In this document: positions 1 to 64,000 of the stretch, piece after piece
Layout of the letters: the number at the start of each line of letters is the position of its first letter
How positions within the stretch are numbered: the stretch's first letter is position 1
NCBI RefSeq assembly: GCF_014385435.1
Contig: NZ_JACSUD010000006.1
Location: 62,001-126,000, forward strand
Length of the DNA: 64,000 nucleotides
From: Alloprevotella sp. Lung230
Lineage (GTDB): Bacteria; Bacteroidota; Bacteroidia; Bacteroidales; Bacteroidaceae
Reading direction: 5' to 3'
Made by a program: the position numbers and the translations under genes
Notes under the pieces: model-generated
The model's database searches: none
What the model was told of the DNA's origin: nothing
What the model saw: the letters and a program-made list of their open reading frames with translations, nothing else

Positions 1-48
1 ACAAAAAGGGAGACACCCGATTGTGTTAGGCGGAGAAAGGAGAAAGCT

Positions 49-699
49 TTAAGGCTCCAATCCGGGTGCAGTGTGCTCAATGATACTTGCAGCAAGTCCG
101 TCGGCACACTGGATAAGGCCGCAAAGGGGATGATTTTTGCGCGCCTCGTTGATGTTCGACTTCGCTTCGGGACTTTGGAACGCCAAGTCCCAAGCGCCCA
201 TGTGCCAACGGATAGCGAGCATCTCCTCATCACGGAGTTGCAAACCGGAGAGCAGGAGCATGATGACGGATTTTTCGCCGTGTCCCATCGGGAAACCGCT
301 GAAATCGACGTCGTAAGAATCGTATTCTTCCCACGCCGTGTTGGCAGCATTGCGGCGGCGCTTCACCACAGGTTTGTAGATTTCGGCCTTGTTCACATCG
401 TGGAGTAAGGCACAGAGGATGACACTGTCTTTGCGCAGTACGCTCTTCAAGTCCGGCCGCCGGCGGTGCATCATTTCCATCAATTCGAGGGCGGTGTGGC
501 ACACGTTGAGCGAATGTTGCACCAGTCCACCGGGCGTGCAGAGGTGAAAGCGCGTAGAGGCCGGCGCTTCGAAAAACCCCAAGTTTTCGAGGTCTTCAAT
601 GACATATTCCACGCCCTCGCGTTCGGTGGAGCGAAGCAGTTGGCAAAACTCAGCCTTATGATCGGCGCAGAGATCCGCGGTCAGATTTCCTAAATTCAT
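49..699 (-). CDS. HD-domain phosphohydrolase
   Basis: This 216-residue cytosolic protein carries the HD metal-site pattern: an early histidine in GLVQHSLNV, the HD pair in ALLHDVNK, and downstream histidines in GHGEKS and RWHMG. HD proteins are metal-dependent phosphohydrolases acting on nucleotides or on RNA/DNA ends, and the spacing is closest to YhaM-like HD domains, but the OB domain of YhaM is absent, so the substrate is unknown. A promoter with TAACTTTG lies about 75 bases upstream. The gene is divergent from the fructan operon, with a composite repeat between them. Family is clear; function is inferred only at class level. Confidence 0.8.
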   Translation of the reverse strand: MNLGNLTADLCADHKAEFCQLLRSTEREGVEYVIEDLENLGFFEAPASTRFHLCTPGGLVQHSLNVCHTALELMEMMHRRRPDLKSVLRKDSVILCALLHDVNKAEIYKPVVKRRRNAANTAWEEYDSYDVDFSGFPMGHGEKSVIMLLLSGLQLRDEEMLAIRWHMGAWDLAFQSPEAKSNINEARKNHPLCGLIQCADGLAASIIEHTAPGLEP

Positions 700-772
700 A
701 ATTGCACATTTCCATCGAAAGCCTCTTGATACCAGCCTTTGCTTTCGGGCTTAACAAACATAGTTGATGCTG

Positions 773-780
773 CAAAGTTA
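773..780 (-). promoter_or_regulatory. -7 box of the HD hydrolase gene
   Basis: On the minus strand this reads TAACTTTG, a match to the Bacteroidota -7 consensus TAnnTTTG. It would give a leader of about 70 nt before the start at 699. I see no clean -33 element. Confidence 0.5.
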
Positions 781-959
781 GTGAATTTTTGTGGGAAATA
801 CCGCAGTTTGTCCAAAAAAGCAGATTTCTCGCATCGGTACATCCTTCCACTGCCTCAAGCTCCCCTCCCCTCGCTGCATCAGCGCCCATCCTGTTCCGCA
901 ACATCTCCGAAGAAGAAGGTCTCTTTTTGAAGGAACAGATGGCAGGAAAAAGGCCTTAT

Positions 960-1381
960 CTTTTCATATATAGCCTTCTCAACCGCGAAATCAGCCACCA
1001 TCTCTCCACTTTAACTTGGATTTAACATTTCTGGGAGAGAGGGGTGCGTCTACCTCAGAGGTAGTTTTTTCCAGCTCTGAGGTAGTTGAATTTAGCTGGG
1101 AAGTAGAAAAATGGGCTTCCCTCGAAAGTTGGATGACGCGATTGTGAGGGTGCGTTTCCTCCTTTTTGTGCTCGCGCGCGTATATACTACACGATAGGCT
1201 GTGTTTTTTGCCTTCACTGCCTTCACCGATGTGGAGTATTGGTGAAGGGAGGTGAAGGGAGAATGTTTCTTTGCCTTCACCTTTAATCATCTCATAGTCA
1301 GCGGGCTGCAATAAGCAGTGAAGGCGTGAAGGATAAAAACAAGAACTATTGTAGGGACGCGCACGCGTGCGCGAGGAAATC
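960..1381 (-). repeat. Composite intergenic repeat, copy A
   Basis: Read on the minus strand, this copy aligns along its length with the copy at 29006-29420. It has a GC-rich alternating end (1357-1374), a palindromic core of GCCTTCAC/GTGAAGGC words (1205-1335), a TATATAC-GCGCGCGAG segment (near 1171-1188), three 13-bp near-palindromes starting at 1051, 1072 and 1093 (exactly 21 bp apart), and paired GTTAAA boxes near 1010-1030. Similarity to copy C may extend outward to about 1440 (GGGACG..CATCGG). It lies between two divergent genes. No coding frame is conserved between copies. Confidence 0.85.
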
Positions 1382-1671
1382 AAGAGTAGGGAATCCGATG
1401 GGCCGTCCCTACGGCATCGGGCTTACGCTGATGTGTCCTCTTCGGAGGTGTCCTGCGGCATAGCTATCACATGAATCCAGATATATCCCACGGAGAAACA
1501 CACACCAGTTTCAGCACGTTTTTGGCATCTACATCTGTGATTTTAGGCTAAAAAGTGCCTTTTGTGATGCCGTAAATAGCACTTTTCGTTCAAAAGATAG
1601 CAAAAATGTTACATGAACGATTTTTGGTATATCTTGATACGTTTGTAACGGCGATAGTATCTACGTTTGCG

Positions 1672-1679
1672 TACTTTTG
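1672..1679 (+). promoter_or_regulatory. -7 box of the fructan operon
   Basis: TACTTTTG, about 44 bases before the receptor start codon, matches TAnnTTTG. The nearest TTTG upstream is 26 bp away (1642-1645), slightly long for a -33 element. Confidence 0.55.
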
Positions 1680-1722
1680 CTGCATCAAAACCACAACTAC
1701 AATCCCCCTAACCTCCAGAGTT

Positions 1723-4023
1723 ATGAAAAAGACTGCTCTTCCCGCCCTGCGCCTCGGCGCTATCTTGTTTACCGCGATGTTGAGTGCTTCGGTCGCCCAT
1801 GCGCAATCGGAGAATTCTAAATCCAACAAAGAAGAAGGCAACCGCAACGTGATGCTCAATGCGGCCAGTGCCAACGGCCCGCGCGAAATCCAAATCGGTC
1901 TGCCCTCGGCCGATGTCAATGTCCTTGAAAATGGTCTGCCTGTGACTTATGCCACCAATCCCCACAGCGTCAACAGCAACTGGCGCTCCGACGCGAGTCT
2001 TTCGCACGTGGGTTTGCTCAAAATTTCAGAAACGGCCATCACGACAGGCAACATCGGTTATGCCGTCAATTCTTTCACCCAACTTGGGCAAAAGGGATTT
2101 CACGGTACGCTCAACTACAAAGCCAACCATTTTGGACTGAACGAGTTTTCACTCAACCTGAACGGCGACTTGGGTAAAGATTGGTACTATTCGGCCAATA
2201 TGTACCAAGATTTCGACCCCGGCACGTTCAATATCAAGTCGTCCATCTACCAAGATCGAACACAAATCTACAAAGCGGCTTTGACGAAGCAGTACAACGA
2301 AGGACGCGGTCGATTTACGGCCATGTACCGCTACTCCAACTCACATCCCGTCTACACTTTTGCCACTCAGTCTGCACCTTTCATTTATGTAGGCGACGGC
2401 AGCGTGAAGGAATATGGCAAGTTTGCCCTCGGTACGACTTCCTACCTCCCGACCGATCCGAACATGACTTATCGCGATATGCGTACCGGCGAACTGAAAG
2501 AAACTTCTCTCTACGATGCTGCCGAAAACCATTCCAGCGAAATCTCGCTGATGAACCACTACAACTGGGACAACGGTCTTTCGTGGAAAATGCTGATGCG
2601 TTATGACCATGCTCGGGGGGCGATGGTTTATCAAACACCCATGTCGCTCATCGATTTGAAACAACCCCACACGCACAACTATCAGCAGCAAACGCTCACC
2701 GGTGCTTGGGCGCCCTACACCGGACAATATGTGCAAACCCGTATGTCTTGCTTGAACTCCGGCGATATCGATGAGTTTTTGGCGACTTCCGAATTGTCGA
2801 AGCGCTTTTCCAACTCCACCCTCCGTCTCGGTCTTAATGAATGGCACTACAACGTAGATTACACTTCCAACACCACAATGTACGACCAAAGTGTGCCGAC
2901 CGACGGCAGTTACGCCACACGGCTGATTGATTTCAGCCAACGTAGCAATTATTTCTACGACTTCAACAAGAATGCTTCGGAATACTACAAAGGACACGAA
3001 AACAAACTGGCACTCTACTTCACCCACGATTGGGACATTTCGCCCAAGGTGAACCTCTACTATGGCGCGCGGTTGGAATGGCAGACACTGAAAGGAGAAA
3101 ATGCTGCCGTGAAAAATGCCGCGGGCAACTACGTGGGACGTTTTGCCGATTATCATCTCGGTGCCACTGCCCCCGACGGCGTAACGAAGATTACACCGAC
3201 AACGCTCGATTACAGTTGGCTCAACTACGATTTCTCCGCCGCTCTGACTTATAAACTCAATCCACGCTTCGGTTTCACAGGCGATTTTACTTACATCGTG
3301 CAACGTCCGCGCTTTGAAAATTTCTCACCGGCCACTCTTCCCAATACCAATAAAATCAGTGTGCCGCTCGGTCGTGGAGGAATCTATTACAACAACGATT
3401 GGATGAGCCTTACCTCGCTATTTTCCTACATTTCGAAAACCAACAACAACTCAACGCTCAATCTCCAGCACGGCGCCGAAATCATGGCCGCGCCGCTCAC
3501 CTACGACATCCAAACTTGGGGTTGGACGACGGACGTGATGACACATCCCGTCAAGGGTCTCGACATCCACTTCCTCTTCACCTATCAGAAGCCGACCTAC
3601 AAGAAGTACGAAACCTCCATCAAATTCTCCGACGGCTATGTCGGCAAGATCAACGCTACCGGCAATATCGTGGCCGAAGTGCCGCAATACATCATCGAGT
3701 TCGACCCCAGCTACATGATTACCAAAGACATCAAAGTCTGGACGTCCTTCCGCTATTTCGGCAAAACTTATGCTAACATTAACGAGGCTTACTACTTCAA
3801 CGGCCGTTGGGAAACTTTCGGCGGGGTGAACTGGCAAGCCAACAAGCGCCTCAGTCTTGGTTGCACCGTGGTGAACTTCCTCAACCAAACCGGTGCAAAA
3901 GGCAGCATTGCCGGTGCAGAACTCATCACCAAACAAGAAGCGGCGGGCATCAAGAACGTGCTGATGACGGGCAGCTACCTGCGTCCCTTTACGGTGGAGT
4001 TTACCGCTACGCTCAAAATTTAG
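1723..4023 (+). CDS. Outer-membrane TonB-dependent receptor-like beta-barrel of the fructan locus
   Basis: The 766-residue product starts with a signal peptide ending in AHAQ. After about 60 residues it has a short plug-like stretch (IQIGLPSADVNVLENGLPV), and the rest is alternating aromatic strands ending in FTATLKI, a typical outer-membrane barrel end. The CarboxypepD-like N-terminal domain of SusC proteins is missing and no SusD gene follows. I chose the ATG at 1723, because an earlier in-frame ATG (1606) precedes the promoter box. The gene is first in an operon with GH32, MFS and fructokinase genes, so it probably imports fructo-oligosaccharides across the outer membrane. That substrate is inferred from context. 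Confidence 0.75.
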   Translation: MKKTALPALRLGAILFTAMLSASVAHAQSENSKSNKEEGNRNVMLNAASANGPREIQIGLPSADVNVLENGLPVTYATNPHSVNSNWRSDASLSHVGLLKISETAITTGNIGYAVNSFTQLGQKGFHGTLNYKANHFGLNEFSLNLNGDLGKDWYYSANMYQDFDPGTFNIKSSIYQDRTQIYKAALTKQYNEGRGRFTAMYRYSNSHPVYTFATQSAPFIYVGDGSVKEYGKFALGTTSYLPTDPNMTYRDMRTGELKETSLYDAAENHSSEISLMNHYNWDNGLSWKMLMRYDHARGAMVYQTPMSLIDLKQPHTHNYQQQTLTGAWAPYTGQYVQTRMSCLNSGDIDEFLATSELSKRFSNSTLRLGLNEWHYNVDYTSNTTMYDQSVPTDGSYATRLIDFSQRSNYFYDFNKNASEYYKGHENKLALYFTHDWDISPKVNLYYGARLEWQTLKGENAAVKNAAGNYVGRFADYHLGATAPDGVTKITPTTLDYSWLNYDFSAALTYKLNPRFGFTGDFTYIVQRPRFENFSPATLPNTNKISVPLGRGGIYYNNDWMSLTSLFSYISKTNNNSTLNLQHGAEIMAAPLTYDIQTWGWTTDVMTHPVKGLDIHFLFTYQKPTYKKYETSIKFSDGYVGKINATGNIVAEVPQYIIEFDPSYMITKDIKVWTSFRYFGKTYANINEAYYFNGRWETFGGVNWQANKRLSLGCTVVNFLNQTGAKGSIAGAELITKQEAAGIKNVLMTGSYLRPFTVEFTATLKI

Positions 4024-4119
4024 ACGCTGTCATTTCAATCCCATCAACCTGTGGGGAGAGCGCAATGCTTCCATAGGCTTAACCTCTCCCCCATCTTTAC
4101 CTTTCAAAAGCCTTACCTT

Positions 4120-6003
4120 ATGAAACTCAACACCTTATTAACTGCCGGTCTGCTTGCCCTCATCGGCCACACCGCAGCCCCTGCACAAAGTCTGCAATTC
4201 GACCGCCGCGACGGCGACCTGACCATCGTACGCATCGACCGCCCCACGCGCTACCTCCTCATTCCCATTCAGGAAAGCGCCGCAGAGGGCTATCTCCGTT
4301 TGGCTTACGGAGCCGACATGGACGTACGGCTCGCTGTCGACTCCACCGACTATTTCGTACCCGTCGCTCTTCCTCAAGGTGTAGACAAAGCCGAAGTCAT
4401 CATACAAGGGGTACCTGCCGCTGCTCGCTGCTGGAAAGAAATGAAACTTTCCGATACCTTCGACACCACCAACCGCGACTACTATCGCCCGATCTACCAC
4501 CACACCCCTGCCTACGGCTGGATGAACGACGCCAACGGACTGGTCTACCAAAACGGCACCTACCACCTTGCTTATCAGTACAACCCCTATGCTGCCGTTT
4601 GGGGCAATATGCACTGGGGGCACTCCACCTCCACCGACCTCATCCACTGGAAGCACGAAGCACCCATCATCGACCGCGATGCGATGGGGCACATCTTCTC
4701 CGGCAGTTGCGTGGTGGATGCCGACAATACCGCCGGCTACGGCAAAGATGCCATCGTGGCTTTCTACACCTCCCACCACTGGACGCACACCGGCGAACAA
4801 GTGCAGTGGCAGGCTTCGGCTTACAGCACCGATGGGGGCAACACCTACACCAAAATTTCTGAAAATCCCATTCTCAAACCTGCCGACGGCCGCCGCGACT
4901 TCCGCGACCCCAAAGTCTTTTGGTATGCGCCCGAAAAGAAATGGGTGATGATTGTTTCGGCCGATAAGGAGATGCGATTTTTCGAGAGCCGCAACCTCCG
5001 CGACTGGACTTATCTGAGTGCTTTTGGAGAAGGCTACGGCCGCCAGCCCAACCAGTTTGAATGCCCCGAAATGGTGCAACTTCCTGTCGATGGCAATAAG
5101 GACAACATGAAGTGGGTGCTCATTGTCAATATCAATCCCGGCTGCCTCTTCGGCGGTTCTGCCACGGAATACTTTGTGGGCAGCTTCGACGGCCGCCGCT
5201 TCATTTGCGACACCGCTCCCGAAGTCACCAAATGGATGGACTATGGTAAGGATCACTACGCCACCGTCTGCTTCTCCAACACCGGAGAACGCAACATCGC
5301 AGTGCCTTGGATGAGCAACTGGCAGTATGCCAACCTCACCCCCACCCGCCAATTCCGCGGACAGAATGCCCTCCCTCGCGAATTGAAACTTTTCACCGGC
5401 AACGATGGGCAACTCTATGTGGCTTCGCAGCCCGTCAACGAGACCCTCTCGCTGCGCAAAGGGGAGCAAAAACTGGGCGCCCTCAAACCGGAGCAGGTGC
5501 GCCACTTCAATGCTGCCGAAGGGGCTTATGAGATTACTGCCCGCTTCGACCCTGCCGATGCCGAAACCACAGGCTTGGTTCTCTCCAACGAGCGCGGCGA
5601 ACAAGTGAACATTTATCTCGATTGCAAAAACGGCCGCCTCGTCATGGACCGCACCCAAAGCGGCATCACCGATTTCGGCCACCGCTCCTCGGTACACGAA
5701 CGCGAATACGTGGAAGATCCTCACACCCACAAGGAAATCAGCGAAACGACCCGAAAGGCTTTTGCCGTCAATTACCAAAACGACTTTGCGCTGGGCACTT
5801 GGGCGCCGCTCAACCTCTGTGCCGGAAAGACCTATCAAGTCGATATTTTTGTCGACAAGAGTTCCGTTGAAATTTTTATCGACGGCGGGCGCATCGCCAT
5901 GACCAACCTCGTCTTCCCTACGAAACCCTATGATCGGCTTCGCGCCTACTCCACCGGAAAAGGTAAGGTGGACAATGTCAAGGTCTACACCCTCGGCCTT
6001 TAA
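4120..6003 (+). CDS. GH32 family exported fructanase/levanase
   Basis: A 627-residue glycoside hydrolase with an SPI signal peptide (cleavage near APAQ) and no lipobox, so probably periplasmic. All three GH32 catalytic motifs are present: WMNDANG with nucleophile Asp137, FRDP with Asp263, and FECPEM with acid/base Glu314. A five-bladed propeller is followed by the usual C-terminal beta-sandwich, ending in the conserved SVEIFIDGG segment. About 100 residues before the propeller form an extra N-terminal domain. Family members cut beta-2,1 or beta-2,6 fructans or sucrose to fructose. The neighbouring fructose importer and kinase fit this. The ATG at 4120 is chosen because it opens the signal peptide. 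Confidence 0.93.
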   Translation: MKLNTLLTAGLLALIGHTAAPAQSLQFDRRDGDLTIVRIDRPTRYLLIPIQESAAEGYLRLAYGADMDVRLAVDSTDYFVPVALPQGVDKAEVIIQGVPAAARCWKEMKLSDTFDTTNRDYYRPIYHHTPAYGWMNDANGLVYQNGTYHLAYQYNPYAAVWGNMHWGHSTSTDLIHWKHEAPIIDRDAMGHIFSGSCVVDADNTAGYGKDAIVAFYTSHHWTHTGEQVQWQASAYSTDGGNTYTKISENPILKPADGRRDFRDPKVFWYAPEKKWVMIVSADKEMRFFESRNLRDWTYLSAFGEGYGRQPNQFECPEMVQLPVDGNKDNMKWVLIVNINPGCLFGGSATEYFVGSFDGRRFICDTAPEVTKWMDYGKDHYATVCFSNTGERNIAVPWMSNWQYANLTPTRQFRGQNALPRELKLFTGNDGQLYVASQPVNETLSLRKGEQKLGALKPEQVRHFNAAEGAYEITARFDPADAETTGLVLSNERGEQVNIYLDCKNGRLVMDRTQSGITDFGHRSSVHEREYVEDPHTHKEISETTRKAFAVNYQNDFALGTWAPLNLCAGKTYQVDIFVDKSSVEIFIDGGRIAMTNLVFPTKPYDRLRAYSTGKGKVDNVKVYTLGL

Positions 6004-6111
6004 GCCGACGCCTCCAACGGAGAAAACCTCTTTTTTACTTTTACGGACGGAAAGCCGCTGCATAATGGGCGGCTTCCCACCGATTTCCCTTCCCCACCAT
6101 CAACCACCACC

Positions 6112-7275
6112 ATGTCTAAAACATCTCGTCTCGCCCTCATTCCCGTGATGCTCGCTTTCTTTGCCATGGGATTTGTAGACCTCGTGGGCATCGCTTCCAA
6201 CTATGTCAAGGAAGCGCTCCACCTCACCAACGCCGAAGCCAATGTCTTCCCCTCGCTCGTCTTCTTTTGGTTCCTCATCTTCGCCGTACCCACCGGCCTG
6301 CTGATGAACAAAATCGGGCGTAAGCGCACCGTCCTCCTCTCCCTCGTCGTCACCGTCGTTTCGCTCGCCCTACCCATCTTCGGCGACAGTTACGGTCTGA
6401 TGCTCGTTTCCTTCTCGCTCCTCGGCATCGGCAACGCCCTGATGCAAACTTCCCTCAATCCGCTCATCGCGGGAATGATTCAAGGCGACCGACTGGCCTC
6501 CACCCTCACCTTCGGACAGTTCATCAAAGCCATCGCCTCCTTCATGGCGCCCTACATCGCCATGTGGGGAGCCGCCGCCACCATGCCCACCTTCGGACTG
6601 GGATGGCGCGTCCTCTTCCCCATCTACATGGTCATCGGCATCGCCGCCGTCTTTCTGCTCGGTGCCACTGCCATTGAGGAGCAACCCGCCTCTCGCGCCA
6701 GCGGCTTCGGTGCCTGCGTTCGGTTGCTGCAACGCCCTGTGGTGCTGCTCTCTTTCGTAGGTATCATGTGTCATGTGGGCATTGACGTGGGTACCAACAC
6801 CACCGCGCCTAAAATTCTCATGGAGCGTCTGAGCATGAACCTCAACGAGGCGGCTTTTGCCACAAGTCTTTACTTCATCTTCCGCACCATCGGGTGCCTC
6901 ACCGGTTCCTACTTCCTCCGCGTCCTGCCCCATCGTCTTTTCTTCGGAATCTCTGTCGTGATGATGGCGCTCTCCATGCTCGGCCTTTGGTGGGGGCACA
7001 CGCCTTGGATGCTCTACGCTGCCATTGCTCTCGTGGGCTACGGCAACTCCAACATCTTCTCCCTCGTCTTCTCGCAAGCGCTCCTCTCCGAACCCGAACA
7101 GCAAAACGAAGTGTCGGGATTGATGATTATGGGGCTTTTCGGCGGCACCATCTTCCCGCTCCTGATGGGCGTGGCCTCCGATGCCGTCGGGCAAACAGGT
7201 GCCGTGGCCGTGATGGCCGTAGGCGTACTCTATCTTTTTCTTTATCTCACCAAAATGAAATCACAACAAGTCTAA
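6112..7275 (+). CDS. MFS sugar importer (FHS/FucP-like), probably fructose
   Basis: A 387-residue inner-membrane protein with about 12 hydrophobic segments and the MFS loop motif MNKIGRKRT between TM2 and TM3. It resembles the fucose/glucose/galactose:H+ symporter family used by Bacteroidota for monosaccharides. Its position between a GH32 fructanase and a fructokinase points to fructose released in the periplasm as substrate. It lies 108 bp after the fructanase and 10 bp before the kinase, in the same operon. Substrate is inferred from context. Confidence 0.85.
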   Translation: MSKTSRLALIPVMLAFFAMGFVDLVGIASNYVKEALHLTNAEANVFPSLVFFWFLIFAVPTGLLMNKIGRKRTVLLSLVVTVVSLALPIFGDSYGLMLVSFSLLGIGNALMQTSLNPLIAGMIQGDRLASTLTFGQFIKAIASFMAPYIAMWGAAATMPTFGLGWRVLFPIYMVIGIAAVFLLGATAIEEQPASRASGFGACVRLLQRPVVLLSFVGIMCHVGIDVGTNTTAPKILMERLSMNLNEAAFATSLYFIFRTIGCLTGSYFLRVLPHRLFFGISVVMMALSMLGLWWGHTPWMLYAAIALVGYGNSNIFSLVFSQALLSEPEQQNEVSGLMIMGLFGGTIFPLLMGVASDAVGQTGAVAVMAVGVLYLFLYLTKMKSQQV

Positions 7276-7285
7276 TCTTTCTCTT

Positions 7286-8167
7286 ATGAAACAATACATC
7301 GTCGGTCTTGGTGAAGCACTCTGGGACGTGCTTCCCGAAGGCAAAAAAATAGGAGGCGCCCCCGCCAACTTCGCCTACCATGTCTCACAATTCGGCTACG
7401 ACTCTCTCGCCATCAGCGCTGTAGGTGAGGATGCTTTGGGCGACGAACTCCTCTCAAAGTTCGATGAGCGCGGACTTCACTACCTCATTCCCCGCATCGA
7501 CTACCCCACCGGCACCGTGCAAGTGACGCTCGACGCAGAGGGAGTGCCCACCTACGACATTCGCGAGGGAGTGGCGTGGGACAACATTCCCTTCACACCC
7601 GAATTGGAGGAAGTGGCACGCCACACCCGTGCCGTCTGCTTCGGTTCGCTGGCACAACGCAGCAGCGTCTCGCGCGACACCATCCGTCGCTTTCTCGATG
7701 CCACACCCACGGACTGCCTGAAAATTTTCGACATCAACCTCCGCCAAAACTTTTACACCAAGGAGACCCTTCAAGAGTCGATTAAATCCTGCAACATTTT
7801 GAAGATAAACGATGAAGAGCTGGTCACTCTCGGTCGTCTTTTCGGCTACCCCGGTTTGGACATCGAAAACAAATGTTGGCTCATCCTCGGTAAGTACAAC
7901 CTCAAGATGCTGGTGCTCACCTGTGGAGTCAATGGCAGTTATGTTTTCACCCCCGGCGCTATGTTCTTCCAAGAAACGCCTCGTGTTGAAGTGGCCGACA
8001 CGGTCGGTGCCGGCGATTCCTTCACGGCCACCTTTACCGCCGCCCTCCTTCACGAAAAGCCCATCTGCGAAGCCCATCGTTTGGCAGTGGAGGTGAGCGC
8101 CTACGTCTGCACGCAAAATGGAGCGATGCCCCGCCTCCCCCAAGACCTCTTGGAACGCGGCCGATAA
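7286..8167 (+). CDS. PfkB-family fructokinase
   Basis: A 293-residue cytosolic sugar kinase of the ribokinase/PfkB family. It has the N-terminal substrate-binding signature (GGAPANFAYHVSQFG) and the C-terminal anion-hole and base motif TVGAGDSFTATF, where the Asp is the catalytic base. It would phosphorylate imported fructose, closing the fructan pathway encoded upstream. It is the last gene of the operon, and a strong intrinsic terminator follows within about 55 bases. Other PfkB sugars cannot be excluded, but the context makes fructose most likely. Confidence 0.88.
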   Translation: MKQYIVGLGEALWDVLPEGKKIGGAPANFAYHVSQFGYDSLAISAVGEDALGDELLSKFDERGLHYLIPRIDYPTGTVQVTLDAEGVPTYDIREGVAWDNIPFTPELEEVARHTRAVCFGSLAQRSSVSRDTIRRFLDATPTDCLKIFDINLRQNFYTKETLQESIKSCNILKINDEELVTLGRLFGYPGLDIENKCWLILGKYNLKMLVLTCGVNGSYVFTPGAMFFQETPRVEVADTVGAGDSFTATFTAALLHEKPICEAHRLAVEVSAYVCTQNGAMPRLPQDLLERGR

Positions 8168-8220
8168 GATACACTGTGTTTTGATCAGTGAATGTGAAGA
8201 GGATTTCGGATGTCCTCGCC

Positions 8221-8268
8221 CACGTGAGTTTCGGGTTCGTCCTGAACTCACGTGTTTTTTTATTTTTT
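8221..8268 (+). terminator. Intrinsic terminator of the fructan operon
   Basis: A 10-bp perfect stem (CACGTGAGTT with AACTCACGTG) is followed by seven T and a second T-rich run. Confidence 0.85.
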
Positions 8269-8280
8269 GCGGCAAACAAT

Positions 8281-8727
8281 CCTCGCGCACGCACGCGTAT
8301 CTCTACAATAGTTACTGTTTTTTGCCTTCACACCTTCACCGCCCTACGCAACCCATTGATTGCAAGGGAATTGTAGGTGAAGGCAAAACCCAAGTTTGCC
8401 TTCACCGACTACCCACGTAGGTGAAGGCAGTGAAGGCAAAAAACACGACATATTGTGTAGTATATACGCGCGCGAGGGAAGCAGACTGTCCGGTCGATGC
8501 CGGCAAGCAACAGAGGGGAAGTCGCGGAATTTCCCTCAGAGGTAAACAAAACTATCTCTGAGGAAAATGAAACTACATCAGAGGTAAATGCAATTCCCTC
8601 TGAGGTAGAAAATCCGTTTTCCACACTCCGTCCCTCCCTCTCTGTCGGCCTCGCCGAAATGTTAAAGTCGTGTTAAACTCGGGAGCTTGTGGCTGAAATG
8701 GACATCGAGATGTCTATATATAAATGG
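8281..8727 (+). repeat. Composite intergenic repeat, copy B
   Basis: Same order of parts as the copy at 29006-29420. A GC-alternating end is followed by GCCTTCAC words (8321-8340), the inverted GTGAAGGC-AGTGAAGGC arm (8420-8438), and GTATATACGCGCGCGAG (8459-8475). Four near-palindromes then start at 8532, 8553, 8574 and 8595, an exact 21-bp period. Two GTTAAA boxes (about 8658-8675) and a tail GAGATGTCTATAT complete it. It sits directly after the fructan operon terminator. Confidence 0.87.
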
Positions 8728-8856
8728 GAGGGTAGGTTTCGGTTCAATGATTGATGACCGATGGCAAAAACTCCATAGTCATCTGTCTATAATACTATAA
8801 TAGAGCGCTGATGAAAAATTAATCGATTGTAAACTATTTAAAAAAAAAGTAATTTT

Positions 8857-8888
8857 ATTGCTTGTTTGATTCTTATTTCCTACTTTTG
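8857..8888 (+). promoter_or_regulatory. Promoter of the 9079 lipoprotein gene
   Basis: ATTG (8857-8860), a 20-bp gap, then TACTTTTG (8881-8888): a good match to the Bacteroidota -33/-7 pattern. It would produce a leader of about 185 nt. Confidence 0.7.
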
Positions 8889-8894
8889 CGACAT

Positions 8895-9078
8895 CGAATT
8901 ACACTTTGTGTAAAGTCTCTACAATAATAAAAAACACCCTAATCAGAGATTACAATGGGTATTATAGCCCTTGGGTGTTAGACTCAAGAAAAGAAGATAA
9001 TCAGAAACCTACAAGAAGTAATCAAAAAGGGCTTTATCAATATAAAATTCGAACTTCAACCATTTCAAAACCAAACTT
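8895..9078 (+). ncRNA. Candidate structured 5' leader (three-way junction)
   Basis: The leader contains AACACCC (8933-8939) pairing with GGGTGTT (8973-8979). Enclosed are a small hairpin TAATC-AGA-GATTA (8940-8952) and a second GGG-CCC hairpin (8957-8970), which together form a three-way junction. A separate ACAC-TTT-GTGT hairpin lies at 8901-8911. No known riboswitch class was recognised. The rest of the leader is A-rich and single-stranded by eye. Confidence 0.4.
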
Positions 9079-9666
9079 ATGAAAAGTATAGTAACTACAG
9101 TTGCGAGTCTTTTTGCTGTCATATTGATGGGGCTTTCAGCTTGTGATAATGAGCTTAATTTGGACTCACACCCTCCTCGTTTGGAAGATGGTGAACTTTC
9201 TGGTGCTTTCCGCATCCGCTTTGTAGATGAAAATGGAGTAAATTGGCTGGGTAAGCTGACTGAAGCGAATGTAGAAAAGAATACCATTTTCCACTACACC
9301 TATGACTTCTATGCCACGGTGACCACAGGGCGCGGGAAGTATCTCGGGGTGCCTGATAGACCTTGGCTTCGTGATGAAAATGGATATTATTTATGCTTCC
9401 CCTTCAACCGTTCGACGACCACTTCTCCGCAAGGCAAAGAAACCTACACGATGGAAATCAGCAGCGACCGCTGGTTGGAGGCCGGCGAGAAGCACACGGC
9501 CAAATGGTACGTGGAGCGCAAGGGCAACTACCACGACTGCTATCGTTGCGAAGTGGATGGGAAAGAAGTGCCGGTGACAGAGGGCTATACTTATCCCGAT
9601 GGACGCTTTGGTCGCTACGCCACAACGCCCATTATCACCGTCCATTTGAAGAAAGGGGCCAAGTAA
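9079..9666 (+). CDS. Lipoprotein of unknown function
   Basis: A 195-residue protein with an SPII signal peptide and lipobox LSAC, so it is membrane-anchored. After the acidic linker the mature part reads as beta-strands with four aromatic-rich stretches (FHYTYDFYATV, YYLCFPFNR, KWYVERKGNY) and two cysteines in CYRCEV. I do not recognise a family. The first third is visibly more AT-rich than the rest, which may mark an older transfer or a mosaic gene. It is monocistronic, with its own promoter, a long leader and a terminator. Confidence 0.7.
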   Translation: MKSIVTTVASLFAVILMGLSACDNELNLDSHPPRLEDGELSGAFRIRFVDENGVNWLGKLTEANVEKNTIFHYTYDFYATVTTGRGKYLGVPDRPWLRDENGYYLCFPFNRSTTTSPQGKETYTMEISSDRWLEAGEKHTAKWYVERKGNYHDCYRCEVDGKEVPVTEGYTYPDGRFGRYATTPIITVHLKKGAK

Positions 9667-9725
9667 ATCTACTTCTCTCTAAAATGGAGTGGAATCATCC
9701 CTTCCAGATTAGCGCATAGAATAAA

Positions 9726-9781
9726 ACCGGCATTCGCTTCCTTGTTTGTACGAACAAAGGAAGCGAATGCCGGCTTTTTTT
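9726..9781 (+). terminator. Terminator after the 9079 gene
   Basis: A 21-bp perfect stem (9727-9747 with 9753-9773), a 5-nt loop and a following T7 run. Confidence 0.88.
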
Positions 9782-9843
9782 GCCTACGGAGCCAAGAAGG
9801 AGGGAATGGGATAGTCAAGCAGAGCACGATGCGGAGCGGAAAT

Positions 9844-9878
9844 AAAAAAGCCGACCTCTTTTTGCAAAGAAGTCGGCT
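9844..9878 (-). terminator. Terminator of the flavodoxin-enolase operon
   Basis: On the minus strand AGCCGAC pairs with GTCGGCT across a T/A-rich loop, followed by six T. It lies about 50 bases after the enolase stop codon. Confidence 0.75.
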
Positions 9879-9924
9879 GTGGCCAGGACGAATGTCCTAA
9901 GAGTTGATGCGAGAAGGGGCTCGC

Positions 9925-11250
<1,326 letters not shown>

Positions 11251-11256
11251 TCAAAC

Positions 11257-11739
11257 TTAGAGCGTGGCTACCCAGTCGGCAATGCGGGAAGCGTGGGAGT
11301 CGGTGTCGGCATCATCGAGGGGAAGACCCACAAACTTACCATCGCGGAAGGATTCGGTGTCGGTGGAGCCGTAGCCATCGCCGTCTACCTGACCCACGAA
11401 AGTGGCGCCGCTGTCGGCAAGGGCATCGTAGATTTGTGCCAAAGCGCCTACGAAAGTGTCGGGATAGCCGTCGCTGTCGCCGCAGCCAAAGAGGGCAATC
11501 TTCTTGCCGGCCAAGTCTTGTGCTTTGAAGGCATCGAGGAAGTCGTACCAATCGTCTTGCAGGTCGCCGCTGCCCCAGGTGGAGGAACCGAGGAGGAGGG
11601 TGTCGTACTGAGCCACGGTGTCGGCCGAAGTTTCACCTACGTTGTGTACGTTGGCTGCATCTACGCCGAGTGCAGCTGCGATGTCGTTGGCAGCCGCTTC
11701 GGTGTTGCCTGTGGTGCTACCGTAAAAAATTCCGATCAT
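11257..11739 (-). CDS. fldA: Flavodoxin
   Basis: A 160-residue FMN electron carrier. The phosphate-binding loop is GSTTGNTEAA at the N-terminus. The aromatic FMN-stacking loops are SSTWGSGDLQDDW and GCGDSDGYPDTF, and the inserted loop after strand 5 marks it as a long-chain flavodoxin. The protein is very acidic, as usual. It would donate electrons to pyruvate-flavodoxin type enzymes in this anaerobe. The gene is upstream of, and probably cotranscribed with, enolase. Confidence 0.95.
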   Translation of the reverse strand: MIGIFYGSTTGNTEAAANDIAAALGVDAANVHNVGETSADTVAQYDTLLLGSSTWGSGDLQDDWYDFLDAFKAQDLAGKKIALFGCGDSDGYPDTFVGALAQIYDALADSGATFVGQVDGDGYGSTDTESFRDGKFVGLPLDDADTDSHASRIADWVATL

Positions 11740-11773
11740 AAGAATAATATTTTATTGGGGTTTATGTAGGCTG

Positions 11774-11805
11774 CAAAAGTACGCAATTTTCTCGGTACAC
11801 ACAAT
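11774..11805 (-). promoter_or_regulatory. Promoter of the flavodoxin-enolase operon
   Basis: On the minus strand ATTG, a 20-bp gap and TACTTTTG (11774-11781) match the Bacteroidota consensus, placing the start about 30 nt before the flavodoxin ATG. Confidence 0.75.
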
Positions 11806-11837
11806 CACCTAATGTAGTGATTTTGCAACGACCCCGC

Positions 11838-12000
11838 TAAAAAAAATCAAAGCTTGCCCGGTCGTTTTGCGGTCGTCGGGAAGCTCTTGTCCGGGCGTTG
11901 TAGAAAAGTCCGCAGCCTGCTTTGAAATAAGAGCCTCCCCGAAAGTGGGCTGTGCGTGCTATTGATAGGCGGTGCTGTGCTCGCATCTTTCGAGAGGCTA
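11838..12000 (-). ncRNA. Candidate small RNA upstream of flavodoxin
   Basis: A near-ideal promoter (TTTG at 12034-12037, 20-bp gap, TAATTTTG at 12006-12013) fires leftward into a region with no coding frame. The predicted transcript begins with a 13-bp stem (11987-11999 with 11932-11945, one small asymmetry) enclosing about 40 nt. It ends in a GCCCGG/CCGGGC hairpin followed by eight T (11839-11846 on the plus strand as A). This gives a free RNA of about 160 nt. It is not tmRNA, SRP RNA or RNase P by their hallmark words; 6S RNA is possible. Confidence 0.5.
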
Positions 12001-12005
12001 CATTG

Positions 12006-12037
12006 CAAAATTAAGCAATTCTCTGCCACCTACCAAA
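12006..12037 (-). promoter_or_regulatory. Promoter of the candidate small RNA
   Basis: TTTG-N20-TAATTTTG read on the minus strand, the best promoter match in the window that has no gene behind it. Confidence 0.65.
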
Positions 12038-12095
12038 TAGAAGGCGTTTTTTCTTACTCTCCTTCTGAAAAAATCCCTCCGTGAGGAGGATATCC

Positions 12096-12126
12096 TTGCG
12101 CCGCTACGGCAAAATGCTTACCTTTG
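12096..12126 (+). promoter_or_regulatory. Promoter of the Crp/Fnr regulator gene
   Basis: TTG, 20-bp gap and TACCTTTG (12119-12126). It overlaps an earlier in-frame ATG at 12124 and therefore decides the real start at 12157. Confidence 0.7.
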
Positions 12127-12156
12127 CATCTACATCTTTCCTATTCTTTCCATCTT

Positions 12157-12774
12157 ATGCACCACCTGTTTCAACTTCCCCTTTTTGCCCACGTATCTTT
12201 CGAGGAGTTCACACAATGGCTGGCACACGCCCCCTGCCGGAAGGAATGTTTCGGCCGCGGCGAACAGATTGTGCAACAGGGCGACCCTTGCCGCTCGGTC
12301 TACATCCTCTCACGAGGAAACATCATCACCGCTATGGGTGAGGGCGAACGCGACCTGACCATCGACCACCTCGAGGCTCCCGAGATTTTGGCATCGGCTT
12401 TTATTTATGGCGAAACCAATCGTTTTCCGGTGACGGTCGTGGCCGAGAGCGACTGCGAGGTATGGGTCATCAACAAAGACGCCTTTTTCGACTTCATGGT
12501 GGCTCACCCTGACATGATGCGGCACTTCATGGCCGACATCTCCAACCGCTGCGCTTTCTTGAGCAACAAGGTGCGCACTTTTGCTTTGAAAACGCTGCGG
12601 GCACGCACGCTGGAATATCTGGTGAAGAAAGGTCGCATCGACAGCGTACAAAGTGCGGCACAAGCCATGGGCGTGCAGCGGCCGTCGCTCTCGCGCATGC
12701 TCTCCGACTTGGCTGCAGAGGGAGTCGTGGAGCGTACGACCGAAGGCTACGAGATTGCCCACAGGGCGAAATAG
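12157..12774 (+). CDS. Crp/Fnr-family transcription regulator (HcpR candidate)
   Basis: A 205-residue regulator with an N-terminal cyclic-nucleotide-binding-like barrel (FGRGEQIVQQGDPCRSVYIL, ending near residue 120), a dimer helix, and a C-terminal winged helix with recognition segment AAQAMGVQRPSLSRMLSDL. It has no Fnr-type cysteine cluster. It is convergent with hcp across a shared terminator. In Porphyromonas gingivalis the Crp/Fnr protein HcpR controls hcp under nitrosative stress, and this pairing suggests the same role. The specific assignment is inferred. Confidence 0.82.
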   Translation: MHHLFQLPLFAHVSFEEFTQWLAHAPCRKECFGRGEQIVQQGDPCRSVYILSRGNIITAMGEGERDLTIDHLEAPEILASAFIYGETNRFPVTVVAESDCEVWVINKDAFFDFMVAHPDMMRHFMADISNRCAFLSNKVRTFALKTLRARTLEYLVKKGRIDSVQSAAQAMGVQRPSLSRMLSDLAAEGVVERTTEGYEIAHRAK

Positions 12775-12790
12775 GCATCAAGAAATCTAA

Positions 12791-12850
12791 GCAAAAGCAA
12801 ACCTCAGAAGTCCGCCGCTGCCGGTGGAGTTCTGAGGTTTGCTTTTGCTT
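12791..12850. terminator. Bidirectional terminator between the regulator and hcp
   Basis: A perfect 19-bp stem (12791-12809 with 12830-12848) around a GC-rich loop of 20 nt, serving both convergent genes. Confidence 0.85.
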
Positions 12851-12858
12851 ATTATGTA

Positions 12859-14511
12859 TTATGCGATGCCGAAGAGCTTCATGTCGTTTTCTACATCGGT
12901 AATGCCTGCAATACCGAAGTTGTCGACAAGCACCTTCGTCACGTTGGGCGAGAGGAAGCCGGGAAGCGTGGGGCCGACATGGATGTTTTTCACACCGAGG
13001 TAGAGCAACCCGAGCAGGACGATGATGGCTTTCTGTTCGTACCACGCGATGTTGTAGACAATGGGTAGGTCGTTCACGTTGTCTAATCCGAACACCTCTT
13101 TCAGTTTGAGCGCGATAAGGGCGAGCGAGTAGCTGTCGTTGCACTGGCCGGCGTCGAGCACACGGGGGATACCATTGATGTCGCCCAAGGCGAGTTTGTT
13201 GTAACGATATTTTGCGCAACCCGAGGTGAGGATAACCGTGTCTTGGGGTAAGGCTTTGGCAAAGTCGGCGTAATAGTCGCGACCGGCCTGCCGTCCGTCG
13301 CAGCCACTCATCACGACAAACTTTTTGATAGCACCGCTTTTGACGGCATCAACTACTTTGTCGGCGAGGGCAAATACTTGGTTGTGGGCAAAGCCACCCA
13401 CAATGCTGCCTTTCTCGATGCTGGTGGGAGCGGGGCAGGTCTTGGCCAAGGCGATGATTTCGGAGAAATCCTTCTTTCCATCCGCACCTGTGGTTACGTG
13501 CTTCCAGCCGGGATAGCCCGTGGCGTTGGTGGTGAACACCTTGTCCTTATAGGAGGCGTTGGAAAGGGGCGGTACGATACAGTTGGTGGTGAAGAGGATG
13601 GGGCCGTTGAAAGAGGTGAACTCTGCACGTTGCTGCCACCAGGCGTTGCCGTAGTTGCCGACGAAGTGCTTATACTTTTTGAAGGCAGGATAGTAGTGGG
13701 CGGGGAGCATTTCGCCATGAGTATAGATGTCTACGCCCGTACCTTCGGTTTGTTCAAGCAGCATCTCCAGGTCTTTCAGATCGTGGCCGGAGATGAGGAT
13801 GCCGGGATTGGAACGCACATCGATGCTCACCTCTGTGATTTCGGGATGACCATAACTGCCGGTGTTGGCTCGGTCGAGGATTTCCATACCTTTCACACCA
13901 AATTCTCCTGTGCGGAGGGTCAGTGCAATGAGAGCTTCTACATCAAGATGGTCTACGGTGAGAGCGGCCAAGGCATCGCACATAAAGCGGTTGATGTCCA
14001 AATCTTCGTAGCCCAGACGTTCGGCGTGCTCCACGTAAGCGGCAAGTCCTTTCAATCCATAAATGATCAGTTCTGTGAGGGAGCGTTTGTCCTCGTCCTT
14101 TTCGGCAAGCACACCTACTTCTCCGGCTTTGGCATCGAAGTTTTCGCGTACATCGCTCCAGGTCAATGCATCGACCTGTGGCACGTTGATGTCGTGCTGA
14201 ATGAGCAGCGCTTTGAGTCGGTCGCGCAGTTGCAGTCCCTTTTCGACACGGGCGGCGATGCTGTCGTCGTCGAAGTTGGCGTTGGTGATGGTGCAGAAGA
14301 GAGCATCGGTGTTGAACACGTAAATCTCGCGTTCCACGTTGATGCCGTTTTGGCGGAGCAAGCGTTCAGCCACGGAGATGCCGCGCACCACAAAGAGCAG
14401 AAGGTCTTGCAGGCGGGCAGTGGAGGGCAGTTTGCCGCAAACGCCTTTGATGAGGCAACCTTGGTTTTTAGCGGTTTCCTGACATTGGAAACAAAACATT
14501 TGAGCGTCCAT
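12859..14511 (-). CDS. hcp: Hybrid cluster protein (hydroxylamine/NO reductase)
   Basis: A 550-residue iron-sulfur enzyme. The N-terminal cysteines 7, 10, 19 and 25 (C-x2-C-x8-C-x5-C) bind a [4Fe-4S] cluster and mark a class I anaerobe-type Hcp. The hybrid-cluster ligands are in [23 protein letters not shown] and [10 protein letters not shown], together with the AGQCNDSYS loop. Hcp reduces NO and hydroxylamine and protects anaerobes from nitrosative stress. The promoter is not clear. An imperfect inverted pair CGAC-N14-GTCG lies at 14568-14589 and could be a regulator site. The upstream 480 bp also hold a 21-bp tandem repeat. Confidence 0.96.
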
Positions 14512-14937
14512 AAGAGTAAGATATTGTTATTGATAAATTGTTTTTTTCTGAGGGAGGCAATGAACTTCGACCAACAAGAAACATTGTCGATTATCTAACG
14601 AGAAAAGTTGAAAAGCTCAGAAGTAATCTTTAATTCAAACTTTGGTTTATGTAATTCAAACCTTGGTTTATATAATTCAAGCTTTGGTTTATAGTTTGCG
14701 CTTGATGAAAACAACTTTTTGTCGTGAGTAGTTTTTCTTTTGGGGGTCCGCCCATTTCCTCTTCGGGGGTTGAGTAAAAGCCCAACAGCAAAGCCACACT
14801 GCATTGTGCACGGCTTTTCGAGGGCAAAAGTACGGCTTCTCACGAGAGCGGAGCGTAACATAGGTTACACCACCCCTTAAAAAGCCTTTCGGGGGAGCGA
14901 CACGGGGGATATGTAGAAGGGCACAAGAGGAGACAAA
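14512..14937. other. Long intergenic region upstream of hcp
   Basis: No coding frame is convincing here. It contains the CGAC-N14-GTCG inverted pair (14568-14589), three 21-bp tandem repeats (14632-14694), and a minus-strand -7-like TACTTTTG (14824-14831). If that box is used, the hcp leader would be about 300 nt. Confidence 0.5.
14632..14694. repeat. Three 21-bp tandem repeats upstream of hcp
   Basis: Three adjacent units (14632-14652, 14653-14673, 14674-14694) of the form AATTCAAaCtTTGGTTTATrT differ by one to three bases each. The period equals that of the palindrome arrays in the composite repeats. On the minus strand it also reads as a heptapeptide repeat, but no gene context supports translation. 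Confidence 0.85.
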
Positions 14938-14972
14938 CAAAAAATCCCCCACCAAAGGCGATTGGTGGGGGA
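14938..14972 (-). terminator. Terminator of the GH36-like gene
   Basis: Minus strand: 11-bp perfect stem TCCCCCACCAA/TTGGTGGGGGA, 6-nt loop, then T6. Confidence 0.87.
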
Positions 14973-14993
14973 TAAGGATTGGGGAAAGTGGCA

Positions 14994-17900
14994 TCAGCGC
15001 ACCTGCTTCTGCCCGTTGTGGAGGTAGACACCCGAAGCGGGAGGAGCCGCCAGGCGGCGACCTGCGAGGTCGTGATAGGCATTGCGCGGTGTGCCGGCAG
15101 CCGGAGTGTCGGCGATGCCTGTGGGGCTCGTGGCATCGGTGCCGTCGTAGATGTAGACGGTGTGGGCCGGGAGCGTGAGGGTGAGTTCGGCATCGATGTC
15201 GATGGGCGTGCCCTCATTCAGCCCTTTGAGGGCAGGCTGGTTGGCAAAGGCCTTGTTGAGCGTCACGGCGCCACGGAGATAGGTCGGGATTTCGAGCGCA
15301 GCGCGCAGGGTGGTCTTGTAGGTCTGGGGCGAGTTGGCGGGATTGCGGAGGGTGAAGGTAGCTTTCTTGCCGTTCCACGAAGCCCAGCCGTAGACGTTGG
15401 CCTTCGAGCCGTCCCACGGACTGCCGCCCACCCAGTGGATGTCGGGGAGCACCTCGGCATTGGCGCGCTGCCAGCGGAGGCATTCGGCAAGGTCGGCCCA
15501 GAGGCGTCCGCCGTTGATGCTGTTCATCAGTTCGTAGTCATTGTAGAGTTCCACCATGCCCGAACCGCAGGCAAAGGCGCAACGGAGTTCCCGCAGGATG
15601 CCGGGATAGTTCATCGTCTTCGACACCTGTCCGTGCTTGGAGAGGATGAAGCCGTGGGTCATGAGGGTGTTGATGGGACAGAGGGGGGAGTTTTGCACAA
15701 AGTTCTGATAGACGAGGCGGTCGCGATAGGTAATCCACTGTTCGCGGTCGTCGCCCACCCCGATTTTTCCGAAGTCGCCCTCTTGGCGCCACACGGCATC
15801 GGTCACGTTGAACCAGAAGGGGGATGCCCACGTGCCGACGGTGGTGTTGAAGAAGATGTCTTCCTTGACGTCGCGGCGCACCATGCGTTCGGCGCTGATG
15901 ATACCCTCGGCATTCTCTTCGCCCACGGTGCCGGGGTCGGGCCCTACGGCACTGAACTGGGCACTGATGCCGTCGAACTTGAAGAAGCGGAAGTCATAGC
16001 CGCGGTTTTTGCAGAGGTCGACGATGGCGTCGGTGAACACCTTGTAGTAGGCGGGGTTGGAGAGTTGCATGCCCCCCTTGCCGGCCCAATACTGGCGGCG
16101 GTAGTTGCCGCTCTGTCCGTAGCCCCCGACAGGGCCGAGCCAAGCCCCGATGCCGGAGCCCATCTCCCGCGCCAGACGGTCGCTCTCCTTGAAGCCGTTG
16201 GGGAAGTTGGGGTTGAACGTCCACGTGCCGTAGTGGTCCCAACCGTCGTCCCAGACGAAGGAATTGATGTGTTCACCGTAGCGGTCGAAGAGTTGTTTCT
16301 TCCACTGGCGCACCACCTCGTTACACTGGGTGTCGTGCATGTTGCCGGTGTAGTTGGGGTCGTTGTTGCGGTCGATGTTGAGCTCGTACCAAGAGATGTA
16401 AGCCGGCATGGCGCGCCAAGGCACGGCACGCTCACGTTCATTGTAGGCCAGAAAGGAACGGCGCGCCTGACCGGGGGCAATGAGGCCGACCACGGCACTC
16501 ACCTCCCACGAGCGGCCGGCGGCGAGCGTGGTGTTGCGGCTCCAGGTGCCGAGGATGGGCGTGGTGGTGGCAGCGGGCAGATGGAGGGTGTCGCGGAGCA
16601 CGAGGTTGAGGCGGATGTCGCCGCTTGAGGTGAGGGCTTCGTGGGCATTGGTCACGAAACAGCGCAAGGTGTAGGCACCGGCATAGGGCACGGCCAGCGT
16701 GTAGAGGTTTTTATCCTTGGCGTGGCCGGTGTATCCGTTGTGGTAGTCGTAGGTGACGGCATTGCCGGCCTCGTCGATGAGGTCGACGCCGCAAAGGTCG
16801 AGGCGGTTGTTGCCGCTCTTGTAGGTGAACTCAACATGGAGCGCACCGCGTGAGTTGAGAGTGAGGGGCTGTTCGTAGTTGTAGACGTGGGCCGATGTCC
16901 ACCCCAGTTCGTTGATGCGCGAAGGCACTGCTGCGGCGAGTTTCCACGTGCTCGGTGTCCATGTGTCGGTAGCTACGTCGCCTTCGTCCAAAGTGTGGGT
17001 GCTCAGGCTGCGTTGTGTCGAGGGTGAGTGCGGCAGCACAACGTGTGCCGGTGCTCCGGCTTTGGGGGCACTGCCGGGCGCGAGGTCGCGCACGACAACG
17101 GGCACACCCACCTTGCCGGAATAGGTGATGGTGCCGGAGGAGTGGATGGTTTCGGTCTTCACCTCCATGAAGTAGCGCACCAGATAGATGCCCTGTTCGG
17201 GAATGTCGAGGGTGTAGACATTGCGTGATTTTGCCGATCCGGTGTAGCCGTAGTGATAGTCGGAGGCAGCGACCGTGCCATCGAGGCGGCAGACGTCGAC
17301 GCCCACGATGTTGAGGCGGTGGTTGCCGCTTTGGTATTGGAAAGTGACGGTCTGTTTCCCCTTCTTAAAAGAAAGATAGCCGCGTGTGCCGACAATCTGG
17401 TCGGTGGTGTAGCCGAGTTTACGAATGGCCTGCGGCGTCTCTTCGGCCGGGTGCCAGGCGAAGCTCTCCATCGTCCAGGCGTTGTGCACAAAAGCACTCA
17501 TGTCGTCGCCTTCGCCGGCGGTGTTGATGCCGGTGGGAGTTTCGAGTCCGGCAAAGATTTTGTCGCTCGCCAAGACGGCACCGCGGGTGTTGCCCACGAT
17601 GCGGGGTGCACTGCCGGCCTGCTGCACATTGACACGGTAGGTCATGGGGAGGATGGAGTGCATCTTCACATCTTTCTTGGCGGTGAGGACAAGTTCGGTG
17701 CGCAGATAGTGGCTGCCATCGCGTAGCACGGCACGCCAGGTGAGGGCGAGGTCGCCGTAGGTGAAGTCGGCTTCGAGGGCACGTCCGGCAAAGCGCTTTG
17801 CCCCCTTCACGGCAGCGGCGTCTGCAGCGTAGGTCAGTTGGCGCACTTCGCCCACGAGTTTCATTTCGGAGGCTTTGACCGTCTTACTGCCATCGCCCAG

Positions 17901-18161
17901 ACGCACAGCAAAGAGTTCGGTGCCGGCTTCGAGGTCCAATTCTGGACAGCCGCCGAAGGTCAAACTGCTGCCCTGGTGGAGGAAGGTGGCGCGAAAGAGG
18001 TCGTTGCTGAGGATGTAGTGCCCATCTTGGCCGGTGAGCACGGCCACGCCGGGCTGCTGCGCTTGTGGGAAAATCACACTTTGCGCTTGTAGACCGATGC
18101 CCCCGGTCGCTAAGGCGAGGAGGAGGGTTGCGGCCCACGGTTTGAAAGAAAATGTTTGCAT
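14994..18161 (-). CDS. Secreted clan GH-D (GH36/GH27-like) glycosidase with T9SS C-terminal signal
   Basis: A 1055-residue exported protein. After the signal peptide (ending LQAQ) come an N-terminal beta-sandwich of about 250 residues and two tandem homologous domains of about 110 residues. These share RLxxxGVD, DYHxGYTGxAKxxNxYTL and a Leu-Arg-Tyr/Cys-Phe strand. A TIM barrel follows with FVWDDGW (near residue 635) and FFKFDG (near 728), where the KFD aspartate is the clan GH-D nucleophile. The last 30 residues (DLAGRRL...GVYLHNGQKQVR) are a short type IX secretion sorting domain. Alpha-galactosidase or alpha-N-acetylgalactosaminidase activity is likely; exact substrate unknown. Start chosen at the signal peptide Met. 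Confidence 0.8.
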   Translation of the reverse strand: MQTFSFKPWAATLLLALATGGIGLQAQSVIFPQAQQPGVAVLTGQDGHYILSNDLFRATFLHQGSSLTFGGCPELDLEAGTELFAVRLGDGSKTVKASEMKLVGEVRQLTYAADAAAVKGAKRFAGRALEADFTYGDLALTWRAVLRDGSHYLRTELVLTAKKDVKMHSILPMTYRVNVQQAGSAPRIVGNTRGAVLASDKIFAGLETPTGINTAGEGDDMSAFVHNAWTMESFAWHPAEETPQAIRKLGYTTDQIVGTRGYLSFKKGKQTVTFQYQSGNHRLNIVGVDVCRLDGTVAASDYHYGYTGSAKSRNVYTLDIPEQGIYLVRYFMEVKTETIHSSGTITYSGKVGVPVVVRDLAPGSAPKAGAPAHVVLPHSPSTQRSLSTHTLDEGDVATDTWTPSTWKLAAAVPSRINELGWTSAHVYNYEQPLTLNSRGALHVEFTYKSGNNRLDLCGVDLIDEAGNAVTYDYHNGYTGHAKDKNLYTLAVPYAGAYTLRCFVTNAHEALTSSGDIRLNLVLRDTLHLPAATTTPILGTWSRNTTLAAGRSWEVSAVVGLIAPGQARRSFLAYNERERAVPWRAMPAYISWYELNIDRNNDPNYTGNMHDTQCNEVVRQWKKQLFDRYGEHINSFVWDDGWDHYGTWTFNPNFPNGFKESDRLAREMGSGIGAWLGPVGGYGQSGNYRRQYWAGKGGMQLSNPAYYKVFTDAIVDLCKNRGYDFRFFKFDGISAQFSAVGPDPGTVGEENAEGIISAERMVRRDVKEDIFFNTTVGTWASPFWFNVTDAVWRQEGDFGKIGVGDDREQWITYRDRLVYQNFVQNSPLCPINTLMTHGFILSKHGQVSKTMNYPGILRELRCAFACGSGMVELYNDYELMNSINGGRLWADLAECLRWQRANAEVLPDIHWVGGSPWDGSKANVYGWASWNGKKATFTLRNPANSPQTYKTTLRAALEIPTYLRGAVTLNKAFANQPALKGLNEGTPIDIDAELTLTLPAHTVYIYDGTDATSPTGIADTPAAGTPRNAYHDLAGRRLAAPPASGVYLHNGQKQVR

Positions 18162-18190
18162 GATAATAGGTTTATAAGTGTTTTCGGCTG

Positions 18191-18198
18191 CAAATATA
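18191..18198 (-). promoter_or_regulatory. -7 box of the GH36-like gene
   Basis: Reads TATATTTG on the minus strand, about 30 bases upstream of the start codon. Confidence 0.55.
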
Positions 18199-18315
18199 AA
18201 GTATTTTGAAGGATTGAGTGGCACAAAGGATAGGGTTTTAACACTTCAACGTGCCTATCGCGGCTAAAAAGCGGAAAACGAGAGTAAAATCATCCCAACA
18301 TTATCTCAGCATTAT

Positions 18316-18347
18316 AAAAAAGCGCCCTTGCAGACTCTTCTGCAAGG
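18316..18347 (-). terminator. Terminator of the ECF sigma operon 1
   Basis: Minus strand CCTTGCAGA / TCTGCAAGG stem with 4-nt loop, then GCGC and six T. Confidence 0.8.
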
Positions 18348-18380
18348 ACGGCGGGATGAAAAAAGGTAGAAAAAGAAAAG

Positions 18381-19514
18381 TTAGTCGGTGAGGCGGCTTT
18401 CGAAAGTGAGGGTGTTCAGTCGCTCTTCGCAGCGCATGATGAAGCCCTCGAGGCGCTGGCGCATCTCCTCGCTGCCTTCGTTGGTGAACCTCCCCCACAG
18501 CAGGCGGCGACCGGTGAGGATGACCTGCCAGAGGTCGTCGATCGCCATTTTGTCGAGCAGGAGTTCGCCTTCGCCCACCATTTTCTCGAGTAGTTGGCGG
18601 TTATAGGCATTGTTTTTGTTGATGAGGTTCTTCTCGTAAAATGGGAGTCCGCGAACATATTCTCTCACGGCCTTGTCGTCGGAATGCTGCACCTGCGGCA
18701 GGCGCACGACGGTGGTATCGTTGCGTCCCGATGGGTCGGTGTCAATGGTGGTGTAACTGCCGTCGTCGCCTATCTTGAGCGTCATCTTCGAACCATCTTT
18801 CTTGAGAATAGTGATAGATTGGCCGTCTCGCTTATTGACTACCATAGAGGAAATGTCGCAGCTGTTGATGTCCTTGAAGGCTTTTTTGAAGATGCTGTCG
18901 CGCAGGGAAGGAGTGAATTCAAACTGAAAGTGCGAGTCGGGCGTATCAATGTTGATATTCCGTTGAGAACGATATTTACTCCCTTGGGGCGAGCGCTGTT
19001 GAGTAGGCGCTGTTTGGTGTTGTCCTTCGATGATGTGGACACGTCCGTCCACTTTTCTATCGTCCAAGTCTTCCCACTCGACACACACAACGATGCGGTA
19101 GTCGCCTCCGCGAGGAGAAGGGATACGGATAAGGGCGAGATTGTCGTACTCATCGCCTCCCACCTGAATAGGGGCTTGACCGTAAGCATAGTCGATGCGG
19201 CAGGGACGATTGTCGTCGCTGTCGCCTACGTGGAGGATGCTCATGGTTACTTCAGGTGAATGGGCATCGGCATTGTAGGCGCGAAGGAAGGTGTCTATCT
19301 GCTTGCGAGCGGCTTTGCGAGGCATTTCAAAGTGGTAGGAATAGAGGGAGAAATAGGGCTCGTTGGGAGTGTCAACGGTTTGTGAAATGGAGCGCACGCC
19401 TTTTACGTATTTGCCGGCGTTGGCAAAATCCTCAACGGCTGTGCGCAGGGCGTACTGTGCGGAGAGCGGCAGTGTGAAGATAAGGAGTAGGAGAGAAGTG
19501 AACAGGGATTTCAT
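18381..19514 (-). CDS. Exported protein of unknown function in an ECF sigma operon
   Basis: A 377-residue protein with an SPI signal peptide (ending LSAQ) and no lipobox, so periplasmic or secreted. The mature part starts with conserved-looking helices (RTAVEDFANAGKYVKGVRSISQ). It has a basic, Gln/Ser-rich linker near residues 165-185 and a C-terminal helical region. No catalytic motif is recognised. It is the third gene of the ECF sigma/anti-sigma operon, 13 bp after the anti-sigma gene, so it is probably controlled by or feeds the same signal. Confidence 0.7.
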   Translation of the reverse strand: MKSLFTSLLLLIFTLPLSAQYALRTAVEDFANAGKYVKGVRSISQTVDTPNEPYFSLYSYHFEMPRKAARKQIDTFLRAYNADAHSPEVTMSILHVGDSDDNRPCRIDYAYGQAPIQVGGDEYDNLALIRIPSPRGGDYRIVVCVEWEDLDDRKVDGRVHIIEGQHQTAPTQQRSPQGSKYRSQRNINIDTPDSHFQFEFTPSLRDSIFKKAFKDINSCDISSMVVNKRDGQSITILKKDGSKMTLKIGDDGSYTTIDTDPSGRNDTTVVRLPQVQHSDDKAVREYVRGLPFYEKNLINKNNAYNRQLLEKMVGEGELLLDKMAIDDLWQVILTGRRLLWGRFTNEGSEEMRQRLEGFIMRCEERLNTLTFESRLTD

Positions 19515-19527
19515 AATGGAAAGTTTT

Positions 19528-20247
19528 TTAGAGGTCTACGTATAATGGTTTGCTGATTGTATCGGGGTGTGAAAAGAGAAACATTTGGTAGTCAAGATTG
19601 ACTTGCATGGCGGCCATAGCCGGTTCTACCCACGCATCCCAACATTGTTGAAACAGTTGGGGTGAAGAATCTGCCAACGCCGCAATGTTGCTGAGCGAAT
19701 CGGTGAGCATTGGTTCGGCAGAAGCCCACAATGTTGTGGCAGAGTCGGGTGCCGTAGAGGAAGGAGATGTGGAACGATTACATTGTGGTAGAGGAACTAG
19801 CTGATTGGCCATCGTGGCCGAAACCAAAGGAGGTGCAGGGGATGCCACGGGGGCAGACGATGAAAGTTGTGCCATCGGGGGCATTTCCGTTTCATGGACG
19901 CCTTTTTCCACCCTCGCCCACCATTGTGCTATGAGCATACCCACGCAGGCGGCAGCAACGCCCCACCAGAGGGGACGCGGACTCCGGAGGCGTGCAGGTT
20001 TCGGTGCAGACGGTTCCACATCCGTAGAGGAAAGATTGTCTACCCGGGCATCGTAGGCCGCACATCCTTCTTCGCTCCACCACGCTTCGTCCGGCTGCAT
20101 GGGCGGTTCGGGAGTGAGCATTGCGAGCACCGTCTGCTCCTCGAGGCTGAGCACACTCTTTTCCTCGAGCATCGTGCGCAGTTGCTCCTCTTCGCGGTGG
20201 GAGAGCTTTCCTTCGAGGTAGGAAGTGATGAGAAGTTGGGTGTTCAT
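19528..20247 (-). CDS. Probable anti-sigma factor, single-pass membrane protein
   Basis: A 239-residue protein with a cytosolic N-terminus of about 90 residues (helical, ITSYLEGKLSHREEEQLRTMLEEK), one transmembrane helix (WWGVAAACVGMLIAQWW, residues about 93-109) and a Ser/Pro-rich periplasmic part. Its start overlaps the sigma gene stop by four bases (ATGA), so the two are translationally coupled. Topology and position fit an anti-sigma factor, but no ZAS-type motif (H-x3-C-x2-C) is present. Confidence 0.7.
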   Translation of the reverse strand: MNTQLLITSYLEGKLSHREEEQLRTMLEEKSVLSLEEQTVLAMLTPEPPMQPDEAWWSEEGCAAYDARVDNLSSTDVEPSAPKPARLRSPRPLWWGVAAACVGMLIAQWWARVEKGVHETEMPPMAQLSSSAPVASPAPPLVSATMANQLVPLPQCNRSTSPSSTAPDSATTLWASAEPMLTDSLSNIAALADSSPQLFQQCWDAWVEPAMAAMQVNLDYQMFLFSHPDTISKPLYVDL

Positions 20248-20738
20248 AATGTGGATTGTATGAGCGTGAATAGTTTGCGTTTCGTCCGATAAAGGGTGTT
20301 GCTCACCGTAGTGGGCAGACAGCCCATGATTTCGGCAATTTGTGCCACTTCCAGTTGTTCATCACGCCAAAGGGTGAAGATGCGGCGTTCGGTGGAGGTG
20401 AGGGTAGCGAGGGCAGCGTGCAGGCGGTGCTGATTTTCTTGTTCTTCGAGTGGGGCGGCCGTGTCGGTGGACGAGGGAGTTTCGGGCATCGGTTCTCCCG
20501 CCACCGCATGTAGTTGTCGGCGCTTCCACTCGTTGACGCAAAGGTTTTTAGCAATACGGATGCCCAACGCCAGAAAGTCGGCCTCAGTCCTCAGCCGTGC
20601 CCGCACCACCCATAAGCGCAGCAGCGTTTCCTGCACAATGTCGGCTGCCGCCTCCGTATCGTGGAAGAAGTTGAGCGCAACGCGTGTCAAGGCTTCGCGA
20701 TGTTGCCGAGTGAAGAGGCTGAATTGGGTGGCGTTCAT
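20244..20738 (-). CDS. ECF RNA polymerase sigma factor (operon 1)
   Basis: A 164-residue sigma-70 family factor. Region 2 covers about residues 10-75 (FFHDTEAAADIVQETLLRLW is the 2.2/2.3 core). Region 4 covers about 105-160 (LTSTERRIFTLWRDEQLEVAQIAEIMGCLPTTVSNTLYRTKRKL, a helix-turn-helix). There is no region 3. It heads a three-gene operon with an anti-sigma factor and an exported protein. Upstream the minus strand has GTAAC followed by a short C/T-rich stretch, similar to the element before the second ECF gene, suggesting autoregulation. Confidence 0.93.
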   Translation of the reverse strand: MNATQFSLFTRQHREALTRVALNFFHDTEAAADIVQETLLRLWVVRARLRTEADFLALGIRIAKNLCVNEWKRRQLHAVAGEPMPETPSSTDTAAPLEEQENQHRLHAALATLTSTERRIFTLWRDEQLEVAQIAEIMGCLPTTVSNTLYRTKRKLFTLIQSTL

Positions 20739-20826
20739 ACTCTATAAACAATCGAAAAGCGCGATATGGGGTGAGAAAATGTTACTTTTTTTGTCAAGAG
20801 ACGAAAATAAGGTGTTTTTCATCATC

Positions 20827-20868
20827 AAAAAAACAACACAGTCCACCGCGGTAGAGGTGGACTGTGTT
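20827..20868 (-). terminator. Terminator of glyS-FKBP operon
   Basis: Minus strand 13-bp stem AACACAGTCCACC / GGTGGACTGTGTT followed by T7, just after the FKBP stop codon. Confidence 0.87.
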
Positions 20869-20884
20869 GTAATAAGTCAGAATA

Positions 20885-21526
20885 TCAGGGTGCAGTGGTA
20901 CCGCTGCGCCAATAGTTGCGAAGCTCCACATCGAAGATGAGCATCGAACCGCCCGGAATACCGGTGCGGGAAGCGCTGCCGTAGGCCATGTCGGCAGGCA
21001 GGAAGAGCCGCCATCGGTCGCCGATGTGCATCTGTTGCAGGGCGGTGGTGAAACCTTCGACCAAGTTGCTCACGGCAAAGCGTGCCGTTTGACCGTATTC
21101 GGGGCGAAAAGCTTCGTCCACATTGCCTGCCAAGCCCGACTGATCGAAGACGTAACCTTTGGGGGTCTGAGGCGTGGGGAGTAAGCGTCCCACGTAAATC
21201 ACACGCACGCTGTCGGTGTAGAGTGGCGTGCCTGAACCGGTACCGGTTTTCAACACACGCACCGCGATCGAGTCGCGCCAAGAGGTTTTGGCTGTGGGAA
21301 GGTTGGTATAACTACCCAACGTGCGCCACTCGCAGTGGTCGGTCCACGCATCGCCATGGGTGGCACGGGCGGCAGCAATGGCAGCATTTGCCTGCGCCAA
21401 GGTGTCGCGGAAAGCGGTGATGTTGCGCGCCGGCCAGTTGGCATATTCCGAAACGGTGTTGTCGTCTTCAGAGCAAGCGCTCAGCAAGCCCACCGCAGCC
21501 AAAAGAAGGAAGAGGAGTTGCTTCAT
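20885..21526 (-). CDS. FKBP-type peptidyl-prolyl isomerase lipoprotein
   Basis: A 213-residue lipoprotein (lipobox LSAC) with an N-terminal helical segment and a C-terminal FKBP domain (residues about 95-205). Conserved FKBP stretches are VRVIYVGRLL, VFDQSG, the MHIGDRWRLFLPADMAYGS core and PGGSMLIFDVELRNY. It would assist folding of exported proteins in the periplasm by proline isomerisation. It lies 14 bp after the glycyl-tRNA synthetase gene and shares its transcript. Confidence 0.9.
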   Translation of the reverse strand: MKQLLFLLLAAVGLLSACSEDDNTVSEYANWPARNITAFRDTLAQANAAIAAARATHGDAWTDHCEWRTLGSYTNLPTAKTSWRDSIAVRVLKTGTGSGTPLYTDSVRVIYVGRLLPTPQTPKGYVFDQSGLAGNVDEAFRPEYGQTARFAVSNLVEGFTTALQQMHIGDRWRLFLPADMAYGSASRTGIPGGSMLIFDVELRNYWRSGTTAP

Positions 21527-21540
21527 AGGACAAGGAGGAG

Positions 21541-23082
21541 TTACTTCAACTTTTTGAGCAGTGAAGTGATGGACACTTTGTCTTCAATCAAGTTGCGGAG
21601 ATCTTCGATTTTGACGCGCTGCTGGGTCATGGTGTCACGCTCACGGATGGTCACGCAACCATCGCTCAGGGTGTCGTGGTCGATGGTGATGCAATAGGGT
21701 GTACCGATGGCATCATGGCGACGATAGCGCTTGCCGATGGAATCCTTTTCCTCATAAGCGCACTTGAAGTGGTATTGCAGGTCGTGCATGATTTCACGTG
21801 CCTTTTCGGGCAGCCCGTCTTTCTTGACGAGAGGGAAGATGGCCAACTTGATGGGCGCCAAAGCAGCAGGCAGACGCAGCACGATGCGGCTGTCGCCGCC
21901 TTCGAGGGTTTCCTCTTGATAGGCGTGGCACATGACGCTCAGGAACATACGGTCCACACCGATGGAGGTCTCGATGACGTAAGGCGTGTAGCTTTCGTTG
22001 GCCTCGGGGTCGAAGTATTCAATCTTCTTGCCGGAGAACTTGGCGTGCTGAGAGAGGTCGAAATTGGTACGGGAGTGAATACCCTCGACTTCTTTGAAAC
22101 CGAACGGCATGCGGAATTCCACGTCGCTGGCTGCATTGGCATAGTGGGCCAACTTCTCGTGGTCGTGGAAGCGATAGTTTTCTGCGCCGAAACCGAGTGC
22201 TTGGTGCCAAGCCATACGCGTTTCTTTCCACTTCGCAAACCAGTCGAGTTCGGTGCCGGGCTTGACGAAAAACTGCATTTCCATCTGCTCAAACTCGCGC
22301 ATACGGAAGATGAACTGGCGCGCGACGATTTCGTTGCGGAATGCCTTACCGATTTGAGCGATACCGAAGGGGATTTTCATGCGGCCTGTCTTCTGCACGT
22401 TGAGGTAGTTCACAAAAATACCTTGTGCTGTCTCGGGACGGAGATAGATGGTGCTGGCACCTTCCGACGTTGAGCCCATTTCGGTTTTGAACATCAGGTT
22501 GAACTGACGCACGTCCGTCCAGTTGCGCGTGCCGCTGATGGGACAAACGATTTCTTCATCGAGGATGATTTGCTTCAAACCTTCGAGATCGTTGGCGTTC
22601 ATGGCTTCGGCAAAACGTTCGTGAAGAGCGTTGCGCTTGGCAGCAATTTCCAAAACGCGGCCGTTGGTGGCGCGGAATTGTTCTTCATCAAAACTTTCCT
22701 TGAAGCGCTTGCGGCCTTTGGCCACTTCTTTTTCAATTTTCTCTTCGTACTTCGCGATTTGGTCTTCAATCAGAACATCGGCACGATAGCGCTTTTTGGA
22801 GTCGCGGTTGTCGATGAGCGGATCGTTGAACGCATCCACGTGGCCGGAAGCCTTCCAGATGGTGGGGTGCATGAAGATGGCAGAGTCGATGCCCACGATG
22901 TTTTCGTGCAGGCGCGTCATCGATTGCCACCAATATTGCTTGATATTGTTTTTCAGTTCGACGCCGAGCTGTCCGTAGTCGTAGACCGCGCCGAGACCAT
23001 CATAGATTTCACTGGAGGGAAACACAAAACCGTATTCTTTGCAATGTGATACGATTTTCTTGAAAACGTCTTCTTGTGCCAT
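21541..23082 (-). CDS. glyS: Glycyl-tRNA synthetase (alpha2 type)
   Basis: A 513-residue class II synthetase charging tRNA-Gly. Motif 2 is visible in GIAQIGKAFRNEIVARQFIFRMREFEQMEMQ (given here in part), and motif 3 in SIGVDRMFLSVM. The N-terminus (DVFKKIVSHCKEYGFVFPSSEIY) and C-terminal anticodon-binding domain (LAPIKLAIFPLV) are of the single-chain eukaryote-like type used by Bacteroidota. The ATG at 23082 is chosen because the family N-terminus starts there; the longer frame upstream crosses the promoter. Confidence 0.97.
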   Translation of the reverse strand: MAQEDVFKKIVSHCKEYGFVFPSSEIYDGLGAVYDYGQLGVELKNNIKQYWWQSMTRLHENIVGIDSAIFMHPTIWKASGHVDAFNDPLIDNRDSKKRYRADVLIEDQIAKYEEKIEKEVAKGRKRFKESFDEEQFRATNGRVLEIAAKRNALHERFAEAMNANDLEGLKQIILDEEIVCPISGTRNWTDVRQFNLMFKTEMGSTSEGASTIYLRPETAQGIFVNYLNVQKTGRMKIPFGIAQIGKAFRNEIVARQFIFRMREFEQMEMQFFVKPGTELDWFAKWKETRMAWHQALGFGAENYRFHDHEKLAHYANAASDVEFRMPFGFKEVEGIHSRTNFDLSQHAKFSGKKIEYFDPEANESYTPYVIETSIGVDRMFLSVMCHAYQEETLEGGDSRIVLRLPAALAPIKLAIFPLVKKDGLPEKAREIMHDLQYHFKCAYEEKDSIGKRYRRHDAIGTPYCITIDHDTLSDGCVTIRERDTMTQQRVKIEDLRNLIEDKVSITSLLKKLK

Positions 23083-23109
23083 TATTGTTCTTTTATTGCG
23101 TATTTCGTG

Positions 23110-23117
23110 CAAAAGTA
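23110..23117 (-). promoter_or_regulatory. -7 box of glyS
   Basis: TACTTTTG on the minus strand, 28 bases before the start codon. Confidence 0.55.
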
Positions 23118-23393
23118 GTGATTTTCTTTGAGATAGGCGCTCTTTTAGTGATTTTTGCGCATTTTGGGCGAGAATAAGAGGATGAGGGAAGTTCATCCGC
23201 GACCACACCGACTTACCTTAAAAAAGCGACACACCAGAAAGCAGCAAGGCCACTTTCTGGTGCGTCGGTGCGTCCCGTTGGACGACTACTGGGAAGAGAG
23301 AACTGAAACCATAGGGTTCAGCGGGGGTGTTTTAATATGGAGCAAAGTTGTTGTACTTTCGGTTGAGGTTCGCCCATCGGACGAAGAAAGGGG
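23118..23393. other. Intergenic region between glyS and ECF operon 2
   Basis: Apart from the terminator at 23221-23268 I see no gene or repeat in this stretch. About 125 bp between the terminator and the anti-sigma stop codon are unexplained. Confidence 0.5.
23221..23268 (-). terminator. Terminator of ECF sigma operon 2
   Basis: Minus strand 15-bp stem CGACGCACCAGAAAG / CTTTCTGGTGTGTCG (one G-T pair) followed by T6. Confidence 0.8.
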
Positions 23394-23903
23394 CTATTGC
23401 GCTTTCGCGGGAGAAAGGCTGTCGCCGGTAACGGCCATTTTCATCCCCTCCTCCACTTGGCGATAGGGAGTGGTGCCGGGTTGCGTTTCATCGGGCGTGA
23501 TAGACTTGGCAGCCGCATCACCATTGTTGAGAATAATTGAGGTGGGATGATGGATGACCGACTGGCCTGCACCACCAACCAAGACGATGACAATAGCCAC
23601 GGCTGCAGCAGCACGCCACAAGGGCTTGATGCGCTCGCCAAAGGTCATCCGCTTCACCTTGACGCGCACTTCGGGAGCATCGCCCTGAGCGGCAAGACGC
23701 GCCAACACGCGCTCATCAAAGTCGCCTCCCAAGACATCGCTGTCCTGCTGTTGCAGCGCATAGCCGAAGAGGTCGGCATACTGCTGCAAATGCTCGGGCA
23801 CATCGCTCTGGCTGAAGAACGTGTGGAGGATGTTTTCCTCCGCCACCGTGGTCTCCGCCAGAAAATAGCGCTCAATGAGTTGTTCGATATATTGGTAGTT
23901 CAT
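23394..23903 (-). CDS. Probable anti-sigma factor of ECF operon 2
   Basis: A 169-residue protein with a cytosolic N-terminal domain (residues 1-80, IEQLIERYFLAETTVAEENIL), one transmembrane helix (AAAAVAIVIVLVGGA, near residues 97-111) and a short periplasmic tail. It follows an ECF sigma gene by 21 bp. The arrangement matches the first ECF operon in this window. Function inferred from context and topology. Confidence 0.68.
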   Translation of the reverse strand: MNYQYIEQLIERYFLAETTVAEENILHTFFSQSDVPEHLQQYADLFGYALQQQDSDVLGGDFDERVLARLAAQGDAPEVRVKVKRMTFGERIKPLWRAAAAVAIVIVLVGGAGQSVIHHPTSIILNNGDAAAKSITPDETQPGTTPYRQVEEGMKMAVTGDSLSPAKAQ

Positions 23904-23924
23904 AAGGGTGCGTTGACTAAAAAC

Positions 23925-24434
23925 TTAAATGTGATGACGATGCGCCTCCAATTGTGCTTTCAAGGCTTGTCGTGCTCGGTAGAGCGTCACTTTCACATCG
24001 GCTTCGGAAATGTTCATCACTTCGGCCACTTGTGCGTAGGAGTACCCATCGATGTCGCGGAGTTGCAAGGCGGTGCGTTGCTTCTCGGGCAACCGGTTGA
24101 AGAGTTGGTGCACCAGCGCCAAGCGCTCTTCGCGCTCCATCTGCTCGTCCGGCAGCGGTGTATGGTCCGGGGCTTCTATGGTTTCGTGGTCAAGCGAAAG
24201 ATGCTGGGCATCCTTCTTTTGCGCCCTATCGAGAGCCAGATTGCGGCAGATGGTGAGACAGTAGGTTTCGAGATTATTGACTTCATCCAAGGTGGCTCGT
24301 CGCTCCCATGTTCTGACAAGGGTGTCCTCCACAACGTCTTCCGCTTCAAGGCGGTCGAGCGTGATGCGTAGTGCCACCCGAAACAATTTGTTTTTAAGGG
24401 GGAGCAGGTCGTTTTGGAAGTCAATTTCTTTCAT
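23925..24434 (-). CDS. ECF RNA polymerase sigma factor (operon 2)
   Basis: A 169-residue sigma factor. Region 2 includes DRLEAEDVVEDTLVRTWERR. Region 4 includes LPEKQRTALQLRDIDGYSYAQVAEVMNISEADVKVTLYRARQALK (shown here as its key parts: PEKQRTALQLRDIDG and VKVTLYRARQ). It is clearly related to the other ECF factor but not a recent copy. A GTAAC-N16-CGTC element immediately upstream looks like an ECF-dependent autoregulatory promoter. Confidence 0.93.
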   Translation of the reverse strand: MKEIDFQNDLLPLKNKLFRVALRITLDRLEAEDVVEDTLVRTWERRATLDEVNNLETYCLTICRNLALDRAQKKDAQHLSLDHETIEAPDHTPLPDEQMEREERLALVHQLFNRLPEKQRTALQLRDIDGYSYAQVAEVMNISEADVKVTLYRARQALKAQLEAHRHHI

Positions 24435-24448
24435 GCCTCTAATGGTAA

Positions 24449-24473
24449 GACGGACAAGACGCTGAAAAGTTAC
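24449..24473 (-). promoter_or_regulatory. Candidate ECF-dependent promoter
   Basis: Minus strand GTAAC (24469-24473), 16-bp gap, CGTC (24449-24452), a typical ECF -35/-10 pair, 15 bases before the sigma start codon. Confidence 0.5.
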
Positions 24474-24543
24474 AGATTGCCGCTGTTTTTTTTGAAATCT
24501 TGTTCGATTTGTTCTGATGAGGGAGATTTCTATTCGCAGGCCA

Positions 24544-25752
24544 TTACCTTCGAGAGACGTTCTTTCGCGCTATGATGATGGCCTTTGTTTCGTCGTGGAG
24601 CGTACATGCAAACAGGTAAGCATCTCCCCCCTCTTGAAGTTTGAGCCGTTTGCGCAGTTCAGCCACCGTTGCCGGAAAGTTGCGCACGGAGAGATTGGCA
24701 CGTTTGAGGGCGGAGAGTTCTCGCTGCTCCTTTTTAGAAAAGCCGACCACGTTTTCTATTTTGAAGACACGGCCCGGAAAATCCGTGTGTTCCACCTCGC
24801 TCACATATAAATGAGTGTTCGGATGCAGTTTTTGCAAGTCATAACGCACCGCGATGGTTTTGTAAGCACCGGCTTTCATCACCGCGGCGTCCGGTTCGTA
24901 GAGAAAGCCGCGGACACTATCGGCAAAGGAAACAGGAAGTGCGATTTCATCGGAGGCACGGAAGAAGAAGTTCGCACGCTCATTGGCGCAAAAAATAGCG
25001 GTTTCATCGGAAAAATCGGAACGACAAACCAGCAATAAATCCTTGCACTCTCCTTGGGCCGCAAACACGTGGGCTTCTGCCACACCACCGAGCGCGTCTA
25101 TGGCCTGTCGCAAATCAAGCATCGTGGAGAGTTTGAGCATCAGCACGCGACACTTCGCCAAGAGTTCGGGAAGCAGCACCTTGACGTCGGGCTGACAATC
25201 TTCGATCAGCACCGTCTTCCGCCCGGCGCCATCACGGCGGGCAGGATCAAGGAAGAGCAAATCGACCGGTGCCATCGCACGAAAATAGTCGATTCCATCG
25301 CTCTCCACACACTCCACCTGTGCCAGCCCAAGCAATGGAAAATTGTGCCGTGCCAGCGCCACCAATTCTGCCTGCCGTTCCACATAGACCGCGCGAGAAA
25401 AGAGAGGGGCGAGAAAAGAGAAATCTACCCCAAAACCACCGGTCAAATCGGCCATTGAGAGTGAACGATGGGCAGCAATGTCTTCGGCAAAGAGCCGCTC
25501 CACGACCTGCGCCTTGTAGCGTGCCGCCGGTTCACCGCTGCACTGTTCCAACGAGAGGCGCACAGGATAGAGCAGTTCGTCCACAGCCGACCAAGTGGGC
25601 ACTTTCTCGCGGAGTCGCTGCCGTCCTTCGATTTGGCGGAGGATAAAAGCGGCATCGGGATGATGGGCGTTGGCCAGTTCAAGGGCCACGTCTTCCACTT
25701 GTCGATACTGGTTTTTCTCGATGAAATCGCGGTTTTTGAGCAAAATTTCCAT
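24544..25752 (-). CDS. Class I SAM-dependent methyltransferase with THUMP-like C-terminal domain
   Basis: A 402-residue protein. The Rossmann methyltransferase core (about residues 90-240) has motif I ADLTGGFGVD and a catalytic-type motif LLFLDPARRD. The C-terminal third matches the THUMP-like domain found in Bacteroidota proteins of this kind (FPGRVFKIENV, ANLSVRNFPATVAELRKRLK). It is probably an RNA methyltransferase, target unknown. It starts directly at the stop of the M15 peptidase gene (TAAATG), implying coupling. Confidence 0.82.
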   Translation of the reverse strand: MEILLKNRDFIEKNQYRQVEDVALELANAHHPDAAFILRQIEGRQRLREKVPTWSAVDELLYPVRLSLEQCSGEPAARYKAQVVERLFAEDIAAHRSLSMADLTGGFGVDFSFLAPLFSRAVYVERQAELVALARHNFPLLGLAQVECVESDGIDYFRAMAPVDLLFLDPARRDGAGRKTVLIEDCQPDVKVLLPELLAKCRVLMLKLSTMLDLRQAIDALGGVAEAHVFAAQGECKDLLLVCRSDFSDETAIFCANERANFFFRASDEIALPVSFADSVRGFLYEPDAAVMKAGAYKTIAVRYDLQKLHPNTHLYVSEVEHTDFPGRVFKIENVVGFSKKEQRELSALKRANLSVRNFPATVAELRKRLKLQEGGDAYLFACTLHDETKAIIIARKNVSRR

Positions 25753-26478
25753 TTATCGTATGAGGTGATAGTGCGCCCGAGCTTCGGCACGCGTTTTGAA
25801 ATTGAAGTGCCACCATTCCGTGGGAAGCACTTTGAAACCTCCCACTGCCATCACTTCGCGGAGGAGACGACGGCGTGTCAAGTGCTGTCGGGTGAGGCTC
25901 TCTTTGCGAAAATGCGCGGTTTCATCGCGCACATGAGCCAACTTTCCGAGGTAGTCTATCGGTGTGCCCATCGACAGGCCGGTGGTATCGCCGGCGGCGT
26001 GGAGCAAACGTCCGCTGCGGTCGTAGACATTCCGACGCCAGCACAGGGTGATATCGACCGCCAGTCCATAGTTGTGCAGTCCGCCTCCACGCGCCGGATT
26101 GCTCACGTAGATGCTTCGGTTCGTCCCCTTCACCACATCCCACATGTGTTGCTGCACCGACATGGGCCGGGTGGCATCGTAGACCTTCAGACTCAGGTCG
26201 GGATGCCGCCGTTGCAATTCGGTCTGTGCCTTGCGAAGGGCACGTGCCGTTTCGGGGAGCAAATAGGCGGTGTGCAAATCATGATACAAGATTCGGCCGG
26301 TGAAATTGTCGGCTCGCGCATACATCAGACTGACAAAAATCGTACTGTCCACGCTGTGCACATCGACCAAACCTTGCTGTTCGATGCGCCGTTCGAGGGG
26401 CGTTTTTTGTGCCCAACTCATCGGACTACCGACAAAAAACAGAAGAAACAAAAGACGTAAACACATAAACAGGTGCAA
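25753..26478 (-). CDS. M15-family D-Ala-D-Ala dipeptidase (DdpX/VanX-like)
   Basis: A 241-residue exported enzyme with a signal peptide ending SWAQ. Zinc-site motifs are GLHNYGLAVDITL (H-x6-D) and TEWWHFN (E-x-x-H), with the substrate Arg in DATRPMS. Family members hydrolyse D-Ala-D-Ala released from peptidoglycan. It directly precedes the THUMP-like methyltransferase gene on the same transcript. A role in wall recycling is more likely than vancomycin resistance because no van genes are nearby. Confidence 0.9.
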   Translation of the reverse strand: MHLFMCLRLLFLLFFVGSPMSWAQKTPLERRIEQQGLVDVHSVDSTIFVSLMYARADNFTGRILYHDLHTAYLLPETARALRKAQTELQRRHPDLSLKVYDATRPMSVQQHMWDVVKGTNRSIYVSNPARGGGLHNYGLAVDITLCWRRNVYDRSGRLLHAAGDTTGLSMGTPIDYLGKLAHVRDETAHFRKESLTRQHLTRRRLLREVMAVGGFKVLPTEWWHFNFKTRAEARAHYHLIR

Positions 26479-26480
26479 TC

Positions 26481-26530
26481 AAAAAAGACAACTGCCCTCT
26501 TCGACTCGGCGTGAGGTCGGAGAGAGCAGT
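26481..26530 (-). terminator. Terminator of gyrB
   Basis: Minus strand 15-bp imperfect stem (26516-26530 with 26491-26505), then TGTC and six T. Confidence 0.72.
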
Positions 26531-26588
26531 GGTGAGAAAAAGGCCGTCCGGAGGACCGCACAAGATGACGCCCTTAGCCGTATCAGCA

Positions 26589-29005
<2,417 letters not shown>

Positions 29006-29420
29006 ATTTCCTCGCGCGCGCGTCCCTACAATAGTTCTTGTTTTTATCCTTCACGCCTTCACCACCAAAACAACCTTTTGACTATAAAGCACTTACAGGT
29101 GAAGGCAAAGAAACATTCTCCCTTCACCTGCCTTCACCAACACCTCACTTCGGTGAAGGCAGTGAAGGCAAAAAGACACGACCTATTGTGTAGTATATAC
29201 GCGCGCGAGAACAAACAAAAGGAGGCAACACGCGCCCACATGCCCCACTCCACCCGACTCAGGAAGCCCGCCTTTTCTACCTCCCAGCTAAATCCAACTA
29301 CCTCAGAGGTAGAAAAAACTATCTCTGAGGTAGCTGTTCCTCCTTCCCCGAAATGTTAAATCCAAGTTAAAGTAGGGTTGGAGTGGCTGATTTTGAGGCC
29401 GAGATGTCTATATCTAAATA
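29006..29420 (+). repeat. Composite intergenic repeat, copy C (reference copy)
   Basis: Left arm 29011-29063 and right arm 29152-29209 are imperfect inverted copies of each other. Each has, from outside in, CTCGCGCGCG, CTACA-AATAG, a T-run, and two CCTTCAC words. A second inverted pair of GGTGAAGG/CCTTCACC lies inside. Three 13-bp near-palindromes then start at 29278, 29299 and 29320 (21-bp period; the first is degenerate). Paired GTTAAA boxes 11 bp apart (about 29354-29370) and the tail GAGATGTCTATAT follow. The MITE-like element at 29418 begins where the tail ends. Confidence 0.88.
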
Positions 29421-29516
29421 ACCAGGTGTCCAAAATCAATCGTAGTTATCTTAGTCGTAGGATGCTCTCTACTATGGTACTATCTTTGTATCAATTTATT
29501 CTGAGCACCTACTTAT
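29418..29516. mobile_element. MITE-like element, short copy
   Basis: A 99-bp element with imperfect terminal inverted repeats: ATAACCAGGTGTCCAAAAT at the left, and the reverse complement of the right end reading ATAAGTAGGTGCTCAGAAT. The internal words CGTAGGATG and TATCAAT are shared with the larger element at 35781-35991. It has no coding capacity. Confidence 0.65.
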
Positions 29517-29648
29517 TCCTTGGAAACTTACGAAGAAAAGCCGAATAACAGAAGGCCGTGTGTGGAGAAATGCCGCTGTACGGTGCACATTTCGTCAGTG
29601 ATTGACCTTGGCTTCTCCCTTTCGAAAAACGAACCGACCTAAAAACGC
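29517..29648. other. Intergenic stretch before the tRNA terminator
   Basis: I see no gene, repeat or strong structure in these 130 bp. Confidence 0.5.
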
Positions 29649-29680
29649 AAAAAGCACCTGCGAGGGGTTCGCAAGTGCTT
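29649..29680 (-). terminator. Terminator of tRNA-Met
   Basis: Minus strand AAGCACTTGCG / CGCAGGTGCTT stem followed by TTTGCGTTTTT, 14 bases after the tRNA. Confidence 0.72.
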
Positions 29681-29693
29681 CATTGGGAGAATG

Positions 29694-29767
29694 TGGACCA
29701 GCTAGGGCTTGAACCTAGGACCTCCAGATTATGAGTCTGTTGCTCTAACCAACTGAGCTACAAGTCC
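29694..29767 (-). tRNA. tRNA-Met (CAU), elongator type
   Basis: A 74-nt cloverleaf on the minus strand. The D-arm is AGCTCAGTTGGTTAGAGC, the anticodon loop CTCATAA gives CAU, and the T-arm is CTAGG-TTCAAGC-CCTAG. The D-arm and the bases around the anticodon match elongator tRNA-Met rather than the initiator. Two stem positions are unpaired: T6-T67 in the acceptor and A27-G43 at the top of the anticodon stem. The CCA end is not encoded (A73 is followed by C only). Confidence 0.88.
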
Positions 29768-29867
29768 GTAGAAAGACGCTATTCTTTCTTTCTGCAAAGG
29801 TAATGAAAAAGAAAAAGGCGACCAAATTTTGGCACGCCTTTTTCATAAACGTACAGAAGGAGGAACA

Positions 29868-30767
29868 CTAAAATTTCCAAGCCGATGGAGTAGCGATGCG
29901 CTCAACGGCAACTTCGACCGCATCGGGGAGGTTGTGGAAGAAGTCGATGCCGGTGAGCGTTTGCAGTTCGGCCACCGAAACGACGTGTTGCAGCATTCGT
30001 TGCTTAGAACCTTTGTGCCCATAGTCCTTGTGTTCGAGCCGAAAACCGATGGCGGAATACGTGCCATTCTTGACTTTGAGCAAAGCCATGAAGTAGTATT
30101 TGGGCACGGGCAGGCGCTGGGAAGTGATGCGGCGAAGCACGTTGGGCTCATAGATGGTGCCTCCCTTCACCACATAGAGGGTGTCGGCAAAGTCGGGGTC
30201 GCGCCCGAGGGTCTGCACATGGTTTTCCAGCGCGCTCCAATAATCCTGGTTGAACTGCGGGTCCTGCGGACTCATGTTGGAGATGTAGAACGTTTGGTCG
30301 TTGGCTTCGCGCGAATAGAGGCGGTCGGCCGAGGCGCAAAGGTGGCCATGGTCGTAGCCTTTGAAGCTCAAGTCGTCGGCGAGGGCGTACTGCACAGGGA
30401 GTTTAGGGTCGCGAGGATACTGAGGGCGGATGGTGTGTGCCTTGCGCGTCACGTTGCGGGGACGCGTGTCGCCATCGAAACGGAAGGCCACCCATCGCGT
30501 GTGGTAGAGCGAGGTGTCGTAGGCATAGGCATAGTTGAGCACAGAGTCACCGCCGGTCCGGACAGGCGCCGTGCGGTGGACCACAAAGATTTCGTGGGCA
30601 TCCTTTTTGAGCGCCGGCATTTCCAAGCGGGCAAGGTCGTTTTTGGGCAAAACAACGTGACTCGGTTTGTCGTCACCGCCAAACTGTATGTTGGGATTGT
30701 GGCCGTCGCAAGCTGTCAAAAGGAGAGACGCCAGTATGAAAAGGGGGATGGCAAGAGATTTCAGCAT
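29868..30767 (-). CDS. DNA/RNA non-specific endonuclease lipoprotein (NUC1 family)
   Basis: A 299-residue lipoprotein (lipobox LTAC) with a NUC1/EndA-type beta-beta-alpha metal nuclease fold. The catalytic segment is FKGYDHGHLCASADR, followed by NMSPQDPQFNQDYWSALE with the metal-binding Asn. The usual DRGH motif reads DHGH here; the general-base histidine (second H) is kept. It would degrade DNA and RNA at the cell surface or in the periplasm. It is the last gene of an operon with a TonB receptor, DUF5689 and adhesin-like lipoproteins. Start set at the signal peptide. Confidence 0.9.
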   Translation of the reverse strand: MLKSLAIPLFILASLLLTACDGHNPNIQFGGDDKPSHVVLPKNDLARLEMPALKKDAHEIFVVHRTAPVRTGGDSVLNYAYAYDTSLYHTRWVAFRFDGDTRPRNVTRKAHTIRPQYPRDPKLPVQYALADDLSFKGYDHGHLCASADRLYSREANDQTFYISNMSPQDPQFNQDYWSALENHVQTLGRDPDFADTLYVVKGGTIYEPNVLRRITSQRLPVPKYYFMALLKVKNGTYSAIGFRLEHKDYGHKGSKQRMLQHVVSVAELQTLTGIDFFHNLPDAVEVAVERIATPSAWKF

Positions 30768-30856
30768 AAAGAGAAAGCAACTCACGCACCTCGTCTCCAC
30801 AACAATAGCGGAGAGTGGGTGCGTGAGGAGTAAAACAATCGCGTCTTGAAAGAGAC

Positions 30857-31975
30857 TTATTTGACCACAAAGTTCTTCACTTCCCAAGTAGAGGCCACGC
30901 TGGTGGTGCTGGTGTAGCAGAAGCCAAACTGCACCGTCTTTCCGGCGAAACTACTCAAATCGACCTTTCCGGACGAGATGAAATTCCAGTCGGCTCCTGT
31001 GGGATAGGTCGGAATGGTGAGTTGCTGCCAAGTACCGGTAGTGCCCTCGCGCACCCAGAGGGTGTTTTCGGTTTTGGCATCAGCGGCATACTTTTGTGCG
31101 TGGTCAAAAGTGAGCACGTTGCCCGTGGTGAGGGTGATGGCGGGCGAGATAGCCCATGCCTTGGTGGCATAGCGCGTGCCGCCCACATAGGCGGAGGCTT
31201 TGAGACCGAACTTGGCATCTTGTGCCCAGACGCGGGTGATACCTGTGGGGAGTGTGCCTTGCTCCAGCGTCCAGCCGTCGGCATTGTCGGTGAGCGCCTT
31301 CGAGTAGATGGGCGTGCCAGGCGTAGGAGTGGGGGTCGGGGTCGGAGTTGGCGTAGGAGTGGGCGTTACGCTTTCGGGCGCACCCTTTTGGAAAATGAAG
31401 TTCTTCACCTCCCACGTCGAACCACTCACGTTGTCGGTGTTGTAGCGCAAGGCGATGCGCACCTTCTTGCCCAAGAACTGTGCAGGAACGGCCAAGTCGG
31501 CGTGTGAGAAGGTGGTCCAGTCGCGGCCTTCGGTCCAAGTTTGCGAAATCACCGTCCAGCCCTGGTCGGCTTTCTTCTCGTCAAAACTTTCCGTGATGAG
31601 GAGTTGTTGGTTTTCGTCGGCTTTGCTATAGCGCAAGATGTAGTCGAAAGCGATGTGGGCGGCCTCAACGCCTTTGAGGTCGACCTCCTTGCTCACCAAG
31701 TAGTAAGTGCCGGCCGTTGTCTTTTTGGTCGAGTTGTCATAGCCGGCAGCTTTGGCCGTTTTGAAGTCAATTTTCCATCCGCCCTGACCCGAGGTGGTGA
31801 AGTTGGTGAAGACCCCAAGTTCGGAGGAGAAGGACTCTTCGATGAAGGTCGAGGCACCGGGCTTGGGGGTGTCCGGGGTTTCAGTAGGAATTTGATAGGG
31901 CGAAGGCACGTCTTCGCAGGCCGTAAAGCCGAGAGCGAGGGTGCAAGCCGCCAGAAGAGAGGCAAATTTGTTCAT
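30857..31975 (-). CDS. Lipoprotein with two choice-of-anchor/adhesin-type beta-sandwich domains
   Basis: A 372-residue lipoprotein (lipobox FTAC). Two related beta-sandwich domains (about residues 40-205 and 230-372) each end in the same strand, STWEVKNFI/V. They are joined by a Pro-Thr linker of about ten PT units (coded near 31318-31372), a surface spacer. The fold resembles cleaved-adhesin/choice-of-anchor J domains that bind ligands. In the nuclease operon it probably captures nucleic acid or holds the surface complex. The binding partner is inferred. Confidence 0.72.
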   Translation of the reverse strand: MNKFASLLAACTLALGFTACEDVPSPYQIPTETPDTPKPGASTFIEESFSSELGVFTNFTTSGQGGWKIDFKTAKAAGYDNSTKKTTAGTYYLVSKEVDLKGVEAAHIAFDYILRYSKADENQQLLITESFDEKKADQGWTVISQTWTEGRDWTTFSHADLAVPAQFLGKKVRIALRYNTDNVSGSTWEVKNFIFQKGAPESVTPTPTPTPTPTPTPTPGTPIYSKALTDNADGWTLEQGTLPTGITRVWAQDAKFGLKASAYVGGTRYATKAWAISPAITLTTGNVLTFDHAQKYAADAKTENTLWVREGTTGTWQQLTIPTYPTGADWNFISSGKVDLSSFAGKTVQFGFCYTSTTSVASTWEVKNFVVK

Positions 31976-32020
31976 ATCATTATGGTTTGATGGGCGCAGT
32001 GGACGCCTGTGAAGTTGAGG

Positions 32021-32968
32021 TTACTTTGAAAGGTTCGGAATGATGTCGTGAGGGCTTCGCAGTTGGAGTTGCCATCCGCTGTAATAGCTCATCACGCCGG
32101 TGTAGTGGCGCACATCGGCCGGGAGGGGCAGAAAGGAGAGGTCGTTTTGAGTGGAAGTGCGCAACGTAATGGTCGTGCCGGCAGGGGTGACGAGGTTGCG
32201 GTTGACGGCATAGCCCGCATCATAAAGCGCTTCGGGGGCAAAGATTTTGGGAAGGGGTTCTTTTTTGCCGGAGAGCGCCCCAACCTCAGCCTTGTTGCGA
32301 GCCGTGCCCTGCATCTCACGAAATGAGCCTATCACGCTGGCCAGGATGGGCGAGTTGAGATAGTTTTGGTGGTTCTTGTCGACCAGCCACGTGGCGCCCT
32401 GGGTGGTGGTCAGGTCGAGGGGTGTGAGTTCGGGGAGCGTGGTGTTGGGCTTGCCGACCAGTTGCACATTGTGCGCCACGCGTTCCATCAGCATCGGGCC
32501 GAGACGGAGATTGCCGGAAGAGGTATAGTAGGGTTCGCCCACCTTGGGCGTGCGGCTATAATTGCCGATGTAGAGGCCGCGGAGGTTGATGCGCACACGC
32601 TGGCCGAGGGCAAAGTAGGGATAGAGGATGGTGTGCTTGATGCCCACCTGGATGCACTGGTCGTCGGCAGCACCGGCCGTAGAGCCGATGTGTCGCAAGA
32701 TCAGTGTTTGGTAGAGGTTGCCCGAAACGTCGTTGGCTACCACAACGCCTTCAAAAATCAAGTCTTCTTTGACTTGCTCAAAGGTATTGTTGCCCGTGAT
32801 GGCGTTCTTGAACTTGTTTTTCACATCAAGAATCGTTGTGTTGGGCGCTGCAAGATGGGTCGCAGTGATGGTGAGGCGGCCGGTGTCGGGCTCGTCGTGG
32901 CTGTCCATGCAGGCGGTCAAGGAGAAGGCCATCACACCGCCCATGAGGAGAGAATATAGTTTGTTCAT
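32021..32968 (-). CDS. DUF5689-type OB-fold lipoprotein
   Basis: A 315-residue lipoprotein (lipobox LTAC). The first half has an OB-fold-like pattern (EDLIFEGVVVANDVSGNLYQTLIL, GQRVRINLRGLYIGNY), typical of DUF5689 proteins that accompany extracellular nucleases in Bacteroidota. The rest is a beta-rich domain. It lies 13 bp downstream of the receptor gene and upstream of the adhesin-like lipoprotein. The likely role is a SusD-like surface partner for nucleic acid or phosphate-containing ligands, by inference. Confidence 0.75.
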   Translation of the reverse strand: MNKLYSLLMGGVMAFSLTACMDSHDEPDTGRLTITATHLAAPNTTILDVKNKFKNAITGNNTFEQVKEDLIFEGVVVANDVSGNLYQTLILRHIGSTAGAADDQCIQVGIKHTILYPYFALGQRVRINLRGLYIGNYSRTPKVGEPYYTSSGNLRLGPMLMERVAHNVQLVGKPNTTLPELTPLDLTTTQGATWLVDKNHQNYLNSPILASVIGSFREMQGTARNKAEVGALSGKKEPLPKIFAPEALYDAGYAVNRNLVTPAGTTITLRTSTQNDLSFLPLPADVRHYTGVMSYYSGWQLQLRSPHDIIPNLSK

Positions 32969-32980
32969 GAGTGGACGAGA

Positions 32981-35692
32981 TTAAAACTTGAAACCGAGGT
33001 TGAGGAAGAAGTTGAGGGCGTTGGCATAGTAGTACTTCGAGTTTTTCGAAAACTTGTAAGCCTTTCCTTCGCTGCGGGAGTAGGTGCCGCCGCTCTCTTT
33101 GTAGTAGAAGTCGGAGCGGTTTTGTTCGTACCCTCCCGTGCGCAGATTACGGTTGTTCGTCAGGTTCTGCACAGAGAAGTTGATGCTCAGACTCTTGCCT
33201 CTGCGCAAGCGGATGTAGCGGCCTATCGAAGCATCGATCATCACACCGCCCTTGAACTTCTCTTGCTGAGCTGCATAACTTTTGACTTCACGTCCGTCGG
33301 CTGCGAAGAGCACACCGCCATTGGTTTTCAGTTCGGACTCCTTGACATCGTAGACGGCCTGTCCCTGCGCGTTCACAGAGGTGGGCAGATAGAAGTGCCC
33401 ATCGGTGGCGTAGGTGCTGTTGAGGCGGCGATAGGGAGAGAAACCGACATAAACCCGGTCATAGTAGTTGGCCGAGGCTTCAAAGAACCACCCCTTGATG
33501 CTGTATTTCGCCCCGAAAGAGAGGGCGGTAAGAGGAGTAGAATCTTCTTTCATACCTTTGGCGATGACGCGCATCGGCATCGGGGCTTTCGTTACCGGGT
33601 TGGCCACGGTGTTGAGTTTCGCCAGTTCGGCGGCATTCATTCCCTCGTAGCTCACCTGTGCATAGGGGTTGTTGTCGTACTCGGCATTGCCTATCGAGGC
33701 GATGGCGTTGAGTGAGAAGTTGGTGGTCAACTGCCAGTCGATCGCAGCTTCGAGCCCATAGTGCACCTTGTCGATACCGCTCATCGTGAGGTAGGTGAAG
33801 GTAGACTGCTGGTCGTTGTAGAAGGCCGTTTGCTCCACCTGGTTGTAGAAGGCCAGATAGTAGCCGCTCACCTTACCCACCACAGGACCTATGCGGAAAG
33901 CATAGTTCAAGTCGGCGGAGAAGATGTCTTCGTTGGTAAGGTTGTCGACAAAATTATTTTGTGCCCGTGCGGCCACGAAGGCGTTGCGCGACAAGGGTGC
34001 CTGCGAGGAGAGGCCGAGGCTGAGCGCCAAGCGGTGGTTGCGAGTGGGGGTGAAAGCGACCGTGGCCTTTCCGCCGCCCCCCAAGAACTTCGCTGCCCCG
34101 CTCTTGCCATAGCTGTTGTTTTGGTAGCGGCCGTTTTCCATCAAGCCGTTGCGCTCCATAGTCGTGCCATCGACATGTCCGGCCAGCACCAACTGAGCGT
34201 AAGCACCGGTGTACTGGTAGTTGCTCCACATTTCGGCTTTGTTCACATCGATGTTGTAGTCGTAGCCGAAACGATCGCCCTTGTTGATTTTCCGGTTGGG
34301 ATGGCGCAAGTCGTTTTGTGCCTCCACGCTGTTGGGACCATAGTCCTTGATGGCAAACTTGTCGATGTCGATGTAGCGAGTGCCGCCCAGCAGGTCGGCC
34401 ATCGTCTTGTAGTGCATGCCATGCGTGTGGTTGGCATAAGCACCGATGGCGATTTTGTGATGCTGATTGAACGTCTGGTTCCAGGTGGTGGAGAACATCC
34501 ACACCGTTTGGTCGTTGTGGCGGCGTTCTTGGTAGTAGAGGGCATCGCCGCCATTGGCTTCATTTTGGCGGTTGATGAAGTACATCCGATCCCAGTTGAT
34601 TTGCCGATGGGCTTTGTCGGCCGTCCAATAGTCATAGAGGCTGTTCCACTGGTCGCGGAGGAAACCTTCTTTGCCCACGTAGTGGTCCGACCGAGAATCC
34701 CAGACGTCACCCACACCCGATGGTAGATTTTTGTAGTAGTCCGGACGAGGGTCATAGGCATTGCCGTTCCAGCCCAAAGCCGTACCGCTGTAGCGATTGT
34801 AGACAAAGCCCAGGTTGGTGGTCAGTTTTGACGTGTGCTTGTCGTTCTCCCAATCCCAAGTCAAGATGGTCGTGGGTGAAAAGCTCTCCACGACGCGCGA
34901 ATTGCGTTTCTTGCCGTTTTGATAGCCCCAGTTGGGATTGTAGTAGTGGGAATTGGCGAGCCAATAGACTTCCTCGGTCGATGCCCCTTGTTGAGCACGC
35001 TCGGTGGGAGCGCCGTAGGTTACGAGCGAAAGCGCATGGTTCATGCCGAAGCGCTTTTCGGCAGCGAGGAAATAAGCGGCAGAGTTGTAGAACGTGCCTT
35101 CAATCACGCCTTCTGTGGCGCCACGATAGCCCACACTTCCGGCAAATGCCCATCCGTTGGAGAGCAGCCCCGTGGCAAAGGTGTACATGCCGCGAAGATA
35201 GTAGTTGCGGTTGGTACCGGAGAGCGTGAGTTTGTTGCCCATGGCAAATTGCGAAGCGCGAGTGTTCAGGCTTTGGCCTCCGCCCATGCCCACGAGTCCG
35301 AAACGGTTGTAGTCGTAGGCGTCCACCCCTTCTTTGTTGCGCGTGGCATCGTTCAGTCCTCCCAAAGAAGAGTAGTTGAAGCGTCCCAGTTCCAAGTCGT
35401 TGAGGCGCAGTCCGTTCATGTAGGTTTGGTTGTACATGTTGTCCAACGCACGCACGCGGAAGCGCATCGGGCTAAAGCGAAATCCGACGCTGTTGAGGAA
35501 GGGATCGTTTTTCGCCTGCACCGATGCCACGGCTTGCGAAGCGTCGAGGTCCTCATCGAGTTGCGACTCCGAGAAGGTAAAGTCGGCGTTGTCGTCTTGA
35601 AGTTTTAAGGTGTCGGCCGTATGCACTTGCGCCAAAGCGGTGGCACCCGCCAAGCACCACAGGGTGGCCAACACAGATACTCCTTTTTTCAT
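32981..35692 (-). CDS. TonB-dependent outer-membrane receptor of the nuclease operon
   Basis: A 903-residue outer-membrane protein with signal peptide (ending ALAQ). An acidic N-terminal stretch of about 50 residues is followed by a plug (NMYNQTYMNGLRLNDLELGRFNYSSLGGLND) and a 22-strand-type barrel ending in LNFFLNLGFKF. The CarboxypepD-like domain common in SusC is absent. It heads a four-gene operon ending in a NUC1 nuclease and probably imports products of nucleic-acid digestion. The ATG at 35692 is chosen because it opens a signal peptide; the frame extends upstream into a MITE-like element. Confidence 0.87.
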   Translation of the reverse strand: MKKGVSVLATLWCLAGATALAQVHTADTLKLQDDNADFTFSESQLDEDLDASQAVASVQAKNDPFLNSVGFRFSPMRFRVRALDNMYNQTYMNGLRLNDLELGRFNYSSLGGLNDATRNKEGVDAYDYNRFGLVGMGGGQSLNTRASQFAMGNKLTLSGTNRNYYLRGMYTFATGLLSNGWAFAGSVGYRGATEGVIEGTFYNSAAYFLAAEKRFGMNHALSLVTYGAPTERAQQGASTEEVYWLANSHYYNPNWGYQNGKKRNSRVVESFSPTTILTWDWENDKHTSKLTTNLGFVYNRYSGTALGWNGNAYDPRPDYYKNLPSGVGDVWDSRSDHYVGKEGFLRDQWNSLYDYWTADKAHRQINWDRMYFINRQNEANGGDALYYQERRHNDQTVWMFSTTWNQTFNQHHKIAIGAYANHTHGMHYKTMADLLGGTRYIDIDKFAIKDYGPNSVEAQNDLRHPNRKINKGDRFGYDYNIDVNKAEMWSNYQYTGAYAQLVLAGHVDGTTMERNGLMENGRYQNNSYGKSGAAKFLGGGGKATVAFTPTRNHRLALSLGLSSQAPLSRNAFVAARAQNNFVDNLTNEDIFSADLNYAFRIGPVVGKVSGYYLAFYNQVEQTAFYNDQQSTFTYLTMSGIDKVHYGLEAAIDWQLTTNFSLNAIASIGNAEYDNNPYAQVSYEGMNAAELAKLNTVANPVTKAPMPMRVIAKGMKEDSTPLTALSFGAKYSIKGWFFEASANYYDRVYVGFSPYRRLNSTYATDGHFYLPTSVNAQGQAVYDVKESELKTNGGVLFAADGREVKSYAAQQEKFKGGVMIDASIGRYIRLRRGKSLSINFSVQNLTNNRNLRTGGYEQNRSDFYYKESGGTYSRSEGKAYKFSKNSKYYYANALNFFLNLGFKF

Positions 35693-35780
35693 AAATGTAT
35701 ATCGAGGAATGTTAGGATTGAAGCCTATGCCGAAGCGCACGTTTGCTCTGCAAGCGCGACTACCGAAGGACATAGACATC

Positions 35781-35991
35781 ATAAGTAGGTCTTCAAAATT
35801 AATCGTAGTCACTTAACCGTAGGATGTTCTCAACTTTGATACCCTCTTTGCCTCCCTTTGTCTCCCTTTTCCGCCATCTCGCCTTTGTTCATCAGTCGTG
35901 TAGCTCGCTACACTCCTTCCTTCTTCGCAAAGATAAGTTGACGAAAAATGGAAACAAATAGAGTATCAATTAATTTCGAACACCTACTTAT
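35781..35991. mobile_element. MITE-like element, long copy
   Basis: A 211-bp element with near-matching terminal inverted repeats: ATAAGTAGGTCTTCAAAATT at the left, against ATAAGTAGGTGTTCGAAATT read inward from the right. Outer parts match the 99-bp element at 29418-29516. About 110 bp of extra pyrimidine-rich sequence, with a TGTAGC-GCTACA palindrome, fills the middle. It lies directly upstream of the nuclease operon and carries its likely promoter. Confidence 0.7.
35928..35958 (-). promoter_or_regulatory. Promoter of the nuclease operon inside the MITE-like element
   Basis: Minus strand TTTG (35955-35958), 19-bp gap, TATCTTTG (35928-35935), an excellent match to the Bacteroidota consensus. 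The leader would be about 230 nt. Confidence 0.7.
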
Positions 35992-36148
35992 TTCTACAAC
36001 GTTTTTACGACCGCAAAAATAGGAAATAAAATAACATTCCGCCCCTCTTTCTCAGCTTTTTTCGCTTTTCCTCCTCATTTTTTTAATTATTCATTGGCAT
36101 TTTAGAAAGATAACCCCCTAAAAAGTCGGCTATTTCGATTTTCTTGAG

Positions 36149-36156
36149 TACTTTTG
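36149..36156 (+). promoter_or_regulatory. -7 box of the EEP nuclease gene
   Basis: TACTTTTG, 27 bases before the ATG at 36184. It overlaps an earlier ATG at 36154 and so excludes it. Confidence 0.55.
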
Positions 36157-36183
36157 CCCGAAATTTATCACCTCAATTATCTT

Positions 36184-37317
36184 ATGAAACGACACCTAAC
36201 CCTCACCCTCCTCCTCTTTCTGACTATCTTCGGAGGAGTGGGTGCTCAGAAAAAAGTGCTCTACGGCATCGCCTTCTACAACGTGGAAAATCTCTTCGAC
36301 ACCACCCACGACGCCGGACGAAACGACTACGAGTTCCTGCCCACTGGTTCCTATAAGTGGACAGAACAGAAGTATCAAGCCAAACTCCAAAACATCTCGC
36401 AGGTGCTCAGCGAGCTTTGCACAGAAGTGGGCAAAGCTAAAAATCCGGCCGGTGCAGCCGTCATCGGTCTTTCAGAGGTTGAAAACCGCCACGTCCTCGA
36501 TGACCTCCTTCGGCAACCCTCTCTCAGCGCTCGCGGCTACGAGATTGTGCACATCGACGGGCCCGACCGCCGCGGCGTGGACTGCGCCCTGCTCTACAAC
36601 CCGAAGGCGTTCAAATTGGAGCGTACGATGCTCGTCCCCTACATCTACCGCGACACCAACCAGCCCAATGTGGACCTTGGGTTCTACACCGATGCACAAG
36701 GACAGGTACAGCCCTACCCCTACGAACGCGGCAAACTCGTGGGCGACACCACCTACATCACCCGCGGTTTCCTCACCGTTTCGGGACGCTTGGGCGGCGA
36801 GAAGTTCCACTTCATCGTCAATCACTGGCCTTCGCGTGGCGCACAAAGTGCAACGCGTGAGCGTGCCGGCTATCAGGTGCGCCGTCTCAAAGAGTCGCTC
36901 CAACGCCAAGACCCCGATGCCAAAATCATCATGATGGGCGACCTCAACGACGACCCCGGTGACGCCTCCGTCACCGCCCCCGAGGCGCTCGCCGCCAAAA
37001 CGGAAGCCAAAGACTGCGCGCCCACCGACTTCTTCGACCCTTGGTATGACATGCTCTACAACAAGGGCACCGGCACGCTCTACTACAATGGCAAGTGGAA
37101 CCTCTTCGACCAAATCATCTTCACGGGCAACCTTTTCCACACGCCCAAAGACCGCCTGCACTACTACACCCACGCTGTCTTCACACGCGACTATCTCTTC
37201 CAAACCGAAGGACGCTACAAGGGCGCTCCCAAGCGCACCACAGCCGGCGGAACTTGGCTCAACGGCTACTCCGACCACCTGCCCACGCAACTCTTCCTCA
37301 TCAAAGAGGCCAAGTAA
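36184..37317 (+). CDS. Exported endonuclease/exonuclease/phosphatase (EEP) family nuclease
   Basis: A 377-residue protein with SPI signal peptide (ending VGAQ). EEP/DNase I motifs appear in order: FYNVENLFD, GLSEVENR (metal Glu), VNHWPSRG (catalytic His), MMGDLNDDPGD (Asp-Asn pair), FDQIIF and YSDHLP (final Asp-His). It is secreted or periplasmic and cuts DNA, RNA or phosphodiesters. It is divergent from the NUC1-containing operon, so the two probably serve the same nutrient-scavenging function. hisS follows by 57 bp. Confidence 0.9.
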   Translation: MKRHLTLTLLLFLTIFGGVGAQKKVLYGIAFYNVENLFDTTHDAGRNDYEFLPTGSYKWTEQKYQAKLQNISQVLSELCTEVGKAKNPAGAAVIGLSEVENRHVLDDLLRQPSLSARGYEIVHIDGPDRRGVDCALLYNPKAFKLERTMLVPYIYRDTNQPNVDLGFYTDAQGQVQPYPYERGKLVGDTTYITRGFLTVSGRLGGEKFHFIVNHWPSRGAQSATRERAGYQVRRLKESLQRQDPDAKIIMMGDLNDDPGDASVTAPEALAAKTEAKDCAPTDFFDPWYDMLYNKGTGTLYYNGKWNLFDQIIFTGNLFHTPKDRLHYYTHAVFTRDYLFQTEGRYKGAPKRTTAGGTWLNGYSDHLPTQLFLIKEAK

Positions 37318-37374
37318 TTTCGGGTCAGTTGCCCTGCCCTACTCTCTCTAACTCCTACTCTCTCTTTCAAACCC

Positions 37375-38736
37375 ATGGCACAAAAGCCCAGCATACCCAA
37401 AGGCACACGCGATTTCGGTTCGCTCGAAATGGCGCGCCGCAACTATATTTTCGACACCATCCGAAGTGTCTACCGCCTCTATGGTTTCAGCCAGATTGAA
37501 ACCCCCGCAATGGAAAACCTCTCCACCCTGATGGGAAAATATGGAGAGGAGGGCGACAAACTCCTTTTCAAAATCCTCAACAGCGGCGACTTTACCCGTT
37601 CCGTCAGCACGGCAGATTATGAAGAAGCCTCTGCGGCGGCCCTTGCGGCCAAGTTTTGCGAGAAAGGACTGCGCTACGACCTCACCGTTCCGTTTGCCCG
37701 CTATGTCGTGCAGCACCGCGAGGAATTGCAGATGCCTTTCAAACGCTATCAGATTCAACCCGTTTGGCGTGCCGACCGCCCACAGAAAGGCCGCTATCGC
37801 GAGTTCTATCAATGTGATGCCGATGTCGTGGGTAGCGATTCGTTGCTCAACGAAGTGGAACTGATGCAGATTGTCGATGAGGTGTTCACCCGATTCGGCA
37901 TCCGTGTGGCCATCAAAATCAATAATCGCAAAATTCTCACCGGGATTGCTGAGGTCATCGGTGCCGCCGACAAAATTGTCGACATCACCGTAGCCATTGA
38001 TAAACTCGACAAAATCGGCCTTGACAAGGTGAATGAAGAATTGGCGGCCGGCGGACTCTCTCCCGAACAAATCCAAACGCTCCAGCCCATCATTGCCCTC
38101 TCGGGCTCCAATGCCGACAAACTCAACACCATGCGCCAAGTGCTCGCTTCCAGCGAAGTGGGATTGAAAGGCTGCGAGGAAGTGGAGTTTGTGCTCAATT
38201 GCTTGGGCGACGACCTCACGAACGTCATCGAACTCGACCTGACACTGGCGCGCGGTTTGAACTACTACACCGGCTGCATCTTTGAAGTCAAAGCGCTGGA
38301 TGTCGAAATCGGCAGCATCACCGGCGGTGGCCGCTACGACAACCTCACCGGCATCTTCGGGCTGCCGGGACTTTCGGGTGTAGGTATCTCTTTCGGTGCC
38401 GACCGCATCTACGACGTGCTCAATCAACTCGAACTCTATCCTGCCGACACCGCTTCCGGCGTCGATCTGCTCTTCATCAACTTTGGTGAAGCCGAAGCCG
38501 CGTGCTGCCTCCGTATGGCGCGACAGACACGTGCTGCCGGCATCTCAACCGAAGTCTTCCCCGATGCCGCCAAGATGAAGAAGCAAATGAACTATGCCAA
38601 CACCCGCAACATCCCCTTTGTCGCGCTCGTCGGCGAAAGCGAAATGGCGGCCGGCACCATTGCCTTGAAAAATATGACAACGGGCGAACAATCCACCTGC
38701 ACCCTTGACGAAGTCATTGCACGTATTAAAGGTTAA
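37375..38736 (+). CDS. hisS: Histidyl-tRNA synthetase
   Basis: A 453-residue class II synthetase charging tRNA-His. Motif 1 lies near the [10 protein letters not shown] start. Motif 2 is in [25 protein letters not shown]. The histidine-binding motifs are [10 protein letters not shown] and [10 protein letters not shown], and the C-terminal anticodon-binding domain is complete. Length is normal for Bacteroidota. It begins 57 bp after the EEP nuclease and may share its transcript. Confidence 0.97.
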
Positions 38737-38816
38737 GCAGGGATTATGCCTTCTTCCACCTCCTGAAATTCTTATTTTTCTAACTGAGGGCTTTCCTCAC
38801 TAAATCCTTTTGACCT

Positions 38817-39512
38817 ATGAACTTTTCTATCGGCGATCTTCTGGACAATGCTTGGCAGTTGGCCAAACGTCACGGAATCCTCCTTGCAGTCTATCTGTTC
38901 GTAGCCTACATTGTCAGCAACTTGTTTGTACTTCCCTTCTACCCTTCGGGCTATTGGGAAGCTGCCATGAGCGGCCACTCTCAACCCCTCGTCTTAACCC
39001 CCACCTACTACTTCGGTTCTTCCTTGAACTTCCTTGTTATGTCTGTTTTCTCAGTAGGTCTGGTACACGCCCTGTTGCGTATGACCCGTGGCGCTAACGA
39101 AAACATCGCATTCTCCGATTTCAACCTGCCGCTTTCCGTCTATTTGAAATATATCGTTTGGCAAATCCTCTACAGCCTCATTGTCGGGGTTGGCATGATT
39201 TTTTTCATCATTCCCGGCATCTTCTTCGGTGCACGCCTTTCTCAGGCGTCCACTTATATTATCGACCACCCCGAATCCGGTCTTTCCGAAGCCATTAGTT
39301 TTTCTTGGCGCGTCACCAAGGGACAAGTGCTTTCTTTGTTTGGTCTCTTCATCGTGTTGGCGGTCATCGTATTGGCCGGTTTGCTGATTTGCTGCATCGG
39401 CGTCTGCTTTACGGCGATTATTGCCAAGTTTGCCATCACCAGCCTCTACATTTTCTTCCACGATCGGAACGAAGGTACTCCTTCCTCCTTCGACTATCAA
39501 AAGATGTACTAA
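38817..39512 (+). CDS. Multi-pass membrane protein of unknown function
   Basis: A 231-residue protein with about six hydrophobic helices and short loops. Conserved-looking features are a Pro-Gly in FFIIPGIFFGARLSQA and the amphipathic segment SEAISFSWRVTKGQ, a pattern seen in the glycerophosphodiesterase-membrane-domain/DUF975-like group. Its stop codon overlaps the start of the DUF2752 gene by one base. No enzymatic motif; function unknown. Confidence 0.72.
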   Translation: MNFSIGDLLDNAWQLAKRHGILLAVYLFVAYIVSNLFVLPFYPSGYWEAAMSGHSQPLVLTPTYYFGSSLNFLVMSVFSVGLVHALLRMTRGANENIAFSDFNLPLSVYLKYIVWQILYSLIVGVGMIFFIIPGIFFGARLSQASTYIIDHPESGLSEAISFSWRVTKGQVLSLFGLFIVLAVIVLAGLLICCIGVCFTAIIAKFAITSLYIFFHDRNEGTPSSFDYQKMY

Positions 39513-39886
39513 TGCGCAAACCTTCGTTGCGTTCCCTCCTATTTCCCGCTGCCCTTGTGGCGGCGGGAATTTTGTATTACGCCGTCGATCCCCGCTCAAA
39601 ATTTTGGCTGATTCAATGTCCGTTTCATCGCCTCACGGGCTATGCCTGCCCGAGTTGTGGGGCGCAACGCGGACTGCACGCGCTGCTCAACGGCCGCTTC
39701 GTCGAAGCCGTCGGGCACAACCCTTTCCTCGCCGTTGCGCTCCCCTACTGGCTCTTCCTGCTACTGGCCGCACGTGTGCCCCGTCTTCGTCCCCTCCATC
39801 AGCGGCTCACCTCGCGTTCGGCCCTCGTGCTTTACGGCCTGCTCACCCTCGCCTGGTGGATGGTCCGCAATGTCTATGGTTGGTGA
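39512..39886 (+). CDS. DUF2752 small membrane protein
   Basis: A 124-residue membrane protein with the DUF2752 signature CPFHRLTGYACPSCGAQRGLHAL (shown as key parts CPFH, CPSCGAQRG) and three transmembrane helices. The C-P-x-C-G motif is family-typical; its role is unknown. The start (39512) overlaps the upstream stop codon (TAATG), so the two proteins are likely translated together. A strong terminator follows. Confidence 0.85.
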   Translation: MRKPSLRSLLFPAALVAAGILYYAVDPRSKFWLIQCPFHRLTGYACPSCGAQRGLHALLNGRFVEAVGHNPFLAVALPYWLFLLLAARVPRLRPLHQRLTSRSALVLYGLLTLAWWMVRNVYGW

Positions 39887-39896
39887 GTCAACACAA

Positions 39897-39930
39897 GCCG
39901 CACTCCCTATCGCAAGATAGAGAGTGCGGC
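39897..39930. terminator. Bidirectional terminator
   Basis: A 14-bp perfect stem (39897-39910 with 39917-39930) with 6-nt loop between convergent genes. T-tracts are weak on both sides. Confidence 0.6.
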
Positions 39931-40007
39931 TCAGTCCTATATCAGTGGTCCAGTTGTATAAGCAGCTCGGGCTATATAAAGAGGAGCGGGCCACCCACAA
40001 GAAGATG

Positions 40008-40976
40008 TCAAGGCTGTGTCTTCAAGAAAGCGAGGACTTCCGAGATGTGGCAGAACGCAAGGGCGGTGACGGTGTCGGCCGCGCCGTAGTAGATGGCGCA
40101 GCGGTCGCCCTCCACCAGAGTGGCGCAGGGGAAAACCACGTTGGGTACGTCTCCCATAAGTTCGTAGGGAGCAGCAGGAGCCAAGAGGTAATCCATCGAG
40201 CGGCGGAGCACCTTAGAGGGGTCGTTAAGGTCGAGGAGTGCCGCTCCCATCGAGTAGCGGAAACCGTTGCACGTGGTGATGACACCATGATAGAAGAGCA
40301 ACCAACCCTCTTCCGTGCGAATGGGCACAGGGCCAGCTCCTGTCTTGGTGCACTGCCAGGCGCTGTCGGGGAAAGGAGTGGGACGCATCACAAGGCGATG
40401 GTGTCCCCAAAAATCCATGTCGGGCGAATAGCTCAACCAAATATCGCCGAAGGGTGTGTGGCCGCTGTCGGAGGGGCGGGAGAGCATGGCATAACGTCCC
40501 TTGATTTTTTCGGGGAAGAGCACGCCGTTGCGATTGAAGGGCAGGAAGGCGTTTTCGCATTGGAAGAACTCCTTAAAGTCGAACGTGTAGCCGACACCGA
40601 TGGTGGGACTACCGCCGAAGCCGTTGCACCAAGTAATCCAATAGCGGTCGTCAATCCACACCACGCGTGGGTCGTACTTGTAGAGATGTTCGGCCACGGC
40701 GGGGTCAGTGCCGGGAGCGGCTTGGAAGTGAATGGGCTCGTGGTTGATGCTCCAGTGGATGCCATCAGGAGAGAAACCGGCAAAAATGTTCATCTGCACA
40801 CTGCGGTTGTCACAGCGGAACACGCCGGCAAATCCCTCGCCGTAGCGCACCACAGCGGAGTTGAAGATGGAGTTGCTCGAAGGGATGGCATAGCGGTCGA
40901 TGATGGGATTTTCGCTGTAGCGCCACACCACGTCGGTGCAGCCTGCGGGGCGTTCTTGCCAAGGAATGGGTTGCAT
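40008..40976 (-). CDS. GH130 family beta-mannoside phosphorylase
   Basis: A 322-residue five-bladed propeller enzyme without signal peptide, so cytosolic. GH130 landmarks are [30 protein letters not shown] with the catalytic Asp, [19 protein letters not shown] with phosphate-binding residues, and [12 protein letters not shown]130 enzymes phosphorolyse beta-mannosidic disaccharides such as mannosyl-GlcNAc or mannosyl-glucose. It lies 51 bp downstream of a GPH symporter, which probably supplies the disaccharide. The exact linkage cannot be read from the sequence. Confidence 0.92.
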
Positions 40977-41027
40977 AGGCCGAAAAGAGGGGTTTATGAA
41001 GTTAATGAGATAGACGAAGAGAAAGGG

Positions 41028-42440
41028 TTAGTTTTCAATCACACCGGCTTGGGCGCGGAGTTCGTTGAGTTCACGATTGATTTCGGCCATACGCTTCTTG
41101 CCGAGCGGGTAGCAGGCAATGAAGACAAAGCTCACCACGGCAATGAAGGCAGGAGCGAAACTCATGAGCCAACGGATGCCGTCGATGGCGGCTGTGGTTT
41201 GCACGGCATCAGCCTGCGTGTTGTAGCCCACCCAAGCCAGCATAGCCGTCACACCGGCCGTACCAAAGGCAGCGCCAAACTTCTGCGCCATCGAGGAGGA
41301 GGAGAAAATCAGTCCTGTGGAGGCCGTACGGAAACGCAGTTCTGCATAGTCGGAAATGTCGGCATACATGCTCCACATCAGCGGCGAGATGACACCGGTG
41401 AGTATGCAGAAGACGATTTGCAGGAGGAGCATCGGCAGATAGGCTTCGGCCGAAAGGAAATAGAAAGCAGCGCTCGACAACATCACACCCACGAGGGCGA
41501 AGAGGAAAGTAGGCTTCTTGCCCACGGCCATGGAGAGAGGTGAGGCGAGGGCTACACCCACCATATTGGCCACTTCGCCTACGGAGAGGAAGAGGCCGGC
41601 ATAGAAAAGCACTTCCCACGAGAAGAGGGAGAGATGCGCTTCACGGCTCACCACCGAAGCGAAGAAGAAGGGAATGACGGTGTAGCGGATGGCATTGAGG
41701 AAGTTGAAAGAGATGACGCCGCCCAACAAAATCCACCAAGGGCGGTTGCGAAGCAGGGCGCGGAAGTCGCTGCCAATCGACACGTTGGGCACGGTACGCA
41801 ACCGTTCGCGCGTCAAGGCGAAAGTGAGGAGGAAAAGGGCGAAGCAGGCAGCACCCACCACCATCATTGCCCACTGCCAACTGTTGGAGTTGCTCGCTTC
41901 AAGCGCCAATCCCTGTCGGGCGTTGAAGTAGCGGCAAAGCGGTTCCCAGCCGGCCAATACGATGAACGAACCACCGTAGGCAAAGAACATACGATAGGAG
42001 GAAAAGATGGTTTTCTCGTCGGAGTCGGCCGTCATCACACCGAGCATCGAACCATAAGGCACGTTGATGGCCGTGTAGACGGTCATCATGAGCAGATAGG
42101 TCACGTAAGCCCAAATGGTTTTGACCGTTTCGCTCGCATCGGGGGTGGTGAAGAGCAATACACCGGCGATGGCAAAAGGAGCAGCCATCCAAAGCAGATA
42201 GGGGCGATACTTACCCCAGCGGGTTTGCGTGCGGTCGGCCAGTACGCCCATCATCGGGTCGCTCACGGCGTCCCAAATGCGCGCCACCAGCACAAGGGTG
42301 GAAGTGGCCGTCAAACTGAGGCCGAAGACGTTGGTATAAAAGAAGGGGAGGTAGGCTGAAAAGACTTTCCAAAACATGGACGAGGACATATCTCCCAGAC
42401 CATATCCGATTTTTTCTTTGATTGAAGCCATGGTTTGCAT
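41028..42440 (-). CDS. GPH-family glycoside:cation symporter
   Basis: A 470-residue MFS/GPH transporter with about 12 transmembrane helices. The N-terminus KEKIGYGLGDMSSSMFW and loop VSDPMMGVLADRTQTRWGKYRPYLL are diagnostic of the GPH (melibiose/lactose) group. It is in an operon with GH130, with a good promoter upstream. Substrate is probably a beta-mannosyl disaccharide. An alternative start is the next Met at 42431. Confidence 0.9.
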   Translation of the reverse strand: MQTMASIKEKIGYGLGDMSSSMFWKVFSAYLPFFYTNVFGLSLTATSTLVLVARIWDAVSDPMMGVLADRTQTRWGKYRPYLLWMAAPFAIAGVLLFTTPDASETVKTIWAYVTYLLMMTVYTAINVPYGSMLGVMTADSDEKTIFSSYRMFFAYGGSFIVLAGWEPLCRYFNARQGLALEASNSNSWQWAMMVVGAACFALFLLTFALTRERLRTVPNVSIGSDFRALLRNRPWWILLGGVISFNFLNAIRYTVIPFFFASVVSREAHLSLFSWEVLFYAGLFLSVGEVANMVGVALASPLSMAVGKKPTFLFALVGVMLSSAAFYFLSAEAYLPMLLLQIVFCILTGVISPLMWSMYADISDYAELRFRTASTGLIFSSSSMAQKFGAAFGTAGVTAMLAWVGYNTQADAVQTTAAIDGIRWLMSFAPAFIAVVSFVFIACYPLGKKRMAEINRELNELRAQAGVIEN

Positions 42441-42472
42441 GGATTTAAGGGTTATATGCTTTATTAGCCTTG

Positions 42473-42504
42473 CAAAGGTAGCACAAAAAGCGCAAATGGA
42501 CAAT
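42473..42504 (-). promoter_or_regulatory. Promoter of the symporter-GH130 operon
   Basis: Minus strand ATTG (42501-42504), 20-bp gap, TACCTTTG (42473-42480). Confidence 0.75.
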
Positions 42505-42580
42505 CTATTCCCCCTGAAATTGCCCCTGCACTCGAGCACACCGCCCCCGATGACAGGGTGTGCTGCCCTGCGGTCGATGA

Positions 42581-42598
42581 GTTTATGACGTCATAAAC
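42581..42598. promoter_or_regulatory. Perfect 18-bp palindrome, candidate operator
   Basis: GTTTATGACGTCATAAAC is perfectly self-complementary. It lies about 80 bp upstream of the -33 element of the symporter-GH130 operon. Length and symmetry suit a dimeric repressor or activator; no regulator gene is adjacent. Confidence 0.5.
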
Positions 42599-42665
42599 CA
42601 GAGTTCCATACGGCTGAAAATCGGATTTTCACCGAATGAAAACGGGAGCACTCACGGATGAGGAC

Positions 42666-42698
42666 AAAAAAGTCGGTGCAGAAACATTCTGCACCGAC
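42666..42698 (-). terminator. Terminator of the GH2 gene
   Basis: Minus strand GTCGGTGCAGA / TCTGCACCGAC stem followed by TTTTTTG. Confidence 0.85.
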
Positions 42699-42738
42699 GA
42701 TATGAGGTGGGAAGACCCCTGGAGGAGAGCACCGCGCC

Positions 42739-46785
<4,047 letters not shown>

Positions 46786-47823
46786 TTATGGACGACCGGC
46801 CTTGGCGGCCAAGTGGTCGATGGCGCGCTCAAGGATGGTGTCGACGCCGCGCCGGTAGTCGGCCGAGGTGATACTGACTTTCACATCGGGGTCGATGCCA
46901 AATTCGGTGTGCTCCATGTTGCGGCCGAGGAGAGGGGCAGCCGAGAAGCGCACACCCCAACCGCCGGGCAGTTCGCTGCTGAACGGCATCCCCGAGCCGC
47001 CGCCTGTGCGGTCGCCGATGAGAGTGACGTTGGGCAGGCTTTTCAAGTAGAGCGCAAAGGTATTGGCAGCGCTGTAAGTCCGGCGATTGGTGAGCACGAC
47101 CACGGGCTTCTGCCAGCGCAGACTATTGGAAGGCCGGAGGGTGATGGCTTGCGGAGTAGCAAACGCGTTGTGCCCTTTGCCCGTCTTGTGGGTCATGTAG
47201 CCCACCATCGTGGGGCTATTGACAAATATCGAAGCGAGGTCGGCCGCGGTGGTGAGTTTGCCGCCGCCATTGCTTCGGATGTCAATGATGAGCCCATCGG
47301 CCGTGGCGAAGTAGCCCACGATTTCGTGGAGGTTGCCTTCGCCGATGGTAGTGTCGAAGGTGGGGCAACGGAGGTAGCCGATGTTGTTGCGCAGCATGCG
47401 GTACTTCATCGTGCCGGTGAGGCGATGGTCCTGGCTGCGGCCGAGGGTGATACGTTCCAAAGAGTCACTGTAGTTGGTCGGATAGGCTTCGTACCAGTCG
47501 GCATAGCGCACGATGTCGGCCGCGCTCCAAAGGTTGACGTGTCCATCGCGCAGTTCGTTGCACATGTTGCCCAAAATTTGGAAGAGGGCGCGGCGCGAGA
47601 GGGTATCGTTGATTTGGGCGGAATAGCGATTGTAGACCTCGTTCCAGTCCAGCCCATATTCTTTTTGTTTGTAGTCGAAGAAGCAATAATGCTCGTCGAT
47701 GATGTGCCAAAGTGCCTCAAAATCGCCGCGACGCGTGGCGCTGTAGTCCTCAGAGGTGATGCAGGACGTGAGTGACACCCAAGGCAGGAAGATCCACAAG
47801 AGAAAGGAGGAGAAGCGTTTCAT
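46786..47823 (-). CDS. S41-family peptidase lipoprotein
   Basis: A 345-residue lipoprotein (lipobox LTSC). An N-terminal helical cap (FEALWHIIDEHYCFF) is followed by the S41 core: GLIIDIRSNGGG, the nucleophile region TNRRTYSAANTFALYL, and GDRTGGGSGMP. It has no PDZ domain between cap and core, which is common for Bacteroidota lipoprotein members. Substrates are unknown. It is the last gene of a seven-gene operon and overlaps the previous gene by four bases (ATGA). Confidence 0.88.
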   Translation of the reverse strand: MKRFSSFLLWIFLPWVSLTSCITSEDYSATRRGDFEALWHIIDEHYCFFDYKQKEYGLDWNEVYNRYSAQINDTLSRRALFQILGNMCNELRDGHVNLWSAADIVRYADWYEAYPTNYSDSLERITLGRSQDHRLTGTMKYRMLRNNIGYLRCPTFDTTIGEGNLHEIVGYFATADGLIIDIRSNGGGKLTTAADLASIFVNSPTMVGYMTHKTGKGHNAFATPQAITLRPSNSLRWQKPVVVLTNRRTYSAANTFALYLKSLPNVTLIGDRTGGGSGMPFSSELPGGWGVRFSAAPLLGRNMEHTEFGIDPDVKVSITSADYRRGVDTILERAIDHLAAKAGRP

Positions 47824-48668
47824 CGGTCAAGGAATTTGAGCGTTCGGGTATAACTAATCACCAGCATCGTGCTCCAGGCGTGTCGTTTCAGTCCGTTGAT
47901 GTGGCTTTGGCGGATGTTGGCGTCCAAGCCGATGGCAAAGCGGCGATGGGCAAAGGGCAACGACAAGGTGGAAAAGATGCGCACAGAGGGCGCATTGAAA
48001 GGATGGGCCAAGCGGAGATTGTGGTCGTAGTGCCCGAGTCCGAAGATTTCATAGTACGACTGCCCGTATTGCGGCGAGAACATCAGCCCCGCCACCGGCA
48101 CATCCACCTGAGTGCGCCACTGCCAACGTTGTTTCAGCGCACGGAAGTGATAGTCGGCCACACCGGTGATAGCTCCTTCGAGAGCGGCACGCCCTTGTGC
48201 AGGATTGTTGCCGTTGCGGGTGGAGTAGGTGCCGCCCACATGCAGCCCGAGCGCTCCACCCACGCCCACCCTCAGACCAGGCGCCGGCAGGCGGTTGTAG
48301 TGGAGGCCGTAGGTCAGTTCGCCCTCGGCATCCCACAACAGCCCCTCTCCGGTCGCTTTCTTGGCTCGTGTGCCATTCAGGTTCCAGCGGAAGAAGGAGG
48401 TGATGCGCCCTTTCGCCCAACGTTTTTGGCGCTCGCTCAGGCTGCCGATTCCGAGGGTCAGCCCCGAATAGTCCAGCGGCGAGAGGTAACTATCGTAAAG
48501 GTGGTTGCGCCCCATCCCGACAAAGAGGGTGGTGCGTGTCGCATCGTGGCTCAATCCCTGCCATGAGATGCGGGGGGCATCGACGCTATCTTCGGGCGTG
48601 GCGGTTTGGCTTCGCAGCGTAAGCAGCGGGCAGAGGCACAAAGCGAGGGTAAGTAGGACGGATTTCAT
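47820..48668 (-). CDS. DUF3316-type outer-membrane protein
   Basis: A 282-residue protein with signal peptide (ending LRSQ) and an amphipathic strand pattern of a small beta-barrel (TTLFVGMGRNHLYDSYLSPLDYSGL, AWSTMLVISYTRTLKF at the end). It matches the Bacteroidota DUF3316 group in layout. The ATG at 48668 opens the signal peptide, and its first 83 bases overlap the 3' end of the GHL10 gene in another frame. Function unknown. Confidence 0.75.
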   Translation of the reverse strand: MKSVLLTLALCLCPLLTLRSQTATPEDSVDAPRISWQGLSHDATRTTLFVGMGRNHLYDSYLSPLDYSGLTLGIGSLSERQKRWAKGRITSFFRWNLNGTRAKKATGEGLLWDAEGELTYGLHYNRLPAPGLRVGVGGALGLHVGGTYSTRNGNNPAQGRAALEGAITGVADYHFRALKQRWQWRTQVDVPVAGLMFSPQYGQSYYEIFGLGHYDHNLRLAHPFNAPSVRIFSTLSLPFAHRRFAIGLDANIRQSHINGLKRHAWSTMLVISYTRTLKFLDR

Positions 48669-50118
48669 CGGTGAGGGGAGGTAAGGGCGACTCGTTGCCA
48701 TAAGCATCCATTGCCACCACGACGTATCGGTCGTGGAGCAGGGCCGGCAGCGAGGGTGAATAGTCGTAGAGCGTGGTGCGCAGGTGGTGGGCGATGAGCT
48801 GCGGCCCCTGAGGGGCGAGGCGGTAGATGTTGTAGACCACCGGCGTTTCGTCCTTCACGGCATCCCACCAGATGCGCAGTGTGTTGCCGTAAATTCGGGT
48901 GGCGAAGACCGGCGCAGCGGGCGGAATACTGTCCTGCCACGTCATCGGCGGAGTGAGTGCCGGTTGGCGATAGAAGTCGGTCACGAAGTCCAACACGCCG
49001 TCGCAGTTGTCAAGCAGAAAGCGACTGCGGAAGTAGGCCTGTCCACCGATGCCTTGCTGCCGCAACACATTGAGTTGGCGCACCACCTTCGGCAGTTTCC
49101 AGTTGCCTTCTTTGGGCGAAAGGAAATAGATGCCCAGCCCGGGAACGATGGGGCGGCCGGAGGCATTCTGCTGCCAATCCTGTGCAAAAGGATAGAAGTG
49201 CTCCCCATCGAAATACATCATCGGGAAAAGGGCGTCCATCCATCCCTCACGCAACCACAACTGTGCATCTTGCGACACCGCATCGCGCGCATTCCATCCG
49301 CGGGACGTCTGACGCGGCAGGTCGGCATACTTTCCGATGGGGGAGCAGGTCAATCGCACCCAGGGACGCACGGCCTTGATGGTGTCGTGGATAAGGCGCA
49401 CCGTGCGGGTCACGTTGTCACGTCGCCATTCGGACTTGGGCTTGCCGCCTCCATAGCGGGCATAGGTACGGGCATCGTTGAAGGCGATTTCCTTTTCGGG
49501 ATAGCGGATGTAGTCGAGGTGGATACCATCGACATCATAGCGTTCCACTATCTCTCGGCACAACCCTGCGATGTAATGGGCGGTACCGGGGATGCCGGGG
49601 TCCATCATCCACTTGTCGCCGCACTTCTGGCAGAGGTCGGGGCGGCGCACCGGCAGTGCTTGACGTCCCAACTGCTTGGCAAGAGGTACGCTGCAAATGG
49701 GGTAGGCCACGATATAGGCATGGAGTTCCATACCGCGCAGATGGGCTTGCTCCACGGCAAACTGCAACACATCGTAGGGAGGGGCAACACCGGGAGTGCC
49801 GGAGAAAGCGCCATCCCAAGGTTCGTATTGCGAGGGATAGGCCACGGTGGAGCGGATGCGCGTCTGGAAAAGAATGGTGTTGATGCCGGCGGCTTGCAAG
49901 CGGTCGAAAGTGCGGATGAGTTCCTGGCGTTGCACTTCGGCCTTATATTCCGTTTGGGCATAGCGTCGTCCCGGCCAGTCCATCCCCCCAAAGGTGCAGA
50001 ACCACACCGCGCGATATTCGCGTTGAGCAGGTTGCAGCGGCCACGATTCGGGCAACGATTGTGCAGGCGCACAGAGGGGGAACAGCAGAAGCAGGGCGTA
50101 GAGCAGTCGAAGAATCAT
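48586..50118 (-). CDS. GHL10/DUF187 family glycosyl-hydrolase-like protein
   Basis: A 510-residue exported protein with signal peptide (ending APAQ). The TIM-barrel GHL10 domain covers about residues 25-350: REYRAVWFCTFGGMDWP at the start, LFQTRIRSTVAYPS, and YDVDGIHLDYIRYP with the likely catalytic Asp residues. A C-terminal Fn3-like domain follows (APVFATRIYGNTLRIWWDAV). The group includes DigH, which cleaves denuded peptidoglycan glycans. Envelope remodelling is a reasonable role. Start chosen at the signal peptide; the open frame extends far upstream over the TPR gene. Confidence 0.87.
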   Translation of the reverse strand: MILRLLYALLLLFPLCAPAQSLPESWPLQPAQREYRAVWFCTFGGMDWPGRRYAQTEYKAEVQRQELIRTFDRLQAAGINTILFQTRIRSTVAYPSQYEPWDGAFSGTPGVAPPYDVLQFAVEQAHLRGMELHAYIVAYPICSVPLAKQLGRQALPVRRPDLCQKCGDKWMMDPGIPGTAHYIAGLCREIVERYDVDGIHLDYIRYPEKEIAFNDARTYARYGGGKPKSEWRRDNVTRTVRLIHDTIKAVRPWVRLTCSPIGKYADLPRQTSRGWNARDAVSQDAQLWLREGWMDALFPMMYFDGEHFYPFAQDWQQNASGRPIVPGLGIYFLSPKEGNWKLPKVVRQLNVLRQQGIGGQAYFRSRFLLDNCDGVLDFVTDFYRQPALTPPMTWQDSIPPAAPVFATRIYGNTLRIWWDAVKDETPVVYNIYRLAPQGPQLIAHHLRTTLYDYSPSLPALLHDRYVVVAMDAYGNESPLPPLTDEIRPTYPRFVPLPAAYAAKPNRHARR

Positions 50119-50161
50119 AGTGTTGTGTTGGGAGGGAGGGAGAGGGGAGGAACCGAACAGG

Positions 50162-51124
50162 TTACTTCTTGTGAGGGCGTGCCGAGGCGATGACGCTTTC
50201 CGAGCAACCGAGCTGTCGGGCTTTGTTGAGATCGGCTGTGGCGGCATGTGGGCGGTCGAGGGCGAAGTAGAGGGCTGCCCGCTGCACATAGAGCGTACCA
50301 TCGTCGGGGGTAATCTCCAAGGCTTCATTGTAGTCGTTGAGCGCCACATCGTAGTCTTTTTGGGCCATGGCCATTTGGGCGTGCAGGAGGCGGGCGAGCA
50401 CGAGGCGAGGATGGCGCTCTTTGAGCATACTGAGGCGCAACATCGCTTCATCCATGCGCCCTTGTTCCTCTTCCATGATGGCCGTGAGCAGGTGGGCTTG
50501 CACATCGTAGGGCGCAAAGGCGAGGATGGCGCGCAGGTCAGCCTCTGCCTTGTCGTAGGCTTGCAGGTGCTTGTAGGCATCGGTGCGCAAGAGGAGCATT
50601 TCATGTCGCTGTGCGGTGTCGGCTGGGGCAGTTTGTGCCAACACCGTACTGCAATCCTCCACCACCTGCTCCCAGTGGTTCATCGCACTATAAGCGTTGG
50701 CGCGCAACCGGCGCGTTTCGGTGGCTTCGGGATGAAGGCGGAGCGCTTCGGAGAAAGCCCGCACGGCATCTTTCGGCTGGTTGCGCGTGAAGAAGATGCG
50801 CCCCAGTTGGTCGTGGATGAGGTAGTTGCCGGCGGCTTTGGGTTGGAGGCGCAGCGCTTCTTCAAATTGTCGTTGTGCTTTCCCCAGCGAGTCCAGCGCA
50901 AGATAGTGGAAAGCGCTTTGCAGACATTCGCGGTAGATGCGGGCGTCTTCCTGCGCCATCGCTTTGTCGCGTTCCATGATGCGCGCTTTGTTGAAAGGGT
51001 TCGGATGGAGAGAAGGGCTCACTTTGGCACTCTCCACGGTGCCTTTGTTGAGGTCGATGACCGTCTGAGCACCACCCGTCAGCACACTGCCGAAGAGCAG
51101 AAACAGAAAGAGGAGGGATTTCAT
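50162..51124 (-). CDS. Exported TPR-repeat protein
   Basis: A 320-residue protein with signal peptide (ending GGAQ) and about six tetratricopeptide repeats from residue 70 onward (for example AQRQFEEALRLQPKA, AVRAFSEALRLHPEA, ALNDYNEALEITPDD). TPR arrays are protein-protein scaffolds, here in the periplasm. It overlaps recX by four bases and precedes the GHL10 gene by 43 bp. Partner proteins are probably encoded in the same operon. Confidence 0.85.
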   Translation of the reverse strand: MKSLLFLFLLFGSVLTGGAQTVIDLNKGTVESAKVSPSLHPNPFNKARIMERDKAMAQEDARIYRECLQSAFHYLALDSLGKAQRQFEEALRLQPKAAGNYLIHDQLGRIFFTRNQPKDAVRAFSEALRLHPEATETRRLRANAYSAMNHWEQVVEDCSTVLAQTAPADTAQRHEMLLLRTDAYKHLQAYDKAEADLRAILAFAPYDVQAHLLTAIMEEEQGRMDEAMLRLSMLKERHPRLVLARLLHAQMAMAQKDYDVALNDYNEALEITPDDGTLYVQRAALYFALDRPHAATADLNKARQLGCSESVIASARPHKK

Positions 51125-51606
51125 AGGCTTTGGAGCTGGTGGAGCGTGTCGAAAATGAGGTGTGGTTCGAAACCGCGAGAGGCAGCAAACCGTACCAGTT
51201 TCTGAGTGGCTTTGAGCGCTTCCCGGCGGTCGTCGGCATCGAAAGAGAGGGTGCGGAGTTTGCTCGACAAGATGCGTTGCAAAACCTCCAAATAATGATC
51301 TTCTTCAATCACCTCGGCCAAAGCGGCTTCTACAACACCGGCAGAAAACTTCTTCTGTCGCAGCGCCTGACTGATTTTGAGGCGTCCCCAACCGTCATAT
51401 TCCAGTTTGTCGTGTGCAAACGCCCGCGCATAGCGGCCGGCATCGATGAAATGCTCGTCTTCGAGGGTGTCGAGCACCTCATCCACCTCCTCGCGGGAGA
51501 GCGGGGTTTCACGGAGTTTCTTCTCCAAATCGTAGCGGCAGCATTCCCGCTGGGCGCAACGTGTGGTCGCCCAGTTGAGCGCTGAAGTTTTATCGGTAAT
51601 TTTCAT
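51121..51606 (-). CDS. recX: RecX-family regulatory protein
   Basis: A 161-residue all-helical protein with three RecX tandem helical repeats (LEKKLRETPLSREEVDEVLDTLEDEHFIDAGRYARAF in the first, given here in part). RecX proteins bind RecA filaments and limit recombination. It is encoded apart from recA, between a glycosyltransferase and a TPR gene, overlapping both by four bases. Start at 51606 is chosen because it overlaps the upstream stop (ATGA) and opens the family-length protein. Confidence 0.88.
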   Translation of the reverse strand: MKITDKTSALNWATTRCAQRECCRYDLEKKLRETPLSREEVDEVLDTLEDEHFIDAGRYARAFAHDKLEYDGWGRLKISQALRQKKFSAGVVEAALAEVIEEDHYLEVLQRILSSKLRTLSFDADDRREALKATQKLVRFAASRGFEPHLIFDTLHQLQSL

Positions 51607-52388
51607 CGGAGTACAAGGGCGCGCACCACAAACCAAGCGTGGAGCATCAGGGTGGAAAAGAAGCCGTAGTGGCGGCACATAATGGTAAACCGCTCGCGGA
51701 GCGAAGCCTTATGGTGGCGGGTGGTCGTGCCCTCCGAAAGGTAATCGGCCACGACCAAATGGGTGTTGTGCAGAGGTAAGGACGCTTCGTCGGCAGCGCG
51801 CAGAATGCGGATGCACCAATCAAAATCGGCCGAAAAGCGATAACGGAGATCGTAGCGGTGCTGCTGCGCCAAATCGGTGCGGGCAAAGAAGGCTTGATGA
51901 CATACCAGCATACCTTGGGAAAACGACTCCCAATGCAGCCTCTCGGGAGGAGAGAGGCGGCGGCGACGCAAAAAATGTCCTTCCTCATCGACCAAATGCG
52001 TATCGCCGTACAGCACAGCCGGCAGGGAAGTTTCCCCCTCGGTCGGCAATGACTCCACGATGCGTCGCAGGGTGGTGGCGCTGTGCAAGCGGTCACCGGC
52101 ATTGAGAAAGAGGATGTACTGCCCCGTGGCAAGCCCCAGGGCTTTGTTCATCGCATCGTAAATCCCCTTGTCCGGTTCCGACAGCACCACCCGCTCATGA
52201 TGTTGAGCGGCGGTTGAAGCCGTTTGGGCTTGATAGTCGGCCAGCAAGGTCGCTGTGCCGTCGGTCGATGCCCCATCGACAATGAGGTGCTCCACGGCGG
52301 GATAGTCTTGCTCGGCCACACTCGAAAGGGTGGCAGGCAGTAGGTGGGCAGCGTTGTAGCACACCGTGGCAATCGTGATTTTAATCAT
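51603..52388 (-). CDS. Family 2 glycosyltransferase
   Basis: A 261-residue GT2 (GT-A fold) protein: ITIATVCYNAAHLLPATLSSVAEQDYP, then VEHLIVDGASTDGT with the UDP-sugar-binding Asp, then GIYDAMNKALGLATGQYILFLNAGD, where NAGD replaces the DxD metal motif as in WcaA-like enzymes. It ends in a hydrophobic helix that probably tethers it to the membrane. It acts in surface polysaccharide or glycoprotein sugar assembly. Starts at 52388 by four-base overlap with the GT4 gene. Confidence 0.9.
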   Translation of the reverse strand: MIKITIATVCYNAAHLLPATLSSVAEQDYPAVEHLIVDGASTDGTATLLADYQAQTASTAAQHHERVVLSEPDKGIYDAMNKALGLATGQYILFLNAGDRLHSATTLRRIVESLPTEGETSLPAVLYGDTHLVDEEGHFLRRRRLSPPERLHWESFSQGMLVCHQAFFARTDLAQQHRYDLRYRFSADFDWCIRILRAADEASLPLHNTHLVVADYLSEGTTTRHHKASLRERFTIMCRHYGFFSTLMLHAWFVVRALVLR

Positions 52389-53641
52389 TGCTGGCGGGTA
52401 TAGACTTCGATGTATTTTCGGGCAATCGCCGATGGGGCATAGCGCTGCAACACCCCTTCGCGCAGGTCGCGGCGGTCGATGCACTGCCCATCGCCCAAGC
52501 ACCACTCCAGTCCGTCGGTGAGGTTTTCGATGTCCAGCCGGGCAGCGAGATAGCCATTTTCCTTGTGGTCGATGATGTCGGCCTGTCCGCTGCCGTCAAA
52601 CGAGAGGGGCAGGCAACCGCAGGCTTGAGCTTCGACCATCGTCTGCCCAAATGTTTCGTAGTGTGAGGTAGACACAGTGACATTGGCGGCCGAATAGAGG
52701 CGCGAGATGAGGTGGGTGTCGCGCACAACGCCCATTTCGGTATGGGAAATGGGGAAATCATCGAGCAAATGTTCGTCTTTGATTTGGCCGAACAAAAGGA
52801 GGTGCAACTCTTCGCGGCGATATTCGCCACGTTGGAGCAGACATTCGATGGCGGCCCGCAGAAATTCAAATCCCTTGATGGGGTCGTCGATGCGGGCAGC
52901 GCCGAATAGGAGGATATAGCGCCGGTCGGCCAGGCCCAGTTCGCGCCGGCTTTCGGTGCGATCGAGTAGGTCGAAATTGTCGAGCGAGAGGGTGTTGGGG
53001 ATGATGTCGCGGGGCTTCTCTCCGAGCAGTGCACTCTCTTTCATTCGTTCGGCCAACCAGCGGCTCACGGCCACCACACTCAGGTTGGGGTGTAGACCAC
53101 CATAGGTGCGCTGTTTCTGCCGAAACACGCGGGCCGAAAGGTCGTTGCGTCCGGGGGCGGCGAGGAAGGGGCAGTCGTGACACGCCACATGATAGGCTTC
53201 GCAGGCATAGGCGTGGTGGCAGATGGCAGTGGCGGGCCACATATCGTGGAGCGTCCACACCACGCGCTTGCCCGAAAGGAGGATTTTGCGGAGGTCGCGC
53301 AGCGAGAGAAATCCTTGGTTGATCCAATGCAGATGCACCACGTCGGCTTCTTGAAATTCGGGCAGGCGCGTGATGTCAAATCCGGTGTTGGCGATGGACA
53401 CCTTGAAGAGATTGCGCCGCGTGAAGCGGTTGGCCGCCCAAATCACCACACGCTCCCAAAGGAAGCGCAAGCGCCCCTTCCAGTGCCCATGCACTCGGTG
53501 CACGAGTGCCGAAGGGTGGTCGGTGTCGCGCACGAGCATACGTGCTTCCACGCCCTCAGCGCGGAGGGCGTGCATCAAGCGGGAGGCGGCAATCGCTGCT
53601 CCTCCTTTCTGCTCTGAGGTGTTGACAATGAGTACGCGCAC
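52385..53641 (-). CDS. Family 4 glycosyltransferase
   Basis: A 418-residue GT-B glycosyltransferase. The N-terminal acceptor domain starts NTSEQKGGAAIAASRLMHAL. The C-terminal donor domain has RYILLFGAARIDDPIKG and the retaining GT4 E-x7-E motif in ETFGQTMVEAQACGCLP. It transfers a sugar from an NDP donor during surface glycan synthesis. It is the first gene of the seven-gene operon and has a plausible promoter upstream. Acceptor and sugar are unknown. Confidence 0.92.
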   Translation of the reverse strand: MRVLIVNTSEQKGGAAIAASRLMHALRAEGVEARMLVRDTDHPSALVHRVHGHWKGRLRFLWERVVIWAANRFTRRNLFKVSIANTGFDITRLPEFQEADVVHLHWINQGFLSLRDLRKILLSGKRVVWTLHDMWPATAICHHAYACEAYHVACHDCPFLAAPGRNDLSARVFRQKQRTYGGLHPNLSVVAVSRWLAERMKESALLGEKPRDIIPNTLSLDNFDLLDRTESRRELGLADRRYILLFGAARIDDPIKGFEFLRAAIECLLQRGEYRREELHLLLFGQIKDEHLLDDFPISHTEMGVVRDTHLISRLYSAANVTVSTSHYETFGQTMVEAQACGCLPLSFDGSGQADIIDHKENGYLAARLDIENLTDGLEWCLGDGQCIDRRDLREGVLQRYAPSAIARKYIEVYTRQQ

Positions 53642-53729
53642 GGAGAAAATGAAGGTGAAAAACGCCCATCAAAACGGAGAGAGATTCTCCTCCCTCTTTC
53701 GAGGGCTTTCGTTAGGGTAATCTTGGCTA

Positions 53730-53761
53730 CGAAGTTAGAAAGAAATACCGATATGGCCAAA
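53730..53761 (-). promoter_or_regulatory. Promoter of the GT4-to-S41 operon
   Basis: Minus strand TTTG (53758-53761), 20-bp gap, TAACTTCG (53730-53737), one mismatch to TAnnTTTG. Confidence 0.5.
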
Positions 53762-53786
53762 AAACTCTCCCTAAAATACCGCAATT

Positions 53787-53806
53787 CGCACGAAGCGAGA
53801 GAAGAA
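53787..53806 (+). repeat. 20-bp direct repeat, left boundary of the inserted block
   Basis: CGCACGAAGCGAGAGAAGAA, identical to 60459-60478, adjoining the outer end of an IS30-family fragment. Confidence 0.85.
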
Positions 53807-53957
53807 CGTAGAGTCAACCGGCAAGTGCAAAATTAAGCTATTCTTTTGAAGAACTCTGCTTTTGGTGTCTCAAACTTTAATTTTTTCCTGGGTCTACTGT
53901 TGATTTTCTTTTGTATGCTTGCAATCTTTTTATCTGTAACTTCATCAAAGTTGGTGC
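53807..53957 (-). pseudogene. IS30-family transposase 3' fragment
   Basis: The terminal inverted-repeat side (CGTAGAGTCAACC, AAGTGCAAAA) and the last 40 or so codons of an IS30-type transposase (KKIASIQKKINSRPRKK, FETPKAEFFKR) match the copy at 59318-60458 in the same orientation. The fragment stops abruptly where a second IS30 end begins. Confidence 0.85.
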
Positions 53958-54190
53958 ATACTTTCAAAATCGAAGTGCAACAAATCATTCGTTTTTTCAT
54001 AGGTTCTAATCTATGAAAAACACCGCGAGTTTGCCTCGCGGCCGGGGCGCGCAGCCCCGAAGAGCGATACCGGCAATACATAAAAAAGAGTCCCCTTTTG
54101 AGAACTCTGGAAGATTAATTATCTTTGTATTGCCTATGTACAAACAACTAACCTCAGAGCAAAGATCGCAAATCTTTGCCTTACTACAAA
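53957..54190 (+). pseudogene. IS30-family 5' fragment, opposite orientation
   Basis: This begins with the other IS end (TACTTTCAAAATCGAAG). It runs through the GC-rich hairpin leader and the start of the transposase (MYKQLTSEQRSQIFALLQ at 54136) and is cut at 54190, where the next transposase remnant starts. It is thus a truncated copy nested against the minus-strand fragment. Confidence 0.85.
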
Positions 54191-54668
54191 CGTGCTTGCC
54201 TTCCGTCAATGATTAGCCCTTTGATAAGATAACCTCTAGCCTCTATACTGCGCACTGCATTTCAGTCATCAGCAGTGGTTTCACTCTTGATAAAATCGAC
54301 ATACAAAGGGTATCCAGAAGCGTCATCTAGAGCAAGGAGAACTCCCCAATTATGTCCCCAATAGGTTGCGTCAAGATGAACGTATCCACTACGTCCTGAC
54401 AGATCGGGTTGAACCCATTCTTTTGTCACGTGAGCCAGCATCCGTTTAATGGTTTAATGGTTGAATCGCTGACGTTGAACATATCTGAAAGTTCAGAAAT
54501 CGTCTGTTTATTCTCTTTGTATATATTCCAAATTTCTTCTTCGCAAGGTAGCTGCTTGCGACGGAATTGATAGCCACAATCTAAGCATTTATAGACTTGT
54601 TTTCCATTGCGTTTTCCGTTTTTCTTCGTATGTGTTGAGTCACAACAAGGGCATTTACTCTTATTCAT
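54191..54668 (-). pseudogene. Broken zinc-ribbon DDE transposase (IS256/Mutator-like)
   Basis: The start (54668) codes a zinc ribbon (CPCCDSTHTKKNGKRNGKQ, CLDCGYQFRRKQL) and a helix-turn-helix. After an 8-bp duplication shifts the frame near 54445-54460, the DDE part continues in another frame (YVHLDATYWGHNWGVLLAL, then GLIIDGRQA with the second Asp). An in-frame TGA interrupts it near 54268, and the 3' end is lost at the IS30 junction. The fold is Mutator-like; the exact IS family is uncertain. A -7 box (TACCTTTG, 54700-54707) remains upstream. Confidence 0.82.
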
Positions 54669-54776
54669 AATACCTTACTTTGAGATTTTGAATCTCGTGC
54701 AAAGGTAACATATTCAACACTTTACGCAGTATCTCAGCCTGCAATTTGACCTATACGCCATTTGTATTAAAATAGA

Positions 54777-54817
54777 TTAGCCATATCTCATCCCGACGTG
54801 GGATTTGACATGGCTAA
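54777..54817 (-). terminator. Terminator after the XusB-like gene
   Basis: TTAGCCAT..ATCCC pairs with GGGAT..ATGGCTAA around a GACGT loop, 25 bases beyond the stop codon. A T/A-rich run follows on the minus strand. Confidence 0.6.
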
Positions 54818-54842
54818 TGGCATCATAAAATACTTATTACAA

Positions 54843-56036
54843 CTATTTTAGTTCATGCAACATATAAGGAGCACCAGAAGTTTTTACTTTTACATTTTCA
54901 TAGCTTCCATCATTCATATGATAGACAGAGTAGCCCATGCCTTGGTCTGTTGACATGCCGAAGATGATATTATTGCCAGACTTGCAGATGGATGTGGCCC
55001 AGCCTACAGTTCCAGAAAAATTCATCTTCTTGCAAGTCTTATTGTATAGATTAATTTCAAAGGCTTGAAATGATTTGTCATGAACGTAGTCAGGTGGATT
55101 GCTTGTCGCTCCGGGAATGTTAAGGTATCCATAAACCTTTCCGTTTCCACCATACACTTTATTATAAGCATACGATGTTCTGTTCCCCTTTACTCCTTCT
55201 AAGTTTACGTCTGCAAGGGTGAAGCAATATGAGTTGTCAAAGTCTTGCTCCCCTTTCTTAATGCGCAAGAATCCTTCTTTGACCCCAGGCTGGTATCCAA
55301 ACATAGCTACGCAATAGAAATAGATGTCACCCTTCTCGTCCACGAATGGGTCCCCAGCAGGGGTCATAGAGGAGGACATTGTAGCACGAGGGTCACTAAT
55401 CATTTTGATGGGCTTATCGGTCTTGGTATCTATTAAGGCTATATGTGCCCCCTTCTCGCATGAGTAGGCAGACTTTAATTGGCAGAGCGTCACGTATAAG
55501 ATGCCGTCTCTGATGATGGAAGCACATGGTTCAGGATTATTGTCGCCAGCCAACTTCCCCAAGGAATAGCCAGATAAATCTATTTCTCCTGTTTTTGTCA
55601 TGGAGGACGGATCTATAATCCACACCTTTCCTAATCCAAGACAAGAAACGTAGGCTTTCTTCTCGGATAAGAATGTGATGTATGTGGCCTTTGCACCACT
55701 TGGAAATAGCATGGTGTTTCCTTCTTGAACAAGGATTCCATCCTTAGGGATGTACTTGTAGAGGTGTTCCGTGTCAGTCACATATACCTTGCCACCATGC
55801 ACAAATGAAAATGCACCCTTGGCAAACACCAAAGCATTGTCCGTATTGAGCGAACCAGCTGTCAAGTCTTTGAACAGACTGATATATGTGTTCTCTCCAA
55901 TATTCACGCTATGCACAAATCCTGCCTCGGACTTTGCTGGTGGTGTTGGAGGAACATCTGGAGTGTCTTTACTACATGAGGAAAGACCTGATAACACAAG
56001 CAGCGCCGTGGCTGCGACTAAGAAATAATGTTTCAT
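54843..56036 (-). CDS. DUF4374/XusB-like surface lipoprotein, probable iron-siderophore binder
   Basis: A 397-residue lipoprotein (lipobox LSSC) with a Pro-rich linker and about seven repeating beta-blades (for example KVYVTDTEHLYKYIP, KAYVSCLGLGKVWIID, GILYVTLCQLKSAYS, NNIIFGMSTDQGMGYSVY), consistent with a beta-propeller. It follows a siderophore-type TonB receptor by 35 bp. This pair, with DUF4374, is the arrangement of xusA-xusB in Bacteroides thetaiotaomicron, where XusB captures xenosiderophores at the surface. The inner-membrane PepSY reductase (XusC) is not present. Codons are AT-rich compared with the host. Family assignment is from recall of the layout, not a search. Confidence 0.68.
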   Translation of the reverse strand: MKHYFLVAATALLVLSGLSSCSKDTPDVPPTPPAKSEAGFVHSVNIGENTYISLFKDLTAGSLNTDNALVFAKGAFSFVHGGKVYVTDTEHLYKYIPKDGILVQEGNTMLFPSGAKATYITFLSEKKAYVSCLGLGKVWIIDPSSMTKTGEIDLSGYSLGKLAGDNNPEPCASIIRDGILYVTLCQLKSAYSCEKGAHIALIDTKTDKPIKMISDPRATMSSSMTPAGDPFVDEKGDIYFYCVAMFGYQPGVKEGFLRIKKGEQDFDNSYCFTLADVNLEGVKGNRTSYAYNKVYGGNGKVYGYLNIPGATSNPPDYVHDKSFQAFEINLYNKTCKKMNFSGTVGWATSICKSGNNIIFGMSTDQGMGYSVYHMNDGSYENVKVKTSGAPYMLHELK

Positions 56037-56071
56037 TTTGACTATAAATTTTTGAAATGAATAATAAGAAT

Positions 56072-58486
56072 TTACATACTCATAGCTCCTCCTGAGACTT
56101 TGTCTCGGAACAGATTAAAACGCAATTTAGCCTTAAAGGTTCTGCCTTGCAGTGGCATTTTGAATTCCATGTAGTTCTCTTTGTCAAAAATATTTTCGAC
56201 CTCGAAACTCAGAGAAACATTGTTATGCCAAAATGACTGTTGAAGCCCTATGGTAAACACATCGTTGGAAGGAATGATCCATTTCTTTCGTTGGTCGGGC
56301 AGTGTGCTCATTTGCCAGCCCCAATCGAATTCTCCGACATGAGAGACATCTACATAAACTCTGGACAACTCTTTCTTTCCCAACAAACCTTCAACGTGAT
56401 ATTCCATGCCATAGTTGTAATAGAAAGACGGTATGTTGGGTACATGTTTATTATATGTGGGATTATCCGTCCCTTTTGCATCGTTTAACCATTTCTGCCG
56501 GTCTCGAATGTCCTGCAATGTAAGATTAAAGTATGCATAGACGTTTGGGGTTATATCTACCTTTAAGTCAGTATCGAAACCAAGCGTACTTGTCTTTCCT
56601 AAGTTTATGTATATGGAACGGATATCAGCGGGGAAAAGCCTTATCATATTCTGGATATACATGTAATAGAAGTTTGTTTCCCACTGCACGCGGGTAAGTC
56701 CCATCACATTTCTTGTATCTATGATGGTTCCAACGTTCAGGTTGTCTCCAATTTCAGGCAGTAAGTTCACTGATGGCTTGATGCTCATTCCGTTACCGAA
56801 AAGTTCTCCTGTGTCAGGGAGTCTCACATTGTGTGAAAACGAGAACTTTCCCCTCACGCCTTTCCAAAACTCATAGCTCACTCCCTCACTAAATCCGTAG
56901 TACGTTTTGTTCACACTTGTCTGTTTGGGAGCTGATGCATCTTTCATTTGGGCTTTCGACAAGGCATCGCTTGTTCTAAAGATTTTTGACTTCAGATAAT
57001 AAATGCTTATCGTCAAGGAATTCTGAAAACGATGATTGGAAGAGGCATACAAATGACTGAGTCCGATATTGTTTGAAATCATTTTGCTGGGAAACGAGCT
57101 AGGATCGAACCCGAGATAGTCATTCATGCGTTCATCTTTAGGACGGTAGTCCGAAAGAGCAAGTTGATCATTTATGTTGAATGTATGTTGTCCAAATGTA
57201 TATTTCAGGTTAAATTTGTTTCGCAACTCAAATTGTCGGTTATGGGATTCGTTGAAAAGGTTGTCCTCCGTCTCCCCGATAGCTTGTGTGTCCGTCCCAT
57301 CCCATTGCATCTTTGTAGTTGCCGTATCCGTCATGTTCGAACGTATGATGGGAGCAACGAGTGTATTTTTCAGATCTAACCCTTTGAATATGAAATTATG
57401 TTTCTCCATGTCCAAAGTGGGCATTATGTTAAGACTTCGCGTATAGGCATGTCGCGAGTCAAAGTTAAGAGACTGTATGCCTTTCTTATTCCTGTAAAAA
57501 GCACATTCCAAATCCAGTTTGTCGAAGTATAGCTTTCTAAAACCAATGCCGACATGATAGAAGTCTGCGTCATAATAGTCATTATTTCGTCTTACCTTTC
57601 TGTATTCTGAGACTGGCAGGTTTATTTCGAATACTGGCCATGACATCGTGTAGTTGTTCTTGGATTTATTCTTAAAGAAAGCAACATTAAATAATATGCC
57701 TGACTTTGCAAAAAGCTTTTGAGCACTTGTAAGTGTCTTGGATGTTCCGAATGATGCCAATTCCTGCGTGAATCCTACTAGGTCGCATTCATCCTCACGT
57801 GTCACAATATTGATGGCTCCTCCTAATCCGTCGCCTCCATATTCTGCAGGCACAATACCCTTGTACACCTCTATATATTTGATCACATCTATTGGAATAT
57901 CGTTGATGTCGAAAGAACCGTCAGGACTGTTGAGTGGGAAACCATTAATATATACGGCGACACGCTTACCTTCTAAACCATGTACAGATATGCGCGACGC
58001 ACTTCCCAATCCGCCTGTCTTTCTTACTTTGATGCCAGACGTGCGTGTAAGAATCTCTTCTATACCGCTTGAACGTCCCCGCAGCTTGGATCCGTCCACT
58101 ACGGTTACAGCCATAGGACTCTGCCGAATGCGGTTTATTTCCGCCTGCTGGGAAGATCCCTTCACTACAACTTCGTTAAGGACGTTCGCTGATGATTCTA
58201 AGAAAAAGTCTTTTGTGATATTGCCGTTTAACACAATGACTTGCCTTACTCGTTTATATCCAACAAATGAAACCTCAACGAGACATGTTCCATTTGAGAG
58301 AATGTCAATTTGATAATTGCCTGTTTTGTCAGAAACTGTTTTCTGTTTTGTATTTTTGATTGATATGTATGCCCCAGATATGGGAAGTCCTGTTTCTTTA
58401 TCTATGATTTTCCCACGTAATATATTTTGGGCAGACAAAACTGTTGTACACAAACACAGTATCGTTACGATGAATAATCTGTTCAT
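56072..58486 (-). CDS. TonB-dependent receptor, siderophore type (XusA-like)
   Basis: An 804-residue outer-membrane receptor. In order: signal peptide (ending LSAQ), CarboxypepD-like domain (GKIIDKETGLPISGAYISIK, residues about 20-105), plug (VVVKGSS, IEEILTRTSGIKVRKTGGLG, VYINGFPLN, YKGIVPAEYGGDGLGGAINIV), then a 22-strand barrel ending in FKAKLRFNLF. This is the classic ferric-siderophore layout, not SusC. The start lies four bases after the TetR stop, so they are coupled. Base composition is AT-rich, unlike the flanks. Confidence 0.85.
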   Translation of the reverse strand: MNRLFIVTILCLCTTVLSAQNILRGKIIDKETGLPISGAYISIKNTKQKTVSDKTGNYQIDILSNGTCLVEVSFVGYKRVRQVIVLNGNITKDFFLESSANVLNEVVVKGSSQQAEINRIRQSPMAVTVVDGSKLRGRSSGIEEILTRTSGIKVRKTGGLGSASRISVHGLEGKRVAVYINGFPLNSPDGSFDINDIPIDVIKYIEVYKGIVPAEYGGDGLGGAINIVTREDECDLVGFTQELASFGTSKTLTSAQKLFAKSGILFNVAFFKNKSKNNYTMSWPVFEINLPVSEYRKVRRNNDYYDADFYHVGIGFRKLYFDKLDLECAFYRNKKGIQSLNFDSRHAYTRSLNIMPTLDMEKHNFIFKGLDLKNTLVAPIIRSNMTDTATTKMQWDGTDTQAIGETEDNLFNESHNRQFELRNKFNLKYTFGQHTFNINDQLALSDYRPKDERMNDYLGFDPSSFPSKMISNNIGLSHLYASSNHRFQNSLTISIYYLKSKIFRTSDALSKAQMKDASAPKQTSVNKTYYGFSEGVSYEFWKGVRGKFSFSHNVRLPDTGELFGNGMSIKPSVNLLPEIGDNLNVGTIIDTRNVMGLTRVQWETNFYYMYIQNMIRLFPADIRSIYINLGKTSTLGFDTDLKVDITPNVYAYFNLTLQDIRDRQKWLNDAKGTDNPTYNKHVPNIPSFYYNYGMEYHVEGLLGKKELSRVYVDVSHVGEFDWGWQMSTLPDQRKKWIIPSNDVFTIGLQQSFWHNNVSLSFEVENIFDKENYMEFKMPLQGRTFKAKLRFNLFRDKVSGGAMSM

Positions 58487-58490
58487 AATC

Positions 58491-59105
58491 TTATTGATTA
58501 ATGAGTTCTCGCCATCCTGCTGTATTATAGCGTATATATTCAGACAAAACCTGTTTTGCCTCTTCTTTACGGATTTCTGGATTTGAGACAATCTCTCCGA
58601 CGATTGTTACCCATGTAGAAGAGGAAATCCGAAAGAATAGTGACGAAACTTTTGTTTGTATTTGTGGATAGACTTTTTGCATTTGGTCAATATATTCTTT
58701 ACTTATTGCAACTTGTTCTTCGATAAAATTTTCACGGAAAAATTCTACAGAAGTACCTTTTGATTCAAAAAGCAATAACTTTAATTCTTCTTTATACAAG
58801 AAAATTATTCTAAGCGTTTCTCTCAGCAAATCCTTTTGGTATTCTTTGATGAAATCAATTCTGTCTATTTTGTCATGTTCCATACGGTAGGAAGACATCC
58901 TTGCATCCAAGACATCAAGTAACGGTCTGAGAACAGCACAGAAAATGTCATCTTTTGTCTTAAAATAATTGTATATGTTGCCCAAGACAACTTCTGACTT
59001 TGCAGAAATGGTTCGCATAGATGTCTTTCTATAGCCATTTCTTATGAATTCATTGCGAGCCACCGTAATAATTCTGTGCCTTATATCCTTTTTTAATGTT
59101 TTCAT
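58491..59105 (-). CDS. TetR-family regulator of the inserted uptake module
   Basis: A 204-residue regulator. The N-terminal helix-turn-helix (residues about 5-50) reads ARNEFIRNGYRKTSMRTISAKSEVVLGNIYNYFKTKDDIF in the usual TetR form (key parts given). The ligand domain is all-helical and unique to the group. It is first in the operon and coupled to the receptor. A perfect-looking 20-bp palindrome overlaps its promoter, so it probably represses its own operon until an inducer binds. Confidence 0.87.
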   Translation of the reverse strand: MKTLKKDIRHRIITVARNEFIRNGYRKTSMRTISAKSEVVLGNIYNYFKTKDDIFCAVLRPLLDVLDARMSSYRMEHDKIDRIDFIKEYQKDLLRETLRIIFLYKEELKLLLFESKGTSVEFFRENFIEEQVAISKEYIDQMQKVYPQIQTKVSSLFFRISSSTWVTIVGEIVSNPEIRKEEAKQVLSEYIRYNTAGWRELINQ

Positions 59106-59146
59106 CGCGAGGTTATTATTAGCGGACGTTGCTTGGATTTGTTCAT

Positions 59147-59185
59147 AAAAAAAGCGTACTGTCTAAAATGACAGTACGCTTTTTT
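59147..59185. terminator. Hairpin with A/T tracts in the TetR operon leader
   Basis: A-run, GCGTACTGTC, 6-nt loop, GACAGTACGC, T-run: a perfect 16-bp stem including the tracts, able to terminate in both directions. It lies between the operon promoter and the TetR start codon. Confidence 0.8.
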
Positions 59186-59240
59186 GTGATTGCCTTTATA
59201 TGGCTATGTAGAAATTTCATCATTATCTCAATTTTAAATG

Positions 59241-59272
59241 CAAAGGTAGGGGGAAAAAACTACACAGACAAT
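59241..59272 (-). promoter_or_regulatory. Promoter of the TetR-receptor operon
   Basis: Minus strand ATTG (59269-59272), 20-bp gap, TACCTTTG (59241-59248). Confidence 0.65.
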
Positions 59273-59289
59273 ACCTATTAATGGGTATT
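59270..59289. promoter_or_regulatory. Candidate TetR operator
   Basis: AATACCTATTAATGGGTATT is a 20-bp palindrome with one mismatched pair. It overlaps the -33 element of the operon promoter, the expected place for repression. Confidence 0.6.
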
Positions 59290-59317
59290 TTGAAACCTAA
59301 TTTCACTACTGTCCCGT

Positions 59318-60458
59318 CGTAGAGTCAACCAGCAAGTGCAAAATTACAATATTCTCTTGTAGAACTCTTTTTTGGGTGTTTCAAAATTAAGTTTCTGTCT
59401 GGGTCTATTATTGATTTTCTTCTGTATCATTGCAATCTTTTTGTCGGTGTAGTCATCAAAGTTTGCCTGCTTAGGTATATATTGTCTGATGAGTTTGTTC
59501 GTATTCTCAATAGCCCCTTTTTGCCATGAAGAATAGGGATCTGCAAAGTAAACCTTTGCGCCTAGATACTTTGTGATGAGTTTATGTGCAGCAAATTCAG
59601 GTCCATTGTCGGTGGTAATGGTTTTTATATGTTCTTTGTAAGGAAGGAGTAGTCTTCGCACCTGCTGCATAGCAAGTGGCTCCGACATCTTACCATGTGG
59701 TAATTTTGTCATAAACAGCATGTTCGTGGAACGTTCCACGATGGTGAGGATAGCATGACCGAAATGGTCTACGATTAAGTCCATCTCGTAGTCGCCAAAT
59801 CTCTTTCCATCAGCTTTTTCTGGGCGTTGGTGTATGCTGATTTTTCGGCTATAGGGAAACGTTTGTGCTTAGGTCTACGTCTGTATTTTAGCTTATGACG
59901 CGTATGTTGTGCCAATATTCCAGTAGCATCAGCATGTATGATGTTGTAGATGCTTTGATGTGAGACACTGACGCCTTCCTTCTTCAATACGCCCGATATT
60001 TGTCGTGGAGACCATTGTTCTTCTAGGATGAGTTGTTTGATTCTCCACACCAATTCTGGAGCAAGGGCTGCATTGCGTGTGGGACGCTTGCGACGCTCCA
60101 TCGCCTTATCGTGCGCCTTGAACCAAATGTACTTGCCCGACCGAGTACTGTTGCGTCTTAATTCACGAGAAAGCGTGGATTGACTGGTTCCCACGATACG
60201 TGCGATTTCTTTTCTTGGGCATTTTCTTTGTAGTAAGGCAAAGATTTGCGATCTTTGCTCTGAGGTTAGTTGTTTGTACATAGGCAATACAAAGATAATT
60301 AATCTCGGGGAGTCCTCCAAAAGGAGACTCCTTTTTTGTATTGCCGGTATCGCTCTTCGGGGCTGCACGCCCCGGCCGCGAGGCAAACCCGCGGTGTTTT
60401 TCATGGATTAGGACCTATGAAAAAACAAATGATTTGTTGCACTTCGATTTTGAAAGTA
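59318..60458 (-). mobile_element. IS30-family insertion sequence, full length
   Basis: A 1141-bp element. One end reads CGTAGAGTCAACC..AAGTGCAAAATT, the other (inward) TACTTTCAAAATCG-AAGTGCAACAAA, with AAGTGCAA shared as the core of the terminal repeats. It holds one transposase split by a frameshift. Upstream of the transposase are a GC-rich hairpin leader and a TATCTTTG -7 box about 10 bases before the start codon. Confidence 0.87.
59344..60281 (-). pseudogene. IS30-family transposase, frameshifted
   Basis: The N-terminal part (60281-59775, 168 residues) has two helix-turn-helix segments (SEQRSQIFALLQRKCPRKEIARIVG and the QWSPRQISGVLKKEGVSVSHQ block, given in part). The C-terminal part (to 59344) holds the DDE domain: Asp in DYEMDLIVDHFG, Asp in TTDNGPEF, Glu in KGAIENTNKLIRQYIPK. 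The frame changes at an A5-G run (59814-59819). One more A would restore a single frame, so it is probably a one-base loss; a programmed -1 shift is the alternative. Confidence 0.85.
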
Positions 60459-60478
60459 CGCACGAAGCGAGAGAAGAA
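60459..60478 (+). repeat. 20-bp direct repeat, right boundary of the inserted block
   Basis: Identical to 53787-53806 and directly abutting the outer end of the full IS30 copy. Confidence 0.85.
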
Positions 60479-60503
60479 ACGAGAGAAGGTTGCCCCCATT
60501 TCT

Positions 60504-60858
60504 TCTCGCGCGTGCGCGTATCTCCTACAACAGCGTGGGGATTTTGCCTTCACACCTTCACCCAACGAGGTAAATCACAGAAAGACAGGAGGTTGCGGGT
60601 GAAGGCAGGACATAGATTTGCCTTCACCTCCTTCACGAATTTTGCCTTCACCGGCAACCCACTCATTGACAGATGGTTATAAATTCCGGTGAAGGCAGTG
60701 AAGGCAAAAAACGGGGTTTTACATGTAGTGATGCGCGCATACGCGCGCGAGAGAACGCGAGAGAATATAGAGAATAGGGATAGGAGCGCAGAAAATTTAC
60801 CTCAGAGATAAATGCAACTCCCTCAGAGGTAGAAAAAACTACCTCTGAGGGAGATTTG
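60504..60858 (+). repeat. Composite intergenic repeat, copy D (3' truncated)
   Basis: It has the GC-alternating ends (60506-60518 and 60733-60751), GCCTTCAC/GTGAAGGC palindromic core with an extra CCTTCACCTCCTTCAC block, and three near-palindromes starting at 60798, 60819 and 60840 (21-bp period). The GTTAAA boxes and tail are missing; the terminator of the next gene follows at once. Confidence 0.85.
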
Positions 60859-60869
60859 GCGGCCGGCCA

Positions 60870-60903
60870 CAAAAAACTGTGCCCCAACAAGTGGGACACA
60901 GTT
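60870..60903 (-). terminator. Terminator of the LamG/PKD protein gene
   Basis: Minus strand AACTGTGTCCCAC / GGGGCACAGTT stem with a 5-nt loop followed by T6. Confidence 0.85.
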
Positions 60904-60976
60904 CCAAAAAACAATTATAAAAACTAACCGACGTAATGCGAAAGCAAGGCATTACGCCAACGAAGGAAAAAGGAGA

Positions 60977-63900
60977 CTACTTGACCAAGATGCGCTTGCC
61001 GCCTTGGATATAGATTTGGCCGCTTTCGGGCGTCACCACACGGCGACCACTCAAATCGTAGAGCTGTTCGCTACCCACCTGGGCCGGAGTGACCACTGCA
61101 TCAATGGCGCTGAGCACATCGAGGTCGGAGCGAGTGAGCTTGAACTCCTTGATCGAAGCGATGGTCTGTCCGCCCATGTTGATGACCAAGCCGAGGGCCA
61201 CTTCCGTCTGTTCGGGAAGCACGAAGGTGAGGGTGTTCACCGCGTTGGCACCGATGTTCTCCATACGTGCGGAAGCGAGGGCACCATTGAGTTCAGCCGT
61301 GTTGGGGAGCGTCTTGCCGGCAGCCACCACGAGGTGAGAACCGGAGGCATTGCTGTCGTTGAAGCCTTCGTCGAAGGTGGTGCTGAAGTTGTAGACACCG
61401 GCGGGGAGCGTCACCACTTGGTAGCACTTGTGGTCGGTGAGCGTGGAGAACTTGTCCCAGCCTGCGGTGAAGGTGAAGCAAGTGTTCTTCTGGCGGTCAA
61501 CGTGTACGCCGGTGATGATTTTGCCATTTTCGGTGGTCACGCTGTTTTCGAGCGTCCAGTCCTTGATGGCATACCAGCGATTAGACTGGGTGTTGTTCAC
61601 CTGCTTGGCACTGTTGTAGGCGAAAGGCTTCTTGAAGTTGCTGAGATGATCTTTCGTCACATCTTGCACCTGGCTGTCGAAGTTGAGGCAGAACACACCC
61701 TTCGAGAGACTCCATGCGTCGCCATCGGGGCCGAAGCCGGTGCGGTGGCCGTTGTTGCCGGTCGTGGTGCGGTCGGTCACATCGCCACCGGTTTGGTTGA
61801 AGTCGTAGTAGAGGAGGAGCTTGTCGGCGCCTTGCTCAGCAGCACGAACATCGGCGATGGGGGCGTTGGCATATTCGCGCAACTTCTCTTCGCTGAGGGC
61901 AGTGCCCCAAACACGAAGTTCGTCGATTTGGCCACTCATCTCGGCCGAACCGGTGCCGATGGCAAACTGGCTCATGGCGGGGAAAGTGGTGCTGGTGATG
62001 TTCATTCTCCGTAGCAAGAGACCATCGCGATAGATGGACACTTGACCATTGCGGAAAGTCACTGCGTAGTGGTGCCATTCGCCGGCGACGACGATTTCTG
62101 CACCGGTTTCGACCTTCGTGTTGTGGCGGTGTACGATGAGTTTGCCCGTAGAGGACACCTTGATCTGGAAGGTGGCATCGGCATCACCCAAACCGCAAGA
62201 GAAGTCGGAAAGTTTGGCGGGGTTCATCCACCACTCGATGGTGGCTTCCTTGTCGCCTTGCTTGATGGGAGAGTGGTCGGCCACAACGCGCGAAGCACCA
62301 CCACTGAAGTTCAATCCATTGCGAGAGTCGGCATTGGTCACGACGAACCCACGCGATTGGCGTTTGATGCTGGTGCCGACGCCATTCTTCACAGTGAGCA
62401 CTGCATCGTAGACGCCGGGGGCATCGATGGAGATGTTGCATTGCTTGCCGTTGACAAGGTAGCTCTTGGCAGGGCTGCTGAGAATCCATTGCCATTGGGT
62501 GGGAGCAAACTTGGAAGCGTCGCGCAGGCTACCCTTTTCGCCTTTGAGCAATACGCCTTCGGGGATGTTGAAGTCGGCCACAGGCGCCACTTCGGTCACT
62601 TTCACTTTGTGAGAGGCAGTGGCCTTTTGTCCATCAGGGGCGGTGACGGTGAGCGTGACGTTGTAAGTTCCGAAAGTGTCGTAGGCCGTAGAAGCCGTGA
62701 TGGCCTTTGAGACAGCGACATCGCCACCAGGCATACTCCATTCGTAGAAGTAGCCGGGTTGAGGCGTGGTGGGCGTGAGGGTGACGCGCTCACCGGCAGC
62801 CACTTCGGCTGCACTGACGGCAAAGTCGGCCACGGGCGCTGCACCGGCTGCAACAGTGACCGCCTTGGTCACGGTGATGTTCTTGCTGCCGGTGGTATTG
62901 GCCGCTTTGAGGGTGATGTTGTAAGTGCCGGGGCGGGGATAAGTGAGCGTTACGCGGTCGCCCTTAAACTGGGTGACACCGGCTTCTGGAGCATCCCATG
63001 TGAGTTGAGTTGCGGCATCGGGATAATAGGCCGTGAACTCGGTCGGCATACCGGCAACGAGTTTGTCTGCACCAACGATTTTAGTGTTGGCACTGCTCAA
63101 GGTGGAGTTGACTTCCGTGGCAAACTTTTTGTCGCTATTCACCTGCTCGTAGGTCGAAGCATCGGTGTTGGCGAGAGGAGCGTGGTGTCCGCCCACGCAG
63201 TCGCGGAGGTAAGGACGGCCATCGATGGTGATGATGTCGCCCTTGTAGTAGGCAATCAGACCTTGGGGCATCACATCGCCGCTGAACTCAACATTCTTGG
63301 TCGCGTTGAGGCTGTAAGCCACACGTGCGTTGTCCCAAATGCGGATTTCATCGTAGGTGGCATCGTTGTAGTTGTTGTTGCTGTTGCTCGCAGAGAAAAC
63401 GAGGTCGCCGAAGCCACCGATACCTTTATATTCGGTACCACCGCTGGCCGTCTTGGCCACACCGCCATTGACGTGGAGGCGCAGGACGCCGTTGTTCACC
63501 ACCATGGCAATGTGCGACCACTTGCCCACTTGGAGCGAACCGCCGTCGGTCGTCACGCGGTGGTTGGTGTCCCACCCTGCGGTGTAGCTGCCCGAAGCAT
63601 CGGAGTGGCTCATGAACTGACCCCATCCCGGACCGGTGGCTTGGTTCCAAGAGGTCAGAGAGTTGGGACGAATCCAGAATTCGATGGTGGCCGAGGAGAA
63701 CTTCTTAGAGAAGATGTCGGGGATAGAGAAGCCATTCTTCTTGAGGTTGATGGCCACATTGGGGGTTTGGGCGACAACAGCCGAAGCAACGGTTACGGTC
63801 TTAGAGACAACACCCGTTTCGTAGACGGCGGCAACGCCATACACCCCACTTTCGGTGGCGGCAAAGGTGCGTTCGGTGGTTTCGCCCAGCAGTTCGCCAT

Positions 63901-64000
63901 TGCGGAACACCTTGTAGGTCTTCACTTCATGACCACCGGCTTGCGGAGCCATCCAAGCGAGTTTGCCATTGTCGAGGGTGAGGTTTTGAGGCATGCCGTA
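60977..64000 (-). CDS. Large secreted LamG/PKD multidomain protein, 5' end outside the window
   Basis: At least 1005 residues; the reading frame continues past the window edge, so the Met at 63994 is not a reliable start. Domains in order: Fn3-like end (TYKVFRNGELLGET), a LamG/concanavalin-like domain (SATIEFWIRPNSLTSW), three PKD-like domains (for example YEWSMPGG, TFGTYNVTLTVT), a second LamG domain (EATIEWWMNPAKLSDF), a beta-rich domain, and a type IX secretion C-terminal signal (LYDLSGRRVVTPESGQIYI). This is the accessory part of a surface or secreted protein. A catalytic domain, if any, would be upstream; endoglycosidases of this layout are known, but nothing here proves it. Confidence 0.8.
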   Translation of the reverse strand, partial: YGMPQNLTLDNGKLAWMAPQAGGHEVKTYKVFRNGELLGETTERTFAATESGVYGVAAVYETGVVSKTVTVASAVVAQTPNVAINLKKNGFSIPDIFSKKFSSATIEFWIRPNSLTSWNQATGPGWGQFMSHSDASGSYTAGWDTNHRVTTDGGSLQVGKWSHIAMVVNNGVLRLHVNGGVAKTASGGTEYKGIGGFGDLVFSASNSNNNYNDATYDEIRIWDNARVAYSLNATKNVEFSGDVMPQGLIAYYKGDIITIDGRPYLRDCVGGHHAPLANTDASTYEQVNSDKKFATEVNSTLSSANTKIVGADKLVAGMPTEFTAYYPDAATQLTWDAPEAGVTQFKGDRVTLTYPRPGTYNITLKAANTTGSKNITVTKAVTVAAGAAPVADFAVSAAEVAAGERVTLTPTTPQPGYFYEWSMPGGDVAVSKAITASTAYDTFGTYNVTLTVTAPDGQKATASHKVKVTEVAPVADFNIPEGVLLKGEKGSLRDASKFAPTQWQWILSSPAKSYLVNGKQCNISIDAPGVYDAVLTVKNGVGTSIKRQSRGFVVTNADSRNGLNFSGGASRVVADHSPIKQGDKEATIEWWMNPAKLSDFSCGLGDADATFQIKVSSTGKLIVHRHNTKVETGAEIVVAGEWHHYAVTFRNGQVSIYRDGLLLRRMNITSTTFPAMSQFAIGTGSAEMSGQIDELRVWGTALSEEKLREYANAPIADVRAAEQGADKLLLYYDFNQTGGDVTDRTTTGNNGHRTGFGPDGDAWSLSKGVFCLNFDSQVQDVTKDHLSNFKKPFAYNSAKQVNNTQSNRWYAIKDWTLENSVTTENGKIITGVHVDRQKNTCFTFTAGWDKFSTLTDHKCYQVVTLPAGVYNFSTTFDEGFNDSNASGSHLVVAAGKTLPNTAELNGALASARMENIGANAVNTLTFVLPEQTEVALGLVINMGGQTIASIKEFKLTRSDLDVLSAIDAVVTPAQVGSEQLYDLSGRRVVTPESGQIYIQGGKRILVK

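Follow-up and report, generated by a model that had tools for sequence, protein, structure and literature searches.

The 64,000-nucleotide stretch of the Alloprevotella genome analysed here, referred to as the window, carries gyrB on the minus strand (26589-28607) and, at higher coordinates, the third of four copies of a composite non-coding repeat (Table 1). The GyrB protein shares 94% identity with its counterpart in Alloprevotella sp. OH1205_COT-284 (genome G432) and 93% with the one in Alloprevotella sp. oral taxon 473 F0040 (G430), which places the host in Alloprevotella, closest to oral species. An open reading frame at 26511-28706 (plus strand) is antisense to gyrB, and its matches reflect the conservation of gyrB only.

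The initial annotation described the repeat as present in four copies, with the same parts in the same order, in intergenic gaps and in both orientations, and alignment confirmed this for every copy. The GTTAAA pair and tail, assigned there to three copies, were found in copies 1-3 (in copy 1 as the variant GAGAAGGCTATATAT) and are absent from copy 4. The palindrome array is likewise present, although it proved to be phased at 21 bp and confined to one side of the element. Adjoining copy 4, at 59775-60404 (minus strand), lies a gene for a 209-aa protein with a helix-turn-helix and a partial match to IS30-family transposases, apparently truncated.

Table 1. Coordinates of the repeat copies and their parts within the window.
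Feature	Position	Strand	Basis or remark
Copy 1, whole composite	966-1378	-	Alignment, half-unit profile
Copy 1, half-units	left 1270-1375; right 1170-1235	-	Half-unit profile
Copy 1, palindromes and tail	1071-1085 and 1050-1064; tail 966-1027	-	Palindrome/tail scan
Copy 2, whole composite	8281-8727	+	Alignment
Copy 2, half-units	8283-8387 and 8396-8478		Half-unit profile
Copy 2, array	8531-8608	+	Four palindromes at 8531, 8552, 8573 and 8594 (21-bp period)
Copy 2, tail	8660-8719	+	GTTAAA pair ... GAGATGTCTATAT
Copy 3, left half-unit	29008-29109	+	CG arm, CTACAATAG, T-run, CCTTCAC at 29048 and 29056, loop, GTGAAGG at 29099
Copy 3, right half-unit (inverted)	29121-29210	-	CCTTCAC at 29121 and 29131, GTGAAGG at 29153 and 29162, CTATTGTGTAG, CG arm
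Copy 3, array	29298-29333	+	Palindromes 29298-29312 and 29319-29333, 21 bp apart
Copy 3, tail	29354-29413	+	GTTAAA pair to GAGATGTCTATAT; 59-60 bp, the length common to most tailed copies
Copy 4	60503-60853	+	Half-units 60503-60607 and 60641-60749; half-unit profile
Copy 4, palindromes	60797, 60818 and 60839	+	Tail-less subtype

Size and anatomy of the family

Four copies turned out to be a considerable understatement. With a half-unit profile applied to the matching loci, a search of the kind that the initial annotation had suggested, at least 65 copies of this two-armed non-coding element were found in the 2.49 Mb genome, and further elements were recovered in relatives. The similarity between copies 3 and 1 reaches E=7e-99, BLAST with copy 3 as the query matched 112 stretches, spread over about 39 places of its own genome, and two word-pattern searches gave 31 and 82 matches versus 0 for a reversed-pattern control; the family similarity is therefore beyond chance, and it extends past low-complexity words, to which the initial annotation had considered that it might be confined. 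None of the element cores in 47 loci overlaps a called gene, and the family is intergenic.

The core, approximately 200-290 bp long, is a pair of inverted half-units of about 105 bp each. All 65 copies comprise one plus and one minus half-unit with their arms pointing outward, and the gap between the matched half-unit stretches ranges from 8 to 165 bp in 63 pairs. From the outside inward, a half-unit consists of a CG arm in which purines and pyrimidines alternate (CTCGCGCGCGTATAC and variants), then CTACAATAG, a T-run, the CCTTCAC words, a loop and the inverted words. The two-word segment reads CCTTCAC-n-CCTTCACC, and the loop is followed by GGTGAAGGC (the end of the half-unit can also be given as GGTGAAGG). 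With strict words the loop is exactly 35 bp in 31 of 31 matches, under a pattern that allowed 10-40 bp; with looser words it is 35 bp in 48 of 77, most of the others having 33-34 bp. At its centre is a conserved inner dyad, AA-N4-CTGAnAnTCAG-N4-TT. In columns 10-19 of the arm profile a near-strict alternation is kept while the bases themselves vary (G/A, C/T), and an alternating tract of at least 12 occurs in 77% of the arms versus 0.35% of random 45-mers from the window. The fold is strong (z about -10 as DNA and -8.2 as RNA), which follows from the two arms being inverted repeats and is not in itself a sign of RNA function.

Beyond one of the half-units, 63 of the 65 copies carry one to four palindromes CTACCTCnGAGGTAG, on a single side in 62 of those 63, with a period of 21 bp (42 bp where one unit is degenerate). 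A tail, GTTAAA-N5-GTTAAA ... GAGATGTCTATATATAAATAGRGG (also written GTTAAA..GTTAAA..GAGATGTCTATAT), is present in 28-29 copies, with 59 bp between its fixed points in most. The tail-less subtype (window 60504, L031, L033, L041, L043, L053, L054 and L060) has some shared sequence upstream of the left arm. Genes on the array side are of mixed orientation, 30 facing the element with their 3' end and 23 with their 5' end; the array and tail show no bias towards gene starts, which makes a promoter of the next gene an unlikely role for the tail. Palindrome arrays were observed in most of the 20 loci of the sibling G432, and not in the loci of G005, G033 and G430 that were read. Three further loci of the host genome (L035, L037 and L039, at C1:354395, C3:39127 and C3:99271) match the array and have no recognisable core; they may be remnants, or the array may be an independent module. 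In locus L240 of G430, about 100-250 bases inside the left half-unit, there is an apparent array phased at about 21 bp with a different unit (TCCGA..), a hint that other species carry phased arrays built from words of their own.

Thirty-two copies have their left arm turned towards a gene's 3' end, and in 16 of them the arm lies 1-35 bp behind the stop codon; these distances are approximate, the neighbouring genes having been delimited with a simple codon model. Among copies with both neighbours known, 11 of 25 are close behind a stop versus 5.1 expected, and only 6 of 10,000 simulations reach 11.

Copying, turnover and changing words

Three recent duplicate pairs, L046/L047 (391/429 identical positions), L049/L050 (451/507) and window copies 1/3 (344/426), show 81-91% identity across the whole composite, with unrelated flanks. 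The similarity drops abruptly, on the left near CCTCGCG... and on the right a little beyond the GATGTCTATATA tail. The copied unit is asymmetric in that it reaches across the array and tail, and its outermost ends share only about CCCTC/GAGGG. Across the family the copies diverge widely, with their spacing kept.

Comparison with G432 (a part of the host genome was set against 400 kb of G432 and 20 of its copies) points to mostly different positions in the two siblings. At locus L122 the array and core fill an intergenic region of about 400 bp, whereas the same gene pair in G432 (L400) is separated by 48 bp from stop to start; the difference may equally be a gain here or a loss there. At L051 the element lies 19 bp from a stop codon, and the 78%-identical G432 ortholog of the gene has none. 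In the 400 kb of G432, which hold 19 element clusters, there are about 12 orthologs of genes neighbouring host copies. Two of these (L248, L249) have an element at the same end, and the remaining ones have no element within 1.5 kb, a few of the matches being at the edge of the fetched stretch. For one of the 20 G432 copies, the adjoining gene also adjoins a host copy. Gene order around gyrB differs in the two named relatives closest to the host, and the site of copy 3 is not comparable there.

No target-site duplication was found at any offset in 29 tailed copies. Some IS families make no target duplication, and decay is another possible cause. None of the copies scanned includes a gene flanked by far-apart half-units, as an autonomous partner would, and in the loci examined no element was inserted into another repeat. 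The copies at contig ends (C15, C19, C25 and the start of C6) were considered as a long transposon and rejected, their shared 1.5 kb running towards apparent rRNA sequence; judging from ORF content, they probably lie downstream of rRNA operons. The near-identical contig-end copies L111, L109, L110 and L044, apparently in such positions, would have spread with the operons and not as separate insertions. Two other dispersed repeats were noticed in the host genome: one of about 150-195 bp, 80-83% identical between places (L109:3139-3333, also L035, L039, L041, L059 and L115), and one of about 110-430 bp (L044:744-1171, also L051, L062, L049, L057 and L119), which forms a tandem pair in L051.

The half-unit model has at least 65 matches in each of four other Alloprevotella genomes, with the words GCCTTCACTGCCTTCGC, GCTTCCACTGCTTCCAC and GCTTTCACAACCTTCAC and correspondingly changed inverted counterparts, and the same build with other words was recognised in five Alloprevotella genomes besides that of the host; of 57 other members of the genus, at least 40 gave no match. 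CCTTCAC of the host is thus replaced by GCCTTCACTGCCTTCGC in OH1205_COT-284, GCTTCCACTGCTTCCAC in G005, GCTTTCACAACCTTCAC in G033 and F0040, and GCTTCACAGCTTCACC in G026. From one species to the next, both arms and the inverted counterparts change their words jointly, and the inner dyad and the T-run persist. A multi-species model was also run against 393 genomes of the order, membership outside Alloprevotella resting on modest scores together with a visible build. Clear members were found in G157, from another family (words TCCTTCAC/TCCTACAC/TCTTACAC), where the TCCTACAC-type elements usually have a second two-armed element with TCTGCAAC words within about 0.1-0.6 kb (L297-L300), and in G363 (CCTTCACG words). 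A contig of an uncultured Prevotella (L369) has a weaker similar build with CTGCCAC words, and a Mediterranea contig (L345) possibly has one as well. Exact-word scans of bacterial and viral contig collections, from which records near the window may be absent, gave no matches, as is to be expected of species-specific words and, possibly, of such an omission.

Nature of the element

Of the three identities proposed in the initial annotation, i.e. a non-autonomous mobile element, a structured RNA and a chromosome-organising site, the first is best supported, by the abrupt ends of the copied unit, the empty orthologous site and the mostly differing positions between siblings. We consider it probable that the copies constitute one family of non-autonomous dispersed mobile elements (MITE/BIME-like) in Alloprevotella, within a broader class of such two-armed elements between genes in the Bacteroidales; this estimate concerns the mobile identity, and our confidence in the detailed mechanism falls somewhat short of even. 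In that mechanism a trans-acting DNA-binding or recombining protein would recognise the word repeats and the inner dyad of both half-units, pair the arms, and copy or move the composite to further intergenic sites, leaving no duplication and often placing it immediately after a stop codon. The words would drift with the specificity of the protein, which would explain why they are uniform inside one genome yet differ from species to species. Array and tail would be passengers or accessory binding sites of local subfamilies. We extend this, more tentatively still, to a non-autonomous class across Bacteroidales, in which the arms carry short word repeats flanking a conserved dyad (AA-N4-CTGAnnnTCAG-N4-TT). 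Its words may vary from species to species, and from one subfamily to another within a genome, along with a non-Y1 recombining protein of fast-changing DNA specificity.

The same features can be read differently. The copies might be sites maintained by the host, BIME-like supercoiling buffers or sites for topoisomerase or nucleoid proteins at gene 3' ends, whose spread is secondary. In this reading the arms would be prone to form Z-DNA and the core to form a cruciform. The arms keep their purine-pyrimidine alternation although their bases change, the palindromes are spaced exactly two helical turns apart on one side, and the left arm is often found just behind a stop codon; the wide divergence of copies with kept spacing also fits selection on a host function. 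However, the positions are mostly unconserved in sibling species, the majority of genus members surveyed have no match, and the genes on the array side show no common orientation, so that we regard host-maintained sites as unlikely, if worth keeping in mind. A structured RNA or 3'-UTR element (terminator, attenuator or mRNA stabiliser), at work once transcribed from the gene upstream, would suit the strong predicted RNA fold and the frequent position directly behind stops. Against it, no covariation was seen between potentially pairing loop positions, nor between the arms within copies (52 joint deviations versus 56.5 expected), the left and right word regions being independent. The main hairpin has no U-tract after it in either direction (on both strands a T-run precedes the stem and an A-run follows it), terminator-like sites inside the element are weak only, and Rfam matched only a tRNA in the window. 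As base pairs without covariation disfavour a structured RNA, we hold it to be improbable. By contrast, the joint change of words in both arms across species suggests a shared DNA-binding partner, since an RNA helix should also leave paired changes within copies; at the level of sequence, both arms look like candidate sites for one species-specific DNA-binding factor.

As to such a partner, the paired inverted units, intergenic position, species-specific sequence and missing target duplication recall REPINs, in which a Y1 (HUH) transposase (RAYT) mobilises paired REPs, and the host genome has one Y1_Tnp gene. Yet Y1_Tnp has no match in the element-rich G432, G033, G430, G005 and G363 and is present in element-poor relatives, and units of about 105 bp with 35-bp loops are unlike REPs of 20-40 bp. 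Y1 transposases do not track the elements, which speaks against RAYT/Y1 as a general partner and leaves a REPIN/RAYT system very improbable. A link to DUF3987/BT4734-like (VirE) genes was also rejected: neither PF13148 nor PF08800 was found in the host genome, PF13148 was not found in G432, G033, G430, G005, G026 or G157, and the copies of the gene in G363 have no element within several kb.

With its length within 50-1000 bp, its multi-copy, non-coding and intergenic character and its empty sites (L122 versus G432 L400, and L051), the family resembles MITEs in general. It resembles in particular those of P. gingivalis, another member of the Bacteroidales (BrickBuilt, MITE239 and MITE464/PgRS), which share internal phased repeats with it and, as regards the inverted half-units of its core, have comparable inverted ends. 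BrickBuilt, however, has GAGACC..GGTCTC, IS5-like ends and 23-nt tandem repeats (23-nt or 41-nt in the P. gingivalis MITEs, unlike the array unit described here), whereas our family has alternating CG arms, word repeats, an inner dyad and a 21-bp palindromic array outside the core, and no related IS was found for it. BrickBuilt and the related MITEs were accordingly discarded as its identity. The BIMEs/REPs of enterobacteria are likewise intergenic mosaics of modules, often close behind stops, with palindromic units in alternating orientation, but the present half-units are larger and fixed, with a 35-bp loop in most and with species-changing words, and no REP-like sequence tag was seen. A further mark of BIMEs/REPs is that they bind gyrase, IHF or Pol I. 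The spreading entity of REPINs is also a pair of inverted units whose sequence type varies by species; the family differs in its unit anatomy and lacks a Y1/RAYT association. RU-1/RU-2/RU-3 and ERIC of enterobacteria are intergenic inverted repeats of comparable build, about 100-200 bp long and lacking a known partner transposase, and are not known to have word repeats or a phased array of the present kind.

The initial annotation had allowed for a match to a catalogued repeat; none emerged from Rfam, the BrickBuilt comparison or literature text. The element words and the palindrome were not found in the full texts searched, a set outside which most subscription papers lie, and no description of such an element is apparent from titles and abstracts or from the full BrickBuilt paper. 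The family thus looks like small mobile DNA of a hitherto undescribed kind, and both the class and its enzyme stand a realistic chance of being new.

Little is known of small dispersed repeats in Bacteroidota, a phylum dominant in the mouth and gut. With at least 65 copies, turnover between sibling species and a frequent position immediately after stop codons, the present family shapes intergenic DNA and probably also the ends of genes. If its words track the specificity of a protein, they would offer a natural set of DNA sites paired with their binders, and a lead to a new mobilising enzyme.
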